Positions 1 through 64,000 of a stretch of DNA of 64,000 nt are shown here, one piece after another. The notes under the pieces were generated by a model. It was given only the letters and a program-made list of their open reading frames with translations. It had not been told where the DNA came from and did no database searches. This DNA is from Bacillus sp. EAC (GTDB lineage: Bacteria > Bacillota > Bacilli > Bacillales > Bacillaceae_G): the NCBI RefSeq assembly GCF_002156875.1, contig NZ_NCSY01000001.1, forward strand, positions 558,001-622,000. The letters run 5' to 3'. The translations under genes were made by a program, and so were the position numbers. Each line of letters starts with the position of its first letter. Positions within the stretch are counted from its first letter, which is position 1.

Positions 1-898
1 ATGCAGCTTTAGAAATATCTTTCATAGCAGAAGTTAAGATTGTAGATTTGTCGCCTTCATAAATACCTTCTGAGTATTGGTCAACGTCTACACCGATAAT
101 CCAAGCCTCTTTACCATTTTTAGCACGAGCTTTAGATTCGTTAATTGCACCTACACCTACACCACCAGCAGCACAGAAGATTGCTTTAACGCCACGATCG
201 TACATTTGTGCAGCAATTTGTTGTCCACCAGCTACGTTATTGAAGCTTCCTTCATAAACAACGTTTTCAGCTTTTAAAGAGATTTTTGTTCCAAGGTTTT
301 CGTTTGCATATTTAACACCTTGTTGGAAGCCCCAGTTGAATTTTTGAACTGCAGGAATTTCCATACCACCGATGAAACCAACATCACCAGTTTTTAATTG
401 AAGTGCAGTAGCAACACCAGCTAAGTAACCAGCTTCATGTTCTGCGAAGAAAATAGAAACTGTGTTATCTTTTACTACAGGTTTGAAATCACCTGCGTGT
501 GGAGTTCCATCAATGATAACGAATTTGTCATCTTTGTATTTATCTTGCGCTTTAAAGATTGCAGTTTCAAATTTGAAACCAGGTGTTACGATGAATTTAT
601 AACCAGCATCGTTTAAGTTACCAATTTCTTTTAAGTAATCAGCTTCAGTAGTACCAGTTGGTTTTAAGTATTTTGTGTCTTTCTTTACATCGAAGTTTAA
701 GTCTTTAGCACCAGCTTGGATACCTTCCCAAGTTCCTTGGTTGAATGACTTATCGTCAATCGTACCTGCATCTGTTACCATACCTACTTTAAATGCGCCT
801 TCAACATCTTTTTTACCATTGTCTTTACCACATGCGCCTAAAATAGTTCCTGCAGCTAAAGCCATAGAAAGAATAAGACCAGCTTTCTTCATTTTCAT
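1..898 (-). CDS. BMP-family substrate-binding lipoprotein (PnrA/Med-like), 3' end outside window
   Basis: Likely the solute-binding lipoprotein of an ABC importer of the basic membrane protein (BMP/PnrA) family, whose known ligands are mostly purine nucleosides. I translated the minus strand from 898. It starts MKMKKAGLILSMAL, then a lipobox TILGAC with the lipidated cysteine at residue 23. A periplasmic-binding-like domain follows, with family-typical stretches such as VGMVTDAGTIDDKSFNQG and GVGVGAINESKA. The frame is open to the window edge after about 299 codons, so the C-terminus is missing. The ATG at 898 is preferred because AAGGGGGC lies about 9 nt upstream; an earlier in-frame ATG at 904 is too close to it. 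The gene lies downstream of a GntR regulator in the same direction. The ligand is inferred from the family only. Confidence 0.85.
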   Translation of the reverse strand, partial: MKMKKAGLILSMALAAGTILGACGKDNGKKDVEGAFKVGMVTDAGTIDDKSFNQGTWEGIQAGAKDLNFDVKKDTKYLKPTGTTEADYLKEIGNLNDAGYKFIVTPGFKFETAIFKAQDKYKDDKFVIIDGTPHAGDFKPVVKDNTVSIFFAEHEAGYLAGVATALQLKTGDVGFIGGMEIPAVQKFNWGFQQGVKYANENLGTKISLKAENVVYEGSFNNVAGGQQIAAQMYDRGVKAIFCAAGGVGVGAINESKARAKNGKEAWIIGVDVDQYSEGIYEGDKSTILTSAMKDISKAA

Positions 899-949
899 AA
901 CCATTTGCCCCCTTAATATTTATTTACATTTGTACTAGCTTGGTATATA

Positions 950-975
950 ATCGTTTCTTTAACGATCCACCTCCC
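950..975 (-). promoter_or_regulatory. hairpin and strong Shine-Dalgarno in the lipoprotein leader
   Basis: On the minus strand GGGAGGTGG (967-975) is followed by a small stem-loop, ATCGTT-AAAGA-AACGAT (950-966). No ATG, GTG or TTG stands at normal distance from this Shine-Dalgarno sequence. The open frame after it (ATC GTT AAA GAA...) ends just before the lipoprotein's own ribosome binding site. It could be an unusual leader or chance. Confidence 0.25.
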
Positions 976-1061
976 TAATAAATTTTAATGAAATTTTCAG
1001 TAAATAATATTTGAAATACCAGCCAATTTTATTTTTAGTAAAATTACTATTGTATATGCAG

Positions 1062-1787
1062 TTAATTTCTTTTTCTTAAAACATTAAAGCTAAATTGATC
1101 CGCTCTGAAGTAATTATAAGAATGTAAAACCGCACGATTTAAATCGTCAAAATGAAGTTGTTCTATTAATAAAAGTGAAACTTCTGGTTCACACTGTAGT
1201 AAAGGAGATACTTTATCATGGTAACCAATTGGCTCAATTCGTGCACTTGAATATTCAATATTTCGACCAGTCTCTTTTTTGATAAACGAAAAAAATGAGT
1301 GGTCTTCAAATGACGGAACTTGCTTAAATAAATTGGTAGGTAATTTATCAACACAATAAACAACCGGTTCTCCGTTTGCGGTACGAATTCGCTCTACTAC
1401 ATGTATTCGATCTTCTTCAGAAATTGTGAAGTTTTTTAAATCTTCTTTTGTTGGAACTAATAGTTTAGAAGATAAAAAGATTGTACCAGGTTCTTTACCA
1501 GCCTCGACGATCATTTCTGAGACACTGCTTAGTTGTTCAATACCTGTCCGAAAAATCGGTTTAGGTTTGACAAATGTACCAACACCATGTCGTCTGATTA
1601 ATATATTTTCTTCTTCTAAAACCCTTAACGCTTCTCTTAATGTTGCTCTACTAACTCCAAATATTTTAGATAACTCATACTCTGAAGGTAACTTATGATG
1701 TGGCAAATAAACACCATTCTCTATATCTTGTTTTATTCTATCCATCACTTGGAGATAGAGTAATCTGGAATCTGTTTTAATCTTCAT
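1062..1787 (-). CDS. ymfC: GntR/HutC-family transcriptional regulator (YmfC-like)
   Basis: A 241-residue DNA-binding regulator. The N-terminal winged helix-turn-helix covers about residues 8-75, with the GntR signature LPSEYELSKIFGVSRATLRE at 33-52. The rest is a UTRA ligand-sensing domain of the HutC subgroup. GGGGGATGGG precedes the ATG. It lies between spoIIIE and the BMP lipoprotein, the position of ymfC in Bacillus subtilis. Two copies of a GACAGATGTC-type palindrome lie between its promoter and its start, so autoregulation is likely. The effector is unknown. Regulation of the adjacent lipoprotein is possible, but I see no copy of the palindrome upstream of that gene. Confidence 0.88.
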   Translation of the reverse strand: MKIKTDSRLLYLQVMDRIKQDIENGVYLPHHKLPSEYELSKIFGVSRATLREALRVLEEENILIRRHGVGTFVKPKPIFRTGIEQLSSVSEMIVEAGKEPGTIFLSSKLLVPTKEDLKNFTISEEDRIHVVERIRTANGEPVVYCVDKLPTNLFKQVPSFEDHSFFSFIKKETGRNIEYSSARIEPIGYHDKVSPLLQCEPEVSLLLIEQLHFDDLNRAVLHSYNYFRADQFSFNVLRKRN

Positions 1788-1814
1788 GTCCCATCCCCCA
1801 AACTTCGGATTTCG

Positions 1815-1882
1815 GACATCTGTTGTTAGACATCTGTCGTATAATCCATCTTTACTATACTGTTATTTTATAATCTTTTCAA
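1815..1882 (-). promoter_or_regulatory. sigma-A promoter and tandem operator of the GntR gene
   Basis: On the minus strand: -35 TTGAAA (1877-1882), a 17-bp spacer, and -10 TATAGT (1854-1859). Downstream are GACAGATGTC (1829-1838) and AACAGATGTC (1815-1824), two copies of a palindromic half-GACA/TGTC motif spaced 14 bp apart. The layout suits negative autoregulation by the GntR protein. Confidence 0.6.
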
Positions 1883-1954
1883 TACTTTCTGTATATTTTT
1901 TGTAAACGCTTTATTCATTTTGTCGAACATGTTCATTTCAGCTAAAATCCGCAT

Positions 1955-2012
1955 AAAAAAACTCTTATAATCCTTCCGTTTCACACAGTGAAAAAGCTAG
2001 ATTATAAGAGTT
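1955..2012 (-). terminator. terminator downstream of spoIIIE
   Basis: A 13-bp perfect inverted repeat, AACTCTTATAATC (1960-1972) with its complement at 2000-2012, is followed on the minus strand by a run of T. A smaller hairpin (TTTCAC/GTGAAA) lies in the loop. It is about 190 bp after the spoIIIE stop; I see no gene in the rest of the 1788-2204 gap. Confidence 0.65.
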
Positions 2013-2204
2013 CTAGATTTATTCGGGCTAAATCACGTTCTCCATAATAATGCTTTTTCCCCATAGTATTGCAAATATTGGTTGCAATGTAGAAACTTTC
2101 GACCCATAATGTCGAATTTATATGAGGACCTACATCTATCTGAAGAAAATAATAGCATCAATTGTTTAAAACTGTCAACAAAGTTCGACGAAATTTTCAA
2201 AAGA

Positions 2205-4595
2205 TTAGGATGAAGCTTGTTCATCTTCAACCGGTTTACTTATTAATACTTCTCTTGGCTTACTACCTTCATAAGGACCGACAATTCCATTATCTTCCAT
2301 TGAATCAATTAACCTCGCAGCTCTAGTATAGCCAATACGGAATCTTCTTTGTAGTAAAGAAACGGATGCGGATTGCATATTTGTTACTAGTTCCACAGCT
2401 TCACCGTACAATTCATCATCCACTTGCGATTTTCCATCTTTCTCTTCCTTTACCATCATTTCCTCTTGATATTGTGCTTTTTGCTGAGAAATTGAAAATT
2501 CAACCACTCTCTCCACTTCATCATCAGATAAGAATGCTCCTTGCACACGTGTTGGTTTAGATGCACCGATCGGTTGGTAAAGCATATCTCCTCTACCTAG
2601 TAATTTCTCAGCACCACCAGTATCTAATATTGTTCTTGAATCCGTTTGAGAAGATACACTAAATGCGATTCGTGAAGGTATATTTGCTTTTATTACCCCA
2701 GTAATAACATCTACCGATGGTCTTTGAGTTGCAATTATTAAATGAATGCCAGCAGCTCGAGCCATTTGTGCTAGCCTTGTAATCGAATCTTCCACATCAC
2801 TTGAAGCAACCATCATTAAGTCTGCTAATTCATCGACAATTACTACGATGAAAGGTAAAAGAGGCTGTTTAGCATCCATCATATTATTATTTTGTCGAAT
2901 TAATTCATTATAAGCTTCAATATTTCTAGTTCCCGTATGAGAGAATAATTCATACCTTCTTTCCATTTCACTTACAACTTTCCTCAAAGCTTGAGAAGCT
3001 TTTTTAGGATTAGTAACAACCGGAGTAAGTAAATGTGGAATTCCATTGTATACATTTAATTCAACCATTTTAGGATCGATTAACATTAATTTAACTTCCG
3101 ATGGTTTTGCATTCATTAATAAACTTACAATAATTCCATTTATACATACACTCTTCCCACTACCAGTCGCACCCGCAACAAGTAAATGTGGCATTTTATT
3201 TAATTCTGCAATTACAGCTTCACCTGCTATATCTTTTCCTAATGAAACAGCAAGTGGGTTTTGAATTTTAGGATTCTTGTTTTCTAATACTTCCCTTAAT
3301 AAAACGGTAGTTATATGTGTATTCGGAACTTCAATCCCAACTGCAGACTTACCTGGAATAGGTGCTTCGATACGAATGTCTTTCGCAGCAAGTGCTAAAG
3401 CTAAATCATCACTTAAATTAACAATTCGACTAACTTTTACTCCAGCATCAGGATAAACTTCATATTTCGTAACAGCAGGACCATGATGAACTTTCGTCAC
3501 CTTTGCTTTTACACCAAAACTTTGAAATGTTCTTTCAAGCTTGTCCGCGTTTTCTTTTAGTTTTGATTCATTCTCCCTTTGCTTAATCCCTTTAGGAAGT
3601 GCTAATAATTCAATTGATGGTAAAACATAATCTACCTTTTCATCATCATTAACTTCCGCAACTGGTAATTCAATCGAGTTTTCATCGTCATCTACATGAA
3701 CGGACTGTTGTTTAGTAGGAAGTCCTTGGATGATTTGTATAGGTTCATTACTTGGCGCATGATATGTAGGTGCATATTCGATTTGAATTTCTTTTGGTTC
3801 CTCTACCACAGATACTTCATTTAAATTTTCTACTTGAAAGTTTGAACTACCGCTTATCGAAACTTCATTTTCAAGTTCCTCATTAATCTCTTTTTCAGCT
3901 TTTCTTTTTTGCTTCGCAACGGCACGTCTACTTGTATTTGTATTCGTTTTTGGATCACGTTTCCAAAAATTACGAATGTCTTTAAAAAAGTCTGAAATTA
4001 AATTTCCTATTTTCGGCATAATATATTGGTATAGATATCCTCCAAGTGGTTTCCCAGTAATGAATAAAATACCAGCAACAATAGCGATAATGCCGAATAG
4101 AATTGCACCTGTTCTCTCGAATAGGAAATAGAGTATTGCAAATAAAACTGCACCGATCATACCACCGCCTAAATCAACGGATTTTATTTGCCCTTTTGCT
4201 TCGATCATAAACAATTGAAACGTACTATCTATGACAGACTGATTAGGAAATTGATTATTTTTCGCTAATAAATCAAATAGAGTAACATGACTAAACATCA
4301 ATATACTAAAGAAGATTAATAGTCCACCAATTGTCATACTCGATATAAAAGGTGGTCTTTTTCGGTAAATAATACTATAAGCAGATAGACCAATAATAAA
4401 TAGAAAACTAAGCATATACCATTCACCAAAGAAAAAGCGTAAGAATAGTACAAAAGATTTTCCGACAATGCCTAATTTTAAAATCGTAATGATTGAAAGT
4501 GCGATAAATAATAATCCACTAATCTCATACCAAATTGAACCAGACCCACTTACATTTTTCCGACCTTTTGATTTTTGCTGTTTTTGTTTTGCCAT
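2205..4595 (-). CDS. spoIIIE: DNA translocase SpoIIIE/FtsK
   Basis: Membrane-anchored DNA pump that moves the chromosome into the forespore through the sporulation septum. It has 796 residues from this start (B. subtilis SpoIIIE is about 790). The order is: a basic N-terminus, four or so transmembrane segments in the first 200 residues, a charged linker, an FtsK/SpoIIIE RecA-like motor with Walker A GATGSGKS at 475-482, and a C-terminal gamma winged helix ([20 protein letters not shown]). The ATG at 4595 is chosen because GGGGGTGA overlaps an upstream in-frame ATG at 4610. Position between ylzJ and the GntR gene identifies SpoIIIE rather than a vegetative paralogue such as SftA. Confidence 0.93.
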
Positions 4596-4628
4596 GTAAT
4601 TCACCCCCATCTAATTATAGATTCGCCA

Positions 4629-4656
4629 AAGAAAGCAGCCTTTTGGCTGCTTTCTT
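4629..4656 (-). terminator. terminator of the tepA-ylzJ unit
   Basis: A 12-bp perfect stem, AAGAAAGCAGCC with its complement, around a 4-nt loop lies between the ylzJ stop and the spoIIIE start. It is symmetric. On the minus strand it ends in a short T-rich stretch. Confidence 0.65.
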
Positions 4657-4716
4657 AATTTGCATTCATTATAACATATCAGAACATATGTTTACCATGT
4701 ATTGTTATTATTTAAC

Positions 4717-4929
4717 TTATGATGGAAAGATTAAAATCCTTTGTCCTGGAGTATATTGCATGTAATGCTCTGGGTCTGTACTTACAATTCGTTTTATTTC
4801 AAACGATGCTCCACCAACACTATCAACCAACATTGGCACACCGTTGTATTCCATATATTGTTGCGTAGTATATTCTTGTTGATCCACTGGATAGATAGAT
4901 TCAAGTGGCATAATAGTATAAAGAATCAA
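4717..4929 (-). CDS. ylzJ: YlzJ-like small protein
   Basis: A 70-residue protein of the YlzJ family, whose function is unknown. It starts [10 protein letters not shown] and contains VDQQEY and [15 protein letters not shown] stretches that I recognise from YlzJ. No signal peptide or membrane segment is seen. Its start overlaps the tepA stop by 4 nt, so the two are translationally coupled, as in other Bacillus genomes. Confidence 0.8.
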
Positions 4930-5681
4930 ATGGCATTCTCCTCTTTATTGGATAATTCTTTTCTTTCGTCTATTAATTCTTGAAGCTTGCTTAGCGCTTG
5001 ACCAATACCTCCGACATCGTCGATCAACCCATATTTTACTGCATCTATTCCAACAACATTAGATCCGATATCACGAGTTAAATTACCTTTTGTAAACATT
5101 AATTCTTTGAAACGTTCTTCAGTTATTTTGGAATGCTTTGTTACAAATTTAGTTACTCGTTCTTGCATTTTATCAAGATATTCAAATGTTTGTGGTACGC
5201 CTATCACTAAACCAGTTAAGCGAATAGGATGAATCGTCATCGTAGCTGTTTCAGCTATGAAAGAGTAGCTTGTACTGACTGCAATTGGAACACCTATACT
5301 GTGTCCTCCACCGAGAACGATTGATACTGTCGGTTTTGTTAATGTAGAAATCATTTCGGATATTGCTAATCCTGCTTCTACATCCCCACCAACCGTATTT
5401 AAAACAATTAATAAACCTTCAATTTTCGGATTTTGCTCAATCGCCACTAATTGAGGTATTAAGTGCTCATATTTTGTTGTCTTATTTTGAGGCGGTAATT
5501 GAACATGACCTTCAATTTGACCAATTATTGATAAGCAATGTATTTTTGAATCATTACTATTTGGTACATTGGTTTGCCCAAGTTGTTGTATTTTTTCAAC
5601 TAGACTCATATCTTTTTGATCATTTGGCTTTGCTGGCGCTTCTTCATTTGGGATTGGTGTTTCATTATTTGAATTTGACAA
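4926..5681 (-). CDS. tepA: ClpP-like translocation-enhancing protein TepA
   Basis: A ClpP-class serine protease homologue (crotonase fold, SppA/ClpP clan) implicated in B. subtilis in protein secretion. It has 251 residues. The first 45 or so are polar and low in complexity. The ClpP-like core carries [18 protein letters not shown] and the nucleophile region [13 protein letters not shown]. The start codon is TTG at 5681, preceded by GGGGGAA seven bases upstream; no better ATG exists nearby. It lies between rnjB and ylzJ, and its stop overlaps ylzJ. Confidence 0.85.
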
Positions 5682-5755
5682 AACGGTTCCCCCTATCTTA
5701 TTTCATACAATTTAGTATGTGAAAATAGTAAGGAAAACATACCCAATTTCGAGAA

Positions 5756-5786
5756 GAAGAGAAGCATAAAATCATTGCTTCTCTTC
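5756..5786 (-). terminator. terminator of rnjB
   Basis: A perfect 11-bp stem, GAAGAGAAGCA with its complement, around a 9-nt loop lies six bases after the rnjB stop. A modest T-rich tail follows on the minus strand. Confidence 0.6.
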
Positions 5787-5791
5787 AAATA

Positions 5792-7462
5792 TCATACTTC
5801 CATTAGAATTGGAAGGATCATTGGTCTACGTTTAGTCTCTTCGTATAAATAAGCACTAAGGCCATCTCTTATAGAATTTTTCAATAATGTCCATTCGATT
5901 TGATCATTTTGCAGCATTTTTTCAGTAATATCTTTTACAATTTCAGATGATCTTGTAATTAGTTTTTCTGATTCTCGTACATAAACAAAACCGCGCGTTA
6001 TAATTTCAGGACCTGAAATGATTAGCCTTCTTTGTTTATTAAACGTTACGACTACAACCAGTATTCCGTCTTGAGAAAGAAGCTTTCGATCTCTTAAAAC
6101 GATATTTCCAACATCGCCTACTCCAATGCCATCAATTAGTACATTTCCTACTTCTACTTTTTCGGTTTTGCTTGCAATTCCATTTTTAAAGGAGACAATA
6201 TCCCCTTTTGCGATTATATAGATATTTTCTTTTGCAATTCCAACCTCTTCACCGATATGACCATGTGCTTTTTGCATGCGAAACTCACCATGAACAGGTA
6301 AGAAATATTTTGGTTTCATTAATTCTAGCATTAATTTTAATTCTTCTTCATATCCATGTCCTGAAACATGCACTTTCTTATAGCCATAAATTACATTGGC
6401 TCCAGCTCTGAATAATAAATTAACTGAAGATGCAACAAGCATTTCATTACCTGGAATAGGTGTTGCCGCCATCAGCACTGTATCACCTTTTCGAATAGAT
6501 ACTTGTTTATGTGCACCTTTCGCAATTCGAGAAAGAGCTGCCATTGGTTCTCCTTGTGTACCAGTAGTTAAGATAACAATGTCTCTTTCTTTATAGTTGT
6601 CCGTATCAACAACAGAAATCATTAAATCATCTGGTATTGTTAGGTAATCTAATTCTTTTGCAATTTCGATAGACTTAACCATGCTACTACCGACTACTGC
6701 TAATTTACGATTAGCTGAAACACAGGCATTAATCACTTGTTGAATTCGATAAATATTTGATGCAAAACAAGCTATAATCACTCGACCCTTTGCATTCGTT
6801 ACCTCTTTTTTAATTTCTTCAGAAACTTTTTTCTCTGAACCAGAAAATCCTTGTCTTTCTGCATTTGTACTATCAGATAATAAGCATAAAACACCTTTGT
6901 CCCCTATTAATGCTAGTTTCCCTAGGTCTGCCCCAGGATATGGACTTTTTGATTGATCGAATTTAAAATCTCCAGTATAAACAACCGCTCCCTGAGGTGT
7001 ATCAATACAAAATCCAAACGAATCTGGAATACTGTGAGTCGTACGGAAGAAGCTTATTGAACTATCATCAAAATTAAACTTACTATTTTCATCGTAAACT
7101 TCAAATTGAGATAGATTTTTAATCCCTTTTTCACTTAATTTCTCTCTAATAAATAATAAAGCTAGTTTATTTGTATAAAATTTAACTTCCGGAAGCTTTT
7201 TCATTATATAAGGAATCGCACCAATATGATCTTCGTGACCATGTGTGATAAAAACACCCACTAGTCTTTGAGCGTTTTTTTCTAAATAACTTACGTCAGG
7301 TATAACATGATCTATACCATACATTTCTTGATCCGGGAACTTTAATCCTGCATCTAGAACATAAATTGATTCCCCGACTTCGACAACATACATATTTTTT
7401 CCGATTTCACCTACCCCACCAAGGGCAAACACTTTAACTTGTTGACTTAATTCTTTAACCAC
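5792..7462 (-). CDS. rnjB: ribonuclease J (position of RNase J2, rnjB) with intact metal-binding motif
   Basis: A metallo-beta-lactamase/beta-CASP ribonuclease of 556 residues for RNA processing and decay. The motif THGHEDHIG at 73-81 holds the full HxHxDH metal set (H74, H76, D78, H79). THSIPDS, YTGDFKFD, VSGHG and PVHGE are also conserved. In B. subtilis RNase J2 (YmfA) I recall the first motif as degenerate (HGHADAIG) and PVHGE as PVQGE, so this orthologue looks more catalytically competent. Assignment as J2 rests on position (between dapA and tepA) and the C-terminus RRRPMILPILMEV. The start is GTG, with AGGAGG eight bases upstream. Confidence 0.88.
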   Translation of the reverse strand: MVKELSQQVKVFALGGVGEIGKNMYVVEVGESIYVLDAGLKFPDQEMYGIDHVIPDVSYLEKNAQRLVGVFITHGHEDHIGAIPYIMKKLPEVKFYTNKLALLFIREKLSEKGIKNLSQFEVYDENSKFNFDDSSISFFRTTHSIPDSFGFCIDTPQGAVVYTGDFKFDQSKSPYPGADLGKLALIGDKGVLCLLSDSTNAERQGFSGSEKKVSEEIKKEVTNAKGRVIIACFASNIYRIQQVINACVSANRKLAVVGSSMVKSIEIAKELDYLTIPDDLMISVVDTDNYKERDIVILTTGTQGEPMAALSRIAKGAHKQVSIRKGDTVLMAATPIPGNEMLVASSVNLLFRAGANVIYGYKKVHVSGHGYEEELKLMLELMKPKYFLPVHGEFRMQKAHGHIGEEVGIAKENIYIIAKGDIVSFKNGIASKTEKVEVGNVLIDGIGVGDVGNIVLRDRKLLSQDGILVVVVTFNKQRRLIISGPEIITRGFVYVRESEKLITRSSEIVKDITEKMLQNDQIEWTLLKNSIRDGLSAYLYEETKRRPMILPILMEV

Positions 7463-7518
7463 TACCTGTTCCTCCTAGCAAACTTTTAAATTTACAGACC
7501 GTTCAAAATCTTACAAAC

Positions 7519-7548
7519 ATTATATCCTAGTAAGAACAGGTAAAACAA
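7519..7548 (-). promoter_or_regulatory. sigma-A promoter of rnjB
   Basis: On the minus strand: -35 TTGTTT (7543-7548), an 18-bp spacer, and a perfect -10 TATAAT (7519-7524), about 57 bp upstream of the rnjB start. Confidence 0.55.
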
Positions 7549-7646
7549 GATACATTCTTCCTTAATAAGGAAAATTGAATTACAAAAGGCATGAAAATTT
7601 CTACTTACTTTTACTGATTTAACTTGTAAAAAAGTTAAATAAAAAT

Positions 7647-7700
7647 TAAAAACCACTTTCGATGATCCAATTAGTATGGATCCATCAAAAGTGGTTTTTA
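7647..7700 (-). terminator. terminator of the asd-dapG-dapA operon
   Basis: A long stem (AAAAACCACTTT with further pairing through GATG and ATCC) lies 10 bp after the dapA stop. It is A-rich before and T-rich after, on the minus strand. Confidence 0.75.
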
Positions 7701-7710
7701 TTTTATTTTG

Positions 7711-8601
7711 TTATTTTTGTAACGCTTCTTCTAATTGGTTCATTAATGAACTTAAAGTAGTACGTTCATTTTCAGATAATGGTACAAGTGGTAAGCGTAC
7801 ACCGCCCACATCTAAGCCTTTCATTTGAAGAGCAGTTTTGATTGGACTTGGACTTGGCGCCATAAAGAAACCTTCGAATAAAGGAGAAAGTTTACGATGT
7901 AAAAATTGTGCTTTTTCCATATTACCAGTAAAGTAACTTTCAGCTAACTGTTGCATTTCATTTCCTAACACATGCGATGCAACTGAAACAGTTCCTTTTG
8001 AACCAATTGCAAATGCTGGTAAAGTTAAACCATCATCTCCGCAATATAATTCAAAATCGTCAGAAGTTCGATCGATAATTTCTGTCATAATAACTAAGTT
8101 ACCTGTCGCATCTTTAATCGCGACGATATTTGGTATTTCAGAAAGTCTTACAACTGTATCTACTGATAGACTAGCAATTGTTCTACCAGGTACGTTATAT
8201 AACATAACTGGTAATTCAGTACTTTCTGCTGCTGCTTTAAAATGCTGATAAAGCCCTTCTTGGTTCGGTTTATTATAATATGGTACAACAACCATGATTG
8301 CATCTACACCAAGCGCGGATACTTTTTTCGTCAATTCCACTGTTTCACGGGTATTATTACTTCCAGTACCTGCTAAAACTGGAATTCGGCCATTAACAGT
8401 TGTTACAACATGGCTTATTAAAGCTAATTTTTCCTCAGATGTTAACGTTGGTGATTCTCCTGTTGTTCCACAAACAACTAGTGAATCTGTTCCATTATCA
8501 ATTAAAAAATTCACAAGTTTCGTTGTTTTTGCGAAATCAATATTACCTTTCGAATCGAAAGGCGTTACCATCGCAGTTGAAATTTTACCAAATCTACTCA
8601 T
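7711..8601 (-). CDS. dapA: 4-hydroxy-tetrahydrodipicolinate synthase
   Basis: Condenses pyruvate with aspartate semialdehyde. The product feeds lysine and diaminopimelate synthesis and, in sporulating cells, dipicolinate made by DpaAB. It is a TIM barrel of 296 residues. The Schiff-base lysine is K163 (AIKDATG) and the catalytic tyrosine is Y135 (LYNVPGR). The pyruvate-binding GTTGESPTL begins at 45. GGAGTGGG precedes the ATG. It is 20 bp after dapG, in the asd-dapG-dapA operon. Confidence 0.97.
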   Translation of the reverse strand: MSRFGKISTAMVTPFDSKGNIDFAKTTKLVNFLIDNGTDSLVVCGTTGESPTLTSEEKLALISHVVTTVNGRIPVLAGTGSNNTRETVELTKKVSALGVDAIMVVVPYYNKPNQEGLYQHFKAAAESTELPVMLYNVPGRTIASLSVDTVVRLSEIPNIVAIKDATGNLVIMTEIIDRTSDDFELYCGDDGLTLPAFAIGSKGTVSVASHVLGNEMQQLAESYFTGNMEKAQFLHRKLSPLFEGFFMAPSPSPIKTALQMKGLDVGGVRLPLVPLSENERTTLSSLMNQLEEALQK

Positions 8602-8621
8602 TTTCCCACTCCGATCAATAG

Positions 8622-9851
8622 TTAATCCATTTTTACTGAACTAAGTTCGAAAGCCTCATGTAGTGCAGTAACCGCTTCAATCATATCTTCATTTTTAACA
8701 AGTACCCAAATCGTTGTATGACTATCCGCCGATTGAAGTATTTGTATACCTTTTTCTGAAAGTGCAGTAACAATTTTTGAAGTTACTCCAGGAACACCTG
8801 CTATCGCAGCTCCTACGATTGATACTTTTGCACAACCTTTTGTAAATGAAGGTTCATAGCCAATCCCTTTTAATACATCGATCGCTTTTGTAGCGACTTC
8901 ATCACTTACTGTATAAACAACGCCATTTGGTGAAATGTTGATAAAATCAACACTTATCCCTTTATTCGCCATTGCTTTAAAAACTTGGGAATGTAAATCA
9001 AATGTGTGCTCCTTCGAGGTTACACGTATTTGTGTTACATTTGGAACATGCGCTATACCTGTAATTAATCGATCTTGGATGTCTCCACCAATTAATCTTT
9101 GTGACGGATTACTTGTTACAAGTGTACCTAAACTGTCTGAATAAGTTGATCGGATTCTGATCGGCACTTTACCTTGCATAGCTATTTCAACCGCTCTCGG
9201 ATGGATAACTTTTGCACCCTGATATGCCATATTACAGATCTCCGCGTACGTTACTACTGACAATGGTCTCGCTTCCTTAACAATCCTAGGATCTGCTGTC
9301 ATAACACCTTCAACATCCGTAAAGATTTCAATAGTTTCTGCTCCAACTGCAACTCCTAATGCTGATGCTGAAGTATCACTTCCACCTCTACCTAATGTTG
9401 TGACATCCCCTTTTGTTGTTACCCCTTGAAAACCAGCAACTACGACAACATCATAGTTTTCTAATTCTTTTAGTAGGCGTCCACATTTCATATCAAGAAT
9501 TTTTGCATTACCAAATTCATCATTTGTTCTAAAACCAGCAGTTGCACCTGTCATAGCCAGAGAATGAATGCCGTTTTCATTTAGCAGATTCGAAAAAACG
9601 ATTGAAGAAATCGTTTCACCACATGACATTAATAAATCAAGCTCACGTTGTGAAACTTTGCTTCTTTTTGCACCTACTAAATTTAATAACGTATCAGTTG
9701 CATATGGTTCACCTTTCCGTCCCATTGCAGATACAACTACAACTAATTTATACCCTTTTTCTAATGCTTCTTTTATATGTCTTAGTGCGTGTTTTCTTCC
9801 ATTTTCGTCACGAACTGAAGTCCCACCAAATTTTTGGACTAATATCTTCAT
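8622..9851 (-). CDS. dapG: aspartokinase I (diaminopimelate-sensitive type)
   Basis: Phosphorylates aspartate, the first step of the aspartate-family pathway. It has 409 residues: an amino-acid-kinase domain starting MKILVQKFGGTSVRDENG (KFGGTS signature at 7-12), with TLGRGGSDTSA and FTDVEGV further on, and two C-terminal ACT domains from about residue 265. Position between asd and dapA identifies DapG, whose B. subtilis enzyme is inhibited by meso-diaminopimelate. AGAGAGGTG precedes the ATG. Confidence 0.95.
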   Translation of the reverse strand: MKILVQKFGGTSVRDENGRKHALRHIKEALEKGYKLVVVVSAMGRKGEPYATDTLLNLVGAKRSKVSQRELDLLMSCGETISSIVFSNLLNENGIHSLAMTGATAGFRTNDEFGNAKILDMKCGRLLKELENYDVVVVAGFQGVTTKGDVTTLGRGGSDTSASALGVAVGAETIEIFTDVEGVMTADPRIVKEARPLSVVTYAEICNMAYQGAKVIHPRAVEIAMQGKVPIRIRSTYSDSLGTLVTSNPSQRLIGGDIQDRLITGIAHVPNVTQIRVTSKEHTFDLHSQVFKAMANKGISVDFINISPNGVVYTVSDEVATKAIDVLKGIGYEPSFTKGCAKVSIVGAAIAGVPGVTSKIVTALSEKGIQILQSADSHTTIWVLVKNEDMIEAVTALHEAFELSSVKMD

Positions 9852-9876
9852 TCTTGCACCTCTCTAGCTGTATTCA

Positions 9877-10920
9877 CTAAATGATGCTTAACTCAATTAA
9901 TCTTTCAGCAATTTGCACTGAATTCCAAGCAGCACCTTTTAATAAGTTATCCGATACAATCCATAAATGGAATCCTAATGGATTATCTAAATCTTTACGG
10001 ATTCGACCAACAAATACATCATTGCTTCCAATACTATAAAATGGCATTGGGTATAATTGTTGATCTGGATCATCTTGTAATACAATACCAGGTGAATCAC
10101 TTAAAATTGATTTAAGTTCTGCCACTGATACTTCTTTATCTACTTCAATATAAACTGACTCTGAATGACCAGATATAACAGGTAATCTAACGCAAGTAGC
10201 ACTGATTTGTAACTCAGGTAAATGCATAATTTTCTTCGTTTCATTTATCATTTTCATTTCTTCATAAGTATAACCGTTCTCTGTAAAAACATCGATTTGA
10301 GGGATTGCATTAAATGCGATTTGATAATGCTTGTCACCGCTTTTTACCGGTAATACAGAAGGCTTCGCTTCTTCACCGTTTAAAAATGCCTGCGCTTGTT
10401 CTTTTAATGCGTCAATTGCTGTTACACCAGCTCCAGAAACAGCTTGGTAAGTTGAAACAACAACTTTATTTAATCCGATTGTTTGCCTAATTGGTTCAAG
10501 TGCAACAACCATTTGAATAGTAGAACAGTTAGGATTTGCAATGATACCTTTATGATTAAATAAATCTTTATCATTCACTTCAGGAACAACTAATGGTACA
10601 TCTTCAGCCATTCTGAAAGCGCTAGTATTATCTACAACTACTGCCCCTCTTTTAACTGCTTCAGGTGCTAATTCTTTTGAAACTGAACCGCCAGCGCTAA
10701 ATAATGCAATATCAACACCTTCAAATGCATCTGGTGTTGCTTCTTGTACTATTACTTCTTGACCATTAAAAGTTAATTTTGACCCAGCAGAGCGCTTTGA
10801 TGATAAATATCTAATTTCTTTTACTGGAAAGTTTCTTTTTTCCAATGTTGCAATCATTTGTTGACCAACTGCTCCAGTAGCTCCGACTACAGCTACTACA
10901 TAACTTTGTTTATTCCCCAC
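9877..10920 (-). CDS. asd: aspartate-semialdehyde dehydrogenase
   Basis: Reduces aspartyl phosphate to aspartate semialdehyde with NADPH. It has 347 residues from the GTG at 10920. The NADP loop GATGAVGQ is at 13-20 and the catalytic cysteine is C132 in NPNCSTIQ. The GTG is chosen over an upstream in-frame TTG at 10944 because GGGAAGGTG lies six bases before the GTG and inside the longer frame. It is the first gene of the asd-dapG-dapA operon and follows the 3' piece of dpaB. Confidence 0.95.
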
Positions 10921-10956
10921 TATTTGCACCTTCCCTGTTTTCAACTTTTATTAAAT

Positions 10957-10985
10957 AGTTTACGCGATATAAAGTTGATTTTCAA
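10957..10985 (-). promoter_or_regulatory. probable sigma-A promoter of asd-dapG-dapA
   Basis: On the minus strand: -35 TTGAAA (10980-10985), a 17-bp spacer, and -10 TAAACT (10957-10962). It would let the operon be expressed independently of the split dpaB upstream. Confidence 0.45.
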
Positions 10986-11019
10986 AAATTTAAGTTTGGA
11001 CATTTCTTTTCATAGGAAC

Positions 11020-11046
11020 GAGTATGTATCTTATTGACACATACTC
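11020..11046. terminator. hairpin between dpaB 3' end and asd
   Basis: GAGTATGTGT and ATACATACTC form a 10-bp stem with one G-U pair and a 7-nt loop. The T-rich tail is clearer on the plus strand than the minus, so action as a dpaB terminator is uncertain. Confidence 0.35.
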
Positions 11047-11102
11047 AATTTTCTTCATTCTAACATAGAAAAAATACTTCGTAGTAATTTTTTCTAAAAT
11101 TA

Positions 11103-11276
11103 TTATTGTAAATCACGATATTTTTCAACTAAAACAGGTTGAAGCTGCTTTCCTTCAATTGAAGCATATACTGTCTCTAATAAAGACTCCATTCTAGCTA
11201 CCAATGAATTAGGCTTTTTAATTGGATCATCTTGGCCAAATGGAATAAAATAAATATTTTTTGTACTCATTAAACG
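11103..11276 (-). CDS. dpaB: dipicolinate synthase subunit B, C-terminal part (dpaB exon 2)
   Basis: The last 57 codons of spoVFB/dpaB, cut from the first 142 codons (20504-20929) by the inserted element. The piece reads RLMSTKNIYFIPFGQDDP and ends VLVEKYRDLQ, matching the C-terminus I recall for B. subtilis SpoVFB. The open frame continues upstream into the element (ATG at 11342, weak AAAAGGAT site), adding 22 unrelated residues, so a fusion peptide could be made in the unexcised state. Joining at the core, both halves read TTA ATG in the same frame, giving 199 codons (B. subtilis about 200). No homing or frameshift damage is seen. Confidence 0.93.
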   Translation of the reverse strand, partial: RLMSTKNIYFIPFGQDDPIKKPNSLVARMESLLETVYASIEGKQLQPVLVEKYRDLQ

Positions 11277-11305
11277 CATTAAAATGTGGCTTAGAGGATA
11301 ATACC
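11262..11305. other. left attachment site of the element
   Basis: The junction of dpaB exon 2 (11262-11280) with the element's left arm (11283-11305). The likely central dinucleotide is AA at 11281-11282. The arm begins AATGTGGCTTAGAGG and is the inverted counterpart of the right arm. Confidence 0.85.
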
Positions 11306-11400
11306 TAATGTCGAGCTCTAGGCTGTTTTTTTTATTTATCATAGTTGATCCTTTTAAAAGGCAGTATTCGTAAACTTTGTTGCAATTATAAAAGTTATTC

Positions 11401-11515
11401 GTCGATTTCAGCTTCAGAATGCTCCTTTTTTAGTGCGGCGTACGATGAGCCTCCTTGGTTCGCCTGCTTAGGTCTCACTTCCTTTGCTACTCCCACAGGT
11501 ATCTCGCACTTTACC
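11401..11515. repeat. degenerate Bacillaceae interspersed repeat
   Basis: The plus strand shows CGATTTCAGCTTC, then GATGAGCCTCCTTGG, GGTCTCAC, CTACTCCCACAGG and TCTCGCA, in the order of a widespread Bacillaceae intergenic repeat (TTGATTTCCGCT... GAGCCTCCTC... CTCCCGCAGGAGTCTCGC). I recognise it from memory. The copy is decayed and its function is unknown. Confidence 0.55.
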
Positions 11516-11576
11516 AATTCACTTCTTTATTTACAGTTTGTTTTAAAAACAGCAATCTTTTAGAAAAAAGCTTATT

Positions 11577-11610
11577 AAAAAAGGACCCTCTCAAGGAAAA
11601 GGACCTTTTT
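11577..11610. terminator. imperfect hairpin, possible terminator
   Basis: AAAAAGGACC and GGACCTTTTT pair with one A-A mismatch around a 14-nt loop. A-rich before and T-rich after on both strands, so it could work in either direction. Confidence 0.4.
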
Positions 11611-11736
11611 AAATTTATCTATTCAACGAGCATGTTTAGCATTATTTTACATTTCCCTTAATTACAATCCAAACTAATAAGTATAACAATCACTCTATAA
11701 ACCTATTTTTTGTTCAAAGATAGAGAGGTTAAACAA

Positions 11737-11829
11737 ATGCAGGTTATTTTAAGGGGCTTCCTAATATTAAGTATAACTTTTATGTGTGTAAGAGGAAAAG
11801 ATTACTGGACATATAATAGAAGTAAATGA
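11737..11829 (+). CDS. possible 30-residue hydrophobic peptide
   Basis: ATG at 11737 has AGAGAGG eight bases upstream. The frame encodes a peptide beginning MQVILRGFLILSITFMC with a short hydrophobic stretch and a basic, aromatic tail ending NRSK. It is unrecognised. It is the only plus-strand frame here with a good ribosome binding site. It may be a chance frame. Confidence 0.25.
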   Translation: MQVILRGFLILSITFMCVRGKDYWTYNRSK

Positions 11830-11850
11830 ACTTTTTAAATTACTACAAGT

Positions 11851-12393
11851 CTATTCAAAAAATACGGCATTTTGTAAATGAAATGAATACACTCGATTTA
11901 ATTGGTTTTTAATACATGAATCGAAAAATGCTTGTTTATAGTCCTTGAATAACACTTTAATAAATTGATTTCGCAAATCTTTTATACTCATATTATGGAT
12001 GCTTAAATATTTTTCTGTCCAAAAATTCATATTAGCTGAAAATGTCTCGTCATCTATTTGAAAAAACGAACGTAATGCTTTTACACCTGAATTACCAAGC
12101 AATATAGTAACATCATCAACATCAACATGATCATCTAGTTCGAATACTACGATTTGTTCACTATTAGGTCTTTTTATTACGTTATTCCCTTCTGAATAGC
12201 CTATAAGTCTTCCATTTGATAGATCTAGGGCAACAACTCCTTTTTCCAGATCTAGTGACCAATGCATATAGGCCAACTTAATAACTTCCCGTATGTTCAA
12301 ATGATTTATAATCCGTTCTGCATGAAATCGATCAATGATTTCGATTTTCTCATTAGCTTTATTTTTTTCAAAATTTGTTATAATGGCCAACAT
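11851..12393 (-). CDS. unrecognised protein, about 180 residues
   Basis: I do not recognise this protein. It is acidic and soluble, without signal peptide or membrane segment. It has segments such as FHAERIINHLNIREVIKLAY, an acidic VFELDDHVDVDDVTILLG and WTEKYLSIHNMSIKDLRNQF. The start is unclear: ATG at 12393 directly abuts GGAAAGGG, and TTG codons at 12411 and 12390 are alternatives. It lies between the left end and the WxL operon, separated from the operon by a strong terminator, so it is probably transcribed alone. Regulatory or element-maintenance roles are possible but unsupported. Confidence 0.6.
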   Translation of the reverse strand: MLAIITNFEKNKANEKIEIIDRFHAERIINHLNIREVIKLAYMHWSLDLEKGVVALDLSNGRLIGYSEGNNVIKRPNSEQIVVFELDDHVDVDDVTILLGNSGVKALRSFFQIDDETFSANMNFWTEKYLSIHNMSIKDLRNQFIKVLFKDYKQAFFDSCIKNQLNRVYSFHLQNAVFFE

Positions 12394-12446
12394 CCCTTTC
12401 CATAAAATCAAAAAATACCACTATCACCATAGATATTAAAGGTCTT

Positions 12447-12490
12447 CAAAAAAAATGACAGATTTCCTAAAAAGGAACCTGCCATTTTTA
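12447..12490 (-). terminator. terminator of the WxL operon
   Basis: AAAAATGGCAGGTTCC pairs imperfectly with AGGAAATCTGTCATTTTT on the minus strand and is followed by a T run, about 50 bp after the stop of the long WxL gene. Confidence 0.75.
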
Positions 12491-12541
12491 CTTTTGTGAT
12501 TTTTTTAAAGAAATAAAGTCTCGCGCATTAACTAAATGTCG

Positions 12542-14911
12542 TCATGGAGCATTAGTAAGTGTCCAGTTAATAGTCGTTTTATAAGATTCTGAATAGACAT
12601 CCACAAAACTAGTTTTCACAAGAATTCCTTGATTACTTGTCCAATTAATATCAGTAATCGGATCTGCTCCTGTTGTATGCTCAAATACCTTTAATTCATT
12701 TTGATTTAATGGTATCGAATCGCCATCTTTATTTACATATACTAATGCATTAAGCATTTTATGTGATGGATTACTAGTCGATGTTAAAGGTTCGTCAATT
12801 GATGCCGTGATCATCCAATTACAACCTATTCCTCTTGAATCTAAAACGGACATTTTCCAATTCTCTTCATCTCTTTGGATGAAAGTTTGTAACGAAGAAA
12901 TGGTAGTCGTTTTGAAATTAACTGAACTAGGAATTGTATTAAATGTTAATATTGGGTTAAATGATGTTTCTTTCGATACGATTGTTTTTGTTGCTTTATA
13001 AAAATAAGCGTCATGGAAGATTGTATCAGTTTCAGGATTTTTATTATTATTCTGATCAGTTAAAAATATTTGAACTACATCCCCATCATGTAATGCTGAA
13101 TGCAAAGGAATCTCCCACTTCCCATCAGTTCCTACTACTATTGATTCCCTTAAATTGATTTCTTTTCCATTTACAGTAACAGTTACTATTGCTCCAGGTT
13201 CATCACTTGTTCCAAATATATATTTGCTTACTATTGATACAGGTTCATTTACAAAGGCAGGAGTGGGCGGTGTTCTATCATTTACAGTGATTGTTTGTAT
13301 TACTTTTGTTGGATTTGACCACCGTGAGCCAGTAACAGTGAATATAGATTGTTCATTATAATACTTCTCTAAATTGATATTAAAATTTCCATTCTGATCA
13401 GTTCTATCAATCCATGTTTGATTATCTTGGTTATTTGAAACCGTCAATTCAACTTGCCCTTGCAACGCTTTGAGACCATCAACAAATACTTTTCCTGTAA
13501 GTTTTTTATCTGCGTTAGTGACTTCATTAAGTGTTATAACGATTAGTGAGTTAGTTGCTGAAATTCGAGAAAAAGTTTTCCCTTTAAAATAAGCCAAAAT
13601 ACTAGGTTCACTTGCAGAAATTGGTAAACCATTTACATCAGATAGTAAACTAGCATTATACCAACTAAATGCTGATGCTTTTTCTAGGTCCAATCCTTTT
13701 GTCCATACATTCAGATCTGACTTTATGATCTCAAACGAAGCACCTAGACCGACCTGTACGGCGTATCCGTTAGAACTTGCCAAATTATTGCTATTACAAA
13801 TATCAAATTTTGCTGGTTTTGTTAGTACTAGTTTTGATCCTGGAGTGGATAAACTAATTAACGGGGATGTACTATTTCCCTCAACCAAAAAGTTAGATCC
13901 TTCTTGTGCATTAATTGAGATATTTTTAGCAAAAGGACGTCTTGCATCAATACCTACAATGTTAGTACTAGAGCTTAAGCTTGTCGCTCGGAATGTCGCG
14001 CCTCGTTCGACATTTAAAGACGAATTATCTTGATGGAACGCAACTGTTACTCCGTGTTTTTCAACATTTAACGATCCACCAGGAGCAATATTGATTGAGT
14101 CGTAATATTGAAAAATAGCCGGATAAGTTGCACCATTCGATGTTCCCTTTAAATTTACTGTAGCACCCTCTCCGATATTAAATTGGTGACTTGTCCTCCC
14201 TGTTGAACTCGCTCCGTCTTGAAACCAAATAATTGAATAGTCGTAAAAACTTATTACACCTTCATAATTAGTGTTGGGAAGGAATGTCACCCCTCCTGCA
14301 TAGACGTTTTCAGCTCTCATATTAATTTTATTCGTTCCACCAAAGGTAATATTACTTCTTGAGGCTCTTGCTAGACGTTGCATATTCGTATTTGTCGTTA
14401 TATTTGAAAAGGAGAGCGACCAATATTCACTTTTTGGATCATTATAATAAGTATTAACAAATGCAGCAGCCACAGTATTGATTAGATTTGCATCAAATAG
14501 TTTAAAGTAATATGGTGTGGAATTTGTTATGTTCTGGAGACGTATCCAACTTGTATTTAAATTAATGGTTTTGTTATTTCCATAAATCGTAACATTATGG
14601 CCGGGTACAACGATTTCAGTCCCTGAAGGAGCGTCAGTAATATCTTTTATGATATTGATTTCATCCACTAATTCATTTCGAAGTGCATCTCTAAATTCAG
14701 CAAAAGTTGAAACATTAACCAAAGCGGAATTAGTTAAAGTATGCTTCGGAATGGTAGTACTTTCTTCAGTATTTTTAAAAGTAGGATTAGGTGTTTCCCA
14801 ATTAGGCAATTCATTTTCATGCATTGCAGCAAGTGATTGATTACCAATTAAGCTAATCAAACTAATTACTAATAAAAAAACTATCACTATTTTTTTAAAA
14901 CAACAGATCAA
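12542..14911 (-). CDS. long WxL-domain surface protein with pectate-lyase-like region
   Basis: A secreted cell-wall protein of about 789 residues. The order is: N-terminal signal peptide (hydrophobic FFLLVISLISLIG-like run), a parallel beta-helix or pectate-lyase-like adhesive region in about residues 50-430 (VDEINIIKDITDAPSGTEIVV, many Asn-rich repeats), two bacterial Ig-like domains, and a C-terminal WxL domain with motifs CNWMITAS and TINWTLTNAP. WxL domains bind peptidoglycan non-covalently. The start is probably TTG at 14911 because GGAGGT lies six bases upstream; the in-frame ATG at 14938 lacks one. It is the last gene of the WxL operon and corresponds to the long WxL protein of Enterococcus-type loci. 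Target unknown. Confidence 0.88.
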   Translation of the reverse strand: MICCFKKIVIVFLLVISLISLIGNQSLAAMHENELPNWETPNPTFKNTEESTTIPKHTLTNSALVNVSTFAEFRDALRNELVDEINIIKDITDAPSGTEIVVPGHNVTIYGNNKTINLNTSWIRLQNITNSTPYYFKLFDANLINTVAAAFVNTYYNDPKSEYWSLSFSNITTNTNMQRLARASRSNITFGGTNKINMRAENVYAGGVTFLPNTNYEGVISFYDYSIIWFQDGASSTGRTSHQFNIGEGATVNLKGTSNGATYPAIFQYYDSINIAPGGSLNVEKHGVTVAFHQDNSSLNVERGATFRATSLSSSTNIVGIDARRPFAKNISINAQEGSNFLVEGNSTSPLISLSTPGSKLVLTKPAKFDICNSNNLASSNGYAVQVGLGASFEIIKSDLNVWTKGLDLEKASAFSWYNASLLSDVNGLPISASEPSILAYFKGKTFSRISATNSLIVITLNEVTNADKKLTGKVFVDGLKALQGQVELTVSNNQDNQTWIDRTDQNGNFNINLEKYYNEQSIFTVTGSRWSNPTKVIQTITVNDRTPPTPAFVNEPVSIVSKYIFGTSDEPGAIVTVTVNGKEINLRESIVVGTDGKWEIPLHSALHDGDVVQIFLTDQNNNKNPETDTIFHDAYFYKATKTIVSKETSFNPILTFNTIPSSVNFKTTTISSLQTFIQRDEENWKMSVLDSRGIGCNWMITASIDEPLTSTSNPSHKMLNALVYVNKDGDSIPLNQNELKVFEHTTGADPITDINWTSNQGILVKTSFVDVYSESYKTTINWTLTNAP

Positions 14912-14952
14912 ATTGCGACCTCCAATACTTAAATTCATATTAATGTATGCTC

Positions 14953-15969
14953 TTAAATGTTTCTCTTTTTACCAATGAATAACAAATAAATTACACCGAT
15001 TAATAGTAAAGCACCACTAATATATAGCCAAAAGTGATTTTTATTAATCTCTACAGCCTTGTTATTTAATTCTTTTGTTTCTTTACCAATTGTAAAGGCT
15101 TCATCCCATTCCCAAACTTGAGTTCCTACAATTGCTTTCATTTTTAAACGATACTTTCCAAGTTTAAACTGATCATTATTTAGATCAATTGCATAATTAA
15201 AATTAGAATTAGGTGCCATATTTAATCCATCTCGGTATGAACTATATAACACTTTATTTGAACCATTTTGATAGATTTCGGCTTCTACACTCATTTTTTC
15301 AATAATTACAGCTTCACTATTTTGGATATTGGCAGCAATTGCTGTGTGGAAATTAACTAATTTAGGCTGGATACGAAGTAAATGTAATTCTGGATACAAT
15401 TCCTTCAATGTTTCTGTTAATTTAATACCTACTACATAGGCATAGTGATTTTTTATTTGAATACTTTCCGAAGTTGATTTAAATTCCCTTTCATCTAACT
15501 TCTTTTTAAAGTGAAACGCTCCTAATAGAACTCCTTCATATTTTTCTTTAGGCATTGTTATGGTAAAACTGACTACTTTTGATTTACCTGCAGGAATAAC
15601 AATTTCTTTATGTGGTTTTTTTACAAGGCTTGGTAATGGAGACTTTAAACTTTTATCTGCATTTTTGTAATTCGTTTCTGAATAATCAATTAAACCATTA
15701 TCATTTGTAGTAGCAAATGTTAGATTAGCTTCAATCGTTTCTTCTTCTTTACTATGATTGAACACTTCAATTTCTAAATCCTGTACTTGTCCAGGGTACA
15801 TTTTTATATCAAAATAAGATTTTAAGTGATTTATTTGATTTGTAGGAATTTTCGCTCGAACCGAAAAGTCTACCTCATTTGATGAAGCTTTTACTGATAA
15901 AGGGATAATTGACAAAGTTAACATTATTGCGGATAAGATTAACAATACGATTTGACGTTTACTATTCAT
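14953..15969 (-). CDS. WxL-interacting membrane protein (DUF916/DUF3324)
   Basis: A 338-residue extracellular protein with a signal peptide (MNSKRQIVLLILSAIML), a DUF916 domain (now called a WxL peptidoglycan-binding domain), a DUF3324 domain, a C-terminal transmembrane helix (FWLYISGALLLIGVIYLLFI) and a basic tail GKKRNI. In known loci this protein partners WxL proteins at the cell surface. AAAGGGG precedes the ATG. The stop is 41 bp from the TTG of the long WxL gene. It is the middle gene of the operon. Confidence 0.9.
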   Translation of the reverse strand: MNSKRQIVLLILSAIMLTLSIIPLSVKASSNEVDFSVRAKIPTNQINHLKSYFDIKMYPGQVQDLEIEVFNHSKEEETIEANLTFATTNDNGLIDYSETNYKNADKSLKSPLPSLVKKPHKEIVIPAGKSKVVSFTITMPKEKYEGVLLGAFHFKKKLDEREFKSTSESIQIKNHYAYVVGIKLTETLKELYPELHLLRIQPKLVNFHTAIAANIQNSEAVIIEKMSVEAEIYQNGSNKVLYSSYRDGLNMAPNSNFNYAIDLNNDQFKLGKYRLKMKAIVGTQVWEWDEAFTIGKETKELNNKAVEINKNHFWLYISGALLLIGVIYLLFIGKKRNI

Positions 15970-16000
15970 TTAATAATCCCCTTTGCATTTTTGTACCTTA

Positions 16001-16045
16001 CTAAAAAGATGGGCCAAATTTGTTAAGAGTAACTATTTATGGCCC
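16001..16045 (-). terminator. hairpin after the short WxL gene
   Basis: GGGCCA and TGGCCC arms, with extra A/T pairing, are followed on the minus strand by ATCTTTTTAG. It could partly terminate or stabilise the message, raising the amount of short WxL protein relative to the two genes below. Confidence 0.5.
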
Positions 16046-16094
16046 TATTTTATGATTTACATTTTGCATTTCTAAATTTAATTAGTCCTTCCCA

Positions 16095-16814
16095 TTAAAC
16101 TCCTGGAGCATCTGTTAATGTCCAAGTAATGGTTGTTTCATGATTTCCAACAGTTGCTGAACCAGCTGGGATAGTTAACGTTACGTTATTATTAAGAGCA
16201 CCATCATTTACGTCAGGGTTAAGTCCTAGCCAACTAGTCAACCATGTACCTAAACCATTTCCAGGTGATGCTGAAACGACAGGTGAAATAGTACTACCAT
16301 CAGTATTTAAAGTTACTGTTTGGGTTGGATTAGGTGAACCACCTAAACTATTCGAAATAACTGAACCATTTTTAAATGTTAAAACTGCTCCAAGCAATGT
16401 TTCATTTGATCCATTTGAAAATTTGCTTGCTTTAGCAGTGACCGTCCATCCCTCACCTGTTCCACGTCGATCAGATACTTGTATAAATGGCTTTTTTGAT
16501 TTAGCGGAATACACTTCTGTTTTATTAGAAATATCGTTCGTTCCAAATTCCACGGATGATACATAATCAAGTGTTAATGAGCCAGTATTTCCTGTTGGTG
16601 GATCAGTTGGATCAGTTGGTTTTGGTGGTAGTAATGGATTCATTGGATCAGTCGGATCTATAGGTGCAACCGGTCCTGTTCCAGCGATAAACGATACTAC
16701 TGCTTTTGAATTACCTTCGGATGGTAATCCATCTGCTGCATAAACTCCTTGCATTGTTCCTGCCAATGTTGCAATTCCTACTAAACTAGCTACTACACTT
16801 TTAGAAAATTTCAT
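16095..16814 (-). CDS. short WxL-domain surface protein
   Basis: A 239-residue secreted protein. The signal peptide (MKFSKSVVASLVGIATLAG...VYAA) is followed by a Pro/Asp/Thr-rich linker (PTDPTDPP repeats, about residues 55-75) and a WxL domain with both motifs, GEGWTVTAKA and TTITWTLTDAP, close to the C-terminus. AAAAGGGAG precedes the ATG. It is the first gene of a three-gene operon. This short WxL, DUF916 protein, long WxL set matches the known minimal WxL locus, in which the proteins form a surface complex. It is divergent from the Mga-type regulator. Confidence 0.93.
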   Translation of the reverse strand: MKFSKSVVASLVGIATLAGTMQGVYAADGLPSEGNSKAVVSFIAGTGPVAPIDPTDPMNPLLPPKPTDPTDPPTGNTGSLTLDYVSSVEFGTNDISNKTEVYSAKSKKPFIQVSDRRGTGEGWTVTAKASKFSNGSNETLLGAVLTFKNGSVISNSLGGSPNPTQTVTLNTDGSTISPVVSASPGNGLGTWLTSWLGLNPDVNDGALNNNVTLTIPAGSATVGNHETTITWTLTDAPGV

Positions 16815-16894
16815 AATTTTTAACTCCCTTTTTTAAATTTGTGGATCACACGATTTATATTTTATCGCTTTAGATCTTGAATTGAATATGCTCT

Positions 16895-16919
16895 TTTTTA
16901 CCTTTGTATTAGGTAAAAA
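16895..16919. promoter_or_regulatory. perfect inverted repeat in the divergent WxL/Mga intergenic region
   Basis: TTTTTACCT and AGGTAAAAA form a perfect 9-bp inverted repeat around TTGTATT, about 80-105 bp upstream of the short WxL start. Weak promoter-like elements (TTCAAT, 16 bp, TAAAAT) follow on the minus strand. It could be the operator of the adjacent regulator; this is inferred from position only. Confidence 0.45.
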
Positions 16920-17083
16920 TAATAATAAACTGTTGAAAATGTTCACATATTGCGAAAAATAGTAATTTGCAATTCGTATTTTCGTGATGTAATTCATAAT
17001 AATTAACTGTATTCCGCTTAAATAATAAGATTTTAAATTAATGAAATAATAGAGAAAAGGACTCCTTTAAGTGGTGATTCTAA

Positions 17084-18532
17084 ATGGATAAATCAAATAA
17101 AAGAAAATTACAAATAATTGATATTTTGACTTCTCATGATAAGTGGTTTAAAACTGAAGATTTAGCGAAGGAATTATCATGCACTGAAAAAACAATAAGA
17201 AATGATTTACAAGCAATCAACATGAATTTACCTGAAGGCTGGGTTATTGAAACAATTAAAGGTAAAGGGATTTATATTAAAAAACCAATAACTGGATCGG
17301 TCAATCAGATTCGCTCTTTGTATATAAAAAATTCTTTAACATTCCAAGCAATCATGTACATTCAATTTAAAAAAATAAAAACGATAAATGAATTAGCGAC
17401 GGTTCTTTATGCTACACAACAAGCAGTTTATAAAATACTAGATGCTGTTGAAGGGTTATTAAAGTCTTATAATTTAAAATTAAAACGCGGACCACTTGAA
17501 ATAGATGGAAGAGAATTTGAAATCCGATTACTTTGTTGTGATATTTTGGATGCACTTTATTCTCATACTAAACACTCAAATGAGAATTGGCCTTTCGAAA
17601 CATTTTCATTCTTTGAGTTAAAAAATATCGTTTCAACTATAACTACAAAACACAAATTATTCCTTTATCCGTTAACGACAAACAAGTATGTTTATTTTCT
17701 TGCAACAATGATTAATCGGATTGAAAAAGAAATTGATCTAGGATTAAATGATAAAACCCTAGTAAGAATTATAGATTCGGAATTCTATAAAGTTTCAAGT
17801 GAAATAAGTGACAAAATAGAAAATCAATTCAGTCTTTCTATTTCTCTAAATGAGAGGATTGCATTTACATTATCAATTTCAAAATTTCCTTATGTTAGTT
17901 TTAACGAAATCGAGAAACAAGAATTCTTAACAATTTTTTATAATAAAAATACACCATATTATGAAGAGCTTTATGATTTAGTAGAAACGCTTGAAAAGAA
18001 TCTTGGTATTCCATTACTTAAAGATGCAGAATTTCTTTATACATTTCAAAATCAATTTAAAAGGTACTCAATCTTAACTTCAATCGAAAAAAAAGCTCCT
18101 TCTTATTCAATTGATCGTTATGTATATAAACACTATCCTGAATTATTTAATCAAGTGACAAATATTTTATTTAACTGGACTAAAAAAAAATCTTATCCTG
18201 AAGTAACAAGTGAAAGTGTTGCGAAAGTAACCTTAAATATCCAAGCATCAAAAATTAATTTATCCATACGGAAAAAAAAGATTTTATTACTAACTAGTAA
18301 TGGACCTGGTGTACATCGTTACATTTCGATGAAACTAAAAAAGGCATTTGGTCATCATATTGATTTTCTTCATACAAATTATGATGACTTTGAGTCGGAA
18401 AAATTAAATAAACTCGACATAGAATTTATTATTGCTGATTTCCAGCTAGAAATTGAAACAATCCATCCAGTCATTATCATTGATCCGATGTTAACTCAAA
18501 GAGATATAAATCAAATATCTCGTTTAATGTAA
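17084..18532 (+). CDS. Mga-type transcriptional regulator
   Basis: A 482-residue regulator with an N-terminal winged helix-turn-helix (about residues 8-65, TEDLAKELSCTEKTIRNDLQ), a second Mga helix-turn-helix (about 85-165, TINELATVLYATQQAVYKIL), a PRD-like helical middle and a C-terminal EIIB-like domain beginning KKKILLLTSNGPGV. The layout resembles Mga, AtxA and similar virulence regulators. Only a weak GTGGTGA site precedes the ATG. It is divergent from the WxL operon, which it probably activates. I cannot tell whether its PRD-like part keeps phosphorylatable histidines. Confidence 0.85.
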   Translation: MDKSNKRKLQIIDILTSHDKWFKTEDLAKELSCTEKTIRNDLQAINMNLPEGWVIETIKGKGIYIKKPITGSVNQIRSLYIKNSLTFQAIMYIQFKKIKTINELATVLYATQQAVYKILDAVEGLLKSYNLKLKRGPLEIDGREFEIRLLCCDILDALYSHTKHSNENWPFETFSFFELKNIVSTITTKHKLFLYPLTTNKYVYFLATMINRIEKEIDLGLNDKTLVRIIDSEFYKVSSEISDKIENQFSLSISLNERIAFTLSISKFPYVSFNEIEKQEFLTIFYNKNTPYYEELYDLVETLEKNLGIPLLKDAEFLYTFQNQFKRYSILTSIEKKAPSYSIDRYVYKHYPELFNQVTNILFNWTKKKSYPEVTSESVAKVTLNIQASKINLSIRKKKILLLTSNGPGVHRYISMKLKKAFGHHIDFLHTNYDDFESEKLNKLDIEFIIADFQLEIETIHPVIIIDPMLTQRDINQISRLM

Positions 18533-18598
18533 TTCTTTTTTAATTGATTTACTTCGAAATAATATACATTTCAATGTATACGTTAGAAATGAGCAAAA

Positions 18599-18627
18599 AA
18601 AAAGACTTCATAATTTGAAGTCTTTTT
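18599..18627. terminator. bidirectional terminator
   Basis: A perfect 12-bp stem (AAAAAGACTTCA and its complement) around TAATT, with A and T runs at either side, lies between the convergent Mga gene (plus) and small gene (minus). Confidence 0.8.
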
Positions 18628-18640
18628 CCGATTTTTCTTA

Positions 18641-18823
18641 TTAATCCTTAAAATGTTCCTCCATTTTTTTTTTCATTTCGTCTCTTATAATCTTCCATCC
18701 AATCGTGTGTATTTCATCTAGTACTTTTTGTTTTATTTCTTCGGTTACATTTTTGGGTGTTATTATATTGACAGTTGTTTTTCCAAAATGATAGGTTGCA
18801 GCAAATTCTGCCTGATTCTCCAA
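18641..18823 (-). CDS. small protein divergent from the recombinase; candidate directionality factor
   Basis: A 60-residue protein reading from TTG at 18823 as M-ENQAEFAATYHFGKTTVNI and ending with a Lys/Glu-rich helix. The TTG is chosen because GGGGGTGGTGA immediately precedes it; the in-frame ATG at 18838 is part of that ribosome binding site. It resembles small conserved proteins I have seen beside serine recombinases in Firmicutes, but I cannot name the family. Being small, charged and divergent from the recombinase, it may be the recombination directionality factor needed for excision. This is inferred. Confidence 0.7.
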   Translation of the reverse strand: MENQAEFAATYHFGKTTVNIITPKNVTEEIKQKVLDEIHTIGWKIIRDEMKKKMEEHFKD

Positions 18824-18973
18824 TATCACCACCCCCATGTTAAATTATATGATTTTCTTACTATAGGACTAACCAAGTAAATATTGTATTTAATTAGTAC
18901 AACCAGAATGTCTAAGTGACAAAAGGCTACTAATATTAAATTTCTGCAAATATATATAATATGAGGTGGTTTT

Positions 18974-20470
18974 ATGGAGAAAATTGCACTATATCTTCGT
19001 AAGAGTCGTGCCGATTTAGATGCAGAAGCTCGTGGTGAAGGGGAAACGCTGTCAAAGCATAAAGAACAGCTCTTAAAATTTGCAAAAGATAAAGACTTAA
19101 ATATTGTGTGTATTCGTCAAGAAATTGCATCCGGCGAATCTTTAGTATATCGACCAGAAATGTTAAAGCTTTTACAAGAAATTGAAGAATTAAAATATGA
19201 TGGTGTTCTTGTCATGGATATGGATCGTCTTGGACGTGGGAATATGAAAGAGCAAGGTATCATTTTGGAGACGTTTAAAACGGCAAAAACAAAAATTATT
19301 ACACCTAGAAAGACATATGATCTCCATGATGAATTTGATGAAGAATATAGTGAGTTTGAGGCATTTATGGCGAGAAAGGAATTAAAAATTATAACAAGGC
19401 GTCTTCAACGAGGTAGAATTTTATCAGTTGAACGTGGAAATTACATCGGGACTTATGCACCTTATGGATATGATTTATTCGAAACAAAAGAATATCGATC
19501 ATTATCGATTAATGAGGAACAGGCTAAAGTTGTTCGATGTATTTTTGAGTGGTATACAAAAGAGTTAATTGGTGCTAATGAAATAGCGAATCGATTAAAT
19601 GAAATGAGTATCCTTTCTTTAACGGGTAAGAAATGGAGTTATCATTCAATTTTAGAAATGATTAAAAATCCAACTTATACAGGCAAAGTAACTTGGAACA
19701 AGAAATCACATGGTGGAATCAGAAAACCTAGACATGAATGGCTTGTAATCGATGGAAAGCACAAAGCCATAATTAATAACGAACTTTTTAGTAAAGCACA
19801 AGATATTTTAAAAAGTAGATATCATGTTCCTTATAACACTAAATTAAGTAATCAACTCGCTGGACTTATTTTTTGCAGTAAGTGTGGTTCAAAATTACAA
19901 CAGCGTTATCCAAAAAATAAACCGAGACAAATCGTTTGTACAAATAATCAATGTAATACTAAATCTTCTTATACTCATTTAATTGAACAAAAACTACTCG
20001 CAGGTTTATCTAATTGGTTGGGAGATTTCAAATTATCGTTTACAAACCAATCAGTTATTGAAGATAATGAAATCATTAAACTTAAAAAACAAGCATTGAA
20101 AAATTTTGAAAATGAATTAAGCGAATCCATTAAACAAAAAACAAAGCTATTTGATTTACTTGAAAGAGGAGTCTATGATGAAAATACCTTCCTAGAAAGA
20201 TCACAAGAGCTTGAAAATCGGATAATTGAACTTAATAGCACAATGCTATCTATCATAGATGAAATTAAAAACTATGAAGAGCATGAACTTGTTAATGCAC
20301 TCATCATACCTAAACTCGAGAGTGTATTAGATTTATATCATCAAACAAGTAATATTGAATTAAAAAATCGTCTGTTAAAGTCCGTACTATATAAAGTTGA
20401 ATACAAAAAGGATCCCAATCAAAAACTCGATGAGTTCCAATTAACTCTATATCCAAAACTCATTAATTAA
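18974..20470 (+). CDS. large serine recombinase
   Basis: A 498-residue site-specific recombinase, about the size of SpoIVCA. The N-terminal resolvase domain has the nucleophile S11 (YLRKSRAD), the ASGESL loop and DMDRLGRGNMKEQG. A recombinase domain follows from about 165 (GTYAPYGYDL). The zinc ribbon has two cysteine pairs (CSKCGSKLQQ and CTNNQCNTKS), then a long coiled coil at about 360-440. GAGGTGG precedes the ATG. The gene ends 14 bp before the right attachment arm. It should catalyse both integration at dpaB and, with a partner, excision. Its sequence differs from B. subtilis SpoIVCA as I recall it. Confidence 0.95.
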   Translation: MEKIALYLRKSRADLDAEARGEGETLSKHKEQLLKFAKDKDLNIVCIRQEIASGESLVYRPEMLKLLQEIEELKYDGVLVMDMDRLGRGNMKEQGIILETFKTAKTKIITPRKTYDLHDEFDEEYSEFEAFMARKELKIITRRLQRGRILSVERGNYIGTYAPYGYDLFETKEYRSLSINEEQAKVVRCIFEWYTKELIGANEIANRLNEMSILSLTGKKWSYHSILEMIKNPTYTGKVTWNKKSHGGIRKPRHEWLVIDGKHKAIINNELFSKAQDILKSRYHVPYNTKLSNQLAGLIFCSKCGSKLQQRYPKNKPRQIVCTNNQCNTKSSYTHLIEQKLLAGLSNWLGDFKLSFTNQSVIEDNEIIKLKKQALKNFENELSESIKQKTKLFDLLERGVYDENTFLERSQELENRIIELNSTMLSIIDEIKNYEEHELVNALIIPKLESVLDLYHQTSNIELKNRLLKSVLYKVEYKKDPNQKLDEFQLTLYPKLIN

Positions 20471-20484
20471 TTCGGCTCGGCTCT

Positions 20485-20528
20485 GGTATTACCCTCTTAG
20501 CCACATTAAATTTGTTCCATTTAAACCT
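20485..20528. other. right attachment site of the element
   Basis: The element's right arm (20485-20507, beginning GGTATTACCCTCTTAG) meets dpaB exon 1 at the AA at 20508-20509. With the left arm it would form a 48-bp near-palindromic attP in the excised circle. Confidence 0.85.
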
Positions 20529-20929
20529 AAAGCATCATTTGTCGAAATACCTAATACAATTGGCTTGCCGTTTCTTAATGTTGCTTTTGCTGCCATTAGA
20601 ACTGGACTATCAGTTTGTGCATTTGCAAATTTACTCATCGAATTACCTGTTAATGGTGCGATAACCATACAGTCTAATTGAACTTTAGGCCCAAATGGTT
20701 CTGCCCCAACGATTGAATCAACTGTTTTACGACCAGTGATTTCTTCAATTTTTTCAATCCAGTCTTCACCTACACCAAATCTAGTTGTTGTACTTTTCAC
20801 CGTAAACGTCACGACTGGATAGACATCTGCTCCATCATCAACAAGTTTTTGTATTTGAGGCACGACCTCTTCATACGTACAATGTGATCCTGTTATTCCA
20901 AAACCAATTTTTTTCCCTTTTAAAGTCAT
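20489..20929 (-). CDS. dpaB: dipicolinate synthase subunit B, N-terminal part (dpaB exon 1), truncated by the element
   Basis: DpaB is the flavoprotein-like subunit that, with DpaA, makes dipicolinic acid for the spore core. This piece has 146 codons. The first 142 are genuine (MTLKGKKIGFGITGSHCTYE, VIAPLTGNSMSKFANA, LGISTNDALGLNGTNLM). The last four, WLRG, and the stop come from the element. The missing 57 residues are at 11103-11276. AAGGAG lies eight bases before the ATG, which overlaps the dpaA stop as ATGA. Without excision the product would lack its C-terminal quarter and is probably inactive. Confidence 0.95.
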   Translation of the reverse strand: MTLKGKKIGFGITGSHCTYEEVVPQIQKLVDDGADVYPVVTFTVKSTTTRFGVGEDWIEKIEEITGRKTVDSIVGAEPFGPKVQLDCMVIAPLTGNSMSKFANAQTDSPVLMAAKATLRNGKPIVLGISTNDALGLNGTNLMWLRG

Positions 20930-21828
20930 TTCGGTTGCTCCTTTCTTTTATCTAATTCTTCCTTTAGAAGTTGCGTTAGTACATTGGCAATAATTTGACC
21001 AGCCGTTTTAGGAGCAACTATTCCTGGTAATCCTGGTGCTAATAATGCTTTTATACCTCTCTTTTCAGCATAACGAAAATCCGTTCCACCAGGTTTTGAT
21101 GCTAAATCAATTATAAGTGCATGTGATTGTAATTTCGAGATTACACTTGCAGTAACGATAAGAGTTGGAACTGTGTTAATGACAACATCAACATCTTTTA
21201 AAGCATCTTCAATATTCTTAAATTCAAATGCTTCAACACCCATCTCTACAATACGAGCGATATGTTCTGATCTACGAGCCCCTACTTTTACTTTTGCACC
21301 TAAATTATGAAATGTTCGAGCAACACTCATACCGGTGCGACCTAATCCTAGTACTGCAACTTTGGAATTATGAATCGTGTATTCCGTATGTTGAATAACC
21401 ATCATGATTGTTCCCTCAACAGTTGGAATACTGTTATAAATCGCTACATCATCTCTTTCAAACAACTTAACTAACTTTCGATTTGATGCTGCAATGATTC
21501 CATCCAAGTAAGAATTACTAATTCCAGAGTAGATTATACAATGTTCTGGTGTTCTTTCTAATAATTCTTTCGTCAAAACGACTTTTTCGTTTGAAAATAT
21601 TGTATCGACGACTCCTTCATTATTTGTCCCTGGAACTGGTAATAAAATCGCATCCAGTTCTTCAAAACTTGCATCTGCAATTAATTCTTTTGATGCGCTT
21701 GTGAAACCACTATCTAATTGTTCAAAACCAATTAATGTTACTTTAGCATCTAACTCTGTTAACTTACGAATAACTTCCAGCTGTCTGGCATCCCCACCGA
21801 TCACAGCTATATGCAAGCCAGTTAACAT
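20926..21828 (-). CDS. dpaA: dipicolinate synthase subunit A
   Basis: The NAD(P)-binding subunit of dipicolinate synthase, which oxidises the DapA product to dipicolinic acid in the mother cell. It has 300 residues and is intact (B. subtilis SpoVFA 297). There are two Rossmann-like parts: MLTGLHIAVIGGDARQLEVI at 1-20 and VAVLGLGRTGMSVARTFHNL near 158-177. AAGGTGA precedes the ATG. It overlaps dpaB by 4 nt. A sigma-K promoter lies about 85 bp upstream. Confidence 0.96.
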   Translation of the reverse strand: MLTGLHIAVIGGDARQLEVIRKLTELDAKVTLIGFEQLDSGFTSASKELIADASFEELDAILLPVPGTNNEGVVDTIFSNEKVVLTKELLERTPEHCIIYSGISNSYLDGIIAASNRKLVKLFERDDVAIYNSIPTVEGTIMMVIQHTEYTIHNSKVAVLGLGRTGMSVARTFHNLGAKVKVGARRSEHIARIVEMGVEAFEFKNIEDALKDVDVVINTVPTLIVTASVISKLQSHALIIDLASKPGGTDFRYAEKRGIKALLAPGLPGIVAPKTAGQIIANVLTQLLKEELDKRKEQPK

Positions 21829-21914
21829 GCAGCATTCACCTTCTTTACTTCACTATGGTAAATGGAAAATTAATATCTATAAGCAGGACTACCGCCTAAC
21901 ATCTTTCTCCTAAA

Positions 21915-21943
21915 TATCTTATGAATTATCTATTGCATTGGTG
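21915..21943 (-). promoter_or_regulatory. sigma-K promoter of dpaA-dpaB
   Basis: On the minus strand: CACC (21940-21943), a 16-bp spacer, and CATAAGATA (21915-21923). This fits the known sigma-K pattern mACm-N16-CATAnnnTA exactly. The spoVF operon is sigma-K dependent in B. subtilis. Confidence 0.75.
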
Positions 21944-21964
21944 AAAGTTCTTTATTAAAAATAA

Positions 21965-22003
21965 AAAAGAGGAAACCTCAACTTCTATTGAAGGTTCCTC
22001 TTT
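21965..22003 (-). terminator. terminator of mlpA
   Basis: AAAGAGGAACCT and GGTTTCCTCTTT arms, nearly complementary, are followed by a T run on the minus strand. It separates mlpA from the sigma-K unit dpaAB. The ymxH gene found here in B. subtilis is absent. Confidence 0.75.
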
Positions 22004-22010
22004 GTTTAAA

Positions 22011-23249
22011 TTATTTGATGTTTGACGGGATTACTCCATCAGGGCTTACTAATGATACAGCATAATCATCTGTAAATACGAAACGTGCAATATCATTTAC
22101 ATTTTTCATGGATACACCATCAATTAATTGAATGATATCGTCTAACGTACGATGTTCTCCGAGCATTAATTCATTTTTTCCATTTCTGCTCATTCGACTA
22201 TTTGTACTTTCTAACCCTAGCATTAAATTACCTTTAAGTTGTTCTTTGCAATTCTTTAGTTCTTTTTCTGTAATGCCATCTACTTTTAATGTATTCAAAG
22301 TATCTTGGATTGTTTCAAATAATTGATTTACTTGGTTTTTACCAGTACCGGCGTAAATGGCTACCATACCGCTGTCTTGGTATGCTGAATGATAGGAGAA
22401 CACTGAGTATGCGAGACCTTTTTGCTCGCGTACATCCTGGAATAGACGGCTACTCATACTGCCACCAAGTATATTGTTTAACGTAATCAAAGAATATAAA
22501 TCATCATGTCCTAATTCAAGTCCTCGATAACCTACACAAAGATGAGCTTGTTCCGTTTCTTTTTTACGAGCAATATTTCCAAAGTGTAGCGTAGGAATAC
22601 CAAAGCTAATTTCTTTCTTTTTCCCTTCATAGCTTCCAAATAATTGCTCTACTCTTTGAATGAATTTATCATCTATATTTCCTGCAATCGAAACGACTAC
22701 TTGATCAGGCGTATAAAAATCATTCATATACTGACGTAATGTTTCGCTATTAAACGTTTTTAACGTATCTTCCGTTCCCAATATTGGATATCCTAGCGGA
22801 TGCTTTTCATACATTATATTACTTAGTAAGTCATGTACTAAATCATCTGGAGTATCATCATACATTTTTATTTCTTCAAGTACTACATTTTTTTCTTTTT
22901 CTAATTCACCTTCATCAAATAGTGAATTAAAGAACATGTCGCCTAAAACATCTAATGCATAGTCTGCATGTGTGTCTAATACTTTCGCATAATAGCATGT
23001 GTATTCTTTTGATGTAAATGCATTTACTTGACCACCAATTGAATCAAAGCTTTCTGCAATTTCTTTTGCATTACGTGTTTTTGTACCCTTGAAAAACATA
23101 TGCTCAAGAAAATGTGATACACCATTTAATTCGGGTGTTTCATTACTTGAACCTGTTTTTATCCAAACACCAATCGCTACTGAGCGAACTGTTGGAATAT
23201 TTTCTAAAACAATTCTTACACCATTTTTACAAGTATGTCTAACAATCAT
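22011..23249 (-). CDS. mlpA: M16-family zinc peptidase
   Basis: A processing-peptidase-like protease (YmxG/MlpA) of 412 residues. The inverted zinc motif HFLEH is at 46-50, with the downstream glutamate region EKEKNVVLEEI, then the second M16 domain (GYRGLELGHDDLYSL). AGGAGG lies six or seven bases before the ATG. It follows ylxY in the conserved pnp-ylxY-mlpA order. In B. subtilis it has been linked to control of extracellular protease genes. Confidence 0.93.
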   Translation of the reverse strand: MIVRHTCKNGVRIVLENIPTVRSVAIGVWIKTGSSNETPELNGVSHFLEHMFFKGTKTRNAKEIAESFDSIGGQVNAFTSKEYTCYYAKVLDTHADYALDVLGDMFFNSLFDEGELEKEKNVVLEEIKMYDDTPDDLVHDLLSNIMYEKHPLGYPILGTEDTLKTFNSETLRQYMNDFYTPDQVVVSIAGNIDDKFIQRVEQLFGSYEGKKKEISFGIPTLHFGNIARKKETEQAHLCVGYRGLELGHDDLYSLITLNNILGGSMSSRLFQDVREQKGLAYSVFSYHSAYQDSGMVAIYAGTGKNQVNQLFETIQDTLNTLKVDGITEKELKNCKEQLKGNLMLGLESTNSRMSRNGKNELMLGEHRTLDDIIQLIDGVSMKNVNDIARFVFTDDYAVSLVSPDGVIPSNIK

Positions 23250-23347
23250 GTACTGCCTCCTATGTATGAACCATCTTTTTACAATTGTAATAAGATTGAA
23301 AAATTTACTTTATTTTACAATCATCTTAACAAAGGTGAAATCAATTG

Positions 23348-24337
23348 TCATTTGTTTTCAACTTTTTTAATTGTATCGTACCTTTTTTCGTCTAATAAGG
23401 TTGAAATGTTAACGACCTTACGACCAGATGCTTCTATCTTAGTTAGTAGTTCATCAAGTGCTTCTGAAGTAGGTGCTGTCGGATGCATTAGTACAATTGT
23501 CCCGTTTTCCACTTTTTTCATTACTCGATTAATTATTACTTCTTTAGGAGGTTTTTGCCAATCAATTGTATCAGCAGTCCACATAATTGTACTTAATCCT
23601 AAATTTGAAACGATTTTTATTACCTCATCTCGAAAACTACCGCTAGGAGGTGCGAACCATTCTACTTTTTTATCAGTTGTTGCTAATATGATAGAGTTTG
23701 TTTTTTGGATTTCATTGCTTATCGCATCTGTACCGAGTCTTGCCATATCTGGATGTGTATAAGAATGATTGCCAATTTCTTGATTTGCTGCTGAAATTAA
23801 CTGAGCAACTGTTGGATTATTTTTCACCCATCTACCTTCTAAAAAGAAAGTCGCTTGCGCATTATGTTTCTTTAATACCTCAAGCATACGTGGAATATAT
23901 TCATTCCCCCATGCAACGTTGATCGTAAATGCTACCATCGGTTTATCAGGGTTCCCTTTATAAACAGGTGATGGTTGTAAATCTTTTAAATGAACCTTAG
24001 GAGAGACTTCCTTAAAAACAAGTTTTTTTTCATTAAACTTCCCTTGTTTTTTCATTTTCTTATATGAACTTTCAATATCTACATTTAACCCATTGTATCC
24101 AGGGATTGCTTTCCACACCTTATCAATATAAGCATCTTTAGGAGCTATTTCATATGAAGTGGCTTTCATTTTAATTTCTTCATATAATGGGTCAGTTTTA
24201 CCAGATGCTACTGAAGTAGACTCAGTAATACCTGATATAAAACGATTAGTGTATTGATTATTAACGACGAATACAGCGATTATTAATGCCATCAATAAAG
24301 CAATGGTTTTTAATTGATTTCTACGATTATGACTCAT
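23348..24337 (-). CDS. ylxY: polysaccharide-deacetylase-like protein YlxY
   Basis: A 329-residue membrane-anchored or secreted protein with an N-terminal hydrophobic segment (TIALLMALIIAVFVV) and a C-terminal NodB homology domain. The metal-binding HSYTHPD and the ATFFLEG motif are present, but the usual catalytic TFDDG is replaced by FTINVAWGN. The same holds for B. subtilis YlxY as I recall it. It may be a degenerate or altered deacetylase. It lies between pnp and mlpA, as in B. subtilis. Confidence 0.9.
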   Translation of the reverse strand: MSHNRRNQLKTIALLMALIIAVFVVNNQYTNRFISGITESTSVASGKTDPLYEEIKMKATSYEIAPKDAYIDKVWKAIPGYNGLNVDIESSYKKMKKQGKFNEKKLVFKEVSPKVHLKDLQPSPVYKGNPDKPMVAFTINVAWGNEYIPRMLEVLKKHNAQATFFLEGRWVKNNPTVAQLISAANQEIGNHSYTHPDMARLGTDAISNEIQKTNSIILATTDKKVEWFAPPSGSFRDEVIKIVSNLGLSTIMWTADTIDWQKPPKEVIINRVMKKVENGTIVLMHPTAPTSEALDELLTKIEASGRKVVNISTLLDEKRYDTIKKVENK

Positions 24338-24456
24338 TTTCCGGACACCCTCCTACTAGAGGAATATGATTTTTTAAATCTAAATAGAACAAGCTTTCTA
24401 CAAAATATTAACACATTGCAAATCTATAGAAGTTTAATGATAAAGTTAGTTTAACC

Positions 24457-24510
24457 AAAAAAAAGCCAGGCAATCATAGGAATTTTCCTATTTATACCTG
24501 ACTTTTTTAT
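24457..24510 (-). terminator. terminator of pnp
   Basis: Arms AAAAAAGTCAGG and CCTGGCTTTTTT, with further pairing (ATAGGAA/TTCCTAT), form a long hairpin ending in T on the minus strand. It lies about 110 bp after the pnp stop. Confidence 0.75.
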
Positions 24511-24616
24511 TTAATACGATGTTTAGTTACGTTGCATAGCTTCTTTTAAGTAACAAACAAATTCTACGTTTACAATAAAATGTAAATGAATATGCTTGTT
24601 GGAGCTAATCGAAATA

Positions 24617-26731
<2,115 letters not shown>

Positions 26732-26914
26732 ATGGTATAAATACCCCTCTCTAAATTACAATTCATTGTTTTGAATGAGAAATTATGTAAAAAATCATTA
26801 TATTGTCTATTATCTCCCATGTTTAGTAAAGAAATCAACCAACGTGAAGAGATTAAAAAAATTTATTAATAGTAAAATTCGATTGACCTTATTAAAAGTA
26901 ACCATATGTATAAG

Positions 26915-26940
26915 AAAAAGCGGGAAGAATCCCGCTTTTT
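26915..26940 (-). terminator. terminator between rpsO and pnp
   Basis: A perfect 11-bp stem, AAAAAGCGGGA with its complement, around a 4-nt loop, with a T run on the minus strand, 28 bp after the rpsO stop. Confidence 0.88.
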
Positions 26941-26968
26941 TCTAGTAGTATACAATTGATACTCGAAA

Positions 26969-27238
26969 TTAACGACGTAAACCTAATTTAGTAATTAATT
27001 CACGGTAACGAGTAATATCTTTGTTACGTAAGTAGTTAAGTAAGTTACGACGCTTACCAACCATTTTTAATAAACCACGACGAGAGTGGTGATCTTTTTT
27101 GTGAGTACGTAAGTGCCCATTTAAAGAGTTAATGTTTTCTGTTAAAACTGCGATTTGAACTTCTGGAGAACCAGTATCGTTCGCATGAGTTTTGTAAGTG
27201 CTGATAATTTCGTTTTTACGTTCTTGAGTTAATGCCAT
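26969..27238 (-). CDS. rpsO: 30S ribosomal protein S15
   Basis: An 89-residue small-subunit protein that binds 16S rRNA. It starts [20 protein letters not shown] and carries the S15 signature [20 protein letters not shown] and [17 protein letters not shown]. It is full length, with its own promoter and a structured leader upstream. Confidence 0.98.
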
Positions 27239-27363
27239 GTTTTTTCACCTCATATAATTATTGTTGAACACCTATCACCTAGCAGTCGTCGGTGAATCGA
27301 TTAGCCAAGCAACGGTTTTTCAAATACGTTGTTAAGTGTACTATGTTTTAGTAATAAAAGCAA
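27239..27363 (-). promoter_or_regulatory. rpsO promoter and structured leader
   Basis: On the minus strand: -35 TTGCTT (27358-27363), a 17-bp spacer, and -10 TACACT (27335-27340), then a leader of about 90 nt. The leader has a conserved-looking segment (GCTAATCGATTCACCGACGA, then GCTAGGTGATAGGTGTT) that can pair with itself through CACC/GGTG. S15 represses its own synthesis in several bacteria by binding such leaders; that it does so here is inferred. Confidence 0.45.
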
Positions 27364-27372
27364 GTACTCTAC

Positions 27373-28317
27373 TTAGTTAGCTCCAAAATAACTCTTTACC
27401 GTTTCGCGGTCTTTTTGAAGTTGTTCAATTAATTCGTTAATCCCATTAAATTTCTTTTCATCACGAATTCTAGTAAACCAAAAAATATCAACTTCATTTC
27501 CATAAATATTTTCATCAAAATCAAAGATATTTACTTCGATGGTTTGTTTTTGGAATTCATGATAAAAAGTTGGTTTATAACCGATATTACACATTCCATC
27601 GTAAACTTCACCATTTACAATACATTTTACAGCATAAACACCAACTGATGGTAATGCATAAGGAACCGATACAGATATGTTAGCAGTAGGGAAGCCAATC
27701 GTTCTGCCACGCTTATCACCATCTACAACTGTGCCTTTTATTTGATAAGGACGGCCAAGCAAATGAGTTGCTTCATCCATCTCTCCTGCCTTAATTGCTT
27801 CGCGTATGCGCGATGAACTTACTTTCTCATCATCTAGATCAAATTTAGAAACTGTAGTTTGTGTAAACTCTTTTCTAGAGTGGAAAGGTAACGATTCCAT
27901 CGTTCCTTTTCCGTATTTACCGAATGAAAAATCAAAGCCAGCTACAACATGTTTCACATTTAAAGCGATAATATATTGATCGACAAATTCTTGTGGTAAG
28001 AGATTTGCAAACTCCTCTGTAAATTGAACAATAAATAATTGATCTACTCCAAGTTTTTCCATCCACTTCACTTTTAGTTCCAAAGGCGTCAAATAGGAAA
28101 TTGTTTCATCACGATTTCCAAGAATAGCAGATGGATGCGGATCAAATGTCATAACCGATAATAATAATCCTTTATCATCCGCAATTTCTTTTGCAGTTTT
28201 AATGACTTGTTGGTGGCCTTTATGTACACCATCAAAAAAGCCAAGTGCTAAGACCGTTTCTTTGCAATCTACTTTTTGTATTGAATGAGGATGGGTGATT
28301 TTTATTATTTTTGTCAT
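27373..28317 (-). CDS. ribF: bifunctional riboflavin kinase/FAD synthetase
   Basis: Makes FMN and then FAD from riboflavin. It has 314 residues from this start. The N-terminal FAD synthetase domain has LGFFDGVHKGHQQVI and the C-terminal riboflavin kinase domain has GDKRGRTIGFPTANI. The ATG at 28317 is chosen because AAAAGGTGATAAAG precedes it; a longer frame to 28365 has no support. It follows truB. Confidence 0.95.
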   Translation of the reverse strand: MTKIIKITHPHSIQKVDCKETVLALGFFDGVHKGHQQVIKTAKEIADDKGLLLSVMTFDPHPSAILGNRDETISYLTPLELKVKWMEKLGVDQLFIVQFTEEFANLLPQEFVDQYIIALNVKHVVAGFDFSFGKYGKGTMESLPFHSRKEFTQTTVSKFDLDDEKVSSSRIREAIKAGEMDEATHLLGRPYQIKGTVVDGDKRGRTIGFPTANISVSVPYALPSVGVYAVKCIVNGEVYDGMCNIGYKPTFYHEFQKQTIEVNIFDFDENIYGNEVDIFWFTRIRDEKKFNGINELIEQLQKDRETVKSYFGAN

Positions 28318-28389
28318 CTTTATCACCTTTTCTATAATCAAGTCTCTTTTCCCATTATAGAACAATGGATAAAAATTATATAGTTTTTT

Positions 28390-29301
28390 CTATTGGTTAT
28401 GAAACACTCTAGTTGGTTTGATGACATGATTATTTTTCGGATTTGGAGTATACATCGCAATGATTCGATTATTTTCGTTATACACAGCAATAAATTCGCC
28501 TTCTTTACAATTCATATGATTTGGAAAGAAACTGCCATTAAATACTTTTGCTTCATCCTCTGCACTAACAGTTAATCGAGGATATTCATTAAGTGCTTGT
28601 TCCATTGAAAGCATCACCTGATTTATATTTCCTTGTTCAAGTTTTTCTTCTAACTCCTCAAAAGTGACACAATCACTAATTGAAAATGAACCAGCTTTCG
28701 TTCTTGTTAAATAAGACATATGAGCTGGAAAACCTAACATTTCACCCATTTGAACTGCTAACGTTCGAATATATGTACCCTTACTACAGAATACTTCAAA
28801 TCTAAAGGAAATTGTTTCACCTTCGAACGTTTCTCGATCATCAAGTAAATTTATTTCATAAATTGTTACGGTTCTTGTTGGACGCTCTACTTCAATTCCA
28901 GCTCTTGCATATTCGTATAGCTTTTTCCCATTCACCTTAACAGCCGAGTACATTGGTGGCGTCTGGCTAATCTCACCTGTTAGTTGGCTTAATACATTTA
29001 ATATTTCATCACGAGAAATAATTCGTTCAACTTTTTTTTGTTCAATTACCTCACCATGAGCATCTTCAGTTGTTGTAGAAAAGCCTAAAGTTATTTCTCC
29101 AACATATTTTTTCCGATCATCTGTTAAGTAAGGTATTAACTTTGTAGCCTCACCAACACATATTGGTAAAACACCGGTAACTTCTGGATCAAGCGTGCCT
29201 GTATGGCCAACCTTTTTCGTTTTAAGGATTTTTCTAATCTTAAAAACACAATCATGAGATGTGAGTCCAGTCGGTTTGTTTAATGCTATTACACCATTCA
29301 T
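28390..29301 (-). CDS. truB: tRNA pseudouridine-55 synthase
   Basis: Makes pseudouridine at position 55 of tRNAs. It has 303 residues from the ATG at 29301 (MNGVIALNKPTG). The catalytic aspartate is D38 in HTGTLDPEVTGVLP. KGTYIRTLA and a C-terminal PUA-like part follow. AAGGTGATAAAC precedes this ATG; the longer frame to 29376 lacks a site. It lies between rbfA and ribF as usual. Confidence 0.96.
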   Translation of the reverse strand: MNGVIALNKPTGLTSHDCVFKIRKILKTKKVGHTGTLDPEVTGVLPICVGEATKLIPYLTDDRKKYVGEITLGFSTTTEDAHGEVIEQKKVERIISRDEILNVLSQLTGEISQTPPMYSAVKVNGKKLYEYARAGIEVERPTRTVTIYEINLLDDRETFEGETISFRFEVFCSKGTYIRTLAVQMGEMLGFPAHMSYLTRTKAGSFSISDCVTFEELEEKLEQGNINQVMLSMEQALNEYPRLTVSAEDEAKVFNGSFFPNHMNCKEGEFIAVYNENNRIIAMYTPNPKNNHVIKPTRVFHNQ

Positions 29302-29385
29302 GTTTATCACCTTATTAATCATAATTTTATCAATTGCAGAAAAATGGATAGACGAAAAATCGCCTATCCATTTCATTATCAGTTA

Positions 29386-29733
29386 TTAATTATTTTCTTT
29401 ATTAATTTGAGTTAGTAAAGATTCGATTCGATTACCATAATCTACTGATTCATCAAATTCAAAAATTAATTCTGGCGTTTTACGTAAACGAATTCGCTGA
29501 CCAATTTCTGAACGAATAAATCCTTTTGCTTTAGCTAATCCAATTAATGTCTTTTGACGTTGTTCATCGTCACCTAATACTGAAATATAGACTTTAGCTT
29601 GTTGTAGGTCACCCGTAACTTGAACATCAGTTACAGTCACGAAGCCAATTCTTGGATCTTTAATCTTTCTACCTATAATTTCACCAAGTTCTTTCTTCAT
29701 TTGTTCCCCTACACGGTGTGCTCTAACCTTCAT
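29386..29733 (-). CDS. rbfA: ribosome-binding factor A
   Basis: A 115-residue 30S maturation factor with a single KH-like domain. It starts [20 protein letters not shown], and contains [18 protein letters not shown] and the C-terminal [17 protein letters not shown]. It is upstream of truB. The ylxP gene that normally separates it from infB is missing. Confidence 0.96.
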
Positions 29734-29864
29734 ACTTTCACCTCTATCTTACAAAGCAAAACATTTCGTGCTTCCATACGATTAGTTTAACTAATTGTAC
29801 AAATATTATTTATTATACTGTAACAATTTGACTGTTAGAATTGTCCAGTATATTTGCAAATGAA

Positions 29865-29988
29865 CTGTCTAGTTCCAAAAGCTAGCTCTTCGGTAATATT
29901 CCAACAACTTTCGAAGTGGAAAACCGCCACTTCTTCAAGTAGTCGGAGATATTCCCTTCAGAGCTGAACAAGCTTTTTCCACTTTTCG
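29865..29988. repeat. Bacillaceae interspersed repeat in the place of ylxP
   Basis: About 124 bp with CTGTCTAGTTCC at one end, a central TTTCGAAGTGGAAAACCGCCACTTCTTC hairpin region (positions 29908-29936), and GAGCTGAACAAGC then CCACTTTTCG at the other end. It follows the layout of a repeat common in Bacillaceae intergenic regions, which I recognise from memory. The whole unit is roughly palindromic. It fills most of the infB-rbfA gap. Confidence 0.6.
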
Positions 29989-29991
29989 TTA

Positions 29992-32172
29992 TTATCGTTT
30001 AATTTCTTCCATTACGTAGGCTTCGATAATGTCGCCTTCTTTAATGTCGTTATATTTTTCGATTGTGATACCACATTCGTAGTTTGTTGCAACTTCTTTC
30101 ACATCGTCTTTGAATCGTTTAAGTGTGTCTAGTTGACCTTCAAATACTACGATTCCGTTACGGATTAAGCGAACTCCGCTGTCACGAGAAATTTTACCGT
30201 CAATTACATAACATCCTGCAATTGTACCAACTTTTGATACTTTGAATACTTGACGAACTTCTGCTTGACCGATCACTTTTTCTTCAAATTCAGGGTCTAA
30301 CATACCTTTCATCGCAGCTTCAATTTCTTCAATTGCTTTGTAAATAATACGGTGTAAACGAATATCTACATTTTCAAGGTCAGCTGTACGTTTTGCATTT
30401 ACATCAGGACGTACGTTGAAACCAATGATAATCGCATTTGAAGCAGATGCTAAAATTACGTCTGATTCTGAAATTGCTCCAGCACCAGTGTGGATAATCT
30501 TAACTTTCACACCTTCAACTTCAATTTTTTGAAGTGAAGCAGCCATTGCTTCTACTGAACCTTGTACGTCTGCTTTTACAATGATATTAATATCCTTTAC
30601 ATTACCTTCTTGAATTTGAGCAAATAAGTCTTCAAGAGATAATTTTGAGCTTTCGCTACGTTGTAGAACCACAGCTTTAGAAGCACGTGCTTCCCCGACT
30701 TGACGAGCACGTTTTTCATCAGAGAATACCATAAAGCGATCTCCAGCTTGAGGAACCTCATTTAATCCTGTAATCTCAACAGGCATTGAAGGACCAGCTT
30801 CTTTAATACGGCGACCTAGATCATTCACCATCGCACGTACGCGACCAAATGAAGTACCTACTACAATTGGATCTCCAACTTTTAATGTACCGTTTTGTAC
30901 TAAAAGTGTTGCTACAGAACCTTTACCTTTATCTAACTCAGCTTCAATAACTGTACCAAGTGCATGACGTGAAGGATTTGCTTTGTACTCTTCCACTTCA
31001 CTTACAAGTAAGATCATTTCAAGTAATTGATCTACACCATCACCATTTAATGCTGAAATTGGAACAAAAATTGTGTCTCCTCCCCATGCTTCAGAAACTA
31101 AACCATACTCAGTTAATTCCTGCATTACACGGTCTGGATTTGCAGCTTCTTTATCCATTTTATTCACAGCAATAATGATTGGTACTTCTGCCGCTTTAGC
31201 ATGATTAATTGCTTCTACAGTTTGTGGCATTACACCATCATCAGCTGCAACAACAATAATTGTAATATCAGTAACTTGAGCTCCACGTGCACGCATTGTT
31301 GTAAATGCAGCATGTCCTGGTGTATCTAAGAAAGTAATTTTCTTTCCTTCAATATCAACTTGGTACGCACCAATATGTTGAGTGATCCCACCAGCTTCAC
31401 CAGCTGTTACTTTTGAGTTACGAATGTAATCAAGTAAAGTTGTTTTACCATGGTCAACGTGACCCATAATTGTTACAACTGGAGGACGTTCTATTAATTG
31501 TGCCTCATCATCAGCTTCATCAATAAAGTTCTCGAAATCATTTTCATCAACAATTACTTCTTCCTCAACTTCAACACCATAATCACTCGCAAGTAATTCG
31601 ATAGTGTCTTTATCAAGATCTTGGTTAATAGTTGCCATGATTCCAAGCATAAATAATTTTTTAATTAATTCAGATGGTTCTTTACCTAATTTTTTTGCAA
31701 GCTCTGATACTTTCATTGAGCCTGAAAAGATAATTTTATTTGATGTGTTCTCAGTTGAGTTGTTTTTATGATTCATATTTTGGTTGCCTTTCTTATTCCC
31801 ATTCGTTTGTCGATCTTCAACTTGACTGCTTTGCTTTAGGCTATCAGTCTTTTTCTTTTTATTACTATTCTTTTTTGACTTTACTTTTGTTTCTTCTTCT
31901 AGTTGGTAGTCTACTTCAAAATCAAGCTCATCACTTGTTTCTACATTAAATGCAGGAATTACCTTAATAGAAGGTTTTGATGATGATTTTTGGGGTTGTT
32001 TTACCTCAATAGGTTTAGGTTGAAAGCTTATATTTAACTTTTCAACTATTTCTTCTGCAATTGTGGCCATATGATTTTTCACTTCTATTTTTAAATCCTT
32101 GAGTCTTTCAATAATTTCTTTACTTGAAACATTTTGCTTTTTAGCATACTCATAAATTCTCATTTTCGTCAT
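29992..32172 (-). CDS. infB: translation initiation factor IF-2
   Basis: The GTPase that brings initiator tRNA to the ribosome. It has 726 residues (B. subtilis about 716). The N-terminal IF2_N domain starts [20 protein letters not shown] and is followed by a Lys/Asn-rich linker. The G domain has [20 protein letters not shown] and NKMDK; domains II-IV follow. GGGGGTGA precedes the ATG. It belongs to the rimP-nusA-rnpM-rplGA-infB operon. Confidence 0.98.
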
Positions 32173-32195
32173 ACGTTCACCCCCAGATTAGTCCA

Positions 32196-32495
32196 TTAAT
32201 TTAATAATGTCTGAAGTTTTGTTGCAAATCCTTTATCAGTAATTGCAACGACCACGCGAGCTTCTTTCCCAATCGCGTGCCCTAAATCATATCGATTATC
32301 AACAAAACAAAGTGGTGTCTTATAAAAAGTTGTCTTATCTTTTATTTTTTTTGCTGTTAAATCAGAAGCATCTTTTGATAAAATGACTAATTTGGCTCTA
32401 TTTTGCTGAACCTCTTTCACAACTAACTCCTCGCCTGAAACCACTTTACGAGCTCTAGCTGCAAGTCCTAACAGAGATAATCCTTTATCAATCAT
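32196..32495 (-). CDS. rplGA: L7Ae-family ribosomal-type protein YlxQ
   Basis: A 99-residue RNA-binding protein of the L7Ae/L30e family (YlxQ) that binds K-turn RNA. It starts [20 protein letters not shown] and has [19 protein letters not shown]. It overlaps rnpM by 4 nt and is 23 bp from infB. Confidence 0.92.
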
Positions 32496-32773
32496 GCTTT
32501 TTCCTTCTCAATAAATGCTAAAAGTTCATCATATAAACTAGAATCGATTTTAGCATTTAATTGTTGTTCTAATGTATTTTTTTGCTGAGCAAGTTTAACT
32601 ACTTCAGCTGACTTTGTTAAGTATGCACCACGACCTGATTTTTTACCAGTCGGGTCGATGGATACTTCACCTTCTTTAGAACGAACAATACGTATTAATT
32701 CTTTTTTTGGTTTCATTTCTTGTGTAACTACACACTTACGTAATGGAATTTTTCGATTCATGAGTTGGCTCAC
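32492..32773 (-). CDS. rnpM: RNase P modulator RnpM (YlxR)
   Basis: A 93-residue YlxR-family RNA-binding protein, recently reported to modulate RNase P in B. subtilis. It starts [20 protein letters not shown] and has the family motifs [13 protein letters not shown] and [13 protein letters not shown]. It overlaps nusA and rplGA by 4 nt each. Confidence 0.92.
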
Positions 32774-33891
32774 TCCTCATTAAAGTCTTCAGCGTAAGCA
32801 TCAAAATCATCATTAGTAGCATTGACTTGAATCGCAGATTTATAATCAATACCTAATTTATCCGCGTCAGATTGGGATTTAATATCAATTTTCCAACCAG
32901 TTAAACGTGCAGCTAAACGTGCATTTTGACCTCTCTTACCAATAGCAAGTGAAAGCTGGTGATCTGGTACAACTACAGTTGTTGCTTTCTCTTCTTCGTT
33001 AACAAGAACTCGAATAACTTGAGAAGGACTTAAACCATTTGCAACAAACTCAACAGGATCAGAAGACCAACGAACGATGTCAATTTTCTCACCTTTTAAT
33101 TCGTTTACAATTGTTTGAACACGTTGTCCTTTTTGACCAACACAAGCACCTACTGGATCTAAGTCAGGATTACTTGTATAAACAGAAATTTTAGAACGAT
33201 CTCCTGCTTCACGAGCAACAGAACGAATTTCAACAATACCATCATAAATTTCAGGTACTTCTGTTTCAAATAAGCGCTTTAATAATCCAGGATGAGTACG
33301 TGAAACAAATATTTGAGGTCCTTTAGAGGTTTTCTCAACCTTCGTAACAAATACTTTTATGCGATCATGAATTTTGTATTTCTCTGTAGGGATTTGCTCC
33401 GTAACAGGAAGAACTGCTTCTATTTTACCTAAATTAACATAAATAGCACGCGAATCGATACGTTGAACTGTACCAGTCATCATATCCTCTTGACGATCAA
33501 TGTATTCCGAGTAGATTACACCACGTTCTGCTTCACGAACTCTTTGTGTTACTACTTGTTTAGCAGTTGTCGCTGCAACTCGACCAAAATCTTTTGGCGT
33601 TACTTCTAATTCAATCACGTCACCAACAATATAGTTTGGATTATGTTTACGTGCTTCATCAACAGTAATTTCTAAACGAGTATCAAACACATTACTTACT
33701 ACTTCTTTTCTTGCAAAAACACGAATTGACCCATTATGTAGGTTAAAATCAACTCTAACGTTTTGTGCTTGATTGAAATTACGTTTGTATGCTGAAATTA
33801 AAGCTGCTTCAATCGCTTCAATCACGACATCCTTACTAATTCCCTTTTCTTTTTCAATTATTTCCAATGCTGTTAATAACTCCGAACTCAT
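32770..33891 (-). CDS. nusA: transcription termination/antitermination protein NusA
   Basis: A 373-residue RNA-polymerase-associated factor with an N-terminal domain starting MSSELLTALEIIEKEKGISK, an S1 domain near 135-200, and KH1 and KH2 domains (DPVGACVGQKGQRVQTIVNE; LAIGKRGQNARLAARLTGWK). It lacks the acidic C-terminal repeats of enterobacterial NusA, as usual in Bacillus. Confidence 0.97.
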   Translation of the reverse strand: MSSELLTALEIIEKEKGISKDVVIEAIEAALISAYKRNFNQAQNVRVDFNLHNGSIRVFARKEVVSNVFDTRLEITVDEARKHNPNYIVGDVIELEVTPKDFGRVAATTAKQVVTQRVREAERGVIYSEYIDRQEDMMTGTVQRIDSRAIYVNLGKIEAVLPVTEQIPTEKYKIHDRIKVFVTKVEKTSKGPQIFVSRTHPGLLKRLFETEVPEIYDGIVEIRSVAREAGDRSKISVYTSNPDLDPVGACVGQKGQRVQTIVNELKGEKIDIVRWSSDPVEFVANGLSPSQVIRVLVNEEEKATTVVVPDHQLSLAIGKRGQNARLAARLTGWKIDIKSQSDADKLGIDYKSAIQVNATNDDFDAYAEDFNEE

Positions 33892-33907
33892 TAAAAGTAC
33901 CCCCTAC

Positions 33908-34381
33908 TTAGAAAAACGTAACAGCAAGTCTTGCACTTGCAATTTTTTGTGTTGGAATTGTAATAATTTTTTTTCTTGTTTTAATAGTTAATTCTAGTTG
34001 AACTTCTTCAGAAGAATAAGCTAATAATTTACCTTCAAACTTTTTCTCATCTTGAATCGGTTCATATGTTTTGATATTAACTTGCTTGCCAATTGCTTTT
34101 AAGAAATCTTGTTCTTTCTTTAATGGTCGCTCTGCACCTGGAGAGGACACATCTAAAAAGTACAGATTTTCAATCGGATCTTTTTCATCTAAGATTTCAC
34201 TAAGTCTTTCACTAACTGCAGCACATTGCTCCAAATCAATTCCAGCCTCATTATCTATAAATACTCGAAGGAACCAGTCTTTTCCTTCTTTTACGTATTC
34301 GACGTCAACTAATTCTAATCCTAGTTCTTCAATTATTGGTTGTGCTAATTCTGTTACAACCTCTGTGACCTTCTTACTCAA
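33908..34381 (-). CDS. rimP: ribosome maturation factor RimP
   Basis: A 157-residue 30S assembly factor. The TTG at 34381 is chosen because AAGGAGG lies seven bases upstream; it gives [20 protein letters not shown], matching B. subtilis RimP. The conserved [20 protein letters not shown] and [12 protein letters not shown] are present. It is the first gene of the nusA-infB operon. Confidence 0.95.
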
Positions 34382-34418
34382 GAAGAATCCTCCTTCCAAA
34401 CATTAAAAGATGAAAATA

Positions 34419-34436
34419 CCCTGCCATTTAGCAGGG
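34419..34436 (-). promoter_or_regulatory. short hairpin upstream of rimP
   Basis: CCCTGC-TAAATG-GCAGGG with moderately T-rich sequence after it on the minus strand lies about 38 bp upstream of the rimP start. It could be a weak attenuator in the leader of the nusA operon. Confidence 0.35.
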
Positions 34437-34538
34437 AAATTATCTTTAGTATTTCCAATTTGCATAATTATTGTATGGTAAATTCATTAACAACAATAAT
34501 TACGAAAGAGATGAATCGGGTCATTTGGGTAATAAGAA

Positions 34539-34559
34539 AGAGCAGGTTGCCCCTGCTCT
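34539..34559 (-). terminator. terminator of polC
   Basis: A perfect 8-bp stem, AGAGCAGG with its complement, around a 5-nt loop, then TTCTTATT on the minus strand, about 65 bp after the polC stop. Confidence 0.65.
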
Positions 34560-34625
34560 CAAAAAAATTCCCGCGCTAAATACATCTGTACTAACTATAC
34601 CATAATTCCCAAGTTTTGCAAACCG

Positions 34626-37600
34626 TTAAAAGCCATCGAATAATGACAATTGATTCTGATCAGGTAAATTTTGTAAACAGCCTTGTTTATCAAGATATTC
34701 AAGAACTGTTTTAGAGATTTTACTTCTTTGTTGTAAATCTTCCTTTGATAAGAATTCGCCTTCTTCTCTAGCAAGAACAATATTTTTTGCAGCATTTGTA
34801 CCTAAACCTGGAATTGAATTAAATGGTGGAATTAATTTATTACCATTTACTAAAAACTCATCTGCACTAGATCGATATAAATCTATTCGTTCGAAAGAAA
34901 ATCCTCTTTCACACATTTCTAATGCTAATTCTAATACTGTCATTAAACTTCTTTCTTTTACTGAAGCATCTAAACCTTTAATTGCTACTTCATCTATTTT
35001 AACTTTAATTGCAGTTGGACCTGCAACCATAGCTTCAATATCGAAATCTTCCGCACGAACTGTAAAATAAGCAGCATAGTACAAAATTGGATGATGTACT
35101 TTAAAGTAGGCAATACGAACAGCCATCAATACGTAAGCAGCAGCATGTGCTTTTGGGAACATATACTTAATTTTTTTACAAGAATCGATATACCAAGCTG
35201 GAACTTTGTTATTTCTCATTTCCTCTTCCCACTCTGGTGGTACACCCTTACCTTTACGTACAGACTCCATTATTTTAAATGCTAATGAAGGTTCTAATCC
35301 TTGATAAATTAAATACACCATAATGTCATCACGACAACCAATTACTTCAGAAAGTGAGCACGTACCGCTGTTTATTAATTCTGACGCATTGCCTAGCCAT
35401 ACATCCGTACCGTGTGAGAGTCCTGAAATCTGAACCAACTCTGAAAATGTTGAAGGTTTTGTATCTTCAAGCATTTGTCGAACAAATTTAGTACCAAACT
35501 CAGGAATACCATACGTACCAGTTTTACAACCGATTTGATCTTCTGATACACCAAGAGGTTCTGGGCCAGCAAATATTTTCATTACTTCAGGATCATCAGT
35601 CGGAATCGTTTTCGGATCAATCCCACTTAAATCTTGAAGCATACGAATAACTGTTGGATCATCGTGTCCTAGAATATCTAGCTTTAATAAATTATCATGA
35701 ATCGAGTGGAAGTCAAAATGTGTCGTTTTCCATTCTGATTTTACATCATCCGCTGGGAATTGGATTGGTGAAAAATCATAAATATCCATGTAATCTGGAA
35801 CTACGATAATACCACCTGGATGTTGTCCAGTCGTTCTTTTTACGCCTGTACATCCCATCGCCAATCGATCAAACTCCGCTCCGCGTAACATTAAATTATG
35901 ATCATTTGCATAACCTCGAACATATCCATATGCAGTTTTATCTGCAACTGTACCAATTGTTCCCGCTCGATATACATAATCCTCACCAAAAAGTACCTTT
36001 GTATAGTTATGAGCAGTAGGCTGATATTCTCCACTAAAGTTCAAATCGATATCGGGTACCTTATCACCTTTAAATCCAAGGAAGGTTTCAAACGGAATAT
36101 CATGACCATCTTTTTTATATGACGTACCACATTCAGGACAATCTTTATTTGGCAAATCAAACCCTGAACCAACTGAACCATCATTGAAAAACTCCGAATG
36201 CTTACAATTCGGACATACATAATGAGGTGGCAGTGGATTTACCTCTGTAATTTCCGTCATCGTTGCAACTAAGGAGGAACCTACTGATCCACGTGAACCT
36301 ACTAGATAGCCATCATCCAATGATTTCTTCACTAATTTATGAGAAATTAAATAAATAACTGCGAATCCATGACCAATAATACTTTTTAATTCTTTTTCAA
36401 GTCTTGCTTCAACAATCTCAGGTAAATCTTCACCATAAATCGAACGGGCCATACTGTAGCTCATCTCACGAACTTCATCCTCTGCCCCTTCAATTTTAGG
36501 AGTATATAAGTCATCTTTAATTGGTTTAATATCTTCTATTAAACTAGAAATTTTCTTCGTGTTCGTTACAACAATTTCTTTTGCTTTCTCTTCACCTAAA
36601 AATGCAAATGCTTTAAGCATTTCATCAGTTGTTCTAAAGTGAACATCCGGTAATCTATGTCGATTCAGTGGATTTGCTCCACCTTGTGATCCAACTAATA
36701 TTTTACGGTAAATTTGATCTTCTTTTTGTAGATGATGAACATTACCGGTTCCAACCACAATTTTTTCGACTTTTTCTGCCATTTTAATGAGTTTCGAAAT
36801 AACTTCTCTTAAATGTTGCTCATTTCGAACGATTTCTAGTTCAACTAAATGTAAAAGTACTTCTGGAGGCATAACTTCAATATAATCATAGAATTCCATT
36901 AATTTTTCTGCTTCTTCTGGGGATTTCTGAACACTTGCTTCAAAAACCTCTCCTTTATCACACGCAGAACCTACTAATAAACCTTCTCGATGCTTCATCA
37001 GTAACGATTTAGGAACTCTCGGTACTCGGTGATGATAATGAATATGAGAAAACGAAACGATTTTAAATAAATTTTTAAGACCAGTTTCATTTGTTGCCAA
37101 TAAAGTAGCATGAGATGGTCTTGCTCGCTTATACGCATCTCCTTTACCCATATTGTTATTTAATTCATCATGGTAGTTCATTCCTTGCTCTGAAGCATCT
37201 TTAAGCATTTTTATCATTAAAAAACCAGTCGCCTCAGCATCATAAATCGCCCTATGGTGTTGCGTTAAATTGATATCGAACTTTTTACAAAGAGTGTTAA
37301 GTCGATAATTCTTAAAATCCGGATATAAGTTACGTGCTAGTTCTAGCGTATCAATAACGCCATTCTCGGTTATTCCGATTTCATATTTTTTAAAGCCCAT
37401 TTGAATGAAGCCCATATCAAAGGACGCATTGTGAGCAACTAATATGCCATCCTCCATCCATTCTTTGAACTCGCGTAATACGATATCTATATTTGGAGCA
37501 TCTTTAACCATTTCATCTGTAATCCCAGTTAGTTCAATTGTCGTTGCTGACAATGGATGATGTGGATTAGCGAAACGTTCGAATCGATCAATAATTTCTC

Positions 37601-38933
37601 CATTACGAATCTTTACACCTGCTAATTCGATGATCGTATCATAAACAGCAGATAAACCTGTTGTTTCAACGTCAAATACAACATAAGTTGCATCATCTAA
37701 CGATACATGGGAAGGATTGTAAGCTGTTGGTACGCCATCATTTACAAGATTTATTTCCACCCCATAAAGAATTTTGACGCCATGCTTCTTTCCTGCACTA
37801 AATGCATCAGGGAATGCTTGTACTACGGCATGGTCGGTAATTGCAATTGCTTCATGTCCGAATTTTCCAGCTTGTTTTACAAGATCACTTGCTGAACAAA
37901 CTGAGTCCATTGAACTCATATGTGTATGAGCATGTAATTCAATTCTTCGTTCTCCTTCAGGTGCCTCATCTTTACGTTCATCTGGAGTTATTTCATTTAT
38001 ATCATTTGCGATCATTACAAGATCACGTACAAATGTATCGTTTTGAATAGATCCTCTAACTTTTACCCACATTCCTTTTTTAATTTTATTTAACATTGGA
38101 ATGTCTTCTTTATCACGAGAGAACATTTTAACTAGGATTGAGCTTGTATAATCAGTTATTTTAAATGTAATTAACACACGACCACTTTTTAGTTCGCGGA
38201 TTTCAGAATCGAATACAAACCCTTGCAGAATTACACGTTTTTCTTCTTCAATTATCGAGGAAATTGTATTGATCTCGTTTTCTTTAATATAATAACCTAC
38301 AACTATTGGGCCTTGTGGTTCTTCTCCATCAGCTTCTTCGGCTTCTCTCTTATCTAATTCAACTAGAACTTCCATTGCTCTTTGACGATCTTCTTCTGCT
38401 TTTTTCTCTAGAAATTCAGCTTTTTCTTCTACATTATCATTTATTTTATTTTCAAAGAAAAGTTTAGGAAAACCAACGTTTTGATATAGTTCTTGAAGCT
38501 GGGGAACATATCTCGTAGTAAATGCATTTTCTTCAATCAAACTATTTAAATCAATCATAACTTTATTTTTATCAACAGATGGAATAGTACCTTCAATATG
38601 TTGTAAAATTGGAGATTTTGATTCAATCGATTGAATCATATATGACCAATAATCAATTACTTTTTGTTCCTCTACATTCGCATTTTCAGTTTTTATCACT
38701 ACAGACACATCAGCTATATGCTTAAAAGTTCTTAATAAACTTGTTATAAAAACTTGGAACGTTGAAAAAGGAAGTACATTTTCAACTTTAAATGTAAATT
38801 GCCACTTTCTTTCACTTTTATTAACTTCGAGATTTACAATTTCACCATTATTAAAATACATCTCTCGCATTTCTAATGGAAATTGAAGTTGATCCAATAA
38901 AAGTTGAAAACGTTCTTGTCGAGTTTGTCCCAT
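34626..38933 (-). CDS. polC: DNA polymerase III alpha subunit, PolC type
   Basis: The replicative polymerase of low-GC Gram-positive bacteria. It has 1,435 residues (B. subtilis 1,437). The order is: an N-terminal domain, an OB fold, a PHP domain ([15 protein letters not shown]), an inserted 3'-5' exonuclease ([12 protein letters not shown]), the polymerase core ([20 protein letters not shown]) and a C-terminal helix-hairpin region. It ends in a clamp-binding-like QLSLFDGF. The ATG at 38933 is chosen because GGTGA lies four bases upstream. Confidence 0.98.
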
Positions 38934-38977
38934 TTTTTCACCAGCCTTTCGAAATTGCAACGGAATGTTCAACACAT

Positions 38978-39012
38978 AATAGAAAGTACCCCTAAAAGAG
39001 GTACTTTCTATT
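38978..39012. terminator. hairpin between proS and polC
   Basis: A perfect 13-bp stem, AATAGAAAGTACC with its complement, around a 9-nt loop, just after the proS stop. The T run follows it on the plus strand, against the direction of both genes. As a minus-strand terminator it has only a weak tail. Confidence 0.5.
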
Positions 39013-39014
39013 TT

Positions 39015-40712
39015 TTATTTTAACATATTTATTTCATTAATTAAGTTAGCAATTTCTACTTCTTTACTAACTTTTCCATCTCTAGTTTTCAATTCTACGA
39101 TTCCTTCTGGAGCTCGCTTACCTATAGTTACACGAACTGGAATACCAAATAAGTCAGCGTCAGCAAATTTTACGCCTACTCGCTCGTTACGATCATCAAG
39201 TAATACATCTTGTCCATTTTCTTTCAGCATTTTATAAATATCATCTGCTAATTGAACTTGATCATCACTCTTTGTGTTTACTGTAATCACATGCACATCA
39301 AAAGGAGCTAAGTTTTTTGGCCACAGTATACCTTTTTCGTCATTATATTGTTCAACTATTGCTGCTAAAGTACGAGAAACGCCGATTCCATAGCATCCCA
39401 TAATAATTGGATTAGATTTACCGTTTTCATCTAAGAAAGTTGCATTCATCGACTCAGAATATTTTGTGCCTAGTTTAAATACATGGCCAACTTCTATTCC
39501 TTTGGCAAAGGCAATTATTCCTTTTCCATCTGGTGATAAGTCACCTTCTTGAATAAATCGTAAATCTGCAAAATCCTTAACTGTATAATCACGATTTACT
39601 GTTACATTTATATAATGGTATCCTTCTTCGTTTGCTCCACAACATCCATTAACAATACCTTGTATTGCATTATCTGCTAAAACAAGTAGATCAGATTTTA
39701 CTCCGATCGGACCTAATGAACCAATCTCGCAATTCATTAATTCTTTTACTTCTTCCTTTGTAGCAAGTTCTACTGACAATGCGCCTAAGTAATTCTTCAA
39801 TTTAATATCATTTATTTCATGATCTCCACGTGCAAGAACAAGAACAAATTTTTCATCCGCTTTAAAAATGATCGACTTAATGCTTTTTTCAATAGGTAAG
39901 TTTAAGTAATCAATTACCTCATCAATCGTTTTTTGATTTGGTGTCGATACCTTTTGAATATCTTCCATCATTTCATCTGTTTGTTCATTAACAGTAACAA
40001 CTGGAGCCATTTCGATATTTGCAGCATAATCTGACTCTGTTGAAAATGCAATCGTATCTTCTCCAATGTCTGATAACACCATAAATTCATGTGTATCTTT
40101 CCCACCCATTGCACCTGAATCAGCAACAACAGCTCTAAAGTTTAATCCGCATCGAGCAAATACATTGCTATATGCTTTAAACAAGCGATCATATACTTCA
40201 TCTAAACTCTCAGAAGATGCATGGAATGAATAAGCATCCTTCATTAAAAATTCACGTCCACGCAACAATCCAAATCGTGGACGTTTTTCGTCTCTGAATT
40301 TTGATTGAATTTGATATAGTGTAATAGGTAATTTTTTATATGATTTTAACTCGTCACGGACAATTGATGTTACAACTTCTTCATGTGTAGCACCAAGTGC
40401 AAAACCACGTCCATGTCGATCGCGCAATCGCATTAATTCTGGACCAAAATTATCCCATCTACCAGACTCTTCCCATAATTCTTGAGCTTGAAGTGCAGGC
40501 ATTAACATTTCCATAGCGCCAGCATTATTCATCTCTTCACGAACGATATTCGCGACTTTCTGTAGTACTTTATTCCCTAATGGTAGAAAGCTATATATTC
40601 CAGACGCATTTTGTCTAATAAATCCTGCTCTTAATAATAGTTGATGACTTCTAATATCTGCATCAGATGGTACCTCTCTAAGAGTAGGGCTATACACTAT
40701 ACTTTGTTTCAA
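39015..40712 (-). CDS. proS: prolyl-tRNA synthetase
   Basis: Charges tRNA-Pro. It is the bacterial-type enzyme of 565 residues: a class II catalytic core ([19 protein letters not shown], motif 2), an inserted editing YbaK-like domain in about 230-390, and a C-terminal anticodon-binding domain ([12 protein letters not shown] onwards). It lies between rasP and polC as in B. subtilis. Confidence 0.97.
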
Positions 40713-40736
40713 AAGGATTCACCTCAAATTTCATTC

Positions 40737-41993
40737 TTATAAAAATAATCTTTTAATATCGTTCCATGTAACTATAATCATTAATAACATTAGTAAAGCA
40801 AAGCCAATAAAGTGCACAACGCCTTCTTTTTGACGATCAATTGGTCTTCCACGTAATGCTTCTACAGCAAAGAACGTTAATCTTCCACCATCTAATGCTG
40901 GTAATGGAAGTAAGTTCATAATTCCTAAGTTGATACTTAAAAATGCTGCCCATTTCATTAAGTAGAAAATACCAGATTGAGCTGCTTGATCTGTAACTTG
41001 ATAAATTCCTACTGGACCTGAAAGATTATTTATCGAGAATTTCCCTGTTACAAGTTGCCCAACTGCAAGAACAATTTCTTTTGTCCACCCAACTGTTTCT
41101 GTTACACCATATTTAATTGAAGCAAAAACATTCTTTTCAACCGGTGCATATACACCAATTAATCCGTTCACTTTATTATCGATTTTTTCAGCTTTTGGCG
41201 TGATAGGTAAATTGATCACTTTATTATCTCGTTTCACTTCAAATAACAATTCTTTACCTGGACTTTCTCTTACTACTTTTACAACTTCAGCCCATTTAGT
41301 AACTTCTTTGTTATCAATTGAAAGTACAATATCACCCATTTTAAGTCCTGCAGTTGAAGCTGCTCCATTTGGTAGTAACTTACCAATTTTGGCATCATCT
41401 ACAGGAGTACCTTGTAATATTCCTAATAGAATAAATATAATTAACGCCAAAATAAAATTCATCATTGGACCAGCAAAAATTGCAATTGCTCGTTTACCAA
41501 CTGATTTACTATTAAACTGGCGATTATAAGGTGCAATTTGATGGCCTTGACCTTCACTATATACAAACGCTTTTTCGTTAACAATAAACGTTGTAGGTTC
41601 TTCAGTTCCCTCTTCAATACCGATTATTTCCAACTTATGTTCTAAATCAAGTGAATCTACTTCTACAAAACGAAGATCTTGAAAACGATCAAATTGATCA
41701 ACAACAATCTTTGTCACTTCACCGATATTGTTAAATTGTAATCCAATATGTGATCCAGGCTTAACTTGTACCATTTCTGGGTCTTCGCCTGCATAACGAA
41801 CATATCCACCCAATGGTAGTAATCTAATTGTATAAGTCGTTTCATTTCGATAAAAAGAAAATACTTTAGGACCAAATCCAATTGCAAATTCTCTACATAA
41901 TATGCCTGCTCGCTTTGCAAAGTATAAATGTCCTAATTCATGGAAGAATACTAGAACTCCAAAGATCACAATAAACGCAATGACTGTATTCAT
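40737..41993 (-). CDS. rasP: site-2 intramembrane metalloprotease RasP
   Basis: Cleaves membrane substrates such as anti-sigma factors and FtsL in B. subtilis. It has 418 residues: a membrane-embedded zinc motif HELGH at 18-22, a PDZ domain near 190-270, and the third metal-ligand motif NLLPLPALDGG near the C-terminus between transmembrane segments. It is 13 bp after dxr. Confidence 0.96.
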   Translation of the reverse strand: MNTVIAFIVIFGVLVFFHELGHLYFAKRAGILCREFAIGFGPKVFSFYRNETTYTIRLLPLGGYVRYAGEDPEMVQVKPGSHIGLQFNNIGEVTKIVVDQFDRFQDLRFVEVDSLDLEHKLEIIGIEEGTEEPTTFIVNEKAFVYSEGQGHQIAPYNRQFNSKSVGKRAIAIFAGPMMNFILALIIFILLGILQGTPVDDAKIGKLLPNGAASTAGLKMGDIVLSIDNKEVTKWAEVVKVVRESPGKELLFEVKRDNKVINLPITPKAEKIDNKVNGLIGVYAPVEKNVFASIKYGVTETVGWTKEIVLAVGQLVTGKFSINNLSGPVGIYQVTDQAAQSGIFYLMKWAAFLSINLGIMNLLPLPALDGGRLTFFAVEALRGRPIDRQKEGVVHFIGFALLMLLMIIVTWNDIKRLFL

Positions 41994-42006
41994 ATTATTA
42001 CCACCC

Positions 42007-43158
42007 TTACTTTATTTGTGATGAAACGAATTGTCTTGTTTGGACATCAATTGCTCGAATTTCTTCTAATGAAGGCTTGCTTATTACATTGTGTTTTTCG
42101 AGAGCATCTTCAATTAAATTTTCGATTTGTAAGAATGATATTTTATTTTGAAGGAAGGCACTAACGGCTTCCTCATTTGCAGCATTTAAAACGGTAGGAA
42201 GACTTCCACCAATTTTCCCTGCATGAAATGCAAATTCTAAACATTTAAATCTGTTAAAATCCATTTTTTCAAAGTGGAGCTTTCCAAATTTAATCAAATC
42301 AAGTGAATTATGATTTTTAACTGGTTTTCGAGATGGATAGTTTAGCGCATAGGCTATTGGTACTCTCATATCTGGTGTACCAAGTTGTGCCATAACACTT
42401 CCATCTTGAAATTCAACCATAGAATGAATTACACTTTCACGATGAAGTAGAACTTGAATCTTTTCATAAGGCATATTAAATAACCAATGCGCTTCAATTA
42501 CTTCTAATCCTTTATTCATCATTGTCGCTGAATCAATCGTAATTTTAGCTCCCATTGACCAGTTTGGATGATTCAGAGCATCCGCTACTGTAACATTTTC
42601 TAACTGATCTCTAGTTTTATCTCTAAAACTCCCACCTGAAGCTGTAATAATTAATTTATGTATTTCTTTTGTATTTTCTCCGTTCAAACACTGAAAGATA
42701 GCTGAATGCTCACTATCAACCGGTAAAATTGAAACACCATACTTTTCTGCTTCAGCCATTACGATATGACCAGCAGTAACTAATGTTTCTTTATTTGCTA
42801 ATGCAATTGTTTTCTTATTTTGGATTGCTTTCATTGTTGGAACTAGACCTACACTTCCAACGACTGCATTTACTAATATCGTACTATCTTGGTGAACTGC
42901 TACTTCAATTAGTCCTTCTTCACCATATAAAATTTTAGTAGCTGAAGGAATATCTAATTTTTTAAGTTTTTCAGCTTCTTCTTTGCTTGCCACTGAAACT
43001 AGTTTTGGTTGAAATTCTAAAATTATTTTGTATAATTCTTCAATATTTTTACCGGCAGAACATGCTACTAGTTCAAAATCATTAGATTGATTTCTAATAA
43101 TATCAAGAGTCTGTATGCCTATTGAACCAGTTGCTCCAAGTAAGCTGATTTTCTTCAT
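42007..43158 (-). CDS. dxr: 1-deoxy-D-xylulose 5-phosphate reductoisomerase
   Basis: The first committed step of the MEP isoprenoid pathway. It has 383 residues. The NADPH-binding [20 protein letters not shown] is at the N-terminus. Metal and substrate motifs [24 protein letters not shown] and [15 protein letters not shown] are present. It lies between cdsA and rasP. Confidence 0.97.
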
Positions 43159-43191
43159 TTGGTATGTCTCCTTAACTACTTAAAACTAACC

Positions 43192-43980
43192 CTAAATTAC
43201 ATATAGTAAATAAACGATTGGCAATGTAAAAATGATACTATCAAATCTGTCTAAAATACCACCATGACCAGGTAATAATTGACCCGAATCTTTTACTCCG
43301 TAATATCTTTTATATGCAGATTGTACAAGATCTCCTAATTGACCAAAAATTGATACTAGTATAGCTACTAATATTAAATAGAATATCGAATAATCTAAAG
43401 TTAACACAATCGATAAAATAATCGCAACTACAATGGCACATATAATTCCCCCAATAGAACCTTCAATCGTTTTGTTTGGGCTAATATCTGGCCAAAGTTT
43501 AGTTTTACCTGTTGCTTTTCCAATAAAATAAGCGCCAGAATCAGTTGCCCAGATAACAAATAATGGGAAGAAAAAGTATGAAAGACCCATATTTCTTATT
43601 TCATACATATAATGGAATCCTAAGCCTACATATAAACTAGATAGGATTACAAATGAAGCATCTTCAAAAGTAAATGTATTCTTTGTAATTACTGTATATG
43701 ATAAAAGTAATAGGATTAGCACGATCGAAATTTCAGTTTTCCCAATTAGTTCTGGAAAAATCAGATCCGATAGCTCAGTTGGAGTAATTGCTACCCATGT
43801 TAATATCAATCCAAGTACACATTGTGCACTATTTAGATTAAATTTCTTCATGCGCATTAATTCAAAATAACCAATTGATCCTAAAGCAAAAACTAGTAAA
43901 CCAAATGGCCATTTTCCGAAATAAACTAACCCTAAAAATAATGCTCCAGCTATAACTCCTGTTATAATACGCTGTTTCAA
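43192..43980 (-). CDS. cdsA: phosphatidate cytidylyltransferase
   Basis: Makes CDP-diacylglycerol for phospholipid synthesis. It has 262 residues and about eight transmembrane segments. The CDP-alcohol signature lies near the C-terminus ([31 protein letters not shown]). It follows uppS with a 17-bp gap. Confidence 0.96.
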
Positions 43981-43997
43981 TTTCGTTCACCACTTTC

Positions 43998-44777
43998 TTA
44001 AATACCGCCATATCTTCTTGCTCGATTTTGATATTCTTTTACTGCTTCGATTAACGATTCTTCAGTAAAATCAGGCCATAATACATCTGTAAAATATAAT
44101 TCCGAATAAGCAATCTGCCATAACATAAAATTACTAATTCGGAGTTCCCCACTCGTACGAATTAACAAATCGGGATCTTTTAAATCACTTGTCATTAAAT
44201 AGTCATTAAACAATTGATCATTAATATCTTCATGATTTAATTTTTTATTTAATACATCTGTAGAAATATTTTTAACTGCAGAAATAATTTCATCTCTCGA
44301 TCCGTAATTTAAGGCAAAGTTTAAAATCATCCCTGTATTATTCTTTGTTTCTTCTACTGCTTTTAATACTGCATCTATTGTATAACTTGGAAGTTGTTCT
44401 TTATTTCCTGTCAGTCTCACTTGAACATTTTCTTCAATTAATTCAGGTAAAAACGTTCCTAAAAATTCTTGTGGAAGTTTCATTAAAAATTCCACTTCAG
44501 TTTTAGGTCTTTTCCAATTTTCAGTAGAAAATGCATATAAAGTTAGGGTTTTAACACCTAAATGACTCGCAGTTCTAGCGATCGTACGAACAACCTTCAT
44601 TCCCTCATAATGGCCTTTAATCCTCGGTAGATTTCTTTTTTGTGCCCATCGACCGTTTCCATCCATAATGATTGCAATATGTTCTGGTATTACTCCATTC
44701 TCACCAATTACTTGTGAATTTGGAGGTACACTCTTCTCTCGCTTTTTTCTTTTCAAGAAAGAAAATAATTTAAACAT
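43998..44777 (-). CDS. uppS: undecaprenyl diphosphate synthase
   Basis: Makes the lipid carrier for cell-wall synthesis. It has 259 residues from the ATG at 44777, chosen because GGAGG lies seven bases upstream. The cis-prenyltransferase signatures HIAIIMDGNGRWAQKRNLPR and DLLIRTSGELRISNFMLWQ are present. It starts the uppS-cdsA-dxr-rasP-proS run. Confidence 0.97.
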   Translation of the reverse strand: MFKLFSFLKRKKREKSVPPNSQVIGENGVIPEHIAIIMDGNGRWAQKRNLPRIKGHYEGMKVVRTIARTASHLGVKTLTLYAFSTENWKRPKTEVEFLMKLPQEFLGTFLPELIEENVQVRLTGNKEQLPSYTIDAVLKAVEETKNNTGMILNFALNYGSRDEIISAVKNISTDVLNKKLNHEDINDQLFNDYLMTSDLKDPDLLIRTSGELRISNFMLWQIAYSELYFTDVLWPDFTEESLIEAVKEYQNRARRYGGI

Positions 44778-44814
44778 CTTTAATCCTCCGTTTAAGTACA
44801 TCTAATTACAATAT

Positions 44815-44855
44815 TGAGTAAAAAAACCCCCTTAAACAGAGGGTCTTTTTACTCA
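44815..44855 (-). terminator. terminator between frr and uppS
   Basis: GAGTAAAAAGACCC and GGGTTTTTTTACTC pair around the TGTTTAA region and give a T run on the minus strand. Confidence 0.75.
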
Positions 44856-44856
44856 A

Positions 44857-44942
44857 AGCGCTTAGTCAATTTAATTATATGATATAAAAGAAAATATTTA
44901 ATACCATTAATACGAATAATTTAGGAACAATTACTAAGCGCT
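44857..44942. repeat. 10-bp inverted repeat flanking 66 bp
   Basis: AGCGCTTAGT (44857-44866) and its exact complement (44933-44942) bracket an A/T-rich 66-bp stretch between frr and uppS. Its function is unknown. It may be a remnant of a small mobile repeat or a regulatory structure in the uppS leader. Confidence 0.35.
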
Positions 44943-44970
44943 ATAGTAAGATATACCTTGCAAAGCAGTA

Positions 44971-45528
44971 TTAAACTTCCATTATCTCTTTTTCTTTATC
45001 TTTAGTGATTCCATCGATTTTTTCGATATGAGAATCAGTTTGTTTTTGAATATCCTCTACAAGACCACGTAGTTCGTCTTCAGTAATATCGCCATTTTTC
45101 TCAGCTTTTTTAAGATCGTCATTTGCATCACGACGAATATTACGTACTGCAACTTTTGCATCTTCAGCTGATTTTTTGACTACTTTAACTAAATCACGAC
45201 GACGCTCTTCAGTTAAAGGTGGGAATGCGATTCTGATAACTGTTCCATCATTAGATGGATTTAAACCTAAATCAGCTTTTTGGATTGCTTTATCCATTTC
45301 AGAAATCATTGTTTTATCGTAAGGTGTAATTAATAATAATCTAGCTTCAGGTACTGATATATTAGCCATTTGGTTTAATGGCGTTGGAGCACCATAATAT
45401 TCAACTGAAACTTTATCTAAAATAGCTGGATTCGCGCGACCCGCACGAACAGTTGCTAACTCTCTTGAAAATGCAGAAACTGCTTTAGTCATTTTTTCTT
45501 TTGCTAAAGAGATGATTTGATTTGACAT
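44971..45528 (-). CDS. frr: ribosome recycling factor
   Basis: Splits post-termination ribosomes together with EF-G. It is the standard 185 residues: [39 protein letters not shown] and the coiled coil [20 protein letters not shown]. It is 2 bp after pyrH. Confidence 0.98.
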
Positions 45529-45530
45529 CG

Positions 45531-46253
45531 TTATTTCCCCTTTACTATAGTTCCGATATTTTCGCCTAATACGGCACGTTTAATATTTCCTTCTTCCATA
45601 ATTGAGAATACAATTAAAGGAATGTCATTGTCCATACATAATGAAGATGCAGTTGAATCCATAACACCTAAGCCTTCTTTAAGGACATCTAAATATGTAA
45701 GAGTTTCGTATTTAACTGCATTTTTATCGATTGATGGGTCTGCAGTGTATACTCCATCTACATTATTTTTCGCCATTAAAATAACATCTGCCTCAATCTC
45801 TGCAGCACGTAACGCAGCTGTCGTATCTGTTGAGAAGTACGGATTTCCAGTACCAGCAGCGAAAATAACTACGCGTTTCTTTTCTAAATGACGAATTGCT
45901 TTACGGCGAATATATGGTTCTGCAACTTGACGCATTTCGATAGATGATTGAACACGAGATTGAACACCTAATGTCTCAAGGCTATCTTGAAGTGCTAATG
46001 AGTTCATGACAGTACCTAACATACCCATATAATCTGCTGTAGCTCTATCCATGCCCATCTCACTACCAGTTTTCCCACGCCAAATGTTACCTGCACCAAC
46101 TACGACAGCAACTTCAACATCAAGTTCTGCAATTTCTTTTACCTGTTCAGCAATTGATTTAATAACTGAAGGATTAATACCAAATCCTTGACCTCCAGCT
46201 AAAGCTTCTCCACTAAGCTTTAATACTACGCGATTATACTTTGCATTACTCAT
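45531..46253 (-). CDS. pyrH: uridylate kinase
   Basis: Phosphorylates UMP to UDP. It has 240 residues from the ATG at 46253, which has GGAGG six to seven bases upstream. The amino-acid-kinase fold has [25 protein letters not shown] and [16 protein letters not shown]-type motifs. It lies between tsf and frr. Confidence 0.97.
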
Positions 46254-46296
46254 AATTACCTCCATATGCGTACTTACTTATGTATTCTCTAGCTTT

Positions 46297-46327
46297 AAAA
46301 AATAGGGAACACTAAGTGTCCCCTATT
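46297..46327 (-). terminator. hairpin between tsf and pyrH
   Basis: ATAGGGGACACT and AGTGTTCCCTAT nearly pair, and a T run follows on the minus strand, just after the tsf stop. Confidence 0.75.
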
Positions 46328-46343
46328 CATTCATCGTAACTAA

Positions 46344-47228
46344 TTAGTTACCTTTTACTTGATTCATTACTTCTTCAGCAAAGTTATCTTCACGTTTTTC
46401 TAAGCCTTCTCCAACCTCAAAGCGAACAAATGATTTAACTGTTCCACCAGCAGATTTTACGAATTGACCTACTTTAACATCTGGGTTTTTAACGAAAGAT
46501 TGATCTAATAAACAAATTTCTTCAAAATATTTACCAATACGGCCTTCAACCATTTTAGCAACGATATTTTCAGGTTTTCCTTCGTTTAATGCTTGTTGAG
46601 TTAAGATTTGACGCTCATGCTCAACTTCTTCTTGAGAAACAGCATCACGAGAAATGTATTTAGGGTTGATAGCTGCAATGTGCATTGAAACATCTTTCGC
46701 AACTTCTTCATTTGTAGTTCCTTCAACAACTGTAAGAACACCAATACGACCACCACTGTGTAAGTATGCACCGAATGCATCAGCATCAGTTTTTGAAACT
46801 TGTTCAAAACGACGTAAAGAGATTTTTTCTCCGATTTTAGCGATTGCATGGTTGATGAAAGTTTCAACTAGTTCACCATTAGCCATTGTTTGAGCTAAAG
46901 CTTCTTCAACAGTAGCAGGTTTGTTAGCAACGATGTGTTTTGCTAAAGCAGAACCTAATTCTTTAAAGCCTTCGTTTTTAGCAACAAAATCAGTTTCTGA
47001 GTTAACTTCTAAAAGTACAGCTTCGTTACCAGCAACTTCTACGAAAGTTAAACCTTCAGCAGCGATACGATCGTTTTTCTTAGCAGCTTTTGCGATACCT
47101 TTTTCACGAAGGTAGTCAATTGCTTGATCCATATCTCCGTTTGTTTCAGTTAACGCTTTTTTACAATCCATCATACCAGCGCCAGTTTTTTCACGTAATT
47201 CTTTTACCATTTGTGCAGTAATTGCCAT
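46344..47228 (-). CDS. tsf: elongation factor Ts
   Basis: The nucleotide exchange factor for EF-Tu. It has 294 residues from [20 protein letters not shown]. The [14 protein letters not shown] motif contacts EF-Tu. The ATG at 47228 fits AGGAG about nine bases upstream; an in-frame ATG at 47237 is too close to it. Confidence 0.98.
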
Positions 47229-47304
47229 TATATTCATCTCCTATATGTAAGCTTATTTTATTCAATCATTTATAAAGGTAAACATATTATTAATAGTTCA
47301 CCTT

Positions 47305-47344
47305 AAAAAAAGGTGATAAAAGGCTAAACCCTCTTATCACCTTT
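47305..47344 (-). terminator. hairpin between rpsB and tsf
   Basis: AAAGGTGATAA and TTATCACCTTT arms around a 14-nt loop, with a T run on the minus strand, directly after the rpsB stop. It probably sets the rpsB/tsf expression ratio. Confidence 0.75.
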
Positions 47345-47351
47345 AACTTCA

Positions 47352-48098
<747 letters not shown>

Positions 48099-48165
48099 CT
48101 ATAACTCCCATACTGGGTAGCACCAATAAGAAAATCGGCTAGCGTGTGTAATAACACCATGGACT

Positions 48166-48194
48166 ACTATAGCATAAGCAAATTATTTTATCAA
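48166..48194 (-). promoter_or_regulatory. sigma-A promoter of rpsB-tsf
   Basis: On the minus strand: -35 TTGATA (48189-48194), a 17-bp spacer, and -10 TATAGT (48166-48171). A leader of about 110 nt follows, which may hold regulatory structure. Confidence 0.75.
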
Positions 48195-48207
48195 GTGAAA
48201 TCAGAAA

Positions 48208-48777
48208 TTATTGTCGAAGTTTCAACATTAATTCAACTTCTGTTTTCCCTTTATCTAGTTTTTTTGCTATTTCATCAATAGTAAAACCATCTTTTTTAAG
48301 AAATAAGATCTCTTCCAAAATATTTTCTGTCGAATCGGTCATTAATCGATTTTCACTAGCAAAAGTTTTTATTTCATTAGAAAAGATAGGAATTTGTTCA
48401 TTACTTTTTTGTTCATTATGAACTTTTTCATTTAATAAAAGATCACTATAATCAATCTCTGAATCCTTCTCAACAAAATCAATTCGATTTTGTTGAGGAA
48501 GATTACTTTCTGGTATCGAATCTGTTTTCACAGTAGATTTTTTAGCCTGTTTATTATTATTGGAATTATTGCTTAATTTATTCAAGAATTCGTCATTTTC
48601 TTCTTTCCATTCTTCCATAAATGAATATAGTACATCCTCAGTTTCCTGTTTGATGGCAAATAACGACTTCTCTATTTCTTTATATCTTGATAATTGCATT
48701 GTTAAGTAAATATTCCAAACACATAATACTAAGAATAAAACAAAACATAAGAATATAAGACCGGTCAATATTTTCAC
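48208..48777 (-). CDS. swrB: swarming motility protein SwrB
   Basis: A 189-residue protein with one N-terminal transmembrane helix (LIFLCFVLFLVLCVWNIYL), a charged variable middle and a C-terminal helix-turn-helix-like tail (KKDGFTIDEIAKKLDKGKTE). In B. subtilis SwrB promotes flagellar type III secretion and swarming. It is the last gene of the fla/che operon, after sigD. Confidence 0.85.
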   Translation of the reverse strand: MKILTGLIFLCFVLFLVLCVWNIYLTMQLSRYKEIEKSLFAIKQETEDVLYSFMEEWKEENDEFLNKLSNNSNNNKQAKKSTVKTDSIPESNLPQQNRIDFVEKDSEIDYSDLLLNEKVHNEQKSNEQIPIFSNEIKTFASENRLMTDSTENILEEILFLKKDGFTIDEIAKKLDKGKTEVELMLKLRQ

Positions 48778-48813
48778 TTCCTAAAATTAGATAGATATAT
48801 AGGCAACAATTAC

Positions 48814-49581
48814 TTAGATTTTACTTAATAAGTCTCTAAGTTTAAAAATTGCCTTTGCATGGATTTGTGAAACCCTAGAAGTTGAAAGCTTTAATACCGT
48901 TCCAATTTCTGTGAATGTTAATTCTTCATGATAAAATAAACTAATCACTAATTGTTCTTTTTCATTTAGTTCCGTAACAATTGTTTTAGCAAGTTGCTCA
49001 ATTTGTTCTTCCTTAAGTAACGCTTCTTCAGGTGTTAACGTTCCATTATCTTTTAATGTTTGGATAAAGTTAACCTGGCCATCGCCATCATCTTTAATTT
49101 GTTCATCAACAGATAACATATTAGAGAAAAATACATCATTAACTACATTGACTACTTCACTTGAAGAATAGCCTGTATATTGTGCAATTTCCTCAGGTGT
49201 CGCTTTTCGTTGAAGAGATTGTTCTAGCGTTTCAATCGCATAGTCAATCTTTTTCGCTTTATCTCGTGTTGTTCTTGGTAGCCAGTCCTCTTTACGAAGA
49301 CCGTCCATTATATTTCCTCTTATTCTTATCGAAGCATATGTTTCGAATTTTAAATCCCTATTGGGATCAAATTTTTCTAAAGCGTCATATAGTCCCATCA
49401 TTGCGAAACTTCGTAAGTCATCTCTACTGACATTCGAAGGTAAATTTTGAGAAATACGATTTACTTGAAAATGAACTAAAGGCATATAGATCCGAATTAG
49501 AGCATCACCAGCATGAATATCGCGATCTTCTATCCACTTTTTCCAATAACTTTGTGAATCATTTTTTTGAATTTGCGACAC
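48814..49581 (-). CDS. sigD: RNA polymerase sigma factor SigD
   Basis: A sigma-28-type factor for flagellin, motility and autolysin genes. It has 255 residues. Region 2 (DDLRSFAMMGLYDALEKFDP, FETYASIRIRGNIMDGLR), region 3 and region 4 (LTFTEIGTVLKLSTSRVSQI) are all present. The start is GTG with GAGGTGA six bases upstream. It is near the end of the fla/che operon, which delays SigD in B. subtilis. Confidence 0.96.
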   Translation of the reverse strand: MSQIQKNDSQSYWKKWIEDRDIHAGDALIRIYMPLVHFQVNRISQNLPSNVSRDDLRSFAMMGLYDALEKFDPNRDLKFETYASIRIRGNIMDGLRKEDWLPRTTRDKAKKIDYAIETLEQSLQRKATPEEIAQYTGYSSSEVVNVVNDVFFSNMLSVDEQIKDDGDGQVNFIQTLKDNGTLTPEEALLKEEQIEQLAKTIVTELNEKEQLVISLFYHEELTFTEIGTVLKLSTSRVSQIHAKAIFKLRDLLSKI

Positions 49582-49603
49582 AGTCTTTCACCTCAGCTAC
49601 TTA

Positions 49604-50101
49604 CTAAATTATGATAACACCTTGATTTACAATTCTTATGTTCAATAGTGAGTTTTCTGGTGAAAATTCAATCGTTCGGCCCTTATTGCCACCTACATCT
49701 GAACCCAGCACTCGAATTTGAAGTTTTTCTAATTGTTGTAACACTGCTTCTACGTTTCTGGGACCAATCCGCATCATTTCATTCGATGAATTAAATTGAA
49801 ACATTTGTGATCCACCAGCTAGTTTTGCTTTTAAATTTAATCTTCTTCCACCATTTAAAACTACTTTATTTACTAATTCACTTATGGCTGTATCTGCAAA
49901 TTTTGCCTTATTCAATTGGCCTTCTTTTGCAAGACTTGAATCTGGAAGCATGACATGTACCATGCCCCCGACATGTTTTTCTTCATCATAAATAACAACA
50001 CCTACACAAGAACCTAACCCAGAAGTTCTTATGATTTGAGATCCTTTTACAATACCCATCTCGGCTATGCCGATTTTGGTTAGTTGAATAAGATTATCCA
50101 T
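49604..50101 (-). CDS. cheD: chemoreceptor glutamine deamidase CheD
   Basis: Deamidates receptor glutamines and binds CheC. It has 165 residues. The catalytic cysteine-histidine pair lies in SGLGSCVGVVIYD and GGMVHVMLPDS. It overlaps cheC by 8 nt. Confidence 0.96.
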   Translation of the reverse strand: MDNLIQLTKIGIAEMGIVKGSQIIRTSGLGSCVGVVIYDEEKHVGGMVHVMLPDSSLAKEGQLNKAKFADTAISELVNKVVLNGGRRLNLKAKLAGGSQMFQFNSSNEMMRIGPRNVEAVLQQLEKLQIRVLGSDVGGNKGRTIEFSPENSLLNIRIVNQGVIII

Positions 50102-50735
50102 TAGACCCTAAGCCTAAAGAATGAAAGATTTTTTGAAAGCTATCTGGATCAGGAAGTAAAAAGAAATGACCATTTAATTCTTTATCTTCTTTGTCACCAT
50201 CTGCAAAGAAAATCGTATCAATAACAATCGCTTCGTCACTAACTTGTCCAATTTCGATTAAACCGTAAGAAATAATTGCTCCAAACATATCAATAGCTAA
50301 GGCTGGTACTGTTGGATAAATATTTAAGTTCGTAAAATCTGAAAAAGATGATAAATATGAACCTATTAAAATATTTCCGACCTCTTGTAATACAGATTCA
50401 GCTAATGGATTTTGTTCAAGATCTTCAATTTGAAATTCAGGGTTATTAATTAATTGTTTTATGATTTTAGTTGCTTGTTCTAAGCTTGTAACAAAGTACA
50501 TACTTCCCGGTGCATCACCTTCTATTCGAAAATAGACAGATGCTACAACATTTTCTGCACCACCAACAAGCTCCATCATTTCATTAAAAGGCATTATTTT
50601 TACATTTGGCACACTCATGTCGATCTTAGTATTTAAAAGATTCGAAAGAGCCGTTGCAGCATGACCTGCACCGATATTACCTATTTCTTTAAGGATATCT
50701 AAATGAAGAGATTTAATTTGCTCTTGAAATGACAT
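50094..50735 (-). CDS. cheC: CheY-P phosphatase CheC
   Basis: Dephosphorylates CheY-P and takes part in adaptation with CheD. It has 213 residues and two E-x3-N motifs typical of the family (LKEIGNIGAGHAATALSNLL near residue 15 and VLQEVGNILIGSYLSSFS near 115). It abuts cheW, sharing the stop/start overlap. Confidence 0.96.
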   Translation of the reverse strand: MSFQEQIKSLHLDILKEIGNIGAGHAATALSNLLNTKIDMSVPNVKIMPFNEMMELVGGAENVVASVYFRIEGDAPGSMYFVTSLEQATKIIKQLINNPEFQIEDLEQNPLAESVLQEVGNILIGSYLSSFSDFTNLNIYPTVPALAIDMFGAIISYGLIEIGQVSDEAIVIDTIFFADGDKEDKELNGHFFLLPDPDSFQKIFHSLGLGSNG

Positions 50736-51199
50736 TATTTAACCTCAACACTAGTCAGTTCTATTTCATCGCTCATATTTAACACATTTTCAAGATCTAA
50801 TAGTATTAATAATCTTTTATCTAATTTAGCGATTCCTTCAATATAATAATGTTCTTGTTCACCGACAACCTCTGGTGCACTTTCAACACAATCCATTGGA
50901 ATATCAATTACATCATTCGCAGAATCAACAATAAAGCCTACTTCTTTATCTGAAAAAGTTACAATAATAATTCGTGTGCGTTCGTTATATTCTTTCTCTT
51001 TGAAATTAAATCGAAGTCTTAAATCGATAATTGGTGTTACAACCCCACGTAAGTTAATAACCCCTTTAACAAATTCATTTACCTTTGGAACTCGAGTAAT
51101 GAACTGTATTTTTTCAATCGATTTAACGTTTTTAACAGGAATACCATATTCCTCATTATTCAAATCAAACACAATTACTTTTTCTACTTGAGACATCAT
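50735..51199 (-). CDS. cheW: chemotaxis coupling protein CheW
   Basis: Links receptors to CheA. It has 154 residues of a single CheW domain: VIVFDLNNEEYGIPVKNVKS, then FVKGVINLRGVVTPIIDLR. AGGAG lies eight bases before the first ATG; a second ATG follows directly. Confidence 0.96.
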   Translation of the reverse strand: MMSQVEKVIVFDLNNEEYGIPVKNVKSIEKIQFITRVPKVNEFVKGVINLRGVVTPIIDLRLRFNFKEKEYNERTRIIIVTFSDKEVGFIVDSANDVIDIPMDCVESAPEVVGEQEHYYIEGIAKLDKRLLILLDLENVLNMSDEIELTSVEVK

Positions 51200-51217
51200 C
51201 CATTTATCTCCTAACAG

Positions 51218-53245
51218 TTATTTAATTAAAGCGTTACAATCTAAAATTAATGCAACTTGTCCATCGCCTAAAATTGTTGCACCAGAAATCGCGAAAACAT
51301 TTGTTAAATAATTTCCTAATGATTTTAAAACGATTTCTTGTTGACCAATGAAAGAATCAACAACTAACCCAGCTAACTTGTCACCTTTTCTTACAATTAC
51401 AACAGAAATTCCATCTGTAGTATTCGTAGTCTCTGTCGGTACATTAAATAGATCATTTAAGTACAGAAGTGGCACTACTTTACCACGAAAATCGATTACT
51501 TTTTGATTGTGTGCACTCATAATATCTGTCTTTTTAATAAACGCTGTTTCGATAATTGATGATAATGGTATTGCATATTTTTCTTTTTGGAGTTCAACTA
51601 ACATGACTGAAATAATTGACAGGGTAAGTGGTAATTGCACCGAGAATGTTGTTCCATGTCCTAATACAGAATCAACTGAAACTGTTCCACCTAATGATTC
51701 AATTTTGCTTTTTACAACATCTAAACCTACTCCACGTCCAGAAATATCAGATAATACTTCAGCAGTAGAGAACCCAGATGCAAATATCAATTCATATACC
51801 TGCTTATCTGTAAGTGTTGAAGCTTGTTGTTCTGTAATGATTTTATTTTTTAATGCCTTCTCAAGGACTTTATCACGATTAATTCCTGCACCATCTTCTT
51901 TAACTTCAATGAAGACATGGTTTCCACTATGGAATGCCTTTAACTGTACTGTGCCTGTTTCTGGTTTACCTTTCGAAACACGCACTTCTGGCGTTTCGAT
52001 ACCATGATCAAGTGCATTTCGAATTAAATGCACTAAAGGATCTCCAATTTCATCAATTACAGTACGATCTAGTTCCGTTTCAGCACCAAATATTTGCAAA
52101 TCAATTTTTTTATTCAAATCTTTCGATAATTGACGAACCATTCGTGGGAAACGGTTAAATACAGTATCAATTGGGATCATTCGCATGTTCAAGATGATAC
52201 TTTGTAAATCACTAGACACACGAGTCATTCTTTCAACTGTTTCTTGTAGCTCGACATGACTTAAATCTCTTGAAATTTGTTCAAGTCTTCCACGATCTAT
52301 AACTAGTTCTTCAAATAAATTCATTAATATATCTAATCTTTCGATGTTTACACGGATTGTTTTACTATTTGCTTGATTTGCTGCTTTATTTTTAGGCTGA
52401 TCATTTGTTTCTACAACCGTAGCAGTTGCGGCCACTTCATTTTCAGCTGCAGCAATTACTTTAGCTGCTTCATTATGTTCCACTTCTTGTTTCATACGGC
52501 TTAAATCAAAGCTAGTAATCTCAACACTATTAATCTCAGAAATCTTCATTATTACATTTTTTACATCGGAAAAATCGATTTTTGTAACAAATGTTACATA
52601 AAAAACGGCATCAAATTGCTCGGTTTCTAATTTATCAACCGAGGGATTACTTTTTAATATTTCACCATTTTGTTCTAAAGCTTCAAAAACCATAAATGAT
52701 CTAGCAGCTTTTAAAATGCATGAAGATGTTAATTCAATTCGAATCTCATATACATTAAACCCTTGTTCCATTGACTGCTCGATTACTGCATAATCATAGT
52801 CATCGTATTGAAGAGTTAATTGACCTGAATCATTTTTAACTGTTTCTTGCTCATCAGTAAAATCAGTACCTTTTTCAATTGCTGCTAATTTCCGAACGAT
52901 TTCTTTTACATCACGCTTGCCGTCTCCACCAGTTGCAATCGATTCAACCATTGCTTCCAAATCATCAATTGATTGGAATACGACATCTAATATCGACGAA
53001 TTAACTGTTAATTTGTTATTTCTAATAGCATCTAGTACATTTTCCATTTGATGAGTTAAATTTGCTAAATCTTCATAACCCATTGTTGCAGACATACCTT
53101 TTAAAGTATGAGCACTTCGAAAGATTTCATTTACTATTGCTAAATTAGTAGGATCCTTTTCAAGCTCTAATAAATTTTCATTAATATTTTGTAAATGTTC
53201 TCTGCTTTCATCTATAAATAAATCTAAATATTGATTCATTTCCAT
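51218..53245 (-). CDS. cheA: chemotaxis histidine kinase CheA
   Basis: It has 675 residues. The HPt domain carries the phosphorylated H46 (SAHTLKGMSATMGY). A CheY-binding P2 region, a dimerisation P3 helix pair, an ATPase domain (HLIRNALDHGIETPEVRV, ISGRGVGLDVVKSKIE) and a CheW-like C-terminus follow. It passes phosphate to CheY and CheB, both encoded nearby. Confidence 0.97.
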   Translation of the reverse strand: MEMNQYLDLFIDESREHLQNINENLLELEKDPTNLAIVNEIFRSAHTLKGMSATMGYEDLANLTHQMENVLDAIRNNKLTVNSSILDVVFQSIDDLEAMVESIATGGDGKRDVKEIVRKLAAIEKGTDFTDEQETVKNDSGQLTLQYDDYDYAVIEQSMEQGFNVYEIRIELTSSCILKAARSFMVFEALEQNGEILKSNPSVDKLETEQFDAVFYVTFVTKIDFSDVKNVIMKISEINSVEITSFDLSRMKQEVEHNEAAKVIAAAENEVAATATVVETNDQPKNKAANQANSKTIRVNIERLDILMNLFEELVIDRGRLEQISRDLSHVELQETVERMTRVSSDLQSIILNMRMIPIDTVFNRFPRMVRQLSKDLNKKIDLQIFGAETELDRTVIDEIGDPLVHLIRNALDHGIETPEVRVSKGKPETGTVQLKAFHSGNHVFIEVKEDGAGINRDKVLEKALKNKIITEQQASTLTDKQVYELIFASGFSTAEVLSDISGRGVGLDVVKSKIESLGGTVSVDSVLGHGTTFSVQLPLTLSIISVMLVELQKEKYAIPLSSIIETAFIKKTDIMSAHNQKVIDFRGKVVPLLYLNDLFNVPTETTNTTDGISVVIVRKGDKLAGLVVDSFIGQQEIVLKSLGNYLTNVFAISGATILGDGQVALILDCNALIK

Positions 53246-53260
53246 AGTCTTACTCCCCTA

Positions 53261-54334
53261 TTATTTGGAATGTTTAATTATGGTGTCAGCTACTTGTTGA
53301 ATTGGAACTATTTCATCTACTATATTTAATAAAACTGCTGCTTTTGGCATTCCAAAAACAACTGATGTTTCTTCTGATTCTGCAATAGTTGTGCCTTTAC
53401 AATGTTGTTTAATTAATTTCATACCCTTAGCGCCATCTGCCCCCATACCTGTTAAGATCGCCGAAGTAATTTCATAGTTTACTAAATTACTAATCGACTC
53501 AAATAGTACATCTACTGATGGGCGATGACCATTACAAGCTGGCTCCTCAGTTAGTTCAATGAATAGTTCGTTATTTTTTTGGATTACTTTCATGTGATAT
53601 CCACCAGGAGCTATATAGGCAGTGGAAGTTACAACCTTTTCATCATTTTCAGCTTCTTTTATATGAATAGTAGAAAGCTTGTCTAATCTCATTGCCAAAG
53701 AATTAGTAAATCCAGCTGGCATATGTTGTACGATAAAGATTGGTGGAATAAAACCTCTTGGAATGTTTGTAAGAACTTCCTGTAATGCCCTAGGACCACC
53801 TGTTGATGTTCCAATACACACAATTTGATTCGAACTTTTTGTAGCAGAGTCTTTTATTGTAATTGGCTCGGGTTTATTTTCATTTAAGATAGGTGTTTTT
53901 ATAGTTTTTACTGGAGCTTTTAATTTTTTCAAATTAACAGTAATTGCTATTTTCACTTTCTTAATTAATTGTTCTGAAATGAGATCTATATCTAATGAGA
54001 TTGAACCTGATGGCTTTGGTACAAAATCAACCGCCCCATAATCCAATGCTTTAAAAGAACTAATTGCACCCTCTTGTGTCAAACTCGATAACATAATTAC
54101 TGGAACTGGAAATTCCTTCATGATTACTTTTAATGCCTCTAAACCGTTTAGTACTGGCATTTCGATATCAAGTGTAACAACATTCGGTTTTAACTTTATT
54201 ACCTTTTCAATTGCTTCTTTCCCAGTTTTAGCTGTTCCGATTACATTAATGTCATCATCTGAATTTAATATATTACTGATCATTTTTCTCATAAAAGCTG
54301 AATCGTCAACAACTAGAACATTGATCTTTTTCAT
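53261..54334 (-). CDS. cheB: chemotaxis methylesterase CheB
   Basis: It has 357 residues. The receiver domain carries the phosphorylation site D56 (VVTLDIEMPVLNG). After a linker, the methylesterase domain has the nucleophile in CIGTSTGGPRAL, IVQHMPAGFT and LTGMGADGAKGM. It removes receptor methyl groups for adaptation. Confidence 0.97.
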   Translation of the reverse strand: MKKINVLVVDDSAFMRKMISNILNSDDDINVIGTAKTGKEAIEKVIKLKPNVVTLDIEMPVLNGLEALKVIMKEFPVPVIMLSSLTQEGAISSFKALDYGAVDFVPKPSGSISLDIDLISEQLIKKVKIAITVNLKKLKAPVKTIKTPILNENKPEPITIKDSATKSSNQIVCIGTSTGGPRALQEVLTNIPRGFIPPIFIVQHMPAGFTNSLAMRLDKLSTIHIKEAENDEKVVTSTAYIAPGGYHMKVIQKNNELFIELTEEPACNGHRPSVDVLFESISNLVNYEITSAILTGMGADGAKGMKLIKQHCKGTTIAESEETSVVFGMPKAAVLLNIVDEIVPIQQVADTIIKHSK

Positions 54335-54342
54335 TTAAATCA

Positions 54343-55197
54343 CTACCTTTTTAAAAATAGGGATTTCATACGATGAATAAAGGAATGTGAATTTGAATCT
54401 TCAATGTCCTCATTTACGTACTTTTTACTAATTGACTCTATACTTCTTGCTGGAAGACTTGATGGTGCGAGTAAGATAAAAGGTTTTTGAGTAATAACCG
54501 CTTTTCTTACGATGGCATCATCAAAAATCATTCCTAATCGATTTACATCAACATTCATAAAATGTTTTATTGCCCGTTCTAATCTAAATAAGACCGATTC
54601 TCCCTCTTTGAGAGAACTAATTCGATTAATAACGATGGACAGTTTTGATGTAACTTCATTTAGTACTAAGTGCTTAATCATTGCATAAGCATCTGTTATA
54701 GCAGTGGGTTCGGGTGTCGTTATAACAATCACTTCATGCATCGCAGTAAGTAGTTTAACTGTTTGTTCACTGACTCCAGCACCCATATCAAAAATTATAT
54801 AATCAAAATCATTCATAATTCCTTCTAATTCATTAAATAATTGTGATAATTTATCTTCACTTAATGAAAAAATTGTCGATAAACCTGAGCCTCCAGATAT
54901 ATACTTCAACCCATTCGGACCTATATTCATAATATCATGAATCGTCAAACTTTTACCAAATATGTCAATAATTGATAAATTAGTCACGGTTCCTAATAGG
55001 ACATCGATATTACCCATTCCAATATCTAAATCTAGTAAAAGAACTTTCTTTTTTTTCTGGCAGAGGGATATCGCAAAATTCAAACTAAAATTCGACTTTC
55101 CAACTCCGCCCTTTCCACTTACAATACCTATCACTTTACTCTTTGATTGACTCGTATTTTGCAATTGTTCCCTTAATCTAGCAGCTTGGTCACTCAT
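54343..55197 (-). CDS. flhG: flagellum site-determining ATPase FlhG (YlxH)
   Basis: A MinD/ParA-family ATPase of 284 residues controlling flagellar number with FlhF. The deviant Walker A is GIVSGKGGVGKSNFSLNFA at about 23-41, and the hydrophobic Walker B is VLLLDLDIGMGNID. It overlaps flhF by 4 nt. Confidence 0.95.
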   Translation of the reverse strand: MSDQAARLREQLQNTSQSKSKVIGIVSGKGGVGKSNFSLNFAISLCQKKKKVLLLDLDIGMGNIDVLLGTVTNLSIIDIFGKSLTIHDIMNIGPNGLKYISGGSGLSTIFSLSEDKLSQLFNELEGIMNDFDYIIFDMGAGVSEQTVKLLTAMHEVIVITTPEPTAITDAYAMIKHLVLNEVTSKLSIVINRISSLKEGESVLFRLERAIKHFMNVDVNRLGMIFDDAIVRKAVITQKPFILLAPSSLPARSIESISKKYVNEDIEDSNSHSFIHRMKSLFLKR

Positions 55198-56381
55198 ATC
55201 TGGACTTCCTTTGCTAAGATCGAGTAAATTTTGTTCGGGCTTCCTTCCACAATATCATCAGGAACATTTTGACCATTTGTTAAGTAGGCAACCCCAACTT
55301 GTTTTTCAATCATAAAGTTTAAAATTGAGCCAAAAGACTCAGTTTCATCAACTTTAGAGAAGATTACTTTTTTAATAGGTATTGAGTGAAATTGTTCAAA
55401 TATTTTTTTCATATCTTTATATTTTGAAGTTAATGCAAGTACAAGATAAGTTTCTAATTCGTTAAAATCTATAATCTTTTTCAATTCTGAAACATACTTC
55501 TCATCTCGGAAGTTTCTACCTGAAGTATCTATTAATACTAAATCATATTTTTGGAATTTTTCTTTTGCTAGTTTAAAATCTTCTAAGTTATAACAGACTT
55601 CAATTGGAACATTAAGAATTGTTGCATACGTCTTTAATTGATCAATAGCAGCAATCCGATAAGTATCAGTCGTTATAAAAGCAACCTTCTTACGATATTT
55701 CAGTACTGCTTCCGCAGCAATCTTTGCTAGAGTTGTCGTTTTTCCTACTCCTGTTGGCCCAACTACATTTACATAGCGAATATCATCATGTTTATGTCCG
55801 AAATCTAACTCACTAATTTTTGATACAATCGAACGATTTAACCAATCATTAATTTGTTCATTTGTGACTTGATTTGATTGTAACGCCATTCTAGGTTTTA
55901 TTTCATTGATGATTTCTTCTGTCAACTCTTCTAAAATATCTTGTTCTAAAAGATTTGTTTTTAATTCTTCTAAAAGTGGATGAAGTACTTCTTCATCAGA
56001 ATTTTCTACATTCATTTTAGAAATCATAGACTTTAATTGTTTCATTTCTTTTAATAGATGCTCTTGATCGTTTACTAGCTTAGGAGGCTCCATTGTTTGG
56101 AATGGAACCTCCTTCTCTTGTAATTTTAACGGTACCAATTCATCAATTTGACTTTTAATGGTAGTCTGATCGATATGTTCTTTTGGAGTAAACGATTTTT
56201 GACTGACTTTATTTTGATCTAATGCAGCGATTAACTCGATTTTTTTCCTCGAAAAGAAACCAAAAACTCCGCCTTCTTGAATTACTCGTGAATTTAAAAT
56301 AACAGCATCTTGTCCAAGCTCTTCAGTTACTTTTTTCATAGCTTCTGCCATCGTTGGTGCAATTATTTTTTTAACTCTCAT
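55194..56381 (-). CDS. flhF: flagellar SRP-like GTPase FlhF
   Basis: Directs flagellar placement. It has 395 residues: an N-terminal B domain (MRVKKIIAPTMAEAMKKVTE), a helical N domain, and a G domain with GPTGVGKTTTLAKIAAEAVL, TTDTYRIAA and LIDTSGRN. It overlaps flhA and flhG by 4 nt. Confidence 0.95.
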   Translation of the reverse strand: MRVKKIIAPTMAEAMKKVTEELGQDAVILNSRVIQEGGVFGFFSRKKIELIAALDQNKVSQKSFTPKEHIDQTTIKSQIDELVPLKLQEKEVPFQTMEPPKLVNDQEHLLKEMKQLKSMISKMNVENSDEEVLHPLLEELKTNLLEQDILEELTEEIINEIKPRMALQSNQVTNEQINDWLNRSIVSKISELDFGHKHDDIRYVNVVGPTGVGKTTTLAKIAAEAVLKYRKKVAFITTDTYRIAAIDQLKTYATILNVPIEVCYNLEDFKLAKEKFQKYDLVLIDTSGRNFRDEKYVSELKKIIDFNELETYLVLALTSKYKDMKKIFEQFHSIPIKKVIFSKVDETESFGSILNFMIEKQVGVAYLTNGQNVPDDIVEGSPNKIYSILAKEVQI

Positions 56382-58414
56382 CCTATTCTCACAACTCCTA
56401 CGCTTTGGACTTCAAGATCTGCGTCCAATTCATTATATGAAAGGACAGGTAGTGTTGGCATAAACCTTTCTACCAGTTGTTTAACATACATTCTTATTGC
56501 AGGAGAACATAATAAAATTGGTTGTTGTTGTTGAATTGACATCTCTTCAACTTCTTTGTTAACGGCACTAATAAATTCATTAGATGAGTCTGGATCGATT
56601 GATAAATATGAACCATGTTCTGATTGAGTAATCGAATCTGCAATAATTTTTTCTACTTTACCTGAAAGAGTGATTACTTTAAGAGATTCGTTTGATTGAC
56701 TATATTGACTTGTAATTTGTCTTGCCAAAGCCTGTCTTACATATTCAGTCAATACCTCAGGATCTGTTGTATATCTACCATAGTCTGCTAATGCTTCAAA
56801 AATAACTGGTAGATTTCTGATTGAAACTTTTTCTTTTAATAGTTTTGCAAGGACTTTTTGTATATCACCAATTGAAAGCGGATTTGGTGTTACTTCATCA
56901 ACTAGAATTGAATAACTTTCTTTTAAGTGATCAATTAAGTTTTTCGTTTCTTGACGTCCGATTAACTCGTGAGCATAGTTTTTAATTATTTCAGTTATAT
57001 GTGTAGAAACAACAGAAGGTGGATCTACAACTGTATAATTAAACATTTCAGCTCTTTCTTTCATTTCTTCGGATATCCATTTCGCTGGTAATCCAAACGA
57101 AGGTTCAAACGTATCAATTCCAACAACTGATGCCTCATCGTATCCTGGACTTAACGCTAAGAAATGATCAAGTAAAAGCTCACCATGTGCTACTTCATTT
57201 CCTTTTATCTTTAATATATATTCATTAGGTTGAAGTTGAATATTATCGCGAATACGAACAACTGGGATAACTAACCCAAGTTCGATTGCTAATTGCCTTC
57301 TAATCATTACGATTCGGTCTAATAAATCTCCGCCTTGATTTGTATCTGCCAATGGAATTAATCCATATCCGAATTCAAATTCAATTGGATCAACCTGTAG
57401 CAATTTCACAACACTCTCTGGCGCTTTTAAATCGTTCGTCACGATTTCTTCTTGTTGTTCCTCGATTAATGTATCGTCGATAACCGGCTTTTTAGATAAT
57501 TGATATGCTCCAAATGCTAAAACTAATCCGATTGGAATTGTAACAATATCATTTAAAGGCGTAACAAGACCTAATAATGTAATTGCACCAGCGGAAATAT
57601 ATAATAGACTAGGATAAGAAAGTAACTGATTTGTTAAATCCGACGCTAAATTATCTTCCGAACCTGAACGTGTAACCATAATTCCAGTAGCAGTTGATAT
57701 CAGAAGTGCAGGAATCTGACTCACGATCCCATCACCAACTGTTAATGTCGTAAATTGCTTTGCAGCTTCTGCCACACTTAAATCTAATTGTAAAACCCCA
57801 ATAATCATACCTACTGCAATGTTGATGATTACAATAATGATTGTCGCTATTGCATCTCCTTTTACGAATTTGCTTGCTCCATCCATTGATCCATAAAAAT
57901 CAGCTTCTCTAGATACTTTTGTTCTTCTTTCCCTAGCCTGAGATTCTGTTATCATTCCTGCGTTTAGATCAGCGTCAATACTCATCTGTTTACCTGGCAT
58001 CGCGTCCAATGTAAATCGTGCAGCAACCTCAGAAACACGCTCAGAACCCTTTGTTATAACGATAAATTGGATAATGATAAGGATTAAGAATACAACAAAT
58101 CCGACAATCGCATTTCCGCTTGTTACGAAACTTCCAAATGTTTCAACTACATTACCAGCATGACCGGTTGTTAAAATCGCTCTAGTAGTGGAAACATTCA
58201 GGCCTATTCTAAACAGTGTTAGTAGTAGTAATAGAGATGGAAACACTGAAAATTCTAGTGGTTCGTTTACATTCATAGAAAGTAATAGAACTACGAGTGC
58301 TATTGACATATTTATCATAATTAGGAAACTAATTAACCATGTTGGTAAAGGAATAACTAACATGACAACGATAAATATGACACTTATTAGCACAGCTAAG
58401 TTTTTTGCTGACAT
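56378..58414 (-). CDS. flhA: flagellar type III export protein FlhA
   Basis: The export gate ring. It has 678 residues: seven or eight transmembrane helices in the first 320 residues, the FHIPEP-family stretch (DAMPGKQMSIDADLNAGMIT, ERRTKVSREADFYGSMDGAS), and a cytoplasmic domain that docks chaperone-substrate complexes. It follows flhB. Confidence 0.97.
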   Translation of the reverse strand: MSAKNLAVLISVIFIVVMLVIPLPTWLISFLIMINMSIALVVLLLSMNVNEPLEFSVFPSLLLLLTLFRIGLNVSTTRAILTTGHAGNVVETFGSFVTSGNAIVGFVVFLILIIIQFIVITKGSERVSEVAARFTLDAMPGKQMSIDADLNAGMITESQARERRTKVSREADFYGSMDGASKFVKGDAIATIIIVIINIAVGMIIGVLQLDLSVAEAAKQFTTLTVGDGIVSQIPALLISTATGIMVTRSGSEDNLASDLTNQLLSYPSLLYISAGAITLLGLVTPLNDIVTIPIGLVLAFGAYQLSKKPVIDDTLIEEQQEEIVTNDLKAPESVVKLLQVDPIEFEFGYGLIPLADTNQGGDLLDRIVMIRRQLAIELGLVIPVVRIRDNIQLQPNEYILKIKGNEVAHGELLLDHFLALSPGYDEASVVGIDTFEPSFGLPAKWISEEMKERAEMFNYTVVDPPSVVSTHITEIIKNYAHELIGRQETKNLIDHLKESYSILVDEVTPNPLSIGDIQKVLAKLLKEKVSIRNLPVIFEALADYGRYTTDPEVLTEYVRQALARQITSQYSQSNESLKVITLSGKVEKIIADSITQSEHGSYLSIDPDSSNEFISAVNKEVEEMSIQQQQPILLCSPAIRMYVKQLVERFMPTLPVLSYNELDADLEVQSVGVVRIG

Positions 58415-58426
58415 TAGTTTCTCCCC

Positions 58427-59509
58427 TTAAATCTTTCTTTTCAACTTATAAACGTAAGCCAGAATTTCGGCAACAGCCTTAAAAAATTCTTCTGGAACTT
58501 CATCCCCAATTTCTGCCTGAGCATAAAGTGCTCTAGCAAGTGGGCGATTTTCAATTGTAATAATGTCATGTGCTTTCGCAATTTCTCTAATTTTTAAAGC
58601 TAGGAAATCCACACCTTTTGCAACAACAAAAGGTGCATCTCTTTTTTCTTCATCATATTTAAGTGCTACAGCATAATGAGTTGGATTCGTAATAATAACG
58701 TCTGCTTTTGGTATTTCTTGCATCATTCGTCTCATTGCAATTTCTCTTTGTTTTTGTTTAATCTTTGATTTGATCAGTGGGTCCCCTTCGGACTTTTTAT
58801 ATTCATCTTTAATATCTTGTTTAGACATTCGGATATTTTTTTCGAAGTCAAATCGTTGATAAAACAAATCAAGTATTGCTAAAACCAGTAATGAGCAAGA
58901 AGCATATAGTCCACTTTTGACAACTAGCATATAGATTGTTTCAGCAACAGCTCTAATTCCTATATAAGGTAAGTTTAAAATATCCTGCTTACTTTGCCAT
59001 ATCACAAAAAATGTTGCAGCCCCTACAATTGTTATTTTTAATAGTGATTTAACTAATTCAACAACAGCTCGCAAAGAGTAGATTTTTTTAAATCCCTGAA
59101 TAGGATCCAGTCGATCAAATTTGACATTAATTGCTTCGGCTGAAAACGTGAATCCAACTTGAGATACATTTGCAACAATAGCTGCAATAAAAGCAACTCC
59201 TAAAAAAGGACCAATTAATATTAATATTTGCATGTAAATTTTTGATAGCAAGTTACTAGCATTTTGATTTGTTAAATCTTTTAATAAATAATGTTGAAGA
59301 AAATCCTTCATCACATGCTCAAATTGGTCAAAAAGAAACTGTCGACCAAATAGTAAAAAGAGAAACATGGATAGTAAAATCACAGCTGTATTAATCTCTA
59401 CGCTTTTTGCTACCTGCCCTTTTTTTCTCGTTTCTTCCCTCTTTTTGGGGGTTGCTTTTTCAGTTCGTTCCCCAGAAAAAAGTTGTAAATTAAGTTTAAT
59501 TCTTGCCAT
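58427..59509 (-). CDS. flhB: flagellar export switch protein FlhB
   Basis: It has 360 residues from the ATG at 59509, chosen because GGAGG lies nine bases upstream. Four transmembrane helices are followed by a cytoplasmic domain with the autocleavage site NPTH (ADVIITNPTHYAVALKY), which switches export from rod/hook to filament proteins. It begins directly after fliR. Confidence 0.97.
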   Translation of the reverse strand: MARIKLNLQLFSGERTEKATPKKREETRKKGQVAKSVEINTAVILLSMFLFLLFGRQFLFDQFEHVMKDFLQHYLLKDLTNQNASNLLSKIYMQILILIGPFLGVAFIAAIVANVSQVGFTFSAEAINVKFDRLDPIQGFKKIYSLRAVVELVKSLLKITIVGAATFFVIWQSKQDILNLPYIGIRAVAETIYMLVVKSGLYASCSLLVLAILDLFYQRFDFEKNIRMSKQDIKDEYKKSEGDPLIKSKIKQKQREIAMRRMMQEIPKADVIITNPTHYAVALKYDEEKRDAPFVVAKGVDFLALKIREIAKAHDIITIENRPLARALYAQAEIGDEVPEEFFKAVAEILAYVYKLKRKI

Positions 59510-59510
59510 T

Positions 59511-60287
59511 TTAAATTCCTCCAATTAATCGAATGAGGGAATTTGTTGATTGTACAACTAATTCAAATAAATGCTGAACTAATACCATCATTGTTGGTAA
59601 TCCAATTAGTAAAAGTCCAAATGCAATAATGATTTTTAATGGTAAACCAACAACAAAGATATTTAATTGAGGTACAATCCTAGTTAAAATACCTAATGCA
59701 ATATCAACTAAAAATAATGATGCAATGATTGGTAATGCCATCTGAAAAGCAATAACAAACATCGAAATAAAAATTTTCACAATTTCTAACACAAATTGTT
59801 CGTGACCAATTGGGATTCCTGTCGAATTAACAGGAATAATTTTATAACTATTAATGATCCCCTGTAGTAAAAGATGATGCGCATTGACCGATAATAAAAA
59901 TAGAATGGTAATTGTATTTAACAATTGTGCTGTTATAGGATTCTGCATACCAGTTTGCGGATCAAAAATACTTGCTATTGAGAAACCAACTTGAAAATCA
60001 ATTAATCCCCCTGCAATTTGAATTCCAGACATTACGATAAAAGCAATTAACCCCAGAGCTAAACCTATAATCGCTTCCTTCATTAAAAGGAATATGAAAT
60101 TATCGATATTTCCTAATGGTTGTTGGTCGATCAGAAAGAAAACAATATAACTTGTAAAAAATGAAAATCCTACTTTATGAACTGTAGGTATTGCCCGATT
60201 CGAAAAAATTGGTACTGAAACAAAGAAGCTAGTCATACGGACGAAAATTAATAGAAATGCAGGTAAGCTTTGAAATAATGTATCCAT
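59511..60287 (-). CDS. fliR: flagellar export protein FliR
   Basis: A 258-residue inner-membrane protein of the FliPQR export gate with about six transmembrane segments. It starts MDTLFQSLPAFLLIFVRMTS. It is 4 bp after fliQ and adjacent to flhB. Confidence 0.95.
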   Translation of the reverse strand: MDTLFQSLPAFLLIFVRMTSFFVSVPIFSNRAIPTVHKVGFSFFTSYIVFFLIDQQPLGNIDNFIFLLMKEAIIGLALGLIAFIVMSGIQIAGGLIDFQVGFSIASIFDPQTGMQNPITAQLLNTITILFLLSVNAHHLLLQGIINSYKIIPVNSTGIPIGHEQFVLEIVKIFISMFVIAFQMALPIIASLFLVDIALGILTRIVPQLNIFVVGLPLKIIIAFGLLLIGLPTMMVLVQHLFELVVQSTNSLIRLIGGI

Positions 60288-60291
60288 TCTA

Positions 60292-60561
60292 TTACCCTAC
60301 AAAATTATTCAAATTACTAAATATTTGAAATGTAAATTCTACTAGTTTTGTTAGCATCCAAGGGCCAAAGAATATCAAAGCTACTAATATGGCTACTATT
60401 TTCGGAATAAATGCTAAAGTTTGTTCTTGAATTTGAGTGGTCGCCTGAAAAATACTTACTATTAATCCGATAACTAGAGCGATTATTAATAATGGTCCAC
60501 TCACCATAAATAATGTATAGATTGCTTTTTGAGCAATTGTAATAACAAATTCTTGACTCAT
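60292..60561 (-). CDS. fliQ: flagellar export protein FliQ
   Basis: An 89-residue protein with two transmembrane helices, part of the FliPQR gate. It has the family-typical GLIVSIFQATTQIQEQTLAF and FIPKIVAILVAL. Confidence 0.96.
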   Translation of the reverse strand: MSQEFVITIAQKAIYTLFMVSGPLLIIALVIGLIVSIFQATTQIQEQTLAFIPKIVAILVALIFFGPWMLTKLVEFTFQIFSNLNNFVG

Positions 60562-60572
60562 TTAGTTCACCC

Positions 60573-61238
60573 CTAGAAGCTCTCGAGCAATGATTTGACC
60601 ACTAAATACCATCCATCTACCATGATAAATAACAGAATTTTAAAAGGCAGTGAAATCATAACTGGTGGTAACATCATCATCCCCATTGACATAAGTACAC
60701 TCGCTACAACCATATCTATTACAAGAAAAGGTATGAATATCATAAATCCCATTTGAAATGCTGATTTCAATTCACTAATTGCATAAGCTGGAACCAAAGT
60801 AGTTAATGGTACATCATTAATTGTCTTAGGCTTTTTTAATCCTGAATAACCCATGAATAATTCTAAATCTTTTTGCCTTGTATGCTTGCTCATATACTGC
60901 TTTACAGGTACAGATGCACGATCATACGCTTGTTCTAGTGTAATTTTATTATCAAAAAGCGGTGTTAACGCTTGTTTATTCACTTCATGAAATGTCGGTG
61001 CCATAATAAAAAACGTTAAAAACATTGCTAATCCTAATAGAACTTGGTTAGGTGGTACGCCTTGGGTACCGATTGATGTTCTAACAAAAGATAGAACAAT
61101 AATAATTCTTGTAAAACAAGTTGTTAATATAATAATTCCCGGTGCAATCGATAAGACCGTTAATAATAATAATAATTTTACTGATGTTGTAACCGTTTCT
61201 GGATTACTAGAATTTAAGTATTGAACTACATCATTCAT
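60573..61238 (-). CDS. fliP: flagellar export protein FliP
   Basis: A 221-residue membrane protein, the pentameric core of the export gate. The start at 61238 (MNDVVQYLNSS) is preferred because AAAGGG lies upstream. LTTCFTRIIIVLSFVRTSIG and the C-terminal MGMMMLPPVMISLPFKILLF are diagnostic. It overlaps the fliO end. Confidence 0.96.
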   Translation of the reverse strand: MNDVVQYLNSSNPETVTTSVKLLLLLTVLSIAPGIIILTTCFTRIIIVLSFVRTSIGTQGVPPNQVLLGLAMFLTFFIMAPTFHEVNKQALTPLFDNKITLEQAYDRASVPVKQYMSKHTRQKDLELFMGYSGLKKPKTINDVPLTTLVPAYAISELKSAFQMGFMIFIPFLVIDMVVASVLMSMGMMMLPPVMISLPFKILLFIMVDGWYLVVKSLLESF

Positions 61239-61881
61239 TCTTGTCGATCCCTTTCTCATCAATTCTAGTAAGTAATGAATTTTTCTTTCCTTTTATTGAC
61301 TGGACTTGTTGATTAAATAGATTTTTAAACGAGTCTTTTGTCGTATTTAAATTTTTATTTTCATTATTCATCACATGTTGAAACCATTTTGAAACTTTTA
61401 TTTCAGCCTGATATCGTTGTTCCGATTTTTGTTCAATAACTTGTATCTCATCGGAATCTTGAATTTCTTTTAATAAAGTAATATTTTCTCCTACACCTAC
61501 TACATATAACGAATTACCAATCTTGATAATTTGAACGGATTTATTCGATCCAACTGAAGTACCGCCAATAGAAGTTATTAAACTATTCTTATTAAAAGAA
61601 TTACCATTTCTTTTGATCCAGTACAGTACTAAATATAATAATCCAATCACAATCCCAAAAGAAAAGATCATCTTAACATAATCTAAAAATGTAAGTTTAG
61701 AAGATTTTAATGCAGTTATCTCTTGTTGTGACTGCTTTTTTGTATTGTCATCACATAATTTTGGCTTATCTAAACACTCTTGAGCTGATAGATCTGATTG
61801 CGCCGCTAAACTATTAATCTGTTTATACGGCGCCATCACCATGATCATTGACAACAACGTTAAAAAAAGTAGTTTTTTCAT
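61231..61881 (-). CDS. fliO: flagellar biosynthesis protein FliO (FliZ of Bacillus)
   Basis: A 216-residue membrane protein that helps assemble FliP. It has an N-terminal signal peptide (MKKLLFLTLLSMIMVMAP), a short extracellular part, one transmembrane helix near 75-95 (FGIVIGLLYLVLYWI) and a cytoplasmic FliO domain (VQIIKIGNSLYVVGVGENIT). It lies between cheY and fliP. The Bacillus name is fliZ, unrelated to enterobacterial FliZ. Confidence 0.9.
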   Translation of the reverse strand: MKKLLFLTLLSMIMVMAPYKQINSLAAQSDLSAQECLDKPKLCDDNTKKQSQQEITALKSSKLTFLDYVKMIFSFGIVIGLLYLVLYWIKRNGNSFNKNSLITSIGGTSVGSNKSVQIIKIGNSLYVVGVGENITLLKEIQDSDEIQVIEQKSEQRYQAEIKVSKWFQHVMNNENKNLNTTKDSFKNLFNQQVQSIKGKKNSLLTRIDEKGIDKNE

Positions 61882-61915
61882 TCGTTGTCACCTTCTTTTT
61901 ATTCAATACACTGCA

Positions 61916-62278
61916 TTAAGCTAATGTTTTTGAAATAGCTTCTATTACACGGTCTGCTTGAAATGGTTTAACAATAAAATCTCTTGCTCCAGCTTGAATC
62001 GCATCAATAACCATCGCTTGCTGTCCCATTGCTGAACACATAATTACTTTCGCATTTGGATTAATTTTTTTAATTTCTTTTAAAGCAGCAATTCCATCCA
62101 TTTCTGGCATTGTAATATCCATTGTTACAAGATCAGGTTGGTGCTCCTTATATTTTTCAACAGCCTGTGCTCCATCAGCAGCCTCAGCTACTACATTAAA
62201 CCCATTTTTAACTAAAATATCTTTAATCATCATTCGCATAAATGCTGCGTCATCAACTATAAGAATATTATTTGCCAT
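61916..62278 (-). CDS. cheY: chemotaxis response regulator CheY
   Basis: A single receiver domain of 120 residues from the ATG at 62278. The acidic pocket is D9-D10 (ILIVDD), the phosphorylation site D54 (VTMDITMPEMDG) and the conserved lysine is in DFIVKPFQA. Phospho-CheY binds the motor switch encoded by the adjacent fliY and fliM. Confidence 0.98.
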   Translation of the reverse strand: MANNILIVDDAAFMRMMIKDILVKNGFNVVAEAADGAQAVEKYKEHQPDLVTMDITMPEMDGIAALKEIKKINPNAKVIMCSAMGQQAMVIDAIQAGARDFIVKPFQADRVIEAISKTLA

Positions 62279-62300
62279 TTTCAAATTCCTCCAAAATATA

Positions 62301-63521
62301 TTATTTTAAATTATTTAATCGATCACTTTTACTTACTATATCTGTTACACGAACTCCAAAATTCTCATCAATTACAACTACTTCACCTTTTGCAATTAAT
62401 TTAGAGTTTATTAAAATTTCAACAGGTTCTCCGGCAAGTTTGTCCAACTCTAAAATCGAGCCTGTCGTTAACTCTAGAATTTCTTTAACAGAACGTTTAG
62501 TTCTACCTAATTCAACAGTTACATTTAAAGGTATATCGAATAACATATTTAAATTTCTAGCTTCATTTTCAGTAATTGAAACTGGTTGAAGTTGCGAGAA
62601 AGCAGCTGGTTGTACAGTTTGGTTACTAATCGGACTAGACCCACCTATCATTTGATTTCCAAGAGACGGACTTGAAGGAGTAATATATACCTCTTGTTGA
62701 TGTTCCACTCTTTCATTTTGAATCGGTTGTTGATAAGTTTGTGCTGACGGTTGTGAAACCTGTTGAGTAACCTGTTGTTGTGTTACTGCTGCAACAGGTT
62801 GTTCAACTTGTTGTTGAGCTGGTTGATTTAAACTAAATAACTCATCAACTAATTGCTTACCAAAATCAAATGGTAAAAGCTGCATGATATTAGAATCAAT
62901 TAGCTCTCCTACTTTTAATCTAAATGATACTTTTATTAAGTACTCATCTTCAGGAACTCTATTTGTTCCTTCACCGATTTGGAAATCGATTAATCCAATT
63001 GTTGGGGGCGAAATATCTACCTTTTTCTTGAAAATTGTACTCATTGACGTAGCAGCTGAACCCATCATTTGGTTCATCGCTTCTTGAACTGCACTTAAAT
63101 GAATCTCATCTAACTCAGTATCCTCAACAATTCCATCTCCGCCTAACATAAGGTTTGCAATTATTGAAGCGTCTCTAGTATCAATTACAAATAAATTCGC
63201 ACCCATAAAGCCCACTGTATATGCAACTTGAACAGCTACATATGGAGATTTAAATTCATCCCCTAAGCTTTGACGATGTAATACAGACAAACTCGGAGTC
63301 GTAATTTCTACTTTTTGGTTCAGTAAAGTTGATAAAGCTGTTGCTGAACTTCCAAATGAGATATTACCAATTTCTCCTAAAGTGTCCATTTCAATTGAAG
63401 ACAATAAATCCTCCAAAGGGGGTAAATCTTCTGTTGTATCTGTTTCAATTGGCTCTTCATCTAAAGAGCCACCTTTTAATAGTAGTTCAATTTCTTCTTG
63501 AGATAGGATTTTATCACTCAT
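62301..63521 (-). CDS. fliY: flagellar motor switch phosphatase FliY
   Basis: A switch-complex protein that dephosphorylates CheY-P. It has 406 residues: an N-terminal CheY-binding peptide (MSDKILSQEEIELLLKGG), two CheC-like repeats (IGNISFGSSATALSTLL; AVQEAMNQMMGSAATSMSTI), a long Gln/Pro-rich linker at about 235-310, and a C-terminal FliN/SpoA domain (LNVTVELGRTKRSVKEILEL). It is slightly longer than B. subtilis FliY because of the linker. It overlaps fliM by 8 nt. Confidence 0.96.
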   Translation of the reverse strand: MSDKILSQEEIELLLKGGSLDEEPIETDTTEDLPPLEDLLSSIEMDTLGEIGNISFGSSATALSTLLNQKVEITTPSLSVLHRQSLGDEFKSPYVAVQVAYTVGFMGANLFVIDTRDASIIANLMLGGDGIVEDTELDEIHLSAVQEAMNQMMGSAATSMSTIFKKKVDISPPTIGLIDFQIGEGTNRVPEDEYLIKVSFRLKVGELIDSNIMQLLPFDFGKQLVDELFSLNQPAQQQVEQPVAAVTQQQVTQQVSQPSAQTYQQPIQNERVEHQQEVYITPSSPSLGNQMIGGSSPISNQTVQPAAFSQLQPVSITENEARNLNMLFDIPLNVTVELGRTKRSVKEILELTTGSILELDKLAGEPVEILINSKLIAKGEVVVIDENFGVRVTDIVSKSDRLNNLK

Positions 63522-64000
63522 CGCTATTTCCTCCCCCTTTCAACTCATCTAATATTTGAATGGCTATTTTCTTTCCTACGACACCTGGTTGAGCATTAAA
63601 TTTATAGCTTTCGCCAATTTTAATATCCAGTGGCTGTTCCGTATTTTTGTCCAATACAATTACGTCTCCAACATCTAAATTTAATAAGTCATTAATTGAA
63701 ATGGTTGTCTTACCTAATTCAGCGATAACATTTAAATTGGTTGTATTAATGCGTTTTTTGATAAATTCTGTTTCCTCAACATTTTTAGGTTTTGTATTTG
63801 GTTGCATCCAATAACGTACAGATAACTTTGGTATCATTGGTTCCAATACAACGTGAGGAATACAAATATTGATCATACCAGTCGTATCACCGATAACAGT
63901 ATTAAATGAGATAACGACCACTGTTTCATTAGGTGAAACAGTTTGTAAAAATTGAGGATTTACTTCAAAATCCGTTAATTCTGTTTCGATATCTGCAATT
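63514..64000 (-). CDS. fliM: flagellar motor switch protein FliM, C-terminal part
   Basis: The last 162 codons of FliM; the 5' end lies beyond the window. It reads IADIETELTDFEVNPQFLQ, then VVISFNTVIGDTTGMINICI and the C-terminal SpoA domain (LNVIAELGKTTISINDLLNL). An ATG at 63921 is internal, not the start. It is the first visible gene of the fla/che operon. Confidence 0.96.
   Translation of the reverse strand, partial: IADIETELTDFEVNPQFLQTVSPNETVVVISFNTVIGDTTGMINICIPHVVLEPMIPKLSVRYWMQPNTKPKNVEETEFIKKRINTTNLNVIAELGKTTISINDLLNLDVGDVIVLDKNTEQPLDIKIGESYKFNAQPGVVGKKIAIQILDELKGGGNSDE

What the first reader, a model, noticed from the sequence alone, without database searches (positions are those of the whole stretch)
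11103..20929. dpaB (spoVFB) is split by a 9.23-kb skin-like element that should be excised in sporulation
Seen: the first 142 codons of dpaB are at 20504-20929 and the last 57 codons at 11103-11276. Both stop at a shared core TTTAATG, in the same reading frame, so exact removal gives a 199-codon gene, the usual length. A serine recombinase sits at the inner right end. Known: sigK in B. subtilis is rebuilt the same way by excision of skin, and I recall a spoVFB-interrupting element (vfbin) in B. weihenstephanensis. Inference: excision in the mother cell is needed for dipicolinic acid and full spore resistance. The clean fragments argue for a maintained, reversible interruption, not a dead gene.
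Basis: partly seen in the sequence, partly recalled or inferred. Interest (0 to 1): 0.95.

Follow-up and report, generated by a model that had tools for sequence, protein, structure and literature searches.

The report
Removable DNA insert splits spore gene
In this soil bacterium and most of its sequenced relatives, a gene for the spore's heat-protecting chemical is cut in two by a small mobile piece of DNA that probably removes itself while a spore is being made; here that piece also carries a set of cell-surface genes.

Summary
Confirmed. In a Gottfriedia genome dpaB (spoVFB) is split in frame after codon 142 by a 9,227-bp element (11277-20503) bounded by TTTAATG, with a large serine recombinase at one end; no second dpaB was found. 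The same split with an orthologous recombinase (75-77% identical) occurs in 10 of the 12 other genomes of the genus held; two have intact dpaB and no such recombinase. In nine relatives the element is only 2.8-3.0 kb: recombinase, a 59-61-aa protein (candidate directionality factor) and an unknown 178-197-aa protein. The window's copy is larger because about 6.2 kb, a WxL surface-protein operon with an Mga-like regulator, was added. Both dpaB halves are constrained like dpaA, and the recombinase is constrained too. The element ends form the inverted repeat expected of a serine-integrase attP. Recombinase relatives outside the genus sit mainly in sigK or a cotJC-like gene (15 of 19 loci). Excision during sporulation is inferred, not shown. 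An element in this gene is already known (vfbin); new are the genus-wide three-gene form, the surface-gene cargo and the sigK/cotJC link.

The parts
20926..21828 (-). dpaA (spoVFA), intact, 300 aa
   Evidence: DpaA_N Pfam 4.7e-36
20504..20929 (-). dpaB 5' fragment, codons 1-142 (open frame runs to 20489, 4 more codons)
20504..20510 (-). core TTTAATG at the 5'-fragment junction
20485..20503 (.). element end, attP-type arm (inverted match of 11287-11305)
11277..20503 (.). intervening element, 9,227 bp counted with one core copy
18974..20470 (+). large serine recombinase, 498 aa
18641..18838 (-). small protein, 65 aa as listed, candidate directionality factor; the start may be a TTG about 15 nt further in, after GGGGGTGGTG (my reading)
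18844..18851 (-). CATATAAT box upstream of the small gene, conserved as CATAYAAT in 11 of 11; sigma-E-like -10, but frequency in the window is at chance
12466..18664 (.). added cargo: no similarity to the small elements of three relatives over this stretch
17084..18532 (+). Mga-like regulator (AcpB/EbpR/MafR family), 482 aa
16095..16814 (-). WxL surface protein, 239 aa
14953..15969 (-). WxL-interacting protein, 338 aa
12542..14938 (-). putative adhesin, 798 aa (pectate-lyase-like adhesive and Ig-like domains)
11851..12411 (-). 186-aa protein of unknown function, kept in all 11 elements (178-197 aa in relatives)
11287..11305 (.). element end, attP-type arm
11277..11283 (-). core TTTAATG at the 3'-fragment junction
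11103..11276 (-). dpaB 3' fragment, codons 143-199 and stop

Best explanation
A non-phage gene-intervening element. In vegetative cells and in the spore's own chromosome it stays inserted and dpaB is broken. During sporulation, in the mother cell, its serine recombinase with a small partner protein recombines the two TTTAATG-centred sites, releases the element as a circle and rejoins dpaB, so that dipicolinate synthase can be made. Shown: the split, its conservation across the genus, purifying selection on both halves and on the recombinase, and attP-type ends. Inferred: that the small protein is the directionality factor, that excision is confined to the mother cell, and that dipicolinate depends on it. 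In this species the element also holds a WxL surface-protein operon, which by this model would be lost only from the dying mother cell and handed on intact through the spore.
For: Same split and orthologous recombinase in 11 of 13 genomes of the genus, intact gene without that recombinase in the other two. dN/dS among the ten other split genomes: dpaB-5' 0.018, dpaB-3' 0.044, dpaA 0.059, recombinase 0.086, small protein 0.289, third gene 0.217. Inverted arms 17-19 of 21 in 11 of 11 elements, none at 17 or more in 20,000 random pairs, 10 and 9 at the two empty sites. No second dpaB. Related recombinases abut sigK or cotJC-like fragments in 15 of 19 loci, and the small-protein profile matches a small frame in 4 of the 7 sigK loci. 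In G009 the assembly breaks at the left site with ends that fit a mixture of inserted and excised DNA.
Against: No expression or excision data. The sigma-E-like box is no commoner than chance in the window (11 against 10.5) and its -35 region is not canonical. The small protein's role rests on size, position and weak similarity; the profile found nothing in 3 of the 7 sigK loci nor in L095 (only 1.5 kb of flank was held for those three, L117-L119). The window's own 3' fragment has an upstream in-frame ATG at 11342 preceded by AAAGGA, so separate translation is not excluded there.
Confidence: 0.84

Rival explanations
1. An ordinary site-specific mobile element that excises and re-enters at random in growing cells; dpaB is repaired in some cells by chance, without developmental control.
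For: Promoter evidence for mother-cell control is weak. The G009 contig break, if real, suggests excised forms in an ordinary DNA preparation. G001 may have lost the element cleanly.
Against: The element broadly follows the host tree within the ten-species clade; sigK-type and vfbin systems studied elsewhere have sporulation-controlled recombinase or directionality factor (passages of PMC5025042, PMC5595907, PMC6957869).
Confidence: 0.15
2. The two fragments are made separately and assemble into a working split DpaB, so excision is not needed.
For: Both fragments are strongly conserved. In the window an ATG at 11342, in frame with the 3' fragment, has AAAGGA upstream.
Against: No Shine-Dalgarno-like word within 22 nt of the junction ATG in 10 of 10 elements; the tails added upstream differ between species and in G002 and G006 a stop lies 39-45 nt upstream with no other start.
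Confidence: 0.04
3. dpaB is simply dead and the element a stranded remnant.
For: The gene is not contiguous in the assembly, and no excision has been observed.
Against: dN/dS 0.018 and 0.044 for the two halves and 0.086 for the recombinase among ten split genomes; frame and core kept in 11 of 11.
Confidence: 0.03

Closest known systems
vfbin, element in spoVFB of Bacillus weihenstephanensis KBAB4 (Abe et al. 2013, paper not held; known from passages of PMC4191935, PMC5595907 and PMC10747680)
   Same: Same host gene, excised in sporulation there; carries a serine recombinase.
   Different: vfbin is described as carrying phage-related genes (passage of PMC4191935); this element shows none besides the recombinase. 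Its insertion site and recombinase could not be compared.
skin elements in sigK (B. subtilis, C. difficile)
   Same: Serine recombinase at the end facing the 5' gene fragment, small directionality factor (Skr 64 aa, CD1234 72 aa; passages of PMC6957869 and PMC5025042), mother-cell gene. Seven relatives of the window recombinase abut sigK fragments.
   Different: Different host gene; sigK is intact in 13 of 13 genomes of the genus; three-gene form; no phage genes seen. SpoIVCA and CD1231 themselves were not compared.
gin, element in gerE of B. cereus ATCC10987 (PMC5595907: abstract, introduction, discussion and passages seen)
   Same: Non-phage element, serine recombinase plus directionality factor, inverted repeat around a 9-bp core.
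   Different: gin is 28.6 kb with three recombinases; this one has one recombinase, 2.8-3.0 kb in nine relatives and 9.2 kb with a WxL operon in the window.

Membership tests
Sporulation gene-intervening element (skin / vfbin / gin kind) | Splits a sporulation gene so that exact removal restores the reading frame | tested here: met
Sporulation gene-intervening element (skin / vfbin / gin kind) | Encodes its own site-specific recombinase | tested here: met
Sporulation gene-intervening element (skin / vfbin / gin kind) | Short shared core with inverted-repeat attachment site | tested here: met
Sporulation gene-intervening element (skin / vfbin / gin kind) | Small directionality factor | tested here: inconclusive
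   Candidate of 59-65 aa in 11 of 11 elements; profile similarity to small frames in 4 of 7 sigK loci
Sporulation gene-intervening element (skin / vfbin / gin kind) | Excision in the mother cell during sporulation | not testable with these tools
   Only a hint from the G009 contig break
Prophage-like element (skin, vfbin) | Carries phage genes besides the recombinase | tested here: not met
   Pfam on the window proteins; PHROGs on the recombinase, small and unknown proteins only; WxL proteins not run against PHROGs
vfbin | Same insertion site and recombinase as the B. weihenstephanensis element | not tested
   Paper not held; no vfbin sequence fetched

The most novel reading that the evidence does not exclude
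A lineage of serine recombinases is specialised on genes of the terminal mother cell (sigK, a cotJC-like coat gene, dpaB) and behaves like a family of selfish, spore-specific DNA introns. In Gottfriedia it reached a nearly minimal, largely vertically inherited three-gene form, and in this species the site inside dpaB became a cargo island for a surface-protein operon that every germ-line cell keeps and only the dying mother cell discards.
Probability: 0.4. Interest if true: 0.75.

Novelty: new variant of a known kind. Interest (0 to 1): 0.62.

Why it matters
Elements in spore genes are usually described as domesticated prophages in single strains. Here one is spread over a genus, with empty sites, a host tree and a three-gene form that would make a very small natural system for programmed DNA excision; at about 2.8 kb it is smaller than any such element I know of (recall, not a survey). 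The enlarged copy with a WxL operon suggests that such elements can take up ordinary host genes. Recombinase relatives in sigK and a cotJC-like gene make it testable whether preference for mother-cell genes belongs to a recombinase lineage.

Tried and rejected
Dead gene: rejected on dN/dS. Split protein: disfavoured, not excluded. Prophage remnant: not supported. Structure prediction of the 186-aa protein gave mean pLDDT 41.9, so no fold search was made; the second structure job was not used. The sigma-E-like box cannot be claimed as a promoter. The source site of the WxL operon in this genome was not found: LysR neighbours were ambiguous, best 57%, and the neighbouring 658-aa protein of G010 had no match at E 1e-100. 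One gain with a clean loss in G001 and two gains could not be separated: seven host genes make G000 and G001 sisters, while the protein tree of DpaA plus DpaB left G001 unresolved (47-51), and the element of the window is somewhat more diverged than host genes would predict. The order of sigK, DegT and dpaB recombinases in the tree is poorly supported (mostly 37-64). A small frame in L119 that I thought similar to the candidate factor by eye was not found by the profile.
Full report
WHAT IS THERE. The window lies in a 4.33-Mb genome of 28 contigs. On the minus strand dpaA (21828-20926) is followed by the first 142 codons of dpaB (20929-20504); the last 57 codons and stop lie at 11276-11103. 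Both break at TTTAATG. The 9,227 bp between (one core copy) encode, left to right, a 186-aa protein, a 798-aa putative adhesin, a WxL-interacting protein, a WxL protein, a divergent Mga-like regulator, a 65-aa protein and a 498-aa serine recombinase. The own genome has two Flavoprotein-family matches: this fragment, and one with a 424-aa open frame that I take to be CoaBC.

THE SPLIT IS SPREAD OVER THE GENUS. Of 13 genomes held (own included) 11 have the same split; G001 and G004 have an uninterrupted gene. The 11 carry the orthologous recombinase next to the split, the ten others at 75-77% identity; G001 has no match at E 1e-10, and G004 two distant ones elsewhere (35% and 26%). In the nine relatives with the element on one contig it measures 2,778-3,042 bp. 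It holds three genes: recombinase (498-502 aa), a 59-61-aa protein and a 178-197-aa protein. In G009 it is broken over two contigs. Against three small elements, similarity of the window's copy stops at 12465 and resumes at 18665-18687.

SELECTION. Nei-Gojobori dN/dS among the ten other split genomes (45 pairs): dpaA 0.059, dpaB-5' 0.018, dpaB-3' 0.044, recombinase 0.086, small protein 0.289, third gene 0.217. So the halves are held as tightly as the intact neighbour. Comparisons with the window genome have mean dS of 0.8-2.8 and are less reliable. The 3' piece has no Shine-Dalgarno-like word within 22 nt of its junction ATG in 10 of 10 elements examined; but in the window another in-frame ATG (11342) has AAAGGA upstream.

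ATTACHMENT SITES. The element ends carry arms that are inverted matches of each other around the core: 17-19 of 21 positions in 11 of 11 elements (for G009 the left arm comes from its contig end), against at most 16 in 20,000 random window pairs; the empty sites of G001 and G004 give 10 and 9. In the window both arms changed together (GCCA/TGGC where nine of the ten relatives have GTCA/TGAC; G002 has GCCA with TGAC). From general knowledge this is the attP anatomy of large serine integrases.

POSSIBLE TRACE OF EXCISION. In G009 the assembly breaks at the left site. One contig ends at the last bases shared by inserted and empty forms; the other ends TTTAATGTG, as a circle junction would read, not TTTAATGCG. 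That is one base. By my arithmetic on the rounded contig counts (about 1,400 contigs in the 11 genomes), a contig end within 10 bp of either site in any of them has about a 2% chance. It is a hint only.

HISTORY. Seven host genes from nine genomes of the genus (two outgroups in two of three alignments) make the window genome and G001 sisters (support 100, 100, 97), put the six other interrupted genomes sampled in a clade (100 in all three), and leave G004 outside. So there was one gain with a clean loss in G001, or two gains. A DpaA/DpaB protein tree did not resolve G001. In the ten-species clade the element tree broadly follows the host tree (G002 and G008 first), with support 58-76 at those nodes.

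PARTNER PROTEIN AND PROMOTER. A profile of the 11 small proteins matches a small frame in four loci, all sigK-inserted (E 7.8e-10 to 6.7e-5). In L096, L097 and L098 it lies on the element side; in L094 beyond the sigK fragment. Of the 25 loci scanned only these four passed with this profile; a second profile built with them added one weak match (L125, 4.3e-5), and reversed peptides gave none. L117-L119 (sigK, short flanks) and L095 gave none. Skr (64 aa) and CD1234 (72 aa) are known directionality factors of similar size (passages of PMC6957869, PMC5025042). Upstream of the small gene a CATAYAAT box and a GGTTAGTCC block are conserved in 11 of 11. The box resembles the sigma-E -10 element (consensus recalled), but the motif occurs in the window at chance frequency.

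RELATIVES OF THE RECOMBINASE. Two searches, not selected by insertion site, gave 19 loci outside the genus at 39-55% identity (eight, eleven, at E 1e-100 in 398 genomes). A sigK fragment abuts the recombinase in seven: L094, L096, L097, L117, L119, L098 and L118 (L118 has 37 residues at the locus end). A manganese-catalase-family fragment that I call cotJC-like abuts it in eight: L100, L121, L122, L124, L125, L126, L101 and L127. The cotJC name and its mother-cell expression are recalled, not from a call. L095 has a truncated DegT/PseC-type aminotransferase, L120 a truncated PilB, and L099 and L123 are unassigned. In each case I saw one half of the interrupted gene only. L097/L098 and L099/L101 are near-identical pairs, so independent events are fewer. 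The N pieces of the cotJC-like gene end at profile position 66-67 and three of four Pfam-scanned C pieces begin at 67-70, which suggests one site. In the tree the cotJC recombinases (with L099, L123 and L127) form a clade at 100 and the dpaB ones another at 100; order among sigK, DegT and dpaB recombinases is weak. Phage integrases are also in this range: the two nearest phages, THSA-485A and TVCOM_ph1, are 48.9% and 46.8% identical, and their sites were not checked. sigK is intact in 13 of 13 genomes of the genus.

dpaB AS A REPEATED TARGET. In an even sample of 397 genomes of the order 382 had a DpaB match. Ten of the 12 Gottfriedia genomes in it are split. Of the other 370, eleven had two matches; seven of these were checked: G118 and G078 are split near codon 86-89 by about 11 and 21 kb, G199 probably near codon 20 by about 46 kb (its first piece is 21 residues, E 4.6e-4), G050 looks like a frame change, and G139, G190 and G247 have a weak paralogue. 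G215, G341, G360 and G397 were not checked, and single partial matches were not all listed, so this is a lower bound. Eight further proteins of the G118 element gave no phage family in Pfam; one is a transglutaminase.

CARGO. WxL-family matches occur in 12 of 13 genomes (34 in all); the window genome has one, in the element. I fetched seven of the 33 others. They hold wxl and wxlip homologues in seven, the Mga-like gene in six, and the full adhesin in two (57-72% identity), outside dpaB. Five of the seven share neighbours (clusters 3 and 4), G002 shares others, G001 none. So the operon with its regulator was placed in the element as a unit, or came with it; a source site was not found.

PUBLISHED BACKGROUND. 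Elements in spoVFB, sigK, spsM, gerE, spoVR and yabG are reported (passages of PMC4191935, PMC5025042, PMC6957869 and PMC10747680; abstract, two sections and passages of PMC5595907). One passage of PMC11222575 notes a cotJC homologue next to the phi027 prophage of C. difficile. The listings (the larger ones capped) showed no title on such an element in Gottfriedia; other listed papers were not opened, and most subscription papers are not held.

VERDICT. Observation right; interpretation well supported with timing untested; a new variant of a known kind.

Noticed in passing
L100, L101, L121, L122, L124, L125, L126, L127: Recombinases related to the window's abut fragments of a manganese-catalase (cotJC-like) gene, apparently one site; a possible further class of intervening element.
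   Followed up: partly
L104 (G118), L105-L106 (G078), L107-L109 (G199): dpaB split at other positions in three other genera; the G118 and G078 recombinases are close to each other and far from the window's.
   Followed up: partly
L079 start and L080 end (G009): Assembly breaks at the left attachment site, one contig end reading like the circle junction.
   Followed up: partly
L095 11497-12357 and L120 3064-4245: Related recombinases abut a truncated DegT/PseC-type aminotransferase near sugar-nucleotide genes and a truncated pilB.
   Followed up: no
L094 12260-12496: The small-protein homologue lies beyond the sigK fragment, apparently outside the element, unlike in L096-L098.
   Followed up: no
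11268-11283: A second TTTAATG lies 9 bp into the dpaB 3' fragment (Leu-Met-Arg-Leu-Met), so an off-register rejoining would stay in frame.
   Followed up: no
12412-12470: Inverted repeat followed by a T run upstream of the 186-aa gene, conserved in the relatives, terminator-like by eye.
   Followed up: no
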